From a virus, in the IMG/VR virus record IMGVR_UViG_3300042317_000397, positions 1 to 37,838 of that record: DNA of 37,838 nt; one strand, 5' to 3'. A program made the translations under genes and the position numbers. This document shows, in pieces, positions 1 to 37,838 of the stretch (positions within the stretch are counted from its first letter, which is position 1; each line of letters opens with the position of its first letter). The notes under the pieces were generated by a model, which worked only from the letters and a program-made list of their open reading frames with translations, was not told the origin of the DNA and searched no databases.

Positions 1-19
1 TCTAAGGTGAAGAGCGCAA

Positions 20-307
20 CTACTCAGCCTTCCAGCCGTTGCTGACGTATGCCAACACTGCTTGGAACGCAGCCGCCTCGCCCGCCGTCCTTGCGGCCTC
101 TGCCGTCAGGGCATCGCCGCCCGACTTCCCGATGAGTCCGATGGTGTCCAGGCGAGTCTCACGCTTCTCAATCTGCCACCGCAGCCAGCCGGTGAAGTTG
201 TCGTGCTGGCGGTTCAGTGACTCGGCCAGCGCGCTCTGGGAGTCAACGTAACGGTTGATGAGATTGTCGCGTCGTGCGATGGCTGCTTTGTGAACGCTGT
301 AGATCAT
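20..307 (-). CDS. Small hypothetical protein (95 aa)
   Basis: I do not recognise a family. The protein is mostly charged and helical: an Arg/Asn-rich first third followed by an Ala-rich C-terminal helix ending in NGWKAE. An upstream start at 331 would overlap the methyltransferase stop by 4 bp, but the ATG at 307 has a much better ribosome-binding site (AAGGAGG, 5 nt away), so I chose it. It is the last gene of the leftward operon and follows the cytosine methyltransferase. A link to DNA modification is only positional. Confidence 0.6.
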   Translation of the reverse strand: MIYSVHKAAIARRDNLINRYVDSQSALAESLNRQHDNFTGWLRWQIEKRETRLDTIGLIGKSGGDALTAEAARTAGEAAAFQAVLAYVSNGWKAE

Positions 308-327
308 ATGGCCCTCCTTGTGGGTGG

Positions 328-1560
328 TCATTCTACGCGGCTGGCAAGCGGGCGCAATGCCTTTTCCGACTCTCTAGAGCGCAATTCGTCCACCATCTTG
401 ATCCGCTCGCCGATCCACCGCATCACCGGCACGGCCATTGAGTTGCCCAACGCCCGGTAGCGCGGCCCGTCTGCGGCGGGCTTCTTCCGGTACTCAACCA
501 GCGTGTAATCGTCTGGGAAGCCCTGAAGCCGCTCGCATTCTCGCGGCGTGAGGCGGCGCACGGCCATTGGCGGCGAATGCAGCACGTTGCTTGGCCTGCT
601 CGGCCTATTTTCGCCCTCTGCCCTAAGAGTCCCGCAAACCTCGTCCTGCGTCCAAAAACCAGGGCCGGACTCTCGCATAGCCACCACGCCTACGCCCTGG
701 TGGCTCCCGTCGCTGTGTCCGCTTGCAGGCAGGCAATCGGTGCGGTCGCCGGTCATCCACGCTGGCTGGTTGCTGTAGCCGCTGTAGGTGAAGCCTTGTG
801 CCACGGCCACCGCCTGCGTGCAGCACCCGCCCTTCGAGCCGCAGCCCATCGCGTGCGTCGAGCCGTCAATGCTGCTGATCGGGTCTTGCGTGGGGTGGAA
901 GGCTACGATGCGACCGCTGTCTACGTCGTCGTTTGATGATCCGCCGTTGCGGCCAGTGCGAGCCGTAACTGCGCCGGTAACTCTTTCCCCCGTCTTTCCG
1001 CGCGTCGGAGGATTCCCGAACACGCTTTCGCGCTCAAATAGTACCGCTGCGGCACGTCTCCAATCTCCAAGGTAGCCGACAACGAACACACGACGGCGAC
1101 GCTGGGCGACTCCATGCCATTGAGCGTCAAGAATTCTGTAGGCGAACCCATACCCGAGTTGGCCCAACGCCCCGAGGAAGGTGCCAAAATCCCGTCCTTT
1201 GCCGCTACTGAGGACGCCCGGCACGTTTTCCCAAACGATCCATTTGGGCTGCATGACAGCAGCAAGCTGGACGAATCGGAGGGCCAGGTTGCCACGCGGG
1301 TCAGCCAATCCTCCTCGAAGCCCTGCGACGGAGAATGATTGGCAAGGGGTGCCTCCGACCAGAAGGTCAACTGGGCCGTACTCATCAAGCATCTCCTCCG
1401 TGATCTTGGTCATGTCGCCCACATTCGGAAAACCGAAGTGGTGTTCGACAACGGCGGCCGGGAACGGCTCGATCTCGCTCGTCCATGAGCACTGCCAGCC
1501 CAGCGGCTGCCATGCCACATGAGCCGCACCGATCCCATCGCACACGCTGGCGTATCGCAT
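328..1560 (-). CDS. C5-cytosine DNA methyltransferase (Dcm type)
   Basis: This transfers a methyl group from S-adenosylmethionine to C5 of cytosine in a DNA target. The motifs appear in family order: SAM-binding DGIGAAHVAW (residues 8-17), GGTPCQSFS with catalytic Cys73, ENV (111-113), QRRRRVF (153-159), then a target-recognition region of about 170 residues. The C-terminal part has RLTPRECERLQGFPDDYT and the closing motif RALGNSMAVPVM. At 410 aa it is full length. No restriction endonuclease sits beside it, so it is probably a solitary phage enzyme that protects the genome from host restriction. The recognition sequence cannot be read from the protein. The stretch between 1561 and 1639 holds no gene. 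Confidence 0.93.
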   Translation of the reverse strand: MRYASVCDGIGAAHVAWQPLGWQCSWTSEIEPFPAAVVEHHFGFPNVGDMTKITEEMLDEYGPVDLLVGGTPCQSFSVAGLRGGLADPRGNLALRFVQLAAVMQPKWIVWENVPGVLSSGKGRDFGTFLGALGQLGYGFAYRILDAQWHGVAQRRRRVFVVGYLGDWRRAAAVLFERESVFGNPPTRGKTGERVTGAVTARTGRNGGSSNDDVDSGRIVAFHPTQDPISSIDGSTHAMGCGSKGGCCTQAVAVAQGFTYSGYSNQPAWMTGDRTDCLPASGHSDGSHQGVGVVAMRESGPGFWTQDEVCGTLRAEGENRPSRPSNVLHSPPMAVRRLTPRECERLQGFPDDYTLVEYRKKPAADGPRYRALGNSMAVPVMRWIGERIKMVDELRSRESEKALRPLASRVE

Positions 1561-1639
1561 CCACGCAGCCTACGCGCGGAGTCAATTCCTGAAATGCCCT
1601 CAAACGCCCCGAATTGCGCTAGGTTGTGGGAAGACAGCA

Positions 1640-1966
1640 CTACGGCGCGACGGGCCACGGGATCGGGCCTTCGCCTGAGTAGACGCTCGGCAGATCGCGG
1701 AGCGCCTGCCGATACGCGGCCCACGCGGCCCGATCCACCGGCGCGTCCGCTACCTGCGTCCAATCGCTCGCCGTCAGCCGCTCGTTGCGCTCGCGTCGAA
1801 CGTCCGCGAGGTCGTGCCGCTCTGGCTCGTACTCCCAGCCTGCCGGGAGTTGATCGTCGGGGACTGCCGTGCAGCCTTCGGGCGGCGTCCAGCCTGCGGG
1901 AAGGTCGGCCCGCACGAAGGTCACGACACGACCGGCAGCGTTGATGATTGCGAGAGAGTTTGCCAT
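1640..1966 (-). CDS. Tail-fibre assembly chaperone-like protein
   Basis: A 108-residue protein whose C-terminal half carries the signature of phage tail-fibre assembly chaperones (Phage_tail_APC/DUF4376-like): RRERNERLTASDWTQ, then ADAPVDRAAWAAYRQALRDLP. These proteins help fold or trimerise fibre tips, or act as small fibre-tip accessory proteins. The start ATG overlaps the fibre gene stop as TAATG, so the two are translated together, which supports a role with that fibre. An in-frame GTG three codons upstream is a weaker alternative. The family call is good; the exact role is inferred. Confidence 0.75.
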   Translation of the reverse strand: MANSLAIINAAGRVVTFVRADLPAGWTPPEGCTAVPDDQLPAGWEYEPERHDLADVRRERNERLTASDWTQVADAPVDRAAWAAYRQALRDLPSVYSGEGPIPWPVAP

Positions 1967-4212
1967 TAGTACCACACCGTTACGCGAACGTAGCCATCGC
2001 CGCCGTTGCCGCCTGCGCCGCTGTTTCGTCCGTTAACCGACGCACCACCGCCACCGCCAGCGCCACCATAAGCAGCACCGTTGCCACCGTTGCCGCCGTT
2101 CGTGGAAGCGTCACCGGCAGCGCCGCCGCCACCAGAGCCGCCCGGCTGTCCAGCAAACGCAGTAGTGAAAGCGTCGGAGGCGTTTTGACCGTTGCCGCCG
2201 GGAGCCGTGCCGCCGCTGGCGTTGGCATTGAAACCGCCGACGTTCCATCCCTGCGCCCGAGCCAGCGAGCCGCTATAGGACGCATTTCCGGTAGATATGC
2301 CGCCGCCAGCGCCGCCGCCAGCCGCCGCAAATCCGACCGCGTTGTTTACGTTCGTTCCGTTGGGGTTAGCCGTTGCGCTGCTGTTGGCACCAGCGCCACC
2401 GACGTAGAGCGCGTTCCCTCCGGTGCCGCCAGTTCCAGCCGCAGCCGTTCCGCCAGAGCCGCCAGCGCCGCGCGAGGCGTAGATCGTTTGAGAGCCAATC
2501 GTTATTTGCGTGTCCGTTGCCGCCGCTGCGTTGTTGCCGCTGGTGTCGTCGGCCGTCACCGCAGCGCCACCGACGCCACCTGCGCCGACGATCATGGAGA
2601 TGGACCGCGTTGACAACTCCGTGACCGCCCGAGTGAACAGCATCACGCCGCCACTTCCGCCACCACCGCCACCAAAACGCGCCGACCCAGCTGCACCGCG
2701 ACGGCCAGAGCCGCCGCCACCACCTGAACCGATGGCAAAGAATTCGACCATCTTCGCCGCCGCCGGAATGGTGAACGTGTACGAGCCGCTTGAGCCGCTC
2801 GCCGCCGCTGGCTTCGTCGTGCGTGTGAACTCGTAGACCTCTACGAGCGTGACGGGATCGGACCCGCCGGGATTGTGGGTTGTGGCGTGGGTGCCGAGCC
2901 TCGCCGCAGCGACGGTGCCGGTGGTGATGTCGTCCCCTGAGTGAACGTGGGCCGTCGGCGTCCTGGCGTCCGTGAATCGGGCGTCGTTGCCGAGCGGGAC
3001 GGTGGTGCTGGTCTGGCCGGTGGGAATTCTCGCGATGTCCAGCGTGCCGCTCTGGATGTCCAGTGCGCTATGCGTATGATGTTGAGTTGCGGCCCCGATG
3101 TCGGCCGGGCTCAATGCGTCAGACCCGCCCGTGGCGTGGCTCGCCTTGTGGCTCGCCGGGGCGAAGGTGCTTGGCACCCCAGACAGGCTCGCATACGAAA
3201 CGCTGCTCTGCGTGGCGAGCGAGCCGAGGCCCGACACGTCCGCAGCCGCGATCGTCACGGCACCCGTGCGGCCCGCGACAGACTGCACTGGGGCGGCAGC
3301 CGAGGCGGCGGTCGCGAAATCCGAGATCGTGGAGGCCGTCTGCGTTCCCGTGTGGTTCGCCCGTTGGACCGCTGCGGCCTGGGCGGCGTTCGCCTTGCTC
3401 GTGGCATCCGACGCGGCAGCCGAGGCTACGGCGGCGTCTGCGGCAGCCTGGGCCGTGCTGACGGGCTTTGAGGCGTCGCTGGTGTTATCGACGTTGCCAA
3501 GGCCGACCATCGCCTTCGTGACGCCCGAGACGGTGCCGGTGAACGTCGGGCTGGCGAGAGGTGCCTTCGAGGCGAGCGAGTTGGTGACGGTCGTCGAGAA
3601 GTTGGCGTCTGAGCCCAAAGCCGAGGCCAACTCCGCGAGCGTGTCGAGCGTCGCGGGGGCCGCGTTCACGACGGCAGCCACCGCAGCGGAAACGTCACTC
3701 GTGCGGGCGATGTTCGAGGAGAGCCGGGCGTCGGGGAGCGTGCCCGACACCAGTGCCGAGGCGTCGGTCGTCGCGGTAGCGTTACTGCCCGCCGGGCCGG
3801 TTGCGCCCGCCGGGCCTTGTGGTCCGGTGTCGCCTTGATCGCCTTTATCGCCCTTGGGTCCCGCGACTCCCGCAGGCCCGGCAACACCCGCTGGTCCCTG
3901 GATTCCGGCGACGCCTTGGATTCCTTGAATGCCTTGCTCGCCGCGTTCGCCTTGCGGGCCGGTAGCCCCGACTGAACCCGTGGCCCCGGCAGGAATCGTG
4001 AAGTTGAGAACCGCCGCCGATGTCGTCCCGGCGTTGACCACTGAGGCCGACGATCCCGGCGCACCCGTCGTCACGGTGCCAACCGTCACCGACGCAGCCG
4101 CGCCTGCCGTCCCCGTAGGCCCGACGCCACCAGACACGGCAACGTCGATCTTCGTCTCGCCGACGTTCGCCGTGATCTGCTGCCCGCCGGATACGTTCGC
4201 GTTGATCGCCAT
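1966..4212 (-). CDS. Collagen-like tail fibre with glycine-rich tip
   Basis: A 748-residue receptor-binding fibre. Residues 1-75 are a short beta-rich head containing a VTVGTVTTGAPGSSAS unit shared with the other fibre of this phage. Residues 79-143 are a collagen-like G-X-Y run (for example GEQGIQGIQG, GPKGDKGDQGDTGPQG), expected to form a trimeric shaft. Next come Ala/Ser-rich helical segments and fibre repeats with KAPLASPTFTGTV and LGNVDNTSD, then His-rich motifs. The last 230 residues are glycine-rich (GGGGGSG, GGNGGNGAAYGGAGGGGG), a common receptor-binding tip type. It follows a small BppU-like gene and precedes a fibre-assembly gene. ATG at 4212 overlaps the upstream stop; a TTG one codon earlier is less likely. 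Confidence 0.88.
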   Translation of the reverse strand: MAINANVSGGQQITANVGETKIDVAVSGGVGPTGTAGAAASVTVGTVTTGAPGSSASVVNAGTTSAAVLNFTIPAGATGSVGATGPQGERGEQGIQGIQGVAGIQGPAGVAGPAGVAGPKGDKGDQGDTGPQGPAGATGPAGSNATATTDASALVSGTLPDARLSSNIARTSDVSAAVAAVVNAAPATLDTLAELASALGSDANFSTTVTNSLASKAPLASPTFTGTVSGVTKAMVGLGNVDNTSDASKPVSTAQAAADAAVASAAASDATSKANAAQAAAVQRANHTGTQTASTISDFATAASAAAPVQSVAGRTGAVTIAAADVSGLGSLATQSSVSYASLSGVPSTFAPASHKASHATGGSDALSPADIGAATQHHTHSALDIQSGTLDIARIPTGQTSTTVPLGNDARFTDARTPTAHVHSGDDITTGTVAAARLGTHATTHNPGGSDPVTLVEVYEFTRTTKPAAASGSSGSYTFTIPAAAKMVEFFAIGSGGGGGSGRRGAAGSARFGGGGGGSGGVMLFTRAVTELSTRSISMIVGAGGVGGAAVTADDTSGNNAAAATDTQITIGSQTIYASRGAGGSGGTAAAGTGGTGGNALYVGGAGANSSATANPNGTNVNNAVGFAAAGGGAGGGISTGNASYSGSLARAQGWNVGGFNANASGGTAPGGNGQNASDAFTTAFAGQPGGSGGGGAAGDASTNGGNGGNGAAYGGAGGGGGASVNGRNSGAGGNGGDGYVRVTVWY

Positions 4213-4526
4213 CAAAGTACCTCGACGTAGCCAGTGAGGGCCGTGCGGGTGGCGTTGTTCTCAGTCCACTTCATCTGCCACCCATAAGTCCCGCGCGCCA
4301 GGGCGGCCGTCTGTGTGTCGGTGAGCGAGATATTGAACTGGCCCGCCGCAGCGTTGGCGGCCGTCACGGTGAACGCTTGGACCTCGGCCCCGCTCACGAC
4401 GCTCGTCATCGACGCGGTGACGGCGTAGCCGGTCATGCCGATGGAGAAGTCGATGAGCGTCGAGAAGTCATCGCCCCGCTTGAACGAGAGATTGAGCGTG
4501 CCAGGTGTTTGATCGTAGGAGGGCAT
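4212..4526 (-). CDS. Small BppU/Ig-like fibre adaptor (paralog 1)
   Basis: A 104-residue beta-rich protein of the type often annotated as the N-terminal domain of baseplate upper protein (BppU-like). It opens with a short strand and KRGDDFSTLIDFS, and near the end has the conserved core FNISLTDTQTAAL followed by GTYGWQMKW. The gene at 21092-21451 matches it in length, position and motif order (GDEF, ILSLTETQTAAL, YRWFF), so they are paralogs. Both lie directly upstream of a collagen-like fibre gene and overlap it, so I infer that the protein joins that fibre to the tail or helps it assemble. Confidence 0.7.
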   Translation of the reverse strand: MPSYDQTPGTLNLSFKRGDDFSTLIDFSIGMTGYAVTASMTSVVSGAEVQAFTVTAANAAAGQFNISLTDTQTAALARGTYGWQMKWTENNATRTALTGYVEVL

Positions 4527-4535
4527 TGGCTCGCC

Positions 4536-4796
4536 TCAGTTGTGCCGGTCGGTGTCGGGCATTGCCGTCGCGGCGGACTTTGGTTGTAACGCGTACAGCA
4601 AGCGGGTCTGCTCCTTGATCGCACTGCCGATCTCGCGCTGCGTCTCGCCCAGCTGCTGGACGAACTCTTGATGCGCCGCCACGAGCGGGAGCAGCACGTC
4701 TTGCCGGAGAACCCAGCCGAAGGCGATGGCCACCAAGGTGGGAAAGCCCCACCGCTCAATGATCGAAAACAGTGTGTTCTTCGCTTCGTCGGTCAT
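4536..4796 (-). CDS. Small membrane protein, BhlA/UviB-like holin candidate
   Basis: An 86-residue protein with a short polar N-terminus, one hydrophobic segment at about residues 12-28 (GFPTLVAIAFGWVL), then a polar amphipathic or coiled-coil tail (EFVQQLGETQREIG). This is the layout of small one-segment holins of the BhlA/UviB kind, although no family-specific motif is decisive. The start ATG overlaps the upstream stop by 4 bp. It is the last of a run of membrane, lipoprotein and peptidase genes, which supports a role in lysis or envelope passage. A longer open frame reaching 5198 exists, but its upstream part is Arg/Pro shadow sequence. Confidence 0.6.
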   Translation of the reverse strand: MTDEAKNTLFSIIERWGFPTLVAIAFGWVLRQDVLLPLVAAHQEFVQQLGETQREIGSAIKEQTRLLYALQPKSAATAMPDTDRHN

Positions 4797-5134
4797 CGCC
4801 GCATCTCCGTCTGCCAGCCTACAAGTGCGATCCGATTGCTGGCAGATTTCATCCACCACGCCAGGATCGCTTTGACGATCTCCTGAATGAGCACACCCAG
4901 CACGAGCGAGAGGATGATGCCCATGCGGACGTTTTGCCGTTCGCTGCGTTCGATGCTCGCGGACACCTGCTCGAGCATCACGCCGTAGGAGTCGGGGCGA
5001 GCCTGAGCGATGGCCACGGCGGGCCACTTGCGGACGACACGCCGCACCAGGCGGGAGACGAGCGGCCGCCCGGCGAGGTGCTTCCTGGCCGAGAGGCTGG
5101 ACCACACGGCGGCGTCGAGGTCTTCGAGGCTCAT
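4793..5134 (-). CDS. Membrane protein, possible lysis accessory
   Basis: A 113-residue protein with a basic, soluble N-terminal half (RLVRRVVRKWP) and a strong hydrophobic segment near residues 70-92 (MGIILSLVLGVLIQEIVKAILAWW), ending in a short polar tail. The first 60 residues predict as helical and amphipathic. It overlaps both neighbours by 4 bp, lying between the lipoprotein gene and the holin candidate. It could be a second pore-former, an antiholin or a membrane anchor for the peptidase; nothing in the sequence decides between these. No family recognised. Confidence 0.6.
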   Translation of the reverse strand: MSLEDLDAAVWSSLSARKHLAGRPLVSRLVRRVVRKWPAVAIAQARPDSYGVMLEQVSASIERSERQNVRMGIILSLVLGVLIQEIVKAILAWWMKSASNRIALVGWQTEMRR

Positions 5135-5397
5135 TTGGCCACCTTCTTTCCGGTGCCTTTGCAGACGGGGCAGGTAAACACGGAGATTCCATCACCACTG
5201 CGAACCTTGCCCTTGCCGTCGCAGTTTTCGCACTTGTCCGACGCCGGGGCGGGGGCCATCTCCTGCTTCAACTTCTCGGCCATGCGTGCCGTCTCGCACG
5301 CGAGATCCGCAACGATGTCGGGGTGGTCAGGCTGCACCACGCCGCAGCTGGGCACGCCCAGGAGCATCACGCCGGTGACGAGGGCCGCCGTCTTCAT
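5131..5397 (-). CDS. Small lipoprotein with DnaJ-like zinc motif
   Basis: An 88-residue protein with a lipoprotein-type signal: MKTAALVTGVMLLG followed by lipobox VPSC, giving Cys18 as the probable lipidated residue. The C-terminal third has two CxxCxGxG motifs of the DnaJ zinc-finger kind (CENCDGKGK at 56-64 and CPVCKGTGK at 76-84), separated by a short hairpin, so it should bind one zinc. A lipid-anchored zinc hairpin is unusual in a phage. The start ATG overlaps the papain-like peptidase stop by 4 bp, which suggests joint expression. It could be a spanin-like or peptidase-partner protein, but that is inference. Confidence 0.7.
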   Translation of the reverse strand: MKTAALVTGVMLLGVPSCGVVQPDHPDIVADLACETARMAEKLKQEMAPAPASDKCENCDGKGKVRSGDGISVFTCPVCKGTGKKVAK

Positions 5398-6305
5398 AGG
5401 ACGCCTCCGGTCCAATCGGGGAGCGTGCGGGGCGGGAAACCCGAGTAGCCAGACAGGGCAAAGGAGTCCTCGCCCGAGAGCATCGACGTGCATGTGGCGG
5501 CCTCGACCCATCCGGCCGACCGCTGGAACTGCGGCGGCAGGTTCGGGTCTACGCTGCCCTGGTAGCACTCGCCCCACGAATTGACGCAGAGCAGGGCGGG
5601 CCTCGGGCTCCACCTCACGCCCGCGAACATCATGCAATGAGCCCATTGGCCCATCGGCGTGAGGTAGCCATCGCGGAGCGTCATGGAGAATCCACGCATG
5701 GAGCACACGGCCACGGGGTAGCCGTTCTGGATCGCTCGTGCGGCATCCTCGAACGTCTTCACCAGGGCGACGCTTGAAACCTTGTGCTTCGCGGCGAACG
5801 GCTCGAACCGATCCGGCACGCCGTCGCGGCCCCATTCGCTTTCCCGCTGCCCCGAGTTGTCGGTGAACGCCACGCCGTCGTAGTTCACGCCGTAGTGCAG
5901 CGTCCCGTAGTTGGTCACCGCCTTCGCCGCCGCGCCGCCATAGGAACCGTCGCCGCCGAGGTTCCGGCCGCCGCGAATTTCCACGCGGGAAAAGGCGTAA
6001 ATCGACGCTTCGAGCACCCGCCCGCCGTAACTCTCTCGCTCGTTTCGCAGCAGGATGTCGCAGGCCGCGAGGATGTCGCACGACAAGGCCCAGCCCCAGC
6101 CGACGCACGAGCCGATCTTCTGTGCCCCACGCTTCCAATCGGGAGCCACCTTGAGCAGGTAGTGCCCGAGGTTCACGTCTTTCCGTTCGTCCAGCACCAG
6201 GTCGGGGCCAGCCTGCGCGAGCGTCGGCCGGGCGAGCGACGCTAGGAAATCGTCGGTGCCCTTCCGGTCGGGCTGATAGCCCATCAAGGGAATGAAGTCG
6301 GCCAC
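5394..6305 (-). CDS. Papain-like (C1 family) cysteine peptidase
   Basis: A 303-residue protein with the papain catalytic set in order: Gln62 and Cys67 in QKIGSCVGWGWA, His223 in GQWAHCMMFAGV, and Asn242 in CVNSWGECYQG. This matches the papain Gln19/Cys25/His159/Asn175 layout, including the NSWG box, so the fold and peptidase activity are likely. There is no signal peptide and no clear propeptide; the first 60 residues are an unassigned leader. The start is GTG, with GGAGG 7 nt upstream. It sits among secreted, lipoprotein and membrane genes and upstream of fibre genes. It may be a protein-cleaving lysin, a virion-associated peptidase or an intracellular processing enzyme. Confidence 0.85.
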   Translation of the reverse strand: MADFIPLMGYQPDRKGTDDFLASLARPTLAQAGPDLVLDERKDVNLGHYLLKVAPDWKRGAQKIGSCVGWGWALSCDILAACDILLRNERESYGGRVLEASIYAFSRVEIRGGRNLGGDGSYGGAAAKAVTNYGTLHYGVNYDGVAFTDNSGQRESEWGRDGVPDRFEPFAAKHKVSSVALVKTFEDAARAIQNGYPVAVCSMRGFSMTLRDGYLTPMGQWAHCMMFAGVRWSPRPALLCVNSWGECYQGSVDPNLPPQFQRSAGWVEAATCTSMLSGEDSFALSGYSGFPPRTLPDWTGGVL

Positions 6306-6308
6306 GGT

Positions 6309-6788
6309 CTAGCCTCCGTTGCCGATGCCAGCCCATGCGATTGCCCGGCACGCCTCGGCGTAGGCACGCCGCAGGTCAGCGTCCACCGGCTTCACGTCGA
6401 GCCCCACCACGCCCGTCATCGCCTTCTCGACGGCCTCACGCAGGCCGGGGTACTGCCCAGCCTTCACGCCGCCCAGCCGTCGCCAAGCGATGTCGAGGCT
6501 CAGGACGGTGAAGCCCCGCAGCGATCGCGTGTCGGTGAATACCACCTCGGTGGTCACGGCGTCGCCCGCCACGACCACGGCGGCCTTCTCCCACACGCTC
6601 GCCCAGATGGCCCGCTCGGCCGGGCTGGCCGCCTTCAACGCACGGGCAACGTCCGCCACCTTCGTCTTCATGTCATCACTCACGCCGTCGATCACGAACG
6701 CAGGCGCGGCCTGCCGGGGCTGTGGAACTCCCACGGCCGCGATGAGCCCGAGTACAAACGCGATGGCAAGTCGGGTACCAATGCTCAT
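6309..6788 (-). CDS. Secreted hypothetical protein (159 aa)
   Basis: The ATG at 6788 gives a clear signal peptide: a short N-region (MSIGTR), a hydrophobic core (LAIAFVLGLIAAVGV) and a likely cleavage site near residue 26-28 (RQAAP). The mature part is about 130 residues, mostly helical, rich in Ala, and ends AWAGIGNGG. I know no family. It overlaps the upstream membrane gene by 4 bp and ends 4 bp before the peptidase start, so the products are probably made together and meet in the envelope. It could be a substrate, inhibitor or partner of the peptidase. A longer frame starting at 6839 is not favoured. Confidence 0.65.
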   Translation of the reverse strand: MSIGTRLAIAFVLGLIAAVGVPQPRQAAPAFVIDGVSDDMKTKVADVARALKAASPAERAIWASVWEKAAVVVAGDAVTTEVVFTDTRSLRGFTVLSLDIAWRRLGGVKAGQYPGLREAVEKAMTGVVGLDVKPVDADLRRAYAEACRAIAWAGIGNGG

Positions 6789-7066
6789 TTCTTTGCCTTG
6801 GGTGCGTTGCCGAGCATCACGTCGAGCAGCTGCTGGCACAGAGCCACGCCTTCGGTGCAGCCTGCCGCCCGTAGCCTCGTGGCCAGGTCAAGCACGACGT
6901 GCAGATCCTTGCCCGTCACGCTTGGGGCCGCTTCACCTGGGGCCGCCACCGCACGGTCTTGCCACGCGGCTTGGGCTTTCCGAGCCACGGCGGCAATCGC
7001 GGGGCCAGCGACGAGAGCAATTGCCGCCAGAGCGGCGACGGCACGAATAACAACATCGAGGTTCAC
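6785..7066 (-). CDS. Small single-pass membrane protein (93 aa)
   Basis: I chose GTG at 7066 because it overlaps the upstream stop as GTGA, the pattern used throughout this operon. The protein starts VNLDVVIRAV and has one hydrophobic segment at about residues 9-27 (VAALAAIALVAGPAIAAVA), then a soluble helical domain with two cysteines, ending in Lys. It could be an inner-membrane anchored accessory protein of the neighbouring envelope cassette. No family recognised. Confidence 0.6.
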   Translation of the reverse strand: MNLDVVIRAVAALAAIALVAGPAIAAVARKAQAAWQDRAVAAPGEAAPSVTGKDLHVVLDLATRLRAAGCTEGVALCQQLLDVMLGNAPKAKK

Positions 7067-7365
7067 TTTGCCCCCTCGGCCTTGAGCAGGCACCAGCGAA
7101 CCAACGCCTCGCCCTGCGGAGTCTTGAGAATGTCGGCCAGCAGCCGCACGAGTTGGTCGTCGGCCTGCGAGTTTGTCTTAGAGGCCAGCCACTCGGCGGC
7201 ATCCGAGACGATGATGCTCTTGCGGTACGGATCAGCCTCGGCAACAAGACGATTTCCATACGCAATTAGCGGAGCCCACGCTTGCAGTAGGGCCAAGGAC
7301 TGCCACAGGTTCAGCTTGTTGCCGTAGAGGGCGATCTCTTGGTCGGTCGCGCCGTAGTTCTGCAT
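7063..7365 (-). CDS. Hypothetical helical protein (100 aa)
   Basis: A soluble, helix-rich protein starting MQNYGATDQEIALYGNKLN, with conserved-looking aromatic positions (WQSLALLQAW, AEWLASK, LVRWCLL). No catalytic or metal motif is visible and I cannot name a family. It starts the chain of 4-bp overlaps leading through the membrane and secreted genes to the peptidase. Confidence 0.6.
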   Translation of the reverse strand: MQNYGATDQEIALYGNKLNLWQSLALLQAWAPLIAYGNRLVAEADPYRKSIIVSDAAEWLASKTNSQADDQLVRLLADILKTPQGEALVRWCLLKAEGAK

Positions 7366-7377
7366 TGGGTGGGCCTC

Positions 7378-7629
7378 CTACCCCGAGTCTGCCCCGCCAC
7401 CCCCTCCGTCTTGCAGTTCGTCCGACAAGCCGTTCACCGTGTCATTGCAAAAGTCGTAGAACCAATCGAAGCAGTCTTTCACTTCCTGCCGGGCGTCCTT
7501 CACGTCTAGGCGGTACGGCCAGCGGAAATGGTCGCCATCCTTCACGGTGCCGTCGCCTTCGCAGAGGTAGACGCTGACGTACTTCTGCGAGAAATCCACG
7601 ACGATCTTGCCCAAGATTGGGTCGCTCAT
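7378..7629 (-). CDS. Small acidic hypothetical protein (83 aa)
   Basis: A small acidic protein with an aromatic, beta-strand-like start (IVVDFSQKYVSVYLCEGDG) and a helical middle (CFDWFYDFCND). It ends in a five-glycine run, GGGGGADSG. There is no recognisable family. The 4-bp overlap with the gene upstream and the reading direction support it as real. Its position suggests an accessory early or middle gene. Confidence 0.55.
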   Translation of the reverse strand: MSDPILGKIVVDFSQKYVSVYLCEGDGTVKDGDHFRWPYRLDVKDARQEVKDCFDWFYDFCNDTVNGLSDELQDGGGGGADSG

Positions 7630-7970
7630 TCGCCACCCTCCATGTGCCGCAGATCCTCGGGCGTCTCAATCTGCCGCAGCGTGAACTGCGTCGGCTTCGT
7701 CACGGCCCGCTCGTAGCGGGTGTGTTCGTCCCACCGGGCCTGAATCTCTTTGCAGGCTTGCTCGATCTCGCGGGGCGTCGGGTCGCGCTGGCGTTCGGGC
7801 TTGAAACGGAACCGGCGGTCATGCCGTGGCGGCAGATGGGCGACGGCCTTCAGCCGGATGAGCTGATCCTTCGTGATCGTCCAATGCGTGCAGATCGCGT
7901 ACATCGACGAGTGCGATGCCCACTGAATCCGCAGCGTCTGGAAATCAATGGTCGCCGTCACGCCCGCCAT
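7626..7970 (-). CDS. Hypothetical protein with DPTPxEI motif
   Basis: A 114-residue protein with a helical first half (possible DNA-binding helices around TITKDQLIRLKAVAHLP) and a basic stretch RHDRRFRFKPERQ. Next comes RDPTPREIEQACKEIQARW, nearly the same as a segment in the small HTH gene at 10196-10432 (VDPTPDEIAERAREC). The shared segment is probably a short helical interaction module that starts with an N-cap Pro-Thr-Pro. It overlaps the upstream glycosyltransferase gene by 26 bp. Function unknown. Confidence 0.6.
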   Translation of the reverse strand: MAGVTATIDFQTLRIQWASHSSMYAICTHWTITKDQLIRLKAVAHLPPRHDRRFRFKPERQRDPTPREIEQACKEIQARWDEHTRYERAVTKPTQFTLRQIETPEDLRHMEGGE

Positions 7971-8844
7971 CGGTTTGCTCCAGCCAGTGCATCACTGTCC
8001 GCATGCTCGGGTCCATGTAGAGCCGCTGCCCCGTCCGCTCCGCGATGCTGCGATGGAAGGCAACGTGCTCGCAGTCCGTCTCGCCGTCGTAGCGCCCACG
8101 CAGATAGGCGAACGTGTCGTAGATCGCCATGCCGCCGAACGCAGAGCAGACGGCGAACGGCGGCGAACCCACGGGCGGCAGGTGCTGATGCTTCCAGCCG
8201 CCGAGCCCGGCGGTGTAGTCGTCCCAATAAGAATTCAGCCGGTAGGCCCAGGCGTCGTAGTGAACCCAGCCGCGCACGAGTTTCGGCTGCTTGTCCTCGC
8301 CCATCGCCATCGTCGGGTGCTGGATCAGCGAGACGCTCGCCATGCCGTAGGCGTCGGTCGTCTCGGCGAGGGCTCCAATGCCATGCATGAACCCGGCGTG
8401 CGACCACCCGCCCCACGCATCAAAGTCCACGACCACCACGAAATCGCTGCCCGAGTGATGCCGACGCACCCACTCTTGGCAAGCCGTGCGGTACTCAGCC
8501 AGGGCGATCGTGCGACGGCCTGCGAACTCGGCGGTGTACTGCTCGCGGCCCAGCGTGCGATCTCGGAACGACGCCTGCCGGTGGGCACCGCAGAACGTCT
8601 CGAGCACCTCCACCGTGTCGTCTGCATTGTCGTTGGTCTCGACTCGAAGAGCCCACGAACCGCACGACTCGACCAGTTGCTCGAGCCGCCGCAGGTTCGC
8701 CCGCAGGTGCGGCCCGCAGTTGCGAGCCAGGCCCACGAACACGACCGACGAGTCTTTCAAGATCGACTCGCCCGCCTCGGCAAGCCGCATGTAGTCGGCC
8801 GCGAACGGCTGCAATGGGTAGACGAGGTGCTCGGGGATATTCAT
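7945..8844 (-). CDS. GT-A type glycosyltransferase-like protein
   Basis: A 299-residue protein with the Rossmann-like start of GT-A enzymes (VVFVGLARNCG at 34-44) and a strand running into the metal-binding DxD motif (DFVVVVDFDAWGG, Asp140 and Asp142). Near the C-terminus are CSAFGGMAIYDTFAYL and DCEHVAFHRSIAER, the kind of acceptor-site loop seen in family 69/family 2-like transferases. It probably moves a sugar from a nucleotide donor to a cell-surface or virion acceptor. ATG at 8844 overlaps the methyltransferase stop by 4 bp; the longer open frame upstream is shadow sequence. The exact donor and acceptor are unknown. Confidence 0.75.
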   Translation of the reverse strand: MNIPEHLVYPLQPFAADYMRLAEAGESILKDSSVVFVGLARNCGPHLRANLRRLEQLVESCGSWALRVETNDNADDTVEVLETFCGAHRQASFRDRTLGREQYTAEFAGRRTIALAEYRTACQEWVRRHHSGSDFVVVVDFDAWGGWSHAGFMHGIGALAETTDAYGMASVSLIQHPTMAMGEDKQPKLVRGWVHYDAWAYRLNSYWDDYTAGLGGWKHQHLPPVGSPPFAVCSAFGGMAIYDTFAYLRGRYDGETDCEHVAFHRSIAERTGQRLYMDPSMRTVMHWLEQTDGGRDGDH

Positions 8845-9299
8845 GCGGCTTCCTTGCGAAGATGAAATTCGATATTCCCGTGCTGGTCGTGGGCCACATG
8901 CTCGATCACCCACCACCTGGCCTTGGCCGCGAAGTAATACACACCGTACTTCTGGTGCAGTTCCTTGCGGCGGTCCCAGTAGTCGAACGTGCGCGGCGTG
9001 AAGAACCGCCGGTGCGTCGGGTCGGTGAAGGCGTTCTCGTGCCGGTAGTCGGGCACCCGCAGGCTCAGGCTTCCGCCGGGGGCCAGGATTCGCCACGCCT
9101 CGTTCAGCCAATCGGGCACGTCCGCACGCAGGTGCTCCACCACGTCGTGCGCCACGATCATGTCGAACTCGCCATCCGCCCACGGCCAGGGCAGCACGTC
9201 GAGGTCGTGGGCCACGTCCACATGCGGGCTGTGCGTCGTGATGTCGTGGTTCACGGCACCGTCCAGACGCGTGAGGCCGCAGCCAAGGTGCAGGATCAT
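8841..9299 (-). CDS. Class I SAM-dependent methyltransferase
   Basis: A compact 152-residue methyltransferase of the Methyltransf_11 type. It has the SAM-binding glycine loop LHLGCGL near residues 3-9, an acidic strand end (VNHDI), and IVAHDVVEHL, the usual motif following strand 4 in enzymes that act on small molecules or glycans. LAPGGSLSLRVPDY follows. It overlaps glycosyltransferase and RusA genes by 4 bp on each side. The pairing with the glycosyltransferase suggests methylation of a sugar or a surface polymer rather than of DNA, but that is inference. No DNA-recognition domain is present. Confidence 0.8.
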   Translation of the reverse strand: MILHLGCGLTRLDGAVNHDITTHSPHVDVAHDLDVLPWPWADGEFDMIVAHDVVEHLRADVPDWLNEAWRILAPGGSLSLRVPDYRHENAFTDPTHRRFFTPRTFDYWDRRKELHQKYGVYYFAAKARWWVIEHVAHDQHGNIEFHLRKEAA

Positions 9300-9703
9300 G
9301 CGATTCGCACGGTGGTCCGTGCCTCCTGGCCGTAAGACTTCTCCACCACGAGCTTCGCCACCTGCGAGTCGTCCTCGAACGCCACGCCGTTCAAGGCGTC
9401 GAGGGCCGCCTTCGCGCAGTTGTCCACGTCGAACCGTGGCAACAGCGGTGCCCCCTTCCGCAGCCCCTTCTTGGTCAGGTGCGAGGCCGGGCGGGCGAAG
9501 ACGAGATCGAGGATCACCGTGAGCGGCTCCGTCGTGATCGGCGTTGCCCCGGCCTCGAGGGCCGCCGCTGCGATGGCCGCCCGGTACGCATGCACCGGGT
9601 GTTTCCCCGGCACATACGCCCGAGCGAACCCGCCCCGCGTCGAGACTCTGGGCCTCGGCTGCGGCACGGGATCGCCGGGCACGGAGAAGGTCAACGGCTT
9701 CAC
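9296..9703 (-). CDS. rusA: RusA-family Holliday junction resolvase
   Basis: A 135-residue endonuclease that cuts Holliday junctions and branched DNA, as in lambdoid phages. The family core is clear: an N-terminal strand FSVPGDPVPQPRPR, then RFDVDNCAKAALDALNGVAFEDDSQV (residues 90-115), with Asp92, Asp94, Lys98 and the Asp111/Asp112 pair in the positions expected for the metal-binding site. I chose GTG at 9703 because it overlaps the small upstream gene as GTGA and gives the usual family length. It would resolve structures made by the RecT-type annealing system or during replication, before packaging. Confidence 0.9.
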   Translation of the reverse strand: MKPLTFSVPGDPVPQPRPRVSTRGGFARAYVPGKHPVHAYRAAIAAAALEAGATPITTEPLTVILDLVFARPASHLTKKGLRKGAPLLPRFDVDNCAKAALDALNGVAFEDDSQVAKLVVEKSYGQEARTTVRIA

Positions 9704-9849
9704 GGTGTCCTCGCGGCCATGTACAGACCGACGTTCGCGAACGCATACCCGAGGTAGGCCAGACCCAGCCCCGCCTTGCCATGCAGGGCTAGGTCTGCCG
9801 CCACGACGAGATAGATGCCGCCCGTCAGGGCGATGAGCCACGGGGCCAT
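9700..9849 (-). CDS. 49-residue membrane protein
   Basis: A short open frame beginning MAPWLIALTGGIYLVVAADL and ending FANVGLYMAARTP. It has two hydrophobic stretches (about residues 4-22 and 28-46) joined by HGKAG, so it should be a two-segment hairpin in the membrane. Its stop overlaps the GTG start of rusA (GTGA), and its ATG comes 3 bp after the stop of the secreted-protein gene upstream, which fits the coupling seen across the operon. Too short for most gene finders. No family recognised; a small holin or antiholin is possible. Confidence 0.6.
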   Translation of the reverse strand: MAPWLIALTGGIYLVVAADLALHGKAGLGLAYLGYAFANVGLYMAARTP

Positions 9850-9852
9850 TGG

Positions 9853-10146
9853 TTACCTGTAGCGGATGACGGCGTACCAGCGGCGCGTAACCGGGGAGTA
9901 GGCCACGCCTTCCTCGACGATGACCTTCTTGCCAAAGAAACAACACGCGCGCCGGGCAGCCTCTGGCGTTGAGCCCATGCCTATCCCTTCCGTCTGGCTG
10001 CACTGGGAATGCACGAGCGTGCCGCGCCGGGCGATGATCGTGGCGTGCTCCTGGGCAGAGACGACGGCCGGGCCGCGCACCACGACGGTCTGACCGTAGG
10101 CACACGAAGCGGCGAGAGCGAGAAACACGACGAAGGCAAAACGCAT
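9853..10146 (-). CDS. Secreted Cys-containing hypothetical protein (97 aa)
   Basis: ATG at 10146 is preceded by CCAGGAGCAACGCC and gives a standard signal peptide: MRFAFVVFLALAASCAYG, with cleavage expected after AYG. The mature part (about 78 residues) has several cysteines (SQCSQ, ARRACCFF) and beta-strand-like ends (VAYSPVTRRWYAVIRYR). It lies upstream of the 49-residue membrane gene and the rusA gene. Function unknown; an envelope or superinfection-related role is possible. The extended frame to 10239 is less likely. Confidence 0.6.
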   Translation of the reverse strand: MRFAFVVFLALAASCAYGQTVVVRGPAVVSAQEHATIIARRGTLVHSQCSQTEGIGMGSTPEAARRACCFFGKKVIVEEGVAYSPVTRRWYAVIRYR

Positions 10147-10195
10147 GGCGTTGCTCCTGGGGTGAGTGAACCACGCCCGCAGGATGGCAACCGTG

Positions 10196-10432
10196 TCAAG
10201 CGTCAGGCTCGGCCCGCCGCTGGGCGAAGTGCCGCTCACGGCACTCTCGCGCCCGCTCTGCGATCTCGTCGGGCGTCGGGTCCACGATCCTTTTCCTGTA
10301 CTTGCATACCCGATCCGGTATGCCGTGCTCGCGGCGAAGTTCGTGCAGCCGTTGCCGCCGGATGCCGAGGTGCGCTGCGATCACGTCAGCAGGCACCCCG
10401 GCATCCCAAAGTTCGCGAAGGGTGTCGAGCAT
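10196..10432 (-). CDS. Small HTH DNA-binding protein
   Basis: A 78-residue protein with a helix-turn-helix of the GcrA/homeodomain-like kind: LRELWDAGVPADVIAAHLGI, then RRQRLHELRREHGI, where the second block is the likely recognition helix. The C-terminal tail KRIVDPTPDEIAERAREC matches a module in the gene at 7626-7970. The start ATG overlaps the clamp gene stop as ATGA. It could regulate middle or late transcription, since no other late activator is obvious. That role is inferred only from its size, fold and place at the end of the replication genes. Confidence 0.7.
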   Translation of the reverse strand: MLDTLRELWDAGVPADVIAAHLGIRRQRLHELRREHGIPDRVCKYRKRIVDPTPDEIAERARECRERHFAQRRAEPDA

Positions 10433-11535
10433 CAGTCCTTCGCCAACGGCATGACCACGCCGGTGCAGTCGCCGCACCGGAAGACGACCGCGCTCTGAGC
10501 GTCCACCGCCTCGACCTCGACCGGCTCGGCCTCATCCACGCCACGCAGGAACTCGACCACGAAGCCGGGGTCGAGCGCCACGCTCGCCGTCTGGCCCGCT
10601 TCCAGCAGGCCGCACGTCACGCTCGACTGCCCAGCCTCGGCACTCTGCGCCGTCAGGTGGATGCCGTTCTCCACGAACGCGAACGTCACGCCCTTCGACT
10701 GCTCACTCGTCACGATGGCCGCCTGCCGCGTCGCTGCCAGGAGCTCGGCCCCGTTCACGAGCGTGGCCTTCGCATCCCGCTCGGGGATCACGTCACGCCA
10801 CCGGGGGAAGCGTCCCTCGACGAGCCGGGCCGTCACCACCGTGCCGTCGATGGTCGCCACCACCTCGCGGTCGGTGGCCTCCAGCTGCACCGCCCCCTCG
10901 CTGTGCGAGGCGATGCTGCTGATGGTCAGGATCGCCCGCGTCGGGATCAGCGTCGTGGAGTCGTCCACCGCCTGGTCCACTTCGATGCCGTAGGACGAGA
11001 GCCGCCGCCCGTCCGTGCCCACAAGCGTTACCGTGCCATCCTTCACCTCGACGAGCACCGCCCCAAGGGCGAACCGGCTGCTCTCGTTGTCCGTGGCGTA
11101 GGCCACCGCCTTCACGGCCCGCACGAACTGGTCGCACGGCACCCGGCAGATCGGCTTCACGGCCTGCGGCTCCCACTGTGGGAATTCCGCCGCGTCTTCG
11201 GTGGGCAGCGTCCACGTCCCACCTCCCACGCTCACGGTGCAGGACGTGTCGCCCGGCGTCAGCGTCACCTCGTCGCCCGAGGCGGCCCCGAGGATCGCCT
11301 GCAAGCGGGCGAACGGGAGCAGCAGCGGGGCGTCGGTGTACGGCACCTCGGCCGACACCTGAAGTTCAAGATCACTCGCCGTGATCCCGCCGTTTGCCAG
11401 CAAAACGTTCAACAGGATCGGCTTCGGGCTTCTGCTTGGAACAGCGGCCCGCACCGCAGCCAGGGCCTTTCTCAGCGAGTCGATTGGCATGGCTATGCCA
11501 GAACTCTTGCGCTTCCTTGCGATAGTCGCGGTCAT
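10432..11535 (-). CDS. dnaN: DNA polymerase III beta sliding clamp (DnaN) homolog
   Basis: A 367-residue protein matching the bacterial beta clamp in length and order of landmarks. The first domain opens PIDSLRKALAAVRAAVP. ATDNESSRFALGAVLVE and VGTDGRRLSSY are the central-domain equivalents of the clamp's conserved ATDGHRLA segment. EGRFPRWRDVIP corresponds to the EGRFPDYRRVIP signature. The end GVVMPLAKD matches the family's VVMPM terminus. The clamp encircles DNA and tethers polymerases and repair enzymes. No DNA polymerase is encoded here, so it would recruit host Pol III or compete with the host clamp. The start has AAAGGA about 9 nt upstream and overlaps a small membrane frame. Confidence 0.88.
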   Translation of the reverse strand: MTATIARKRKSSGIAMPIDSLRKALAAVRAAVPSRSPKPILLNVLLANGGITASDLELQVSAEVPYTDAPLLLPFARLQAILGAASGDEVTLTPGDTSCTVSVGGGTWTLPTEDAAEFPQWEPQAVKPICRVPCDQFVRAVKAVAYATDNESSRFALGAVLVEVKDGTVTLVGTDGRRLSSYGIEVDQAVDDSTTLIPTRAILTISSIASHSEGAVQLEATDREVVATIDGTVVTARLVEGRFPRWRDVIPERDAKATLVNGAELLAATRQAAIVTSEQSKGVTFAFVENGIHLTAQSAEAGQSSVTCGLLEAGQTASVALDPGFVVEFLRGVDEAEPVEVEAVDAQSAVVFRCGDCTGVVMPLAKD

Positions 11536-11644
11536 CTTTTGAATCCTTTCGAGTAAGTGAAACACCAACCACAATGCCCAGAGCGAACGTCAGGGCTTGG
11601 ATCAAAATGCCCGCCGAAACGAGCGTGAGTTGCGAGAGCGTCAC
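11372..11644 (-). CDS. Small membrane protein overlapping the clamp gene
   Basis: A 90-residue frame starting MTLSQLTLVSAGILIQALTF, with one hydrophobic segment at about residues 8-29 and a charged tail (TRKDSKDDRDYRKEAQEF). Its ATG overlaps the upstream stop by 4 bp, which favours a real gene. However, its last 164 bp lie over the start of the clamp gene in another frame, and that part (GPGCGAGRCSKQKPEADP) is not distinctive. A lambda Rz/Rz1-like overlap or a partly spurious frame are both possible. Confidence 0.45.
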   Translation of the reverse strand: MTLSQLTLVSAGILIQALTFALGIVVGVSLTRKDSKDDRDYRKEAQEFWHSHANRLAEKGPGCGAGRCSKQKPEADPVERFAGKRRDHGE

Positions 11645-11832
11645 TGCCGTGCCTCCATGTGCTCATTGGTTCGGGCCAGCACGATCGTGCGCTCAGACAG
11701 GCGGCGAATCAGACGGGCCGCCACCATCAAGACCCACGCCGCTTCGGGCGTGGTGTCCTCACGCATCGCGTATTGCTCGCACATCACAGCCACGTCTTCA
11801 GACGCGGGATACCGGAAGTTGTCGCCTTTCAT
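11641..11832 (-). CDS. Small hypothetical protein (63 aa)
   Basis: A helical 63-residue protein, MKGDNFRYPASEDVAVMC to TNEHMEARQ, with a hydrophobic helix AAWVLMVAARLIRRL. It could be a short DNA-binding or membrane-peripheral helix protein; no motif decides. The start overlaps the replication gene stop, and the stop overlaps the next small gene, so it is a link in a coupled operon. Confidence 0.55.
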   Translation of the reverse strand: MKGDNFRYPASEDVAVMCEQYAMREDTTPEAAWVLMVAARLIRRLSERTIVLARTNEHMEARQ

Positions 11833-12668
11833 AAATCCTCCTCCTTGAGTTTGATTCCTTGGGCAAGCGCGACGGCCTCCCGTGGCCGCCGGTAGGGTGC
11901 TTGCTGGTACTGATCCTTCCACGCCTTCGCAGGTGGCTTGTCTTCCGGCCTGACGCCGGGCGTGCGGACGGTGCCGCCCTTGTCCTGGCAACGCTGGAGC
12001 CAGCCCACGATGAAGCGTCGCCAGTTGCGTCGGCCCGCCCGCTTCGGGTTGGCCCGCAGCCAGGCCGTGGCCTTGGCGAACTCCTGCTCGAGCACGGCAC
12101 CGGGGTAGGCGGCTGCCCATTCCTGCCGGTCTGCGTCCGTGATGCCGCCCCAGCCTGCGTCAGCAGACCACGACACGGCAGGCTTCGACGACGAGCAAGC
12201 CGCTTGCGGCTTGCTCGTCGGAACCGGCGCAGCCGGTTGTATTTCTTCTCTCTTGTCCTCTCCTCTCCTCTCCTGTGGTGACGGTGGTGCGTCACACCCC
12301 TGTGACGGTGCAGCGTCACGCGAGCGCCCCCGGTAGGAATCCTGCCTGCGGGCGTGCATGGCCCGAGCCTTGGCGGCCCCGGAAAACCGGCGATCCCAGC
12401 CCTGGATGACGATGGTGCCGTTCAAAAACGACACCCAGCCGACACGCTCAACAGCGAGCCAGAAAGCCTCGTCACCCCCGGCGACAGCCGCCACGCGCCG
12501 GGGCGTTGCCCGAATCGTGCCGTCTGACGAGTTCAGGGCAGCCCACGACCACAACTGGATGAGACGCCAGCAGACCACCTCAATAGGCAGCCCGGTTTCG
12601 TCCACCAGCTCTAGCACCTCGGGCTTCGTGCCCAGGTTGCAGTCAACGGGAATCCATTCACCAGCCAT
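11829..12668 (-). CDS. Replication initiation / primosome-type protein
   Basis: A 279-residue protein with three parts. Residues 1-100 look like a winged-helix domain (MAGEWIPVDCNLGTKPEV, CWRLIQLWSWA, VGWVSFLNGTIVIQGW) as in phage replisome organisers. Residues 100-170 are a low-complexity polar linker. The C-terminal domain (WAAAYPGAVLEQEFAKATAWL, RNWRRFIVGWLQRC) resembles the DnaT/DnaD-like part that recruits helicase or loader. The linker DNA holds palindromic iterons and a purine-rich strand, so the gene seems to carry its own origin, as lambda O does. No helicase or loader gene is adjacent, so the host helicase is probably used. Confidence 0.75.
   Translation of the reverse strand: MAGEWIPVDCNLGTKPEVLELVDETGLPIEVVCWRLIQLWSWAALNSSDGTIRATPRRVAAVAGGDEAFWLAVERVGWVSFLNGTIVIQGWDRRFSGAAKARAMHARRQDSYRGRSRDAAPSQGCDAPPSPQERRGEDKREEIQPAAPVPTSKPQAACSSSKPAVSWSADAGWGGITDADRQEWAAAYPGAVLEQEFAKATAWLRANPKRAGRRNWRRFIVGWLQRCQDKGGTVRTPGVRPEDKPPAKAWKDQYQQAPYRRPREAVALAQGIKLKEEDL
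12189..12220. repeat. Perfect inverted repeat, 15-bp arms
   Basis: Arms at 12189-12203 and 12206-12220 are exact reverse complements (left arm begins CGACGAGCAAG) with a 2-nt centre TT. It lies in protein-coding sequence for the replication gene's linker. A 32-bp perfect palindrome is not required by the codons, so it may be a cruciform or protein-binding site. Confidence 0.85.
12278..12319. repeat. Two palindromic iterons (GTGACG-N6-CGTCAC)
   Basis: Two copies, 12278-12295 and 12302-12319, start 24 bp apart. Each has the same inverted 6-bp arms and a 6-bp spacer beginning GTG (GTGGTG and GTGCAG). They are both direct and inverted repeats, as expected for a dimeric initiator binding side by side on nearly the same face of the helix. 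They are probably the binding sites of the replication protein encoded here. Confidence 0.75.
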
Positions 12669-13293
12669 TCCGCAGCTCCTTCATCTTTCGGATCGTGCTG
12701 CACCTGGCCGACCAGCCGCGCATGCTGGGCATGTCTTCGCGGCCAGACAGTTCTCGGCCCCATAGCCACCCGGCCAGCAGCACGACCTTCGGAACTTGGT
12801 AAGAGTCCATATGCCGCTTCGTGTGGCACTGCACATAGGCCACGTCCTCGAGCGTCTTGGTGCGGCACTGCGTCAGGTGGTAGTTCAGGGCACCTTGCAC
12901 CGTGAGCACGCCACGGCACTCGCTGCCCTTTACGTCCACTCGCGTGCCGTCAGCGAGCACGCAATCCACGCCGCCGTCGCCAGCCCACTTATTTGCGTTT
13001 CGCAGGGATCGCTGAGCCTTCCACGCATTGATCCCACCACTGCCCAGCTGCTCAGACCACTTGAAAAATGCGGCCTCGCATGCGAAGCCCACCAAGTTGT
13101 TCTCGCCTAGTTCGGAGCCCCTTACTGCACGATCCAGATGAATGTCCGACCAGCCGCCGATCATGGCTTGCTGCGCGTACGGCAAGATCTCCGCACGCTC
13201 GTAGTCGGTCAGCACAACACGCTCGACGCCGTGGCCGCCTTGCCACAACGCATGCACGTCTTCGTTTGTCATCCGTAACGACTCCACATCCAT
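12658..13293 (-). CDS. PD-(D/E)XK nuclease-like protein
   Basis: A 211-residue protein with the elements of a PD-(D/E)XK nuclease core: an acidic helix (FACEAAFF, Glu73), a strand with Asp110 (GDGGVDCVLADG), and the pair Asp120-Val-Lys122 in RVDVKG, followed by a beta/helix region. Surrounding cysteines and histidines (CHTKRHMD) may be structural. It could be the exonuclease partner of the RecT protein, a junction or ssDNA nuclease, or a restriction-like enzyme. Its start has AAGGA 8 nt upstream, and it overlaps the replication gene by 11 bp. The call rests on the motif only. Confidence 0.6.
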   Translation of the reverse strand: MDVESLRMTNEDVHALWQGGHGVERVVLTDYERAEILPYAQQAMIGGWSDIHLDRAVRGSELGENNLVGFACEAAFFKWSEQLGSGGINAWKAQRSLRNANKWAGDGGVDCVLADGTRVDVKGSECRGVLTVQGALNYHLTQCRTKTLEDVAYVQCHTKRHMDSYQVPKVVLLAGWLWGRELSGREDMPSMRGWSARCSTIRKMKELRNGW

Positions 13294-13318
13294 AGTGCGA
13301 TCCTTCGCAACTCTTGAA

Positions 13319-14140
13319 TCAGGTCAGGGCCGGTGTCCTCGGCGTGTTCTTCCGCAACTGGCTCCAATCGCAATACGCCTGCTCAAACAACGCCGGGCTG
13401 CGGTGGCCAAGGTGCAGCCTCCCCGCGCCGGGTTTCTCCATTTCGCAATGCGTGGCACCTGAGCGGCGCAGCCACTTGGAACTGCCGCCGAGCCCCTGCT
13501 TGTCGAGCAGATCCCGCATCAGCCTGTGGGCTCGCCGCCGCTTGCAGGCCCAGCCGAGGATCAACCCGTTCGGGCTTTTCGCCAGCATCGCGTCGACGGC
13601 GTCCAAGCATGCGGGCGTGAGCGGCCTGGTGAGCGGGTCGCCCGTCTTGCTCTGAGTCCACGCGAGCGTGTCGCCGTCAATGTTGTCGCGGCCGAACGAC
13701 ATGACATCGCCAAACCGGGCACCGCACTCGTAGGCCAGTAGCACCCAGCACCGCAGGAACTGGCCGAGATCGGCCCCGCTGCGGAGCCGCTTGCCGTTGT
13801 AGTCGGCCGTGGCCTTCAGGAGTTGCTGCAGCTGGGCGATCGTCCACGCCTTCGTGGGCTTTTTGCGGGCCTTCACCGTCATCACGCCACGCGGAGCCAC
13901 GTCCACAAGTTCGGCCTCGTAGGCAAACCGCCAGAGCGTCAACAAGATCGTGCGTTCGGCACGCACGGTGGTGCTCTGCAATTGCGATGAACGCACCCGC
14001 AGGTAGCGATTCACCGCATCGCTAGATATCTCGCCGCACTTGGCCGCTATCCGCTTCACGTTCGCCGCGTAATGCACCGAGACAATCCGCTCGGATAGGT
14101 AGCGTTCGGCCACCTGCTGAAAAGTCTTCTTCGCTTTCAT
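13319..14140 (-). CDS. Tyrosine recombinase, second copy (minus strand)
   Basis: A 273-residue site-specific recombinase with an N-terminal SAM-like core-binding domain (AERYLSERIVSVHYAANVKRI) and a C-terminal catalytic domain. The catalytic residues are Arg142 (ECGARFGDV), Lys165 (SKTGDP), Arg225 (KWLRRSGATH), His246 (LGHRS) and the nucleophile Tyr256 (FEQAYCDWS). The His of the usual HxxR box is replaced by Lys222, a tolerated but notable change. It lies in the early operon, unlike the plus-strand integrase. It may be a resolvase for dimers, an excision factor, or a second integrase. Confidence 0.88.
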   Translation of the reverse strand: MKAKKTFQQVAERYLSERIVSVHYAANVKRIAAKCGEISSDAVNRYLRVRSSQLQSTTVRAERTILLTLWRFAYEAELVDVAPRGVMTVKARKKPTKAWTIAQLQQLLKATADYNGKRLRSGADLGQFLRCWVLLAYECGARFGDVMSFGRDNIDGDTLAWTQSKTGDPLTRPLTPACLDAVDAMLAKSPNGLILGWACKRRRAHRLMRDLLDKQGLGGSSKWLRRSGATHCEMEKPGAGRLHLGHRSPALFEQAYCDWSQLRKNTPRTPALT

Positions 14141-14163
14141 GCCTTTGCGTCCTTTGTGTATTG

Positions 14164-14180
14164 GCCCCGTGAGGTGGGGC
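14164..14180 (-). promoter_or_regulatory. Hairpin upstream of the second recombinase
   Basis: The 100-bp gap 14141-14240 holds no gene. It contains a short hairpin (GCCCC, 7-nt loop, GGGGC) followed on the minus strand by the recombinase ribosome-binding region (AAAGGA). It has no T-run, so it is not a standard terminator. It may attenuate or regulate expression of the recombinase. Confidence 0.3.
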
Positions 14181-14240
14181 GGCCCGCTGGTTCACTCGCC
14201 GGGAGTTTTTTTGTTTGGGCGAGCCCCAGCTGCGGTGGAT

Positions 14241-14669
14241 TTACGCCTCGCCCGCTTGGCTGCCGCTCCCGTCTGCCGGGTTGCCCCCTGCGGCTGGGGC
14301 TGTTTCTTCTGCTTGATCCCCTTCCACGAGTCGTGCCACGCCATCGGCGTCTTCCTTCCAAGTTGCTGCGTCTTCCACTGTGTTCCTGGCCGCGAGCCAC
14401 GCGCTCATCAGCCTGTTGGTCCATCTGCCGTCCCACTCCTCGCCATCCAAGGCGTCGATCAACAGCACGAGGCGGGCGTGTATCCACTTCGCTTTCCTGG
14501 CGATCTGCGCGTCGGTGAGCATGGGCAGCGGGTCCGGGCCTCGACGGCCCGTAGGCTTCGGGGCGGCGCGTGGCCGCCGCTCGAAGACCTCGGGCTGCCG
14601 GGCCTCGAACTCGTTCCACTCGCCGGTGCTCGGCGGGTGGCCCTCGTTGATGCGGCGGTCAACGCTCAT
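14241..14669 (-). CDS. Hypothetical protein following RecT (142 aa)
   Basis: A 142-residue protein starting MSVDRRINEGHPPSTGEWNE. It has a Pro/Arg-rich region (ERRPRAAPKPTGRRGPDPL), a helical centre with LTDAQIARKAKWIHARLVLLIDALDGEEWDG where helices look amphipathic, and a disordered Gly/Ala/Glu-rich tail. No family recognised. It overlaps the RecT gene by 4 bp, so it is made with it and may assist recombination. The longer open frame to 14939 is shadow sequence. Confidence 0.6.
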   Translation of the reverse strand: MSVDRRINEGHPPSTGEWNEFEARQPEVFERRPRAAPKPTGRRGPDPLPMLTDAQIARKAKWIHARLVLLIDALDGEEWDGRWTNRLMSAWLAARNTVEDAATWKEDADGVARLVEGDQAEETAPAAGGNPADGSGSQAGEA

Positions 14670-15325
14670 CGGGCGTGCGCCTCCGCGTCGATCTCCTCCG
14701 CGTCGAAGTGCTCCACACCGTTGTCTTCGGGCTCGGCGTGCTCGAGCCGCTGCACGGCGGCTCTGGCCTGCGTCACGCGAACGGTCGGCTGCGGCCGGGC
14801 CGTTTGGTAGTCCTGTGCCTCCTCGGCCGTCACGAGGCCACGCAGGATGTCGGGGAACGCATCGCGGAGAGCGAAGCCCCTGGCCCGCAGTTGCAGCATC
14901 CGCTTCGGATATTGCGTCCACGGTCCCGACTTGCCCCACAGGCTGGCCCGCTTGGCGTCCTCCACGGAGAACTCGACACGCACCGGAGCGTGGCCCCTCC
15001 GCTTGGCGATGCAGACCGCCTTCGGGTTGGGCGTGCCCTCCCCCTCGATCGTCTCCTCAATGCCCTCGCAGACCGGCGAGGCGAGGCAGAGAGCCTTCGC
15101 GGAGTCGCCCCAAATGCTGGGGCGGCCGTTGATGTTGGCGATGCACTGCAACGCCTGCATCGGGGCAAGGCCCAGCTCGGCACCGAAGGCGATCGCCCCG
15201 GCACACTTCTCGGGCTGCCCCTGGTAATCCTTCGGCACGAGGCCGCTCGCGGCGGCGATCTTGCCCAGCGTCATCAAGTCGCCCACGGAAGAAACCCGCA
15301 GGCCGGTGGTCAGGTCAGTGCTCAT
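14666..15325 (-). CDS. recT: RecT-family ssDNA annealing protein
   Basis: A 219-residue single-strand annealing protein. The family signature is extensive: KCAGAIAFGAELGLAPMQAL, then NINGRPSIWGDSAKALC, then SGPWTQYPKRMLQLRARGFALRDAFPDILRG, then the typical TAEEAQD near the end. It pairs complementary strands in phage recombination and replication-fork repair. The start is ATG 15325, with AAAGGA about 7 nt upstream; a longer upstream frame is less likely. RusA, a PD-(D/E)XK protein and the clamp in the same early operon are natural partners. The acidic tail (EEIDAEAHAR) may bind SSB-like partners. Confidence 0.9.
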   Translation of the reverse strand: MSTDLTTGLRVSSVGDLMTLGKIAAASGLVPKDYQGQPEKCAGAIAFGAELGLAPMQALQCIANINGRPSIWGDSAKALCLASPVCEGIEETIEGEGTPNPKAVCIAKRRGHAPVRVEFSVEDAKRASLWGKSGPWTQYPKRMLQLRARGFALRDAFPDILRGLVTAEEAQDYQTARPQPTVRVTQARAAVQRLEHAEPEDNGVEHFDAEEIDAEAHAR

Positions 15326-15404
15326 TCGACATTCCTTTCGTTTCTGCGTCCTTTGAAAAGCCGCTCGCCGGTCCATCGGTCTGCGGCACGAATCGCCTCC
15401 TGCA

Positions 15405-15421
15405 CCCGGCGTCCTGCCGGG
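15405..15421 (-). promoter_or_regulatory. Short GC-rich hairpin before recT
   Basis: CCCGGC, a 5-nt loop, and GCCGGG form a perfect 6-bp stem in the 103-bp gap between the 73-residue gene and recT. There is no T-run, so it is at most a weak attenuator or mRNA-stabilising hairpin. The gap holds no convincing gene. Confidence 0.3.
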
Positions 15422-15428
15422 GATTTCC

Positions 15429-15650
15429 CTAATGCGTGATGTCTGCGGTTGGCACGGTCAGCCAGCCGCCGCCGACGTTGATGCACATGAACTTGCCGTC
15501 GTCCTCGACCCACTCGACGTGGCCAGACCAGTGCTTGCCAGCGGTCTTGCCGCTGACGAAATCGCCCTGCGCTGGCAGGCTCACCTCGCGGCCCGCCGCC
15601 TCGAGCATCCCAGCCACCGCACCCGCGTATTCGCGTTCGTGAGCATCCAT
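15429..15650 (-). CDS. Small early protein (73 aa), first gene after promoter P1
   Basis: A small protein starting MDAHEREYAGAVAGMLEAAG, followed by a beta-rich part with a KOW/SH3-like feel (QGDFVSGKTAGKHWSGHVEWVEDDGKFMC, then GGGWLTVPTADITH). It might bind DNA or RNA, but no family is certain. ATG at 15650 has AGGGAG upstream and lies about 26 nt after the expected P1 start site, so it is the first gene of the leftward early operon. A longer frame through the operators to 15716 is not plausible. Confidence 0.6.
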   Translation of the reverse strand: MDAHEREYAGAVAGMLEAAGREVSLPAQGDFVSGKTAGKHWSGHVEWVEDDGKFMCINVGGGWLTVPTADITH

Positions 15651-15665
15651 TTCAGTCTCCCTTTT

Positions 15666-15710
15666 GTTCCAAGTTCGGTAGTTCTGTACCAAAGTCGGTA
15701 GTTCGGTCAA
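15666..15710 (-). promoter_or_regulatory. Leftward promoter P1 with operators
   Basis: On the minus strand there is TTGACC (15705-15710), a 16-bp spacer, and TACAGA (15683-15688) as -35 and weak -10. The inverted repeat GTACC-N6-GGTAG (15686-15701) overlies the core promoter. A degenerate second copy, TTCC-N6-GGTAG, follows at 15667-15681. Its expected start lies about 26 nt before the 73-residue gene, and it probably drives the recT-replication operon. Confidence 0.7.
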
Positions 15711-15850
15711 CGGCAAAATAATCCGATCACCGAAACCGCCAACTCAATCGCGTCGTGAACGGCCTTCGATGCCGGGGAATACGTTCCCAGGTCCTGGCCG
15801 ATGCGGATCAGCACGAGAGCGTGCAGAGCGTTGTCCCAAGTCGGTTTCAC
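15707..15850 (-). CDS. 47-residue protein between promoters
   Basis: A short frame starting (GTG) VKPTWDNALHALVLIRIGQD and ending VSVIGLFCR, helical with two amphipathic stretches. AAAGGAG lies 5 nt before the GTG, inside the transcript expected from P2. An alternative ATG at 15865 would begin almost exactly at the P2 start site. Its stop codon lies inside the P1 -35 box. I know no family. Its place between two operator-controlled promoters suggests a switch, Cro-like or antirepressor peptide, but that is speculation. Confidence 0.55.
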   Translation of the reverse strand: MKPTWDNALHALVLIRIGQDLGTYSPASKAVHDAIELAVSVIGLFCR

Positions 15851-15872
15851 AATGACTCCTTTCATGTGGGGG

Positions 15873-15900
15873 ATACTACCAAGTTCGGTAGTTCGGTCAA
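15873..15900 (-). promoter_or_regulatory. Leftward promoter P2 with perfect operator
   Basis: On the minus strand, TTGACC (15895-15900), a 16-bp spacer, and TAGTAT (15873-15878). The perfect inverted repeat ACTACC-AAGTTC-GGTAGT (15875-15892) fills the spacer and -10. A bound dimer would block RNA polymerase. The expected start lies at about 15866. Confidence 0.75.
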
Positions 15901-15911
15901 CAGGAATTCAG

Positions 15912-15939
15912 AAAAAAATCTTTTCGGGCGTTTCCCCCG
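15912..15939 (-). terminator. Weak rho-independent terminator
   Basis: On the minus strand after the HTH gene stop, CGGG-GGAAACG-CCCG is followed by AAAAGA and seven T residues. The stem is only 4 bp, so it is weak, but the T-run and the position before P2 fit a terminator for the HTH gene. Confidence 0.45.
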
Positions 15940-15941
15940 TG

Positions 15942-16196
15942 CTATGCGCTCTTACGGCGGCGCTTCGGGGCAGGCTTCGAGGGCTTGTCCTTGGCCGCGT
16001 TGGAGCGGCTGGACAAGTTCTTGCGTAGGGCGACGGCCTCGGCCCGATCCACCATCCAAGTCCACTCGTTCACTTGGAAGCCGCCGAGCTTGCCCTCTCG
16101 CAGCAGGTGGCGAATCCAGCCGTCGGTGCAGCCAGCCAGATCGCAAGCCTCTGAAACGGAAACCCACTTGTTGTCGGGGGATGCCACGGTGCTCAT
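15942..16196 (-). CDS. Excisionase/MerR-like HTH regulator
   Basis: An 84-residue protein whose core WVSVSEACDLAGCTDGWIRHLLREGKLGGFQV is the winged-helix of the HTH_17/excisionase (AlpA/MerR-like) type. The Trp-rich wing VNEWTWMVDRAEAVAL and a basic tail (KPSKPAPKRRRKSA) follow and would bind DNA. It lies divergent to the plus-strand integrase, as Xis or repressor genes often do. Its own promoter P3 is covered by the shared operator, so autoregulation by this protein is possible. It may be the repressor, the excisionase, or both. Confidence 0.8.
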   Translation of the reverse strand: MSTVASPDNKWVSVSEACDLAGCTDGWIRHLLREGKLGGFQVNEWTWMVDRAEAVALRKNLSSRSNAAKDKPSKPAPKRRRKSA

Positions 16197-16202
16197 GCCT
16201 CC

Positions 16203-16230
16203 ATACTACCGAGTGCGGTAGGAAGTTCAA
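16203..16230 (-). promoter_or_regulatory. Leftward promoter P3 with operator
   Basis: On the minus strand, TTGAAC (16225-16230), a 16-bp spacer, and TAGTAT (16203-16208). The inverted repeat CTACC-GAGTGC-GGTAG (16206-16221) covers the spacer. The expected start falls on the A of the HTH gene ATG at 16196, so the transcript would be leaderless; GGAGG at 16198-16202 would lie upstream of it. Confidence 0.7.
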
Positions 16231-16252
16231 ACGCCCACGCAGGCGCTTGCCT

Positions 16253-16299
16253 TTGGAGGTCGGCAACCGTAGCGTTGAACTACGGGAACCGACCACCAA
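16253..16299. repeat. Imperfect 47-bp palindrome, candidate attP core
   Basis: Nested inverted arms run TTGG-A-GGTCGG-CAA-CCGTAG on the left and CTACGG-GAA-CCGACC-A-CCAA on the right around a 7-bp centre CGTTGAA. Inverted core sites around a 7-bp overlap are the geometry of lambda-type attachment cores. It lies upstream of the plus-strand integrase. On the minus strand, GTTCAACGC also matches a tRNA T-arm box (GTTCRANNC), which may reflect an attB in a tRNA gene. A full tRNA cannot be folded here. Confidence 0.45.
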
Positions 16300-16431
16300 T
16301 GGAGCGGAGTCCACTTGATAGGTCTGAGGCGGAAAACACCGACTTCAGGAAATTAGCAGACACGGACGCCGCGCGCCGATTCGCGGGCTAGATACAGGAG
16401 GCATGAGGCCCCCACCCAGGAGTACCACCCA

Positions 16432-17322
16432 ATGAGGTTGTCAGAGCTTTTTTCCCGTGAATATGCCCCTCTGCGACGCCTCGGGCAGAAGAGCATCAAC
16501 TGCTACATGGTCAGCCTGCGGCACTTCGATAGACACCTTGGCGAGTCGGCACGGTTGGACCATTTGACGGACTTGACGGTTGCCCGGTTCCTAGCCGCCC
16601 GCGAGCGGGAAACCTGCCGGGCGACGGCGGCCCGCGACCGGGTGCAGCTGCTGGCCCTGTGGCGGTACGCCGCCCGGAAGCGGATGAAGGCCAGCGATGG
16701 CACCCTGCTCGACTTCCCCGAGGTGCCGATCATGCGAGCCCCGGCGCGGGTGCCGGTGGCCTACACCAGCGAAGACGTGGCCCTGCTGATCCGCGAGGCC
16801 AGAAGGTTCACCGGCACCGTGGCCGGGATTCCCGAGGCCGATTGGTGGTCAAGTTTGTTGCTTTGCCTGTGGGAGTCGGGCGAACGGATCAACGCCGTTA
16901 TGCACACCAAGTGGCGGGAAATCGACACGTCAGGCCGCCGCATCACGTTTCGGGCGGAAACGCGGAAAAACCAGACCCGCGACCTAGACCGCCAGATTTC
17001 GCCCACGCTGGCCGCTTGGCTGTCGGGGCGTATCCAGAGCCCGAATGCCCTGGTCTGGCCGTGGGACCGCAACGCATGCCTTCTGTGGAAGCGTATGCAG
17101 GGGATAGCCGCCAGGGCACGGGTACAGTACCGTGGATTCCACGGGATACGCCGTGCCGCCGTGAGTTATGCGGAGGCAGCGTGCCCAGGAGCAGGCCAGA
17201 AACTGGCGGATCACTCGAGCCCGTCGATCACCCAGAAGAGCTATCTCGATCCACGGATTGTGCCGCAAGGTCCATCCGCACCGGATCTGCTGCCCAAACT
17301 GGATTTGACGCCGCCGACGTAA
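16432..17322 (+). CDS. int: Tyrosine recombinase (integrase), only plus-strand gene
   Basis: A 296-residue site-specific recombinase that would integrate and perhaps excise the phage. The N-terminal domain is the usual core-binding fold (YAPLRRLGQKSINCYMVSLRHF). The catalytic residues are Arg152 (ESGERINAV), Lys179, His237 and Arg240 (FHGIRRAAVSY), His261 (LADHSS) and Tyr271 (TQKSYLDP), so all are present. AGGAG lies 9 nt before the ATG. It diverges from the HTH gene across the regulatory region and points into the late genes, and is separated from the convergent gene by a nested inverted repeat. It is probably the true integrase of the phage. Confidence 0.92.
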   Translation: MRLSELFSREYAPLRRLGQKSINCYMVSLRHFDRHLGESARLDHLTDLTVARFLAARERETCRATAARDRVQLLALWRYAARKRMKASDGTLLDFPEVPIMRAPARVPVAYTSEDVALLIREARRFTGTVAGIPEADWWSSLLLCLWESGERINAVMHTKWREIDTSGRRITFRAETRKNQTRDLDRQISPTLAAWLSGRIQSPNALVWPWDRNACLLWKRMQGIAARARVQYRGFHGIRRAAVSYAEAACPGAGQKLADHSSPSITQKSYLDPRIVPQGPSAPDLLPKLDLTPPT

Positions 17323-17365
17323 AGCCTCCTCCGCGTTGGTCTATGACCTGCGCGGCATAACCGGA

Positions 17366-17433
17366 AGCCGGGCAAGCGGGGAGATGTTGAGTAAAGGAAG
17401 GAAACCTCAACACCTACAACCCGCCGCCCGGCT
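17366..17433. repeat. Nested inverted repeat between convergent genes
   Basis: Outer arms AGCCGGGC (17366-17373) and GCCCGGCT (17426-17433) enclose inner arms TGTTGAG (17385-17391) and CTCAACA (17406-17412). It lies in the 110-bp gap between the convergent integrase and the 66-residue gene, which holds no other gene. It may be a bidirectional terminator without a strong T-run, or a second recombinase site. Confidence 0.45.
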
Positions 17434-17633
17434 CACTGTTCCGCTGGCCTCGGCAAGTTCTCCCTTGCCGCGATGATCGCCAGCAGCCGCTCACGCTCTT
17501 CGAGCAGGCGGCCGATCATCCTGGCCGCCGTGCCGTTGGTCGCCGTCCACGAATTGGAAGGCCCGTGGCGGCCCACCCACAGCCACGCTTCCTGGGCCTC
17601 GTCTTCGCTGTAGGGCACGCGGCGGTCGGTCAC
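17433..17633 (-). CDS. Hypothetical protein (66 aa)
   Basis: A 66-residue protein, helical at the C-terminus (AARMIGRLLEERERLLAIIAARE) and with a Trp-rich middle (EEAWLWVGRHGPSNSW-like). The start is GTG overlapping the upstream stop (GTGA). No family recognised. Last gene before the convergent integrase. Confidence 0.55.
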   Translation of the reverse strand: MTDRRVPYSEDEAQEAWLWVGRHGPSNSWTATNGTAARMIGRLLEERERLLAIIAARENLPRPAEQ

Positions 17634-17980
17634 TCGACGCTCTCCCGATACAGCACCAGGGCAATGATCGAATACGCCGCGAGGTCCAGCAGCGTGTCCT
17701 CCACGCCGTCGAATTCCACCTCACCCCGGCGAAAGAACGACCGCAGCCTGTGCATCTTGTCCGACATGCGGAGCACGCAGCCCGCGTAGGCGGGCACGTT
17801 GATAACATCGGCCGAGTTGCGGATGTTGCTCAGGGCGTCATCGTCCTGCCCGTAGTCTTTTGTCTTACGAAGGTGGAGCGTGCGGATCTCGTCGAGGATA
17901 TCGAGGAACTCGCGCGAGCCGGGCCGCAGTCCCTCACGCATCACGCCATCACCATTGAGTCGGTCGGCCACGGTAATCAT
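17630..17980 (-). CDS. Nmad1/DUF1599-like nucleotide-metabolism protein
   Basis: A 116-residue protein with the pattern of DUF1599 (nucleotide modification associated domain 1), an all-helical fold related in layout to MazG/dUTPase-like hydrolases: LHLRKTKDYGQDDDALSNIRN, then AGCVLRMSDKMHRLRSFF, then EFDGVEDTLLDLAAYSIIALVL. The acidic and Asp-Lys residues would form the metal and nucleotide site. It may act on a modified or normal nucleotide. ATG at 17980 overlaps the phosphoesterase stop by 4 bp and has AAAGGG upstream; the longer frame to 18052 is less likely. The substrate is unknown. Confidence 0.7.
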   Translation of the reverse strand: MITVADRLNGDGVMREGLRPGSREFLDILDEIRTLHLRKTKDYGQDDDALSNIRNSADVINVPAYAGCVLRMSDKMHRLRSFFRRGEVEFDGVEDTLLDLAAYSIIALVLYRESVE

Positions 17981-19152
17981 CCCTTTCTGGTCCCTTCGCT
18001 GACGTGCATTGATCGCAGCCCGCCATCGGGGCTGTAGAGGAATGTTTCGCATGCCTGTCTAGCGCCGAGGAATCCGTTGGCCGAGTGCCAATCATCCGGC
18101 GGGCAGATCGTCGGGGCCGTCCGCACGATCACGCCGTCAAGCGTGTCGAGCGGCTTGTTGTGCTCGGCCGCTTGGTGGTGGAGATGCCCCGTGTGCCATT
18201 CGCGGTAGGTGCTGCGGCTCCACGCCTCGCGTTGCTCCAGGGCCATGATCTGCGGGAGCTTCCGCTTCGCCTTGTGCCCGTGCGTGAACCCGAGCAGGTT
18301 GCGCCCGTGCGTGAGGTATTGCCGCGAGAGGAAGTCGGGCTTGATCGTCACCGCCTTCGAGCCACGGAACCGCTCCACGAGAATCCGCTGAAACGCCCAC
18401 GTCAGCACTTCGTCGTGGTTGCCGTTCACGATCACCACGTCGGTGGGGGCCGAGGCCGCCGACCGCTCGACGATGCGGAGTAGCGAGTCGCACCCCACCT
18501 GAATCATCTTCTGCAATCGGCCGTCACGCTCGAGCGGCGTGCCGCCGGTTGTCGTGCCGCTCGGCGTGTCGTAGTGGAAGAGGTCGCCCAGGAACGCGAT
18601 CGTGCGGCGGGTGGGCTTGTGGGCATCTCCCACCGCCACCAGTTCGGCCCCGGCTTTGCCCACGAGTTGCTCGGCCAGGTCGAGGTCGTAATCGCTGCCG
18701 CCCGTGGTCTTGCTCCACGAGTAAGCCCCGAAGTGCGTGTCGCTGATGACGAGCACCTGCCATAGGCCGTCTCTCGTCGGCTGGCGATATACCTTTTTTG
18801 GTATACGCCGAATCTCCCTCTTCGCGGCGTCGATCATCGCCTCGACCACTTCGATGGTGGTCGGCCCGCCCTTGGGCTTGAGTCGCACGAAGACGCGGTG
18901 TAGTTCGATGGTGCCGCCGTCGCCGTCGCCGCACTCCCACTTGGTCGCCTCGCTGGCGGCGACCTCGAAGCGGGTCATGTCGGCTTCGATGTGGCGAAGC
19001 AGATCCTCCACCGTCTTGATGCGGCGGCTCGTGGATCGGGCCTCCAGCGAATCGCCGTCCTGCCGTTGCGTCACCTGCTCGGCATCGGCGGCAGGCTTCG
19101 CGGGCGGGAGCTTCGACGCCACGGAAGCCGCTAGCGTTTTCCGTTTAGCCAC
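17977..19152 (-). CDS. Calcineurin-like metallophosphoesterase
   Basis: A 391-residue enzyme with all two-metal phosphoesterase motifs: SDTHFGA (Asp138, His140), FLGDLFHYD (Asp190), VNGNHDE (Asn245, His246), FTHGHK (His291, His293) and EWHTGHLHH (His320, His323). The first 120 residues are a charged, helical extension not typical of the core. Phage members may be DNA exonucleases or nucleotide phosphatases. The GTG start has AAGGAG 7 nt upstream and overlaps the small gene before it. The Nmad1-like gene follows directly, so a shared role in nucleotide or DNA-modification metabolism is plausible. Confidence 0.85.
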   Translation of the reverse strand: MAKRKTLAASVASKLPPAKPAADAEQVTQRQDGDSLEARSTSRRIKTVEDLLRHIEADMTRFEVAASEATKWECGDGDGGTIELHRVFVRLKPKGGPTTIEVVEAMIDAAKREIRRIPKKVYRQPTRDGLWQVLVISDTHFGAYSWSKTTGGSDYDLDLAEQLVGKAGAELVAVGDAHKPTRRTIAFLGDLFHYDTPSGTTTGGTPLERDGRLQKMIQVGCDSLLRIVERSAASAPTDVVIVNGNHDEVLTWAFQRILVERFRGSKAVTIKPDFLSRQYLTHGRNLLGFTHGHKAKRKLPQIMALEQREAWSRSTYREWHTGHLHHQAAEHNKPLDTLDGVIVRTAPTICPPDDWHSANGFLGARQACETFLYSPDGGLRSMHVSEGTRKG

Positions 19153-19385
19153 TGGATCACTCCTTGCAAGCCGCTTGTTTTCCAGCCGCGCTCGCGTGCG
19201 GCTTCGATGATCGCACGAGCGAACGCTGTCTTCTGGTGTGTCGCGTGATCGAACGAAGCCCGCACCGCTTCCAGTTCCGCTTGGGCCTCAGCGGGCAGCC
19301 TCTCAAACCACGTCCCGAATCCAGGGCTGCGGTTCCGCGTCCGAGCCAGCACGTCATCAAGCAGGCTTATCGGCTTTCTTGCCAC
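19131..19385 (-). CDS. Hypothetical small protein (84 aa)
   Basis: An 84-residue protein starting (GTG) MARKPISLLDDVLARTRNR. The middle is helical (AEAQAELEAVRASFDHATHQ), and the last part (FARAIIEAARERGWKTSGLQGVIQWL) could be a small HTH-like helix pair. AAAGGA precedes the start. It overlaps the genes on both sides. Function unknown. Confidence 0.6.
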   Translation of the reverse strand: MARKPISLLDDVLARTRNRSPGFGTWFERLPAEAQAELEAVRASFDHATHQKTAFARAIIEAARERGWKTSGLQGVIQWLNGKR

Positions 19386-19536
19386 GGGGCTTTCCTTTCG
19401 TGGGCTTGGGCTTCGCAGAACGCCGCAGGACCATGTTGCCGTCGTCGTCCAAGGTGAAGGGCGGCGAGGCGTCGTCGTCCTCGTAGTCGAGCTCGGCGAG
19501 GTTAGGCGTCTTCGCCTTGGGCGGCTTGCGGGGCAT
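19357..19536 (-). CDS. Basic small protein (59 aa)
   Basis: A 59-residue protein with a basic start (MPRKPPKAKTPNLAEL), an acidic middle (DYEDDDASPPFTLDDDGN) and a Lys-rich tail (KPKPTKGKPRGKKADKPA). It looks largely disordered. The longer frame to 19824 crosses the fibre gene and is a shadow. It may be a nucleic-acid-binding or assembly accessory protein; no family is known. Confidence 0.5.
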   Translation of the reverse strand: MPRKPPKAKTPNLAELDYEDDDASPPFTLDDDGNMVLRRSAKPKPTKGKPRGKKADKPA

Positions 19537-19574
19537 CGGCTGCGTCCCTTTCGCCAGCCACCCTAGCCGGGGCG

Positions 19575-21095
19575 TCAAGCGTGAGGGAACGCAGCCGTTG
19601 GCGGCGTGAAGTTCGCCGTGTAGCGGGCGACGCTTGTAAATCGCAGTTCGTCTATGTGACCTGCAAACGTATTGCTCTGCCACGGCACCTTGCCGATCGT
19701 CGCAGTGGAACCTGACAGCGATCCGCTTTGGCCGCCGCCGCCAAGAAGGTCGGTTCCGACGCTCACGCCGTTCACGAAGACACGCAGAACACCGGACTGC
19801 CTCGACACGGCAAGGTGAACCCACTGGTCGCCAGGCACCGCATTGGCAGCTCTAATGACGAAAAGGCTTCCGCCGCTATCCGCAACGTCGAGCTGGCTGC
19901 CAGACAGCCACGCATAGACCCCGCAACATTCAAATATCGGACCGCCACCAGATGAGAGAAGCCACATCTCGCAAGTGAAGTCGCCGCTGCCGATTGCAAT
20001 GCCTGAGCCGCTAACGCCAAGGCTGCCGCCGTTCACATTGAGACTCGCGCCGCCGAATTTGCTTTGCGAAGTGCTGATCGCAGCGCCACCCGAAGCGGTC
20101 GCAGTCTTTGGCGATGCCGATGAGTCTGTGAATGTCGTGCTGCCGTTGCTGCCGTTCATGTGCAGCAAGAGGAACACATTGCTGAAGAACGGGTCTGACA
20201 ACACCCACGACGAAAGCGCCGCACGCTTCCATGTGTTCGTCGCCACGCAAACGTAAATATTGCTTGCATCGTAGGCCATCGCCCCAGCGGTGCCAGTTGA
20301 GCCAGGGCCGTCAGGCACGTTCGCCCACGACATTCCGCCGGTCCCGGCGTCGCCGCGCGGGATGACGAGATTGAGCGTCTGGCTGGGGGCCGTGCCGGTC
20401 AGCGTCGCTGAGGCATTTGATCCCGCCGCCCCAGTGGTCACGGTGCCGACGCTCAATGAGTTCGCAGGCCCGGCCGGGCCGACGCTACCGGTCGCGCCAG
20501 CCGCACCTGCGGCCCCCGTGTCACCACGCGGTATCGCGAGCGAGAGCGTTTGATTGGGTGCGCTGCCCGTGATCGTGGCCGATGCCGATGATCCAGCGGC
20601 ACCAGTGGTCACCGTGCCAACCGTCAGGCTATTTGCAGGCCCAGCCGGGCCGACGCTACCCGTCGCACCCGTGCTGCCCGTGGCTCCTGTCTGGCCGGTA
20701 TCGCCGCGCGGGATGGCCAGCGAGAGCGTCTGATTGGGGGCCGTCCCGGTCAGCGTTGCGGAGGCGGTTGAGCCCGCCGCGCCGGTCGTCACGGTGCCAA
20801 TGGCAAGCGTCGTCGCTGGCCCCGTGTCGCCTTTCGGCCCACGGTCGCCGCCCATCTGCGTCACGCTCACGCTCGCTGTCGCGCCGCTCGTCAGCACATC
20901 GCCCAGCGACGACGAACCGGCTACGGCTACCTCAACACTGCCGAGCGGCGTCACGGTGACGCTTGCCGTGGAACCAGAAACGGCGACGGTCGGAGCATCG
21001 CCGCCGCTGACAACGGACGAAGCCTCACCCGCACCGCTCACGCTCACGGAAACGGCGCTGCCGCCCGTCACGCTTACGGTGATGTCGTCGCTCAT
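19575..21095 (-). CDS. Collagen-like tail fibre with LamG-like tip
   Basis: A 506-residue fibre. A beta-rich, Ser/Val-rich head (residues 1-80) is followed by three units of about 60 residues, each with IGTVTTGAAGS, ASAT, LTG, APNQTLSLAIPRGDTG and a short collagen-like G-X-Y run (GATGSVGPAGPA). The C-terminal 220 residues (FLLLHMNGSNGSTTF, ASLNVNGGSLG, FTCEMWLLSSGG, DQWVHLAVSRQSG, VFVNGVSVG, HIDELRFTSVARY) form a concanavalin/LamG-type lectin-like domain, the likely receptor or glycan binder. The small BppU-like gene lies just upstream with a 4-bp overlap. The shared VGTVTTGA unit ties it to the fibre at 1966-4212. Confidence 0.88.
   Translation of the reverse strand: MSDDITVSVTGGSAVSVSVSGAGEASSVVSGGDAPTVAVSGSTASVTVTPLGSVEVAVAGSSSLGDVLTSGATASVSVTQMGGDRGPKGDTGPATTLAIGTVTTGAAGSTASATLTGTAPNQTLSLAIPRGDTGQTGATGSTGATGSVGPAGPANSLTVGTVTTGAAGSSASATITGSAPNQTLSLAIPRGDTGAAGAAGATGSVGPAGPANSLSVGTVTTGAAGSNASATLTGTAPSQTLNLVIPRGDAGTGGMSWANVPDGPGSTGTAGAMAYDASNIYVCVATNTWKRAALSSWVLSDPFFSNVFLLLHMNGSNGSTTFTDSSASPKTATASGGAAISTSQSKFGGASLNVNGGSLGVSGSGIAIGSGDFTCEMWLLSSGGGPIFECCGVYAWLSGSQLDVADSGGSLFVIRAANAVPGDQWVHLAVSRQSGVLRVFVNGVSVGTDLLGGGGQSGSLSGSTATIGKVPWQSNTFAGHIDELRFTSVARYTANFTPPTAAFPHA
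20334..20801 (-). repeat. Three tandem fibre repeats
   Basis: Three near-identical units, each about 57-60 codons and starting at residues 99, 159 and 216 of the fibre, share GTVTTGAAGS and IPRGDTG. They are slippage- and recombination-prone, so fibre length may vary between isolates. Confidence 0.75.
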
Positions 21096-21451
21096 GGCGT
21101 GGTCGGCGTCACGGTGCCACAGAGATAGGTACGCGTCACGCCGCCGGGCGAGACGCCACGGAAGAACCAGCGGTAACTCTTCGACGGGAGCAGGGCCGCC
21201 GTCTGCGTTTCAGTCAGCGAAAGGATCATTTGCCCGTTGGCCGCGCTCACAGTTTCAATCGCGAACGTCGCTGCTGTTGCGCCCTGGCCCGACACGGGCG
21301 AGCCGTTGAGGAACACGGTGGCCACCTCGTAGACGATTGCCGTCCATGTGTAGCCGGTGCCGTTGAGCGACAGATCGACGCTCATGTTGAACTCGTCGCC
21401 TAGCACGAAGGCAAGGCTGAGATCCGCCGGTAGGGCCGAGTAGGTTGCCAT
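21092..21451 (-). CDS. Small BppU/Ig-like fibre adaptor (paralog 2)
   Basis: A 119-residue beta-rich protein: MATYSALPADLSLAFVLG, then DEFNMSVDLSLNGTGYTW, then ILSLTETQTAALLPSKSYRWFF. It shares its motif order with the gene at 4212-4526 and has the same place, directly upstream of a collagen-like fibre with a 4-bp overlap. I infer it anchors or guides that fibre. It seems to have diverged well beyond recent duplication. Confidence 0.7.
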   Translation of the reverse strand: MATYSALPADLSLAFVLGDEFNMSVDLSLNGTGYTWTAIVYEVATVFLNGSPVSGQGATAATFAIETVSAANGQMILSLTETQTAALLPSKSYRWFFRGVSPGGVTRTYLCGTVTPTTP

Positions 21452-21490
21452 ATGGCCAGCCTACGAACCGCAGCGGGCAGGCTTGCAGAG

Positions 21491-21919
21491 TCAGGATGCC
21501 CGGCGGGCGTTTGCGATGGCCCGCTTTACGAGCAGCCGCCCGGCGGCGTCGAGGAACGGCAGGCCGCGTGCCTTGGCTTCCTCACGCATGGCGGCCACAA
21601 CTTCATCGATCCGTTCCGGCTTGCTGCACTCGTCGCAGCCCCAGGCGTCCATCTGGGCGGCCTTGGCCCGGCACTTGCACGTCGGCGTCGGCTCAATGCC
21701 GAACCGCTTGAGCAGGCGGGAGAGTTCGGTGCCGGGGCCGTGCGTCTGTGCAGCCAATGCGTCGCCACGCCGCCCAGCCATCCCGGCAAATCTGCCGCTC
21801 AATGCCTGCAATTCTTCGGCAGTAATGGTTGGCAGGCAGTTTGACTTTGCCTTGCGTGACGGGCCACGCTTGCCGCACACCGGGCACGCCATTGCATCGT
21901 TGTCGAAATTGCAATTCAT
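21491..21919 (-). CDS. Zinc-binding hypothetical protein (142 aa)
   Basis: The protein begins MNCNFDNDAMACPVCGKRGPSR and has a second Cys cluster (TCKCRAKAAQMDAWGCDECSKP), so it probably binds two zinc ions, one near each cluster. The end is helical (AGRLLVKRAIANARRAS). A TTG at 21928 would overlap the upstream stop and add three residues. It lies between the fibre cassette and the Cys-rich protein, in the tail region. Function unknown. Confidence 0.65.
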   Translation of the reverse strand: MNCNFDNDAMACPVCGKRGPSRKAKSNCLPTITAEELQALSGRFAGMAGRRGDALAAQTHGPGTELSRLLKRFGIEPTPTCKCRAKAAQMDAWGCDECSKPERIDEVVAAMREEAKARGLPFLDAAGRLLVKRAIANARRAS

Positions 21920-21924
21920 TGGTT

Positions 21925-22581
21925 TCAACTGATTTCCACGGTCCCCCGCGCAATGACAACTATGCCATTCAGGGACCGGAAATTTCCGTCAATCTGCCTG
22001 CTGACCGTTGGCGACTCTTTGCACGGCCACGGCGCTGTCTGTCTAAGCGGCGATGCGATGGCCTCACCGAACGCGCCAAGCGAAAGGCCGCACTGAAAAC
22101 CCAAGTCTGGTCTAGTGATAACGGCCTGGATTTGCCCCACCGTCCCCCCCGGGTAATTCGCTGAGCTTGCGGAAATCCACAATCCGTCGGCTTCGTAAAG
22201 CCAACCACCGGCGCAACTGCCTGTAGTCGGCGAATCAAACCAATTCAAAACGTAGTCGCCCTCAAAGGCGTCTTTTAGGGTGTTCCAGTTTTGTTCGGAC
22301 CCGCAGTGCCACTGAAAAAGCACTTCTGAGACTGTGATTCGGATGTTGATTGATCTGTGTACGTCGCAACTGCACACCGTGGTGGTGCATCCAGGCGGAC
22401 AGGTTTCGCATACGGATATTCGGGAAGTCGTGCCGCCAGAGCAGCGGCAGACAACAGACTCCGAACACTGCCGCCCCTTCTTGAACGCCCCGCCGGTCTG
22501 CTGGCACTCACACGAGTTGACGCTCGTGCAGGTCGTGCCTTGGCAGCACACGCCAGGCCCATCGCAGCAACAACAGGCCAT
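21925..22581 (-). CDS. Cys-rich tail-region protein (218 aa)
   Basis: The first 75 residues are extremely Cys-rich, starting with MACCCCDGPGVCCQG and continuing with SCECQQ, VVCRCSGG, VCETCPPGC, VCSCD, with around 19 cysteines. This suggests many disulfides or metal sites. The C-terminal part is beta-rich (VLFQWHCGSEQNWNTL, SLGAFGEAIASPL) and resembles an extracellular or virion domain. It lies between tail genes and a zinc-binding gene, so it may sit at the tail tip. No family recognised. The density of cysteine is unlike the other proteins of this phage. Confidence 0.65.
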   Translation of the reverse strand: MACCCCDGPGVCCQGTTCTSVNSCECQQTGGAFKKGRQCSESVVCRCSGGTTSRISVCETCPPGCTTTVCSCDVHRSINIRITVSEVLFQWHCGSEQNWNTLKDAFEGDYVLNWFDSPTTGSCAGGWLYEADGLWISASSANYPGGTVGQIQAVITRPDLGFQCGLSLGAFGEAIASPLRQTAPWPCKESPTVSRQIDGNFRSLNGIVVIARGTVEIS

Positions 22582-22583
22582 CG

Positions 22584-23072
22584 CTACACCCCGTAAACAA
22601 CAACGCTCGCCGTCGCCGTGGTCAGCGTGCGGCCAATGGATATAGAGCAGTTGGCGGTATTGAGGCTGCCGCTGAGCGTAATGTTAGTGACGACAGTAAC
22701 CGCAGCGGTGGAAACCTGCACCCCAACCAAGTGCCACGCCGTCCCGTCCTTTGCGATCGCGCACGACCGGTCGCCGGTCGCCGTGTTCGTGACGGGAAAA
22801 AACAAATTCATCGCCGACACCGTATTCGGCGTCGTCGTGACCCCGCGAAACGTCACCGTTTTTTCACCGTTGATCGACCACGCGCCGGTGAACGTCGCCA
22901 CGCGGAAGGTCTTGCCCGCAACGCCGCCCGGTGCCGAGCCGTAGGTGATCCCTGGCTGATCCCGTTCGCCACCCTCGACGGTTCGCACCACCTTGGCGAT
23001 CCGCTCCGCAGCGGGGCGCGTGAAGGTGACCCGCTCAGTCTTCGCCGGTTTGCCGTCAGGCTTCTGCGCCAT
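22584..23072 (-). CDS. Tail-region beta-rich protein (162 aa)
   Basis: A 162-residue protein with a charged N-terminus (MAQKPDGKPAKTERV, then a basic RIAKVVRTVEG helix) and a beta-rich, Thr/Val-rich rest (VATFTGAWSINGEKTVTF, VSTAAVTVVTNITLSG). It has an extracellular-surface look and is probably a minor tail or tip protein. It lies between the 297-residue tail protein and the Cys-rich protein. No family recognised. Confidence 0.6.
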   Translation of the reverse strand: MAQKPDGKPAKTERVTFTRPAAERIAKVVRTVEGGERDQPGITYGSAPGGVAGKTFRVATFTGAWSINGEKTVTFRGVTTTPNTVSAMNLFFPVTNTATGDRSCAIAKDGTAWHLVGVQVSTAAVTVVTNITLSGSLNTANCSISIGRTLTTATASVVVYGV

Positions 23073-23080
23073 GCGTCACC

Positions 23081-23974
23081 TTAGAAGGGCGGCGTGCCGA
23101 AGTATGTGGCGAACGCAACGGCGGGATTCACGCGACGCTCAAGGATCGTCGGGGCACCGGAGCCAGTGAAGTCGGTGTTGAACCTGATGCTGCCGTCGTC
23201 ATTCAGCGCCATCACGCTGGCGGACGCCACCTTTTCGTTGTCCACGAATACGTAGCACCGCTCCTTTTTCCTGTCGGAGCCGCTGCCGCTGATGTAGTTC
23301 CAGCCGACGTTTGGCAGGAAGAGCTTGTAGCCGCTGGCCTTGTACGAGAGTTCGGCCGTAACTTGCCAGTAGTTCACCTGCGCCCCGTTCACCACCTCGG
23401 TCGCCTGCTGGCCGCTGATGCCGTGGCACATCCACTGATGAGCACCGGCCCCCAGGAACGAATCAGAGTTCACGGCCCCCGTGACGGCCACAGCGTTGGC
23501 AATCGGGAACGCCGAGCGGTTGCCAGAGATCGACAGCCGAAGTTCGCCCTCGATGCCGGTGGCCCCTTCGATGATGTCGCCCGCTGTGTTGATGAGCGGT
23601 TTGATGTCGTTGTTGCCGTTCCCGTTGTAGAAGCGGAAGACGGGGATGGAGATGCCGCTCGTGGAGAACGACCAGACATCGGCACGCGAGAGCGGGCTGG
23701 CGTTGTATTCCTGCGTGCCGCGCTGCGGCGTCTCGTAGCTGTACGTCGCTTCCGCGTGGAAGCGGTCGGTTTCCGTCACCTGCCCGTTGTGGCAGAGCAG
23801 GTAGGCATACTCGGGATGGGCAGCCCCGTGAAAGATGCCGATTGCCCCGAGGATGTCCTGCGTGTTCGTCGGGCCGTCGAGCGTGAGGGCGTACTTGATC
23901 TCGGCCGTGGGGCTTTCGCCGAACTTGTGCGAGAACGTGCGCGGCAGGATTTCGCGGTAGGAGAGAACGGCCAT
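23081..23974 (-). CDS. Distal tail / baseplate protein candidate (297 aa)
   Basis: A 297-residue protein directly after the tape measure gene, where distal tail or baseplate hub proteins lie. Its start, MAVLSYREILPRTFSHKFGESPTAEIKYAL, and beta-rich body (YSYETPQRGTQEY, IPVFRFYNGNG, YWQVTAELSYKASGY) fit a structural tail component. A surface loop contains GSGSDRKKERCYVF. I do not recognise a specific family, so the role is from position. Confidence 0.65.
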   Translation of the reverse strand: MAVLSYREILPRTFSHKFGESPTAEIKYALTLDGPTNTQDILGAIGIFHGAAHPEYAYLLCHNGQVTETDRFHAEATYSYETPQRGTQEYNASPLSRADVWSFSTSGISIPVFRFYNGNGNNDIKPLINTAGDIIEGATGIEGELRLSISGNRSAFPIANAVAVTGAVNSDSFLGAGAHQWMCHGISGQQATEVVNGAQVNYWQVTAELSYKASGYKLFLPNVGWNYISGSGSDRKKERCYVFVDNEKVASASVMALNDDGSIRFNTDFTGSGAPTILERRVNPAVAFATYFGTPPF

Positions 23975-23975
23975 G

Positions 23976-26168
23976 CTACGCCCCCAGGATTTCTACGGGG
24001 CTCGCCCCGGTGGCGGCGATCGCCTTGCGGATTTCTTCGAGCTTCGCCAGCTGGGCACGCCGCTGCTCCAGGGCCGGGTCTTGGCGGCCGGTGGCCATCG
24101 CCAGCAGTTGCGATGCGCCTTCCTGCGTGCGGATGTCTGACACCTGCAAGGCGTTCGCAGACGGCCGGGCCAACTCGGCGGCGATCTCCTTGCGGATGGA
24201 AATGCCCTCAGCGGCCAGATTGCGGAGGGCGTTGCGGGCCTCGCCGCCGTCGATCAGCCGCTTGTTGAAAGCCTCACGCACCGACTTGAACTGGTCGGCA
24301 ATGGACGTGGCGGGCTTCAGGATATTCGCATCCACGCCGAGGGCTTGCAGCTGCCGCTCGCGATCCTGAGCCCTCGCCTGCTTCGTGGCCTCGCCCGCGA
24401 GCCGTAGACGTTCGTTGGCGGCAGCGATGCTCTTGGCGTCGTTGGCTTGCTTCGCCTGGGCCAACGCATCTTCTGCCGCCCGCAGTTCCTGGCCAATCGC
24501 CAGCAAGTCCCGGTTGAGTTGCAGGCGGCTCGTCTCGGCGTCGGTGAGCCCGGCGTTCGCCAAGTCGGCCACTCGCCGCCGGGCCTCTTGGGCGGTGCGA
24601 GCGGCAGCGTCGGCCGCAGCCCTGGCCGCATCCGCGTCGGCCCGCCTCGCGTCTGCCTGCTGCCGCAGCGTGTCGCTGAAGGTACGGGCCGCACGGTCCA
24701 CCTGCTGAATCGCATACTTTTGGTAGATCGTCTCGGCGTTGGCATCGCGGGCCAACTCGGTCAGCCGGTCAAACTGCTGGAGCACCTCGACGGGCACCTG
24801 GCCCAGGCCGCCGAGTTCCTGCGCCAGTTGCTTGATGGCCGACTCGGCCTGCGAAAGCGAGTTCTGGGCGAACTCGGTCACGTTGAGGTCGGGCACCTTC
24901 AGCGCGTCTTTCGCCCGCTGGCCAAACTCCTGCGTGCTGGCGGTCGCCGCCCGCATCTGCTCTTGGTATTTCTTGATCGCGTCCTGTGGATCTTCGACGG
25001 CAATCGTCACTTCCGCCCCGGCCTGCTTGCTGGCCAACGCCCACTCAAGCGCGGCCCCAGCCAACAGCCCCAAGCCCACCACGAGCACCCCGATGCCCGT
25101 GCTGGCGAGCGCCGAGCGAATCGACACGCCAAGGGCTGCCGTAGCCGTCGCCGCCGTGCCAGCCGCAGCCGAGTAGCCGAAGGCCGAAGCGGTCGCCGCC
25201 GCGAAGAACCGCCCGAGGTTGGCAATCCCAGCCGTCACGACTTGGCGATTGATAAATGCCAAGTAGCCGCCGATGGCCGGGAGGATGTTGCCAGCCAGCG
25301 GCAGGGCCGCCGTGGCCACAAGTTGGAACGCAGCCGCGAGGTCAGAGATGGCGGCCGACACTGCCGAGGCCACAGCCTTCACGTCGATGGCGGCGATGAA
25401 CGAGGCGGCATCCTCGGCCGCCTTGGTGAGAGATGGGGCCAGTTCCGATAGCACGCGAGCCGAGAACGCTTGGAGCGTGAGTTGGGCTTTCTGGAGCGAA
25501 TCATCCAGCGTGGCAATGCCTGCGGTCTGCTGCGGGCTCAACACGATCCCGAGCCGCCGTGCCTCGGCCGTCATCTGCTGAAGGTAGCCAGCCCCCTCTT
25601 GGAAGATGGGCACGAGTTCCACGCCGCTCTTGCCGAACAGACTGACCGCCGCCGCCGCCTGCTGGGCGGGGTTGGGCAGTTGGCTGATCGCCGCCACCAC
25701 CGCGTCGAAAGCCTGCTCGGGCCGCAGCTGCGACAGGTCGCGCACCGACAGGCCGAGTTCCGCGAAAGACTTGATTGCCGTGGCGTTGCCCGTCTGGGCC
25801 TCGCCCAGGTTCACGGTGAGCTTCTGCACCGCCTTGCCGAACGTCTCCAGGGAAACGCCCGACTGATTCGCCGCCAGCGAGTAGCCTTGGATGATGTCGG
25901 CAGAGATGCCGGTACGCTTTGAGAGATCGTCGATGCTGGCCACCGCACCGGCTGTGCCGCCGATGAACTGCTGAAACGCACCGGCCGCCGTCCGCACCGT
26001 GGCGATGAACGCTCTCGACAACTCAATCGTCTTGAGCGTCGAAACGTCCTGCTGCGTCTTCTTGGCGGCGTAACCCAACTTCTGCAACTCGACCACACCG
26101 GCATTGATGCCAGCCGACATTTGCGTGGCCGATGCCGACAGTTGAAAGCCAAGGCCGATGGTTGCCAT
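23976..26168 (-). CDS. Tail tape measure protein (730 aa)
   Basis: The longest non-fibre gene, with an Ala-rich helical protein that sets tail length. A start like FQLSASATQMSAGI is followed by RTGISADIIQGYSLAANQSGV and SLFGKSGVELVPIFQEGA, both typical tape measure segments. Hydrophobic segments lie near the middle (TGIGVLVVGLGLLAGAAL), as expected for membrane passage. The C-terminal half has a long coiled coil (ADADAARAAADAAARTAQEA). At about 1.5 angstrom per residue it would span roughly 110 nm of tail. It overlaps the chaperone gene stop (TAATG). Confidence 0.9.
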   Translation of the reverse strand: MATIGLGFQLSASATQMSAGINAGVVELQKLGYAAKKTQQDVSTLKTIELSRAFIATVRTAAGAFQQFIGGTAGAVASIDDLSKRTGISADIIQGYSLAANQSGVSLETFGKAVQKLTVNLGEAQTGNATAIKSFAELGLSVRDLSQLRPEQAFDAVVAAISQLPNPAQQAAAAVSLFGKSGVELVPIFQEGAGYLQQMTAEARRLGIVLSPQQTAGIATLDDSLQKAQLTLQAFSARVLSELAPSLTKAAEDAASFIAAIDVKAVASAVSAAISDLAAAFQLVATAALPLAGNILPAIGGYLAFINRQVVTAGIANLGRFFAAATASAFGYSAAAGTAATATAALGVSIRSALASTGIGVLVVGLGLLAGAALEWALASKQAGAEVTIAVEDPQDAIKKYQEQMRAATASTQEFGQRAKDALKVPDLNVTEFAQNSLSQAESAIKQLAQELGGLGQVPVEVLQQFDRLTELARDANAETIYQKYAIQQVDRAARTFSDTLRQQADARRADADAARAAADAAARTAQEARRRVADLANAGLTDAETSRLQLNRDLLAIGQELRAAEDALAQAKQANDAKSIAAANERLRLAGEATKQARAQDRERQLQALGVDANILKPATSIADQFKSVREAFNKRLIDGGEARNALRNLAAEGISIRKEIAAELARPSANALQVSDIRTQEGASQLLAMATGRQDPALEQRRAQLAKLEEIRKAIAATGASPVEILGA

Positions 26169-26479
26169 TACTGCTCAAACTTCTTGAGGTCTTCCGCCAT
26201 GCGGCGGATGGTGTCGCGGACCTGTGAGGGATGCTTGGGGGCTCGGTCTTCGATCGGGATAAACGCTTCCGGGTCTGGTGTCTGCTTCGAGTACGGGGCC
26301 AGCACCGACGAGACGATCATGCCGGTCTGTTGCCAAGGGTTGTCGAGCGGGCGAAACCATCGCGTGTAGGCGATCCACTGCGAGAACTCACGCGAGTCCA
26401 TCGCGTCGATCTCTTCGATGGTTTTCTTGAGGTGTGAAGCCAGGGCGAACTTGAACTGCAAGGTCGGCCTGGCGTTCAT
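26168..26479 (-). CDS. Tail assembly chaperone, second ORF (gpT-like)
   Basis: A 103-residue protein of the GpT/DUF4035 type: FALASHLKKTIEEIDAMDSREFSQWIAY is the characteristic core, where a helix pair precedes a Trp-containing motif. It precedes the tape measure and overlaps the first chaperone ORF by 4 bp in the -1 frame. It may be made alone by coupling or as a fused GT product by frameshift. Chaperones of this kind keep the tape measure soluble before tube assembly. Confidence 0.78.
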   Translation of the reverse strand: MNARPTLQFKFALASHLKKTIEEIDAMDSREFSQWIAYTRWFRPLDNPWQQTGMIVSSVLAPYSKQTPDPEAFIPIEDRAPKHPSQVRDTIRRMAEDLKKFEQ

Positions 26480-26829
26480 TCCCCCGCGAGCTTTTTGATT
26501 TCCTCCTCAGTCAGTGCGTTGTGCTTGAGGGCCGCATGCCACAGGCGGTGCATCACGTCGGCGCTGCGGGACTTCAGGGCAGCCACGCCTTCGTCGCCGG
26601 GATAGAGCAGGTTGCCAGCGGCGTCGCAGAGCGTGCGGCTCAAGAGCTCCGAGCGAAAGTCGGGGATGGCCTTGCCGTCGCCTTCGAGCAGCTTGATCTC
26701 GTAGGAGTCGCGGTCGCCCACGCTCATCAGTCGGATGCACACCTTGCCGTCGCCGCCGAGTTCAGGGGCTTCCACGGTGATGATCTTGGCATCGGAGGCG
26801 GCGTCGATCTGTTCTCTGGTCAGCGGCAT
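26476..26829 (-). CDS. Tail assembly chaperone, first ORF (gpG-like)
   Basis: A 117-residue protein with the position and size of the first tail chaperone. PLTREQIDAASDAKIITVEAPELGGDGKVCIRLM is followed by the helical part FRSELLSRTLCDAAGNLL and ends AALKHNALTEEEIKKLAGE. Near its end lies CAAAAAG in frame, about 17 nt before the stop, a possible slippage site into the -1 frame of the next ORF. The next gene starts at an ATGA overlap. Confidence 0.75.
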   Translation of the reverse strand: MPLTREQIDAASDAKIITVEAPELGGDGKVCIRLMSVGDRDSYEIKLLEGDGKAIPDFRSELLSRTLCDAAGNLLYPGDEGVAALKSRSADVMHRLWHAALKHNALTEEEIKKLAGE

Positions 26830-26836
26830 GATTCAC

Positions 26837-27151
26837 CTAGTAGGAAAGTTTGAGCGTGACGCTGTAACGGGTCACCCCGTTCACTTCGCTGGCCACGCTC
26901 ACGGACTCCCATACTGCCGAGGCCGTCAAGGATTGGCCGCCGCCGGAGATCACCACCTCGGCGCGGGTGTTCCAGAGCGCGGCGGAGGTGTTGGCCGCGC
27001 CGAGGCACTCCACGGTTACGGAGCCTGGCGAGTCGGTCCAGGCGACGTTGCGCCCCTTGCTGTCGCCACCATAGGACCACGACAGGCCGGTGACCTCTTG
27101 GAAGGCCGTGCCGTTCCACGTCACGCTGATGCCTGCGCTGTAACTCGCCAC
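26837..27151 (-). CDS. Tail-tube-related protein (104 aa)
   Basis: A 104-residue beta-rich protein, MASYSAGISVTWNGTAFQEVTGLSWSYGGD to GVTRYSVTLKLSY. It has the style of a short tail-tube or tube-associated protein, including a first-strand hairpin and Ser/Thr/Gly loops. It lies between the tube protein candidate and the chaperone. Either this or the 126-residue protein upstream could be the main tube subunit. Confidence 0.65.
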   Translation of the reverse strand: MASYSAGISVTWNGTAFQEVTGLSWSYGGDSKGRNVAWTDSPGSVTVECLGAANTSAALWNTRAEVVISGGGQSLTASAVWESVSVASEVNGVTRYSVTLKLSY

Positions 27152-27169
27152 GGGAAGCCCCCTTGGCGG

Positions 27170-27550
27170 TTAGGCAACCTGGAACGAGGCCGAGCCCTTG
27201 TTGGCGTCGTTCGTGGCAAGCGTGATGGTGGAAGACTTGCAGGTAGCACCGGCCGAGAGCGTAATGCCGCCAGAGATCGTCAGCGTGCCGGTGGCACCCT
27301 GGGCAATCGGCGTGGCTCCCGCGTTGGTGAGGTAGTCGATGGTGACTTCCTTGCCCGTGTCGCCCGCAGAGCCCTTGAGCGGGCGAGACAGCGTGGCAAC
27401 CGTCGAACCGGCCGACTGCCCGAGGTGCGACACGTCGATGCTGTCGGTCGCGTTGTTGTCCGCAATCGTGTAGGTGATGTTCGTGACGGTGTAGTTCACG
27501 CCTGCGAACGTGAACGTCGAACCGGAACCATCATGCGGAGTGGCGGGCAT
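27170..27550 (-). CDS. Major tail tube protein candidate (126 aa)
   Basis: A 126-residue beta-rich protein: MPATPHDGSGSTFTFAGVNYTVTNITYT, then IDVSHLGQSAGSTVATLSRPL, then VTIDYLTNAGATPIAQGATGTLTIS. The IDVSHLGQ segment and the short length fit small major tail tube proteins of siphoviruses. It follows the tail completion gene and precedes the chaperones, the usual position of this gene. Good by context, with no sequence search available. Confidence 0.75.
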   Translation of the reverse strand: MPATPHDGSGSTFTFAGVNYTVTNITYTIADNNATDSIDVSHLGQSAGSTVATLSRPLKGSAGDTGKEVTIDYLTNAGATPIAQGATGTLTISGGITLSAGATCKSSTITLATNDANKGSASFQVA

Positions 27551-27562
27551 GCTTTATGTCTC

Positions 27563-27973
27563 CTAGCTTTCGATCCAGAACGTGTCGTACTGCTGGGTGA
27601 TCTGATAGGCAGGCGGGAGTTCCGCACCCGCCAGCGTCACAAAGTCGTCGGACTCCTGTTCGAGCGACGTTTGCTTCACTTCCGTATTGTTCAAAGTCCC
27701 CCCGTAGCCATCCAGAACCGACCGCATCGCATCCGCCACTTCGCGGGCCTGCTCGTAGGTCGCCCCGTAGATGCTGTATTCCACGCTCGTCACTGGCATG
27801 CCCATCGGGCCACCAAGCGTTTGCTGCCGCCGAATTGCCACGCGCCGCCACGTCACGAACGGCAGAGCCGCCGAGGCCGGGGCCACCACCGGATACACGC
27901 GGTTGCTCACAAGCCCGGCCACGGTGGCATTGGCAATGAGCGCAGAACGCAGGACGGCTTCGGGGGATTTCAT
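27563..27973 (-). CDS. Tail completion protein (DUF3168-like)
   Basis: A 136-residue protein of the gp17/DUF3168 tail terminator type: MKSPEAVLRSALIANATVAGLVSNRVYPVVAPASAALPFVTWRR is the family opening (helix, NRVYP, PFVTW). The middle has VTSVEYSIYGATYEQAREVADAMRSVLDGY, with the helix and strand order expected. It caps the tail at the head end. Position between the connector genes and the tube gene agrees. Confidence 0.82.
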   Translation of the reverse strand: MKSPEAVLRSALIANATVAGLVSNRVYPVVAPASAALPFVTWRRVAIRRQQTLGGPMGMPVTSVEYSIYGATYEQAREVADAMRSVLDGYGGTLNNTEVKQTSLEQESDDFVTLAGAELPPAYQITQQYDTFWIES

Positions 27974-27974
27974 G

Positions 27975-28745
27975 CTACTGGCCTCCTAAGTCGCCGTATT
28001 TCCGCTCATACTCTTTCACGGCCCGCGTGAGTGCCTTCCGCATCTCCACGTCGAGGATGCTCTGCATCTGTGCCCTCGACTGATTGAACGCCTTCCGCAG
28101 CGGATGCCGGGCGGGCGAGCCTGCGACGGTGCCGCTGGCGATGAAGTCCACGGGGTAAAGACCACGCCCCGTGAAGTCGCCACGCGTCTTCCACGATGAC
28201 AGCACGCCACGGCCTGCGGCTGGCTTCTTCTCGCGCTCTACGATCGTCTGAATCCTGCCGCCGAGGATGACCTTGCGCCTGCGGCTCACCTTGCTCTTGC
28301 CAGCCATCCTCGGCCTGGTGCCAAACTCCACCAGATGCGAGTGGTAGGCCCGGTTCGGCCCCTTCAGCACAGTGCCGCCCACAAAGGCCGGGGTGGCACC
28401 CTTCTGGCTCTTTGCGTTCGTGGGCCGCCGAAAGCCGATCACGATCACGCCCACGGGGATCTGCTGCTTGTTGTTCGTGTACTTCCGCTCGGCCTTCGAC
28501 ACGCTCGCCAGCAGGTTGCCCGTCACTTGCCCGAGGGCGGCCGTCTGTTGCCGCAGCGCCTCCTGGCCGGGCTTCGCCGCCTTGCGTAGTGCCTGGGCCT
28601 GGTACTTCAGGCTGATCTCGCGGGGCAGTGCCTTCAGGCTCTTAATCACGTCGTCGAGCGTGGTCAGGCCGTACTGCTGCTTTGCAAACTTGCCTTTGCC
28701 AACGGCAAGCCGCAGCAGCGACGGCCCTTCGGCAAAGACACTCAC
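27975..28745 (-). CDS. HK97 gp10-like minor structural protein
   Basis: A 256-residue protein resembling the HK97 gp10/minor tail or neck family: LDDVIKSLKALPREISLKYQAQALRKAAKPGQ is the family-like helical opening, and SHLVEFGTRPRMAG is the hallmark HxxxLEFGT-like segment. A long insert (about 175-215, REKKPAAGRGVLSSWKTR) is basic. The chosen start is GTG at 28745, which overlaps the upstream stop (GTGA); the longer frame to 28763 is less likely. It joins tail to head. Confidence 0.8.
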   Translation of the reverse strand: MSVFAEGPSLLRLAVGKGKFAKQQYGLTTLDDVIKSLKALPREISLKYQAQALRKAAKPGQEALRQQTAALGQVTGNLLASVSKAERKYTNNKQQIPVGVIVIGFRRPTNAKSQKGATPAFVGGTVLKGPNRAYHSHLVEFGTRPRMAGKSKVSRRRKVILGGRIQTIVEREKKPAAGRGVLSSWKTRGDFTGRGLYPVDFIASGTVAGSPARHPLRKAFNQSRAQMQSILDVEMRKALTRAVKEYERKYGDLGGQ

Positions 28746-29062
28746 GAGACGGTCTCCTGGCAAATAGCCTCGTGCTCGCTGCGGTTGCCGTGTTCAAGCA
28801 GGCTGACGATCTCCAGCGTGCGAGAGCGCCACGAAAACCGCATGCTTTGCGTCAGGCCCGGCAGGTAACGCAGCCGCACCTTGTGGGTGATGCTGACCTC
28901 CTGCTGGCCAGCCGTGAGAGCCTCGCGGGCGGTCACGCCGTCCACGCTCGCCCAGACGCTCGTGGAGTTGCTCCACGCCAGCACCGTCTCGCCCAGGGCA
29001 TTGGTCGTGCCGCTGGCGATTTGGACGGTGACACGCTCACGGAGCTTGCCTGGGTCGATCAT
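28742..29062 (-). CDS. Head-tail adaptor (phage_H_T_join-like)
   Basis: A 106-residue protein that begins MIDPGKLRERVTVQ and continues with ASGTTNALGETVLAWSN, VWASVDGVTAREALTAGQ, HKVRLRYLPGL and LEIVSLLEHGN, the beta-rich pattern of SPP1 gp16-like stoppers. It closes the head channel and binds the tail. The ATG overlaps the upstream stop by 4 bp. Confidence 0.85.
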   Translation of the reverse strand: MIDPGKLRERVTVQIASGTTNALGETVLAWSNSTSVWASVDGVTAREALTAGQQEVSITHKVRLRYLPGLTQSMRFSWRSRTLEIVSLLEHGNRSEHEAICQETVS

Positions 29063-29667
29063 TGGTAGGAGCCCCATCGCTGCGAGTCGAGAAGCGACTT
29101 CACGCCAAACGGGATTTCATCGCCGCTCATGGAGTCGGCCGCCATGCGGCGCTCGAACCACATGCCAACGAGCATGAGGATCGCGTGGCGGATCGCGGCA
29201 GGTACGGCGGTGCCGCTCGCTCCGTAGCCAGCCCACCACGTCACGGCATGCGCCCCGGCGTCGATCCGGTGCGGCGGCCATGTGCCCGCATAGATGGGCA
29301 GCACGGTGCCCGGCGTCGATTGGCGATCTACGCGGAACTGCTCCACGGCGTAGGTGCCGGTCGTGCCGCCGTCTGCCGTGAACGTGAGCGACACAGCCGT
29401 GGCCGTGCCAGCGACGGCCATCGGCGGGCGGGGCAGCTCCATCGCCTCGATGCCCGAGGTGGGGAATCGGTCGAAACGCATGACCCACTGCGTGTAGACG
29501 AGCGTGCGGTCGAGGTACTGCTCGCACCACTCGCGGGCCGCCGTGATGAGCGAGGCCACATAGGCGTCGTCTGCGTTGCCGTCGATGCGGCAATGGGCCT
29601 TCGCCTCGGAGAGCGTCACGGGCTCCACGGCAGGCGGCGTCTGGCGGCTGAGGCTGCGGTACTTCAC
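29059..29667 (-). CDS. Head-tail connector (gp6/phiE125 gp8-like)
   Basis: A 202-residue protein with the typical connector opening PVTLSEAKAHCRIDGNADDAYVASLITAARE, then WCEQYLDRTLVYTQW. The C-terminus is helical (AAIRHAILMLVGMWFERR). In related phages it forms a ring under the portal. It follows a small gene of unknown role and precedes the adaptor. Confidence 0.85.
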   Translation of the reverse strand: MKYRSLSRQTPPAVEPVTLSEAKAHCRIDGNADDAYVASLITAAREWCEQYLDRTLVYTQWVMRFDRFPTSGIEAMELPRPPMAVAGTATAVSLTFTADGGTTGTYAVEQFRVDRQSTPGTVLPIYAGTWPPHRIDAGAHAVTWWAGYGASGTAVPAAIRHAILMLVGMWFERRMAADSMSGDEIPFGVKSLLDSQRWGSYQ

Positions 29668-29864
29668 TTCTTGCGTCTCCGCTTGGGCGTGGCGTCGGCC
29701 GTCTCCACGTCGTGCTCGACGGCGGCCGTCTCAATCAATTCCTGCTGACGGTCCTCCACCGCGAACCGCCGGGCGATCAACTCTTGGGCACGCCCGCCCG
29801 GGATCTCCACCACCTGCCCGGCGCGGTAGTTTTGGAACGAACGCAGCATCCTTAGTTTCGTCAT
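29664..29864 (-). CDS. Small hypothetical protein in head module (66 aa)
   Basis: A 66-residue protein: MTKLRMLRSFQNYRAGQVVEIPGGRAQELIARRFA forms a small SH3-like strand set, and the tail (VEHDVETADATPKRRRKK) is charged and basic. The start overlaps the glycosyltransferase stop by 4 bp. Similar short genes are found between connector genes in HK97-type phages, but its role is unknown. The longer frame is shadow sequence. Confidence 0.6.
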   Translation of the reverse strand: MTKLRMLRSFQNYRAGQVVEIPGGRAQELIARRFAVEDRQQELIETAAVEHDVETADATPKRRRKK

Positions 29865-30595
29865 TGGGGCACGCTCCATGCAGTTTCGGGCTTCTTTCCG
29901 TTGGTCGTGAACTCGGTGGTCCACTGAAACACGGGCTTGCCGAGGTTCTGCCCCGGCCAGGTCACGACATACTCGCCGTGGCCCAAGACCACGCGCGGCG
30001 TGATGAAGACGCGGTTGCCGCTCTCCCGCCAGTTCCGCCAAAACCAGATGTCGTCATCGGTGCGGCCCTCGTTCCACGATCCATCGGGGCCGGGCTTCGA
30101 CCAGAACCAAGGTTTCCTGCACCGCTTCAGGGCGGCAGTGCTGATGACCGTCAGGCCGAAGTGGGCCGTATCCACCTCCTGCACCGGCTCGGAGAACCAC
30201 GACATCGGCAGGCTCGTCTTCCCGTCCTCGGGCGGGTTGTCGAGCGTGCCCGGTAGCGTGAGCATCGGGCGGCCGTCTTCCCGCTTCGTCTGCAATCCCG
30301 TGAGCGCGTCGCACTGAAACGTCATCGCCATCGCGAAGAGGTGCTCCACGTCTTCCTTCGTGAAGAATGTGTCGTAGTCGATGGTGAGCAGATATTCCGC
30401 CTTGTCGATGAACTGCTCCATCACGCGGGTGTTCACCTGGCTCCAGAACGCACCCGTGCCCATCGTGGGGCGAATCCCCAGCGGCATGAGTGCCTGAGCC
30501 CACGCGAAGTGGTTGGCCGTGAACGACAGCCTGGGCATCGACAGGATGGCTTCCACCCGAACGTCGGCCTCAGTGCCCCCAACCTTGACGATCAT
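29861..30595 (-). CDS. Glycosyltransferase-like protein within head module
   Basis: A 244-residue protein of GT-A appearance: the strand YLLTIDYDTFF gives a DxD motif (Asp73, Asp75), and LTGLQTKREDGRP, HFGLTVISTAALKR, and DDDIWFWRNWRESG follow, the last resembling an acceptor-site acidic loop. It probably transfers a sugar to a protein or surface glycan. The ATG at 30595 has GAGG about 9 nt upstream. It lies after the capsid gene's terminator and before connector genes, an unusual place. It may act on the capsid. Confidence 0.72.
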   Translation of the reverse strand: MIVKVGGTEADVRVEAILSMPRLSFTANHFAWAQALMPLGIRPTMGTGAFWSQVNTRVMEQFIDKAEYLLTIDYDTFFTKEDVEHLFAMAMTFQCDALTGLQTKREDGRPMLTLPGTLDNPPEDGKTSLPMSWFSEPVQEVDTAHFGLTVISTAALKRCRKPWFWSKPGPDGSWNEGRTDDDIWFWRNWRESGNRVFITPRVVLGHGEYVVTWPGQNLGKPVFQWTTEFTTNGKKPETAWSVPQ

Positions 30596-30606
30596 GCAGA
30601 CCTCGC

Positions 30607-30644
30607 AAAAAGAGAGCGGGCCGCCCCGTAGTGGAGCGGCCCGC
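30607..30644 (-). terminator. Strong rho-independent terminator after capsid gene
   Basis: On the minus strand, a perfect 9-bp GC stem (GCGGGCCGC at 30636-30644 read leftward, its partner at 30616-30624) with an 11-nt loop is followed by TCTCTTTTT. It would reduce transcription downstream of the capsid gene and so set the ratio of capsid to tail genes. Confidence 0.85.
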
Positions 30645-30675
30645 CCAGTTTGCACATCACGTCAAGCCGTCAGGC

Positions 30676-31986
30676 TCACGCACCAACCAGGCCGATGACC
30701 GGACCGGCGACGGTCGAGGTGCCCAGGTTCGGATGCGCGATTGCAACCCTGGCCACCGCGCGAATCACGGTCTGGTCGCTGAGGAAGTTCACCTGATCGC
30801 TGCTGGCGATCTCGATGGACTGCCGCACGCCGTAGTAGGAGCTGTTGGCCATGTTGCCGTACAGCGCCATGATCGCACCGGTGGAGTCCGCACCGCTCGG
30901 CAGGCGGTCGGTGAGAACCACCGGGCTGCCGAGGAACGTCAGGCCCATGCCCTGCGACAGGCCGACCGAGCCGCCCTGGTTCAGATCGAGAGCCTGCATG
31001 CAGGTCGCGAAGAAGAACGGCGAGCAGAACCACTTGGCACCCTGACGCGAGTGCTGCGGCACGGCCGCCATCATCGCGAGCAGGTTGGCCTTGGTCACCT
31101 CGTCGGGGGTGTCACCGGCAGCGGTCACGAGCGACGCGGCGTAGGTAGCACCCGAGGAGGCCAGGAGGCCGCCCGTGTGGCTGGTCACGAGACCGGCCAC
31201 GCCAGGAGCGCTCGCCGGGTTGCCGCTCCACGCAGCCGCCTCGACGGCGTTGGCGAGCGACAGGCCGAGCTCCGTGGCGATGAAGTCGGCGATCGACACG
31301 ATGGAGTCCTGGAGCAGTTCGCTCGCGACAACCACCGCGCCCGTCACCTTCTTCGCCGTCAGCGAGACCTGATTCATGGTCGGGTCGCTGGCAGTGATCG
31401 CGGTGTTCTCGTCGATCCAGTACGCGGTCGTTCCGCCGGACCTGCGAGGAAACTGGAGCACGTCGCTCGGCATCGTCACGCTCGTGGCGTTCTGAGCGAA
31501 AGCCGAATACTGATCGACGAGCCGGATGACCGTCGAGGAGAGCACGTCGGGCACCACGGCCGAACCGCTGTTCGCCGAGGTCGAACCCATCGCACGGGCC
31601 TCGACGCCGTGATCCTGGCACCACCGCTTGGCCTCGGCGTCGCCGCTCTTGGCCTTCAGCCACATGCCCGTCTTGTAGGCATCCTCGACGCTGTTGAACG
31701 CACGCAGGCGGCCCGAGAAGGGAACGGCCTCGATGCGAACCTTGGGCTCATCGGCACGGGCCTCGGGGGCGGGCGAGCAGCGCTCGACCACGGACCGCAG
31801 GCTCTTCGCCGACTCGACGACCTTCTTCTCGAAGTCGATCTTGGCGGTGAGTTCGTCGGCACGCTTGTTGAGGTCGATCAGTTCGACATCGCGAGCGGTC
31901 GTGTCTTCGGCCTCGATCGCACGAACGGCGTCGATCCGGTTGGCGAGGGCAGCCGCCTCGTCCTGAAGCTTCTTGAGGTTGTCCAC
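30676..31986 (-). CDS. Major capsid protein, HK97 fold
   Basis: A 436-residue HK97-type capsid. The first 110 residues are helical and charged (LKKLQDEAAALANRIDAV), the scaffolding delta-domain that the protease removes. GTTAYWIDENTAITASDPTM, VTGAVVVASELLQDS and GLSLANAVEAAAWSGNP are core family segments, and VLTDRLPSGADSTGAIMALYGNM is the E-loop/P-domain style region. The GTG start has AGGAG 10 nt upstream. It follows the protease and the zinc-ribbon gene and is followed by a strong terminator. Confidence 0.93.
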   Translation of the reverse strand: MDNLKKLQDEAAALANRIDAVRAIEAEDTTARDVELIDLNKRADELTAKIDFEKKVVESAKSLRSVVERCSPAPEARADEPKVRIEAVPFSGRLRAFNSVEDAYKTGMWLKAKSGDAEAKRWCQDHGVEARAMGSTSANSGSAVVPDVLSSTVIRLVDQYSAFAQNATSVTMPSDVLQFPRRSGGTTAYWIDENTAITASDPTMNQVSLTAKKVTGAVVVASELLQDSIVSIADFIATELGLSLANAVEAAAWSGNPASAPGVAGLVTSHTGGLLASSGATYAASLVTAAGDTPDEVTKANLLAMMAAVPQHSRQGAKWFCSPFFFATCMQALDLNQGGSVGLSQGMGLTFLGSPVVLTDRLPSGADSTGAIMALYGNMANSSYYGVRQSIEIASSDQVNFLSDQTVIRAVARVAIAHPNLGTSTVAGPVIGLVGA

Positions 31987-32034
31987 TGTGGTGAATCTCC
32001 TGGCGGCGGTATTGCCGTGGAGTCCACAGTGCCA

Positions 32035-32205
32035 CTAGCGGGCGGGTCTCTTGCAGAACCGCACTTCGGAAAGTGTTGTTTTCACAAACGCCACCGCCCG
32101 AGCCCCGCACCGGGGGCAGCGCAAATACCGCTGCCGCTCGTCACCGCAGGGGCGGCTGGAACGGCAACGGAGTTTCTCGCCGCAGGTGCAGCGTGCTTCA
32201 GACAC
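32035..32205 (-). CDS. 56-residue zinc-ribbon protein
   Basis: A short frame starting (GTG) VSEARCTCGEKLRCRSS and continuing CGDERQRYLRCPRCGARAVAF. Pairs CTC and CPRC would bind one zinc in a ribbon, with extra cysteines at 14, 20 and 51. It overlaps the protease gene by 8 bp and ends 48 bp before the capsid gene. I know no family. It may bind DNA or assist head assembly, but this is inferred from the fold and position. Confidence 0.6.
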   Translation of the reverse strand: MSEARCTCGEKLRCRSSRPCGDERQRYLRCPRCGARAVAFVKTTLSEVRFCKRPAR

Positions 32206-32842
32206 GGCGAAGCCTCAGTGCCCACGCCGCAGCGGCGTCACGGACCAGGGAACGCTTGGCGACAACGGCGGCCACCGCCTCGGGCTCGGGCTGCGCCTGC
32301 GACGCCAGCCAGGCTTCGTAAGACCGCATGGCAACAGAAGCAGAGGTGGCGGGGTACGCGGGCACGAGTACCGGCCCCACGTCATACAGCCCGCTCACCT
32401 CGCGGATCTGGCGGACGGCCTTCCCGTCATCGCCCTGGCGGAATCCTTCGCCGCTCTTGTCCACCGTGAAGGCAAACGAAGAGCCGCGCACGTCGCGCCG
32501 CTGGATCAACTCCATCACGTCGGCCCGGCTCACTGGCGGCGTCACGACGTACCGCAGTCCCTTCTCGTCTGACGAGAGTTCGAGCGTGCCGCTCGACGTG
32601 CGGCCCAGGACGATGTTGCTGTCGTGGTTGAACAGGGCCACCACGTCGCTCTTGCCCCGCTGGCGGTTCAGGATCTTGTCGAACGCGCCCGGCAGGATCT
32701 CCTCGCGGAACCCACCGAGGTCGAGAGAAAGCCGGTTGTAGACGGCGGCGTAGCCGATGATCGCGGCCCGGCCATCGGCCCGGCTCTCGACAATCAACTC
32801 GTTCTCTTCCTCAAAGGCGAAGTCGCGGCGTTCAATTTCCAT
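32198..32842 (-). CDS. Prohead protease (HK97 family, S78)
   Basis: A 214-residue protease that trims the capsid delta-domain after prohead assembly. It has IIGYAAVYN, EEILPGAFDKIL, the catalytic His73 in LFNHD, and the nucleophile Ser122 in RGSSFAFTV, all in the expected order. The C-terminal helix is Ala/Arg-rich. It overlaps the portal gene by 11 bp. Clear family call. Confidence 0.92.
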   Translation of the reverse strand: MEIERRDFAFEEENELIVESRADGRAAIIGYAAVYNRLSLDLGGFREEILPGAFDKILNRQRGKSDVVALFNHDSNIVLGRTSSGTLELSSDEKGLRYVVTPPVSRADVMELIQRRDVRGSSFAFTVDKSGEGFRQGDDGKAVRQIREVSGLYDVGPVLVPAYPATSASVAMRSYEAWLASQAQPEPEAVAAVVAKRSLVRDAAAAWALRLRRV

Positions 32843-34121
32843 CAGTGGAATCCTCCTGTTCGGCCTGGTCCTCGGCGTCGTCGGCCGGGCTTTCCTCGTC
32901 CTCGACGGGCGGCGCTGGCATCGGCTCCGGTGCCGGTTGCTCCTGGCCAACCTTGTCGAGCGTGGTCATGTTGAGTTGCACGAAGTGGCGATCACCTTCC
33001 GGCCCGATGGGATTCAGGTTTTCCAGTTCCCGAATCTCGTTAATGCTCATCCACCCATTCTGAAGGGCAGAGACGTAGTAGGCCGACCGGCTCGCGTGGT
33101 CGCCACGCAGCAGGCCCGAAACGCTGTGCTCGGCGAAGTAGGTCTCGTCGTCCACGATGAGGTCGCGAGAGATCGCCGCCTCCCACCGCTTCAGATGAGG
33201 CAATAAGCAGTGCTGTACGAATTCTGTCCCTTGAACTTCGATATTTGAATATGTACTGCGGGTGAGATCCTGAATCATGTGGGGCGGCACGCGGAACGCA
33301 CGGCAGATTTCGATGACTTGGTACTGCCGCGTTTCGAGGAACTGGGCCGCCTCATTGCTGCCGCTCAACTCGTGGGCCTTCACGCCGTTCGGCAGGACCG
33401 CCGTGCGGAACGCCCGATCTGCGCCACGGTGCATCCGCTCCCACTGCTCGCGGAGCCGCTCGGCGGCTTCCACCGGAATCGGGTTATCAGACTCCAGCAC
33501 GATGCCGGGCCGGGCACCGTTGCCGAAGTAGGTGCTGCCGTGGGCCTCCAACGCCTGGGCCAGCCCGATCGCGTTCTGGAAAATCTTGTATGTGGGGATC
33601 GCGCGAATCCCATCCTCGGTCGTGAACCGCAGGGCGAAGATCTGCTCCTGCGAGTAGGTCGTCTGGCGGCCGTTCGGCTCGCGGTAGATGTACCGCAGGC
33701 GGCCGTTCTCCAGCCGCTCCACTTCCATCCGCGACGAGTGCAGCGGCCACAGTTCCGAGACGGCACCGCGAGCACCGGGGCGGATCTCCGCGTAGCTGGC
33801 CCCGTAGTGCAGGTACATGCCGGTCATCCAATCCCTGAACTCCTGCGCCGTCTGCCAGGGGTTCGGCTGCTGGTGCAGGAGTCGATACACGGGATGGCTC
33901 GTGGCCTTCTGCTTGCCTCCGTTTGCCATCCGCTCGTAAACGTGGAGCGGCAACGCGGAGACCGCATCCGAGATCACACGGATGCAGGCCGTGTACGCCG
34001 AGCAGGCCATCGAGTTGTCGGCGTTGACGCGGATGCCCGAGGGCGTGCGAGACGGCGAAACCTCGGGCCAGTCGATGCCCCTCAAATCAAACATCCTGAA
34101 GTCGGCGGCGTTTTCGCTCAT
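32832..34121 (-). CDS. Portal protein (HK97 family)
   Basis: A 429-residue portal that forms the dodecameric ring for DNA entry. Family features: YTACIRVISDAVSALPLHVYER, HPVYRLLHQQPNPWQTAQEFRDWM, the clip and stem parts, AFRVPPHMIQDLTRSTYSNIE and WEAAISRDLI, then NEIRELENLNPIGPEGD. The last 35 residues are acidic and disordered. ATG at 34121 overlaps the terminase stop by 4 bp. Confidence 0.93.
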   Translation of the reverse strand: MSENAADFRMFDLRGIDWPEVSPSRTPSGIRVNADNSMACSAYTACIRVISDAVSALPLHVYERMANGGKQKATSHPVYRLLHQQPNPWQTAQEFRDWMTGMYLHYGASYAEIRPGARGAVSELWPLHSSRMEVERLENGRLRYIYREPNGRQTTYSQEQIFALRFTTEDGIRAIPTYKIFQNAIGLAQALEAHGSTYFGNGARPGIVLESDNPIPVEAAERLREQWERMHRGADRAFRTAVLPNGVKAHELSGSNEAAQFLETRQYQVIEICRAFRVPPHMIQDLTRSTYSNIEVQGTEFVQHCLLPHLKRWEAAISRDLIVDDETYFAEHSVSGLLRGDHASRSAYYVSALQNGWMSINEIRELENLNPIGPEGDRHFVQLNMTTLDKVGQEQPAPEPMPAPPVEDEESPADDAEDQAEQEDSTDGN

Positions 34122-35719
34122 AACGAGATGATGTCCCAGGATTGTTCGGGTGGCGGGGCCGTGGCCGTCGCGTGCAGCCCAAGGGCCATGACCAGCGACA
34201 CGATGCCGTCGATGCGTTCCGTGCTCTTCGCCTTGCTCGGTTTGATGTTGCCCTGGTGGTCGCTCTGCACAGCCACGTTGCCAGCCATCCACGAGAGCAC
34301 CGGATGATTCGCGTGGCGGATCTTCTCCGACAGCACGATGTTCTCCAGCAACTTCGCGGGGCTGCTCATGGAGCCGTAGCCCTGCCCGAAGCCTGTCACA
34401 TTCACCCCCTCGCCTTGCAGTTGCGTGGCCAATTGGGTGGCGTTCCAGCGGTCGATTCCCACCTGCCGGATGTTGAACCGCTGCGAGAGTTCCACGATGT
34501 CCCGGCGGATCACGTCGTAGTCGGTGACGTTGCCATCGGTGGCCCTGATGTACCCGTCGCGAATCCAGCCGATGTAATCCACCTTATCCCGCTGCGTCCG
34601 CTCGGCCGCGTTCTCCTGCGGCACCCAGAAGAACGGCATCACGTCAAAGGTGCCGTCGTCCGCCTGGCTCACCATCACGAAGGCCGACAAGTCGTAGGTC
34701 GTCGCGAGATCGAGGCCCGCATACCACTCCCGCTTTTCCAGTTCGTCCCGCAGTGGGCCGCCGCACTTGGCCCAGGTATCGGGGCTGATCCATCGCACGT
34801 CTTGGGTTGTCCAGACGTTGAGCCGGTATCGCAGGAACGAATTCAACTTCGAGGGCGACTGCTCGGCCTCGCGGGCGTCGGCGGCGAACGACTCAACCGT
34901 GATCGTCTCGCCCAGCGAAGGGTTGGCCTTGTGCCAAGTCTTCGGGTCTTTCCAATCGTCATCTGGCGACGCGGCGTAGATACAACCAAAGAAGGCTGGG
35001 TCCACCGTGGGGTCTGCGATGCACCGCTCGGCGTAGGCGTGCTGTTCCCAGCAAATGCTCTTGCGGTCGTAGCCCGCCGTCGTGATCGAAAGCAGCAGCG
35101 GCTGCCGACGCGCGGCACCGCCGTAGCGCAAAGCATCCCAGAGCTGTCTTGATCTTTGCGCGTGGAGTTCATCGAAGAGCAGGGCGTGGATATTGAGCCC
35201 CTCGGCACGGAACGCATCCGCCGAGAGCACCCGATAGAACGAGTTGCTGGCCTTGTGAATGATCGTCTTGCGGCTGTCGATCACGTCGAAATACTTCGAC
35301 AACGCAGGCGAAGCCCGCACCATGCTGGCGGCCTCCCTGTATATGATCCCTGCCTGCTCACGGTCGCTAGCCGCCCCGTAGCACTCAGCACCTTTTTCAC
35401 CGTCGAACCCGGTCAGATAGAGCGCCAGCCCGGCAAGCGTGGTGCTTTTGCCTTGCTTCTTCGGGAGTTCGATGTACCCGACGCGATGCTGACGCGTGCC
35501 GTCTGGGTTCAGCCTGCCGAAGAGCTCACGCATCACATGATGCTGCCACGGCAGAAGCGTGAACGCCTTGCCCGCGTTCTGCCCCTTGCTGTGCCGCAGA
35601 ATCTTCTCGAAGAAGTCAACGACGCGCTGGTACTTCCTCTGCCCCTCAGGGCAAAGATCATGCCCCGTGGACTTTGAAGAACTCTTCAACTTCGTCGGTT
35701 GGCTTTTCTTCCTTGGCAC
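34118..35719 (-). CDS. terL: Terminase large subunit
   Basis: A 533-residue packaging motor. The ATPase has Walker A PKKQGKST (86-93) and Walker B LLFDE (180-184), with the coupling segment SITTAGYD. The nuclease domain has GLDLATTYD (Asp337), VGIDRWN (Asp423) and ERIDGIV (Asp504) as acidic site residues. This is the Terminase_1 type used with P27 small subunits. It overlaps the small subunit gene by 62 bp in another frame. Confidence 0.95.
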   Translation of the reverse strand: MPRKKSQPTKLKSSSKSTGHDLCPEGQRKYQRVVDFFEKILRHSKGQNAGKAFTLLPWQHHVMRELFGRLNPDGTRQHRVGYIELPKKQGKSTTLAGLALYLTGFDGEKGAECYGAASDREQAGIIYREAASMVRASPALSKYFDVIDSRKTIIHKASNSFYRVLSADAFRAEGLNIHALLFDELHAQRSRQLWDALRYGGAARRQPLLLSITTAGYDRKSICWEQHAYAERCIADPTVDPAFFGCIYAASPDDDWKDPKTWHKANPSLGETITVESFAADAREAEQSPSKLNSFLRYRLNVWTTQDVRWISPDTWAKCGGPLRDELEKREWYAGLDLATTYDLSAFVMVSQADDGTFDVMPFFWVPQENAAERTQRDKVDYIGWIRDGYIRATDGNVTDYDVIRRDIVELSQRFNIRQVGIDRWNATQLATQLQGEGVNVTGFGQGYGSMSSPAKLLENIVLSEKIRHANHPVLSWMAGNVAVQSDHQGNIKPSKAKSTERIDGIVSLVMALGLHATATAPPPEQSWDIISL

Positions 35720-36131
35720 CGAGCCGTGTCCTACTGGTCGGGGTCAACCCAAACTCGCCCATTAGCGACGCCTGGAGCGCCACTAAACTTCGATATAGCG
35801 GGCCTGCCGGGTTCGGCTTCACGCCCCCGAGGTCCGTCCGCATCACCGGGCCGGTCGCCCGCAACTCCAAAAGGCACGCCTGCGTTGCAGCGTACACCTC
35901 ACATAAAGTCGCCAGGGCTTCGCCATCGGCCTGGGTGAGCGTGCCGAGTTCGAGCAGGAGCGGCACGAACTCGTTCCACTTGGCCACGGCCTGGGGCTCG
36001 ACCATCAGACGCTGCGGCATCGGCGGCGCACCGGACGGGGCCGGAAGGTCGGGGCGGATCGCACGCTTGCCGGGGTTGCCGAGCAGCTTGCGGGCTGCGG
36101 CAGGCATCGGCTTGGGACCGCGTTTACCCAT
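35658..36131 (-). CDS. terS: Terminase small subunit (P27 family)
   Basis: A 157-residue protein with the P27 signature at the start, MGKRGPKPMPAAARKLLGNPGKR, then PPMPQRLMVEPQAVAKWNEFVPLL and the helices DGEALATLCEVYAATQ and LYRSLVALQASLMGEFGLTPTSR. It recognises packaging sites on the genome. An in-frame TTG at 36140 is a less likely start. It lies after two HNH genes, the usual arrangement for cos-type phages of this group. Confidence 0.9.
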   Translation of the reverse strand: MGKRGPKPMPAAARKLLGNPGKRAIRPDLPAPSGAPPMPQRLMVEPQAVAKWNEFVPLLLELGTLTQADGEALATLCEVYAATQACLLELRATGPVMRTDLGGVKPNPAGPLYRSLVALQASLMGEFGLTPTSRTRLGAKEEKPTDEVEEFFKVHGA

Positions 36132-36160
36132 GATGGTCAAAAAACCCGGTGAAACTTGCG

Positions 36161-36176
36161 GCCGCGCGCACGCGGC
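36161..36176 (-). promoter_or_regulatory. GC hairpin before terS
   Basis: GCCGCG, a 4-nt loop, and CGCGGC form a perfect stem directly after the HNH gene stop. Six T residues come about 16 nt later, too far for a standard terminator. It may be an mRNA structure or part of a cos/pac site. Confidence 0.3.
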
Positions 36177-37270
36177 TAAACCGTGGGGTTTGGTAAACCG
36201 TGCGGCCCAGAGGCTAGACCCACCCTCGGTGGGGGCAGTTCGGCGTTCGGCCTTAATGCCTCAAGCAGTAGCCGCCTCTGCCCATCCCACTTGTCGCTCT
36301 TCTCGCTGTTGCACTGCCTGCACGCACACCTCACGTTGTGCCAGTCATGGTCGCCGCCTTTGCTGATCGGAACGGGATGATGGTCAACAGTCGCAGCCCG
36401 TGGATGATTCCATTGTGAATCGTTTAGGCACTTGCGTCCACATAAATGGCAGCGATAGCCGTCCCTCGCCAGGATGTCTTTGCGTCTGCATTTGGAGTTG
36501 TAGAACCCGCCGTACTTCCTGCACTTCTTGCGGTAATCGCCGATCTCTTTTTTCAAGCGACGACGCTGTTCTGCCTTGGCCTTTCTTCTGCATTCGTCGC
36601 AATTGGTCCGCCCGTGAAGTTTGGCGTCAGGCACTATCTTTCCGCATTTGCAAGACCTCGGCCCACGCCACTTCTTCGTGCACTTGTAACTACAACAACG
36701 CGAGTTCCTGTGGTTGCACTCCTTACCGCAGACATCGCAACTAGGGCGCGGCCTGTACGTTGGATGCCTTCCGTGTTCCAGTGGCTTTCTCCATGAATTG
36801 TCAGTGAACCAGTCAGCTAGAGCCGCCCACGCATCACGCACTCGCCCCTTAAACTGCTGCTCTCCTGCATCTATCGCCGCGAAATAGCACGCCTTGCTGC
36901 AATACCCTTTTTGGTCCCGCCTAGTTAGCTCTTTGCCGCACCTAGAGAACTTGCAGCACCGCTTCTTCTTGGGCTCTCTGGGCAGAACAAAGACGCCCGC
37001 CGCACGCCTTGCATGTGCGGCATCTCTAGCCTTCTTGTGCCTGCTCTTTTTGCAATGCGGGCTGTGGCAGAGAACGCGAAGCCCGATCTCTTGTAGGCCG
37101 ACTGCCGTAAACTCTGATCCGCACTCCTCGCACACCTTCCGGGCCGTTGGCTGCACCCATCGGCCTTCTTTTTTGGCCTTGCATCGCTGCTGCTTGCAGC
37201 AATGGGGGCAGCTTTCACAATCGCTACCCAACAGAGTTACCCAATCGCTTCCGCATTTCTTGCAGGCCAT
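36176..37270 (-). CDS. Multi-zinc-finger HNH endonuclease
   Basis: A 364-residue protein with an HNH nuclease at the C-terminus: CHLCGRKC, then VDHHPVPISKGGDHDWHNVRCACRQCNSEK, where the first His-His and later His/Asn form the catalytic site. The first 250 residues hold many CxxC pairs (CKKCG, CPHCC, CEECG, CGKELTRR, CSKAC, CDVCGK, CSYKCTKKW, CDECRRK), probably four to six zinc modules, which is unusual. GGAGG lies 7 nt before ATG 37270. It could be a homing endonuclease or assist terminase at cos. Confidence 0.82.
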   Translation of the reverse strand: MACKKCGSDWVTLLGSDCESCPHCCKQQRCKAKKEGRWVQPTARKVCEECGSEFTAVGLQEIGLRVLCHSPHCKKSRHKKARDAAHARRAAGVFVLPREPKKKRCCKFSRCGKELTRRDQKGYCSKACYFAAIDAGEQQFKGRVRDAWAALADWFTDNSWRKPLEHGRHPTYRPRPSCDVCGKECNHRNSRCCSYKCTKKWRGPRSCKCGKIVPDAKLHGRTNCDECRRKAKAEQRRRLKKEIGDYRKKCRKYGGFYNSKCRRKDILARDGYRCHLCGRKCLNDSQWNHPRAATVDHHPVPISKGGDHDWHNVRCACRQCNSEKSDKWDGQRRLLLEALRPNAELPPPRVGLASGPHGLPNPTV

Positions 37271-37308
37271 AGCCACACCTCCGTGTGACGTTCAGCCTGC
37301 GTGGGTTG

Positions 37309-37623
37309 TCAAACTTTCTGGTTCTGCTCCTGCCGTGTCTTCCTGCCGTGGCATCTGATGCACAGCGTCCTCAGGTTCTCCATCACGTCTTGCCCGCCCT
37401 GTGCCTTGGGCGTGATGTGATCGACGTGGGCTTCACGCTTATCCGCACACACACGCCCACAGTCTTGGCAGGCCCATGCGTCACGCACGAGAACGCGCTG
37501 ACGCAGGGCATACCACGCTCGTGTGCAGTAGCCTCGAGCCGCTGCGTTGGGCCTGGCTGAGTCGTCACGCCTGGGCTGTGTCCTCAGCCTGGGCGGCCTG
37601 TGGCTTGGTATCCGTGCTGGCAT
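37309..37623 (-). CDS. HNH endonuclease next to terminase genes
   Basis: A 104-residue HNH nuclease: CQDCG (52-56), AHVDHITPKAQGG with Asp68 and His69, the Asn83 in MENLRTLC, and CIRCH (88-92). Small HNH proteins of this form lie next to terminase genes in many long-tailed phages and are needed for cos cleavage with the terminase. The basic N-terminus is Arg/Pro-rich and could bind DNA. Confidence 0.88.
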   Translation of the reverse strand: MPARIPSHRPPRLRTQPRRDDSARPNAAARGYCTRAWYALRQRVLVRDAWACQDCGRVCADKREAHVDHITPKAQGGQDVMENLRTLCIRCHGRKTRQEQNQKV

Positions 37624-37685
37624 GCGTTCAGCCTATGCCTAGCGTCCAGTTGGCTTGCAGCCGTATGTCGCCGCAATAGCGCAGG

Positions 37686-37811
37686 TCAACTCTTAGCCAG
37701 TCGGAACTCTGGGCAGCCGCACCGTGGGCATGGGCCGTTGGAATCCTTCCGGTCGTTGCATCGATTGCAGCGGGCGACGGGCGGCATGAAGGGGAGTTGT
37801 TGCTGTCCCAT
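37686..37811 (-). CDS. 41-residue zinc-ribbon protein
   Basis: A short frame with AAGGGAG upstream of the ATG, starting MGQQQLPFMPPVARCNRC and ending CPEFRLAKS. CNRC and CPRCGC supply a single zinc ribbon. It precedes the HNH and terminase genes. It may be a transcription or packaging accessory; no family known. The stretch from 37624 to 37685 has no gene. Confidence 0.6.
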   Translation of the reverse strand: MGQQQLPFMPPVARCNRCNDRKDSNGPCPRCGCPEFRLAKS

Positions 37812-37838
37812 CCGACTCTCCCTTCGCTCAAGAGCGCA

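Follow-up and report, generated by a model that had tools for sequence, protein, structure and literature searches.

Palindromic operators conserved at three leftward promoters of a probable Planctomycetota temperate phage, with a small winged-HTH protein as their likeliest binder

The IMG/VR virus record IMGVR_UViG_3300042317_000397 derives from an uncultured virus. Its entire stretch of 37,838 bases, designated the window, was analysed. It encodes a tyrosine integrase (16432-17322, plus strand) that matches phrog_1 (3.8e-20) and scores 25.4 bits with PF00589 (cut-off 27.1). A comparison with 50,697 annotated phage records brought up no relatives of this integrase. One genome-collection scan located relatives in a Phycisphaerales MAG and a Planctomycetaceae MAG, so the hosts are probably Planctomycetota and the window phage is probably a temperate phage of such a host. 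Divergently from the integrase gene (int), an 84 aa winged-HTH protein of the Xis/MerR type is encoded (15942-16196, minus strand), the first gene of a leftward early region. On the same strand follow a short ORF of 48 codons with a GTG start at 15850 (15707-15850), a gene for a 73 aa protein (15429-15650), both without family match, and a gene for a RecT-type ssDNA-annealing protein (14666-15325; PF03837, 4.9e-07; phrog_561, 3.4e-39). Homologues of the short ORF are present in several, not all, relatives. Beside int, the sequence CAAAGGCAAG (16246-16255) and an inverted repeat CCGTAGTTCAACGCTACGG (16267-16285) are located. Near int of the closer integrase relatives, the AAAGGCAA element is present again; it is a candidate attP arm or core. 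Elsewhere, the window contains a second tyrosine-recombinase-like gene (13319-14140; phrog_1, 6.5e-22), a phage-encoded DNA polymerase III beta clamp with all three Pfam domains (10432-11529) that has homologues in several relatives, and a C-5 cytosine DNA methylase (328-1560; PF00145, 1.9e-54). In addition, two large repeat-rich ORFs (1966-4215 and 19575-21095) comprise collagen-like repeats with a glycine-rich domain and a laminin-G/concanavalin-like domain.

Three leftward promoters, P3, P2 and P1, are found in this region on the minus strand. They share the design TTGA(A/C)C-N16-TA, and each carries a palindrome resembling CTACC-N6-GGTAG that starts exactly 9 nt past the first T of the -35 box. 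P3 (16203-16230) serves the HTH gene and consists of TTGAAC (16225-16230), a 16 bp spacer and TAGTAT (16203-16208). Its operator O3, CTACCGCACTCGGTAG (16206-16221), covers both spacer and -10 box. P2 (15873-15900), upstream of the short ORF, comprises TTGACC (15895-15900) and TAGTAT (15873-15878) at the same spacing, with O2, CTACCGAACTTGGTAG (15876-15891), laid over it. P1 (15683-15710), which precedes the 73 aa gene and recT, has TTGACC (15705-15710), again 16 bp, and TACAGA (15683-15688); its -35 box overlaps the stop codon of the 48-codon gene. Two operators, O1a, CTACCGACTTTGGTAC (15686-15701), and 20 bp away the degenerate fourth copy O1b, CTACCGAACTTGGAAC (15666-15681), are associated with P1. 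In the relatives L007 and L009, O1b reads CTACCGAACTCGGTAC or CTACCGAACTTGGTAC. All these sets lie where the original prediction, made by reading the sequence, had placed three leftward promoters of one design with a palindrome over the spacer. The sites of the motif CTACC-N6-GGTAG proposed there are real as well; its core is refined by the relatives to CTACCG-N4-CGGTAG or CTACCGA-NN-TCGGTAG. A generic promoter scan of the window passed P2 alone among the three. The -10 box of P1 is weak, and its counterparts in relatives are TATGCT, TACCAT and TACCCT. P1 is more convincing in relatives (TATGCT, TACCAT) than in the window.

The exact motif occurs twice in the window at 0.005 expected occurrences. 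With at most one mismatch, four copies are present compared to 0.255 expected, and the highest count in 200 first-order Markov (dinucleotide) resamplings of the window was two. Loose copies are common: 17 were found with at most two mismatches (7.8 expected), a number reached in 0 of 100 shuffles. These loose copies would be the argument for regarding the palindromes as chance products of a G+C-rich window. Such an origin is extraordinarily improbable given the excess of exact copies, and conservation in relatives excludes it. The earlier statement that there is no other copy in the window was nearly right: a further exact one is lacking, but a one-mismatch copy without promoter is located at 29814-29829. 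A one-mismatch site in L008 and L009 was rejected as an operator; it is promoterless and lies inside an ORF that reads by eye as a DnaB-like helicase. Across window and relatives, the operator set is confined to promoters of the P1-P3 type without broad scatter of exact copies, and for the exact operators this was ascertained in the ACCG-type records available in full.

The HTH protein and the integrase, used as queries, led to eight related viral contigs which carry the same four sites at the same places. In an alignment of the nine contigs, 57 of 64 operator columns are invariant (O3 14/16, O2 16/16, O1a 13/16, O1b 14/16), compared to 179/255 in the HTH gene, 75/141 in the gene behind P2 and 33/72 in the integrase-side flank. 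P3 is kept in all eight close relatives with a variable -35 box (TTGAAC, TTGACG or TTGACT). At P2, just three of six -35 columns are invariant (TTGACC, TTGACG, TTGCAT, TTGCAC). Since the 16-mer of O2 does not vary at all, the operator is more constrained than the -35 box. The operator-promoter set is almost certainly real and deeply conserved.

The layout extends to far more distant phages. Scanning viral contigs with the bare DNA pattern returned 44 stretches, most of which were discarded as unrelated matches without the TTGAC spacing. Besides the relatives already known, two of them, L042 and L044, were retrieved by DNA pattern alone and display the layout of the window: TTGACG-16-TAGTAT lies over the palindrome, and the site adjoins a gene for an HTH protein 30-35% identical to that of the window. 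The integrase of L044 is 32% identical. A scan with an integrase profile identified 55 loci. Two to four promoters of this kind are present in these relatives, and their palindromes again begin 9 nt from the -35 T. Many loci (L082, L083, L090, L091, L085-L087, L112, L116 and, with a GTTCCG variant, L093, L094, L099) repeat the arrangement. The HTH gene diverges from int, and in most cases one operator-promoter precedes it, a second is located just past its stop codon and a third beyond. Other clades, too, have a P2-like promoter directly 3' of the HTH stop codon. At their third, P1-like promoter, a tandem second site is often located 29-31 bp away compared to 20 bp in the window. Remoter clades have other palindromes at the same place, e.g. 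TACGC-N6-GCGTA in L117 and TGGAG-N4-CTCCA in L077. In several remote clades (L075, L077, L133), O3 is weak or unrecognisable, and a de novo search in L111, L114, L084 and L088 revealed no clear operator. As distant relatives keep the distance between palindrome and promoter, one small phage DNA-binding protein probably shuts off itself and the early genes.

The 84 aa HTH protein scores 18.7 bits with PF12728 (HTH_17) and 18.8 bits with TIGR01764, both under the cut-offs of 27 and 28.8, respectively. Its relatives in L094 (28.8) and L117 (30.7) reach the TIGR01764 cut-off. The AlphaFold model shows a confident winged HTH at about residues 11-60, followed by a C-terminal helix and a low-confidence tail. 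The best PDB fold is Pukovnik Xis (4j2n; Foldseek E 0.023, probability 1.00), which is also a top sequence-profile match. BldC, RacA and TnrA/GlnR (4r22, 7tea) are lower neighbours. In nearly all relatives whose flank is long enough, the gene adjoins int. In the window, the -10 box of P3 ends 6 nt upstream of the HTH ATG. With a scoring whose tie-break favours 6, the best -10-like hexamer ends 6-7 nt upstream of the ATG at 24 of 26 HTH loci but only in 56 of 404 control ORFs. The P3 transcript should thus start at or next to the AUG, and the HTH mRNA is predicted to be leaderless.

Which protein binds the operators? All seven phages with ACCG operators have int and, by profile, the HTH gene, and no other window gene tested is common to them. 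The product of the 48-codon gene was rejected as binder because its gene is absent from two of these phages, G414 and G417. The palindromes could in principle be arm sites for integrase or excisionase in recombination instead of operators, as they are located 0.2-0.8 kb from int and next to an Xis-like gene. This is very unlikely: their register on the promoters is fixed, and operators differ between phages with similar integrases. The integrase of L077 is about 70% identical (72% to that of the window), yet the operators are unrelated, with HTH proteins sharing 19% identity. Likewise, the integrases of L082 and L084/L088 are 86-92% identical and their operators different. Conversely, the window and L112 have the same operator core at 33% integrase and 29% HTH identity. 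Since some registers were set by eye in a sample of few clades, the covariation statistics are supportive, not conclusive: operator distance tracks HTH distance with the integrase held constant (partial Mantel r=0.34, p=0.0001), but not integrase distance with the HTH held constant (r=0.01, p=0.42). On the latter ground, the integrase was rejected as binder. O3 and O2 of one phage are more alike than those of different phages (0.69 vs 0.49 shuffled; 0/20000). Furthermore, GTTCCG arms pair with the helix sequences SMRY, TMSY or SQRY, and ACCG arms with TDGW, TDGL, TTGR or TMGR. On grounds of phylogenetic profile and covariation, the excisionase-like HTH protein, proposed at the outset as a candidate, is now the best one, and the comparison of sequences points to the product of the P3-driven gene as the likeliest binder.

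One counter-case exists. The HTH proteins of L085 and L086 are only 19-20% identical to that of L082 (integrases 97% and 87% identical, respectively), and both phages have kept ACCG operators at P2 and P1 with a degenerate O3. This retention of the operator alongside a very different HTH, together with a symmetric site that suits ordinary dimeric repressors, would be in accord with binding by another, unrecognised phage repressor or by a host repressor. We regard this as unlikely. For a second phage protein, a gene shared by all ACCG phages besides int and HTH would be expected among those tested, and there is none. Regarding the host, the promoter-operator pattern had three hits in 392 Planctomycetota genomes, about chance level, and four lexA-like loci of two candidate-host MAGs have no site with fewer than two mismatches. 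Chance-level hits and lexA-like loci without the motif make a host regulon unlikely, and SOS-type control by LexA was discarded.

We propose that one phage-encoded repressor, most likely the 84 aa HTH protein made from P3, uses the four palindromes as its operators. It would bind as a symmetric dimer across spacer and -10 box of P3, P2 and P1 and exclude RNA polymerase. Thereby, it would repress three units together: its own gene via O3, the short gene served by P2 and the p76-RecT early unit served by P1, where the tandem second site may permit cooperative binding. Repression would hold the early genes off in the prophage. Dimer binding, repression and prophage silencing are inferred from sequence; that the HTH protein is both binder and repressor of all three units is somewhat more probable than its converse. 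The original idea of one dimeric repressor for three units thus gains from the conserved, promoter-confined set, which fits one symmetric binder. What does not fit is the expectation from the protein family, as the palindrome is unlike the direct repeats of Xis, Cox and Apl.

Two known systems resemble the proposed circuit in the symmetry of their sites. In phage lambda, CI has symmetric operators on early promoters, and the cI mRNA transcribed from PRM is leaderless. Here, too, several symmetric operators overlap early promoters, and a leaderless repressor mRNA is predicted. However, CI differs in its HTH fold and has a C-terminal dimer domain, and its operators form clusters at two divergent promoter regions. 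Moreover, in contrast to the CI/Cro immunity region, 16 related records and the window ORFs tested contained no HTH_3 repressor (PF01381) over cut-off. TnrA and GlnR, members of the MerR superfamily, bind as winged-HTH dimers to inverted repeats that overlie promoters. The HTH protein shares the winged-HTH fold and, on symmetric sites such as these, would likewise bind as a dimer. TnrA and GlnR, however, regulate host nitrogen metabolism, and their sites differ.

Excisionase-type proteins are closer in family. Pukovnik Xis has the best-matching fold and a strong profile match to the HTH family, but it binds head-to-tail repeats (PMC7498355), and no such array was seen here. P2 Cox and 186 Apl are small HTH proteins encoded by the first genes of early operons where they also regulate phage promoters (PMC7498355); the HTH gene has the same position, and a similar regulation is predicted from its sites. 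The HTH protein might serve, like Cox or Apl, in excision and in early-lytic shut-off, with prophage silencing left to another protein that was not recognised. Its HTH_17/excisionase affinity, its best fold match with Pukovnik Xis and its position, adjoining int divergently and first in the leftward region, are consistent with this alternative, which we nevertheless consider rather doubtful. In the 16 related records, no CI/Cro-type HTH_3 protein over cut-off turned up that could be the separate repressor, and no copy of the site was seen at the candidate attP element. In addition, the reported sites of Xis/Cox/Apl-type proteins are head-to-tail direct repeats, those of Cox and Apl one helix turn apart (PMC7498355), so that a palindromic site is a departure: the sites studied here are inverted repeats inside the promoter spacer, and the spacing of tandem copies at P1 is 20 or 29-31 bp. 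Pf4 has an excisionase-type protein, XisF4, in its lysis-lysogeny circuit, but repression there is the task of a second protein, Pf4r, and XisF4 is its own activator (PMC7379572). For the HTH protein, a role in such a circuit is putative and autorepression is predicted, and a second repressor was not recognised.

Hardly any regulatory circuit has been described for temperate phages of Planctomycetota, and the literature searched contained no account of one like this. The site set constitutes a short, concrete and testable one. Should the HTH protein suffice for immunity, it would be unusually small for a repressor and would tie excisionase-type proteins to palindromic operators. Tentatively, a wider rule may be suggested: in widespread uncultured temperate phages of Planctomycetota, one excisionase-type winged-HTH protein of 70-90 aa, made from a leaderless mRNA, might control early genes and lysogeny as immunity repressor and excisionase in one, acting on inverted-repeat operators in the spacers of the early promoters and of its own, with an operator specificity that diverges with the HTH and independently of the integrase. 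Within the family, phages matched in integrase and differing in HTH protein and operator form natural pairs, which allow study of how this small winged-HTH class reads DNA. Two further observations were made in the course of the scans. L042 encodes a CsrA-like global regulator (1974-2150; PF02599, 5.2e-21). L143 (G013:C119), in a Phycisphaerales MAG, contains TTGACC-CCG-CTAGCCGAACGGCTAG-TATAGG beside another integrase; its palindrome is perfect and sits in the same register on the promoter, with arms of another sequence.
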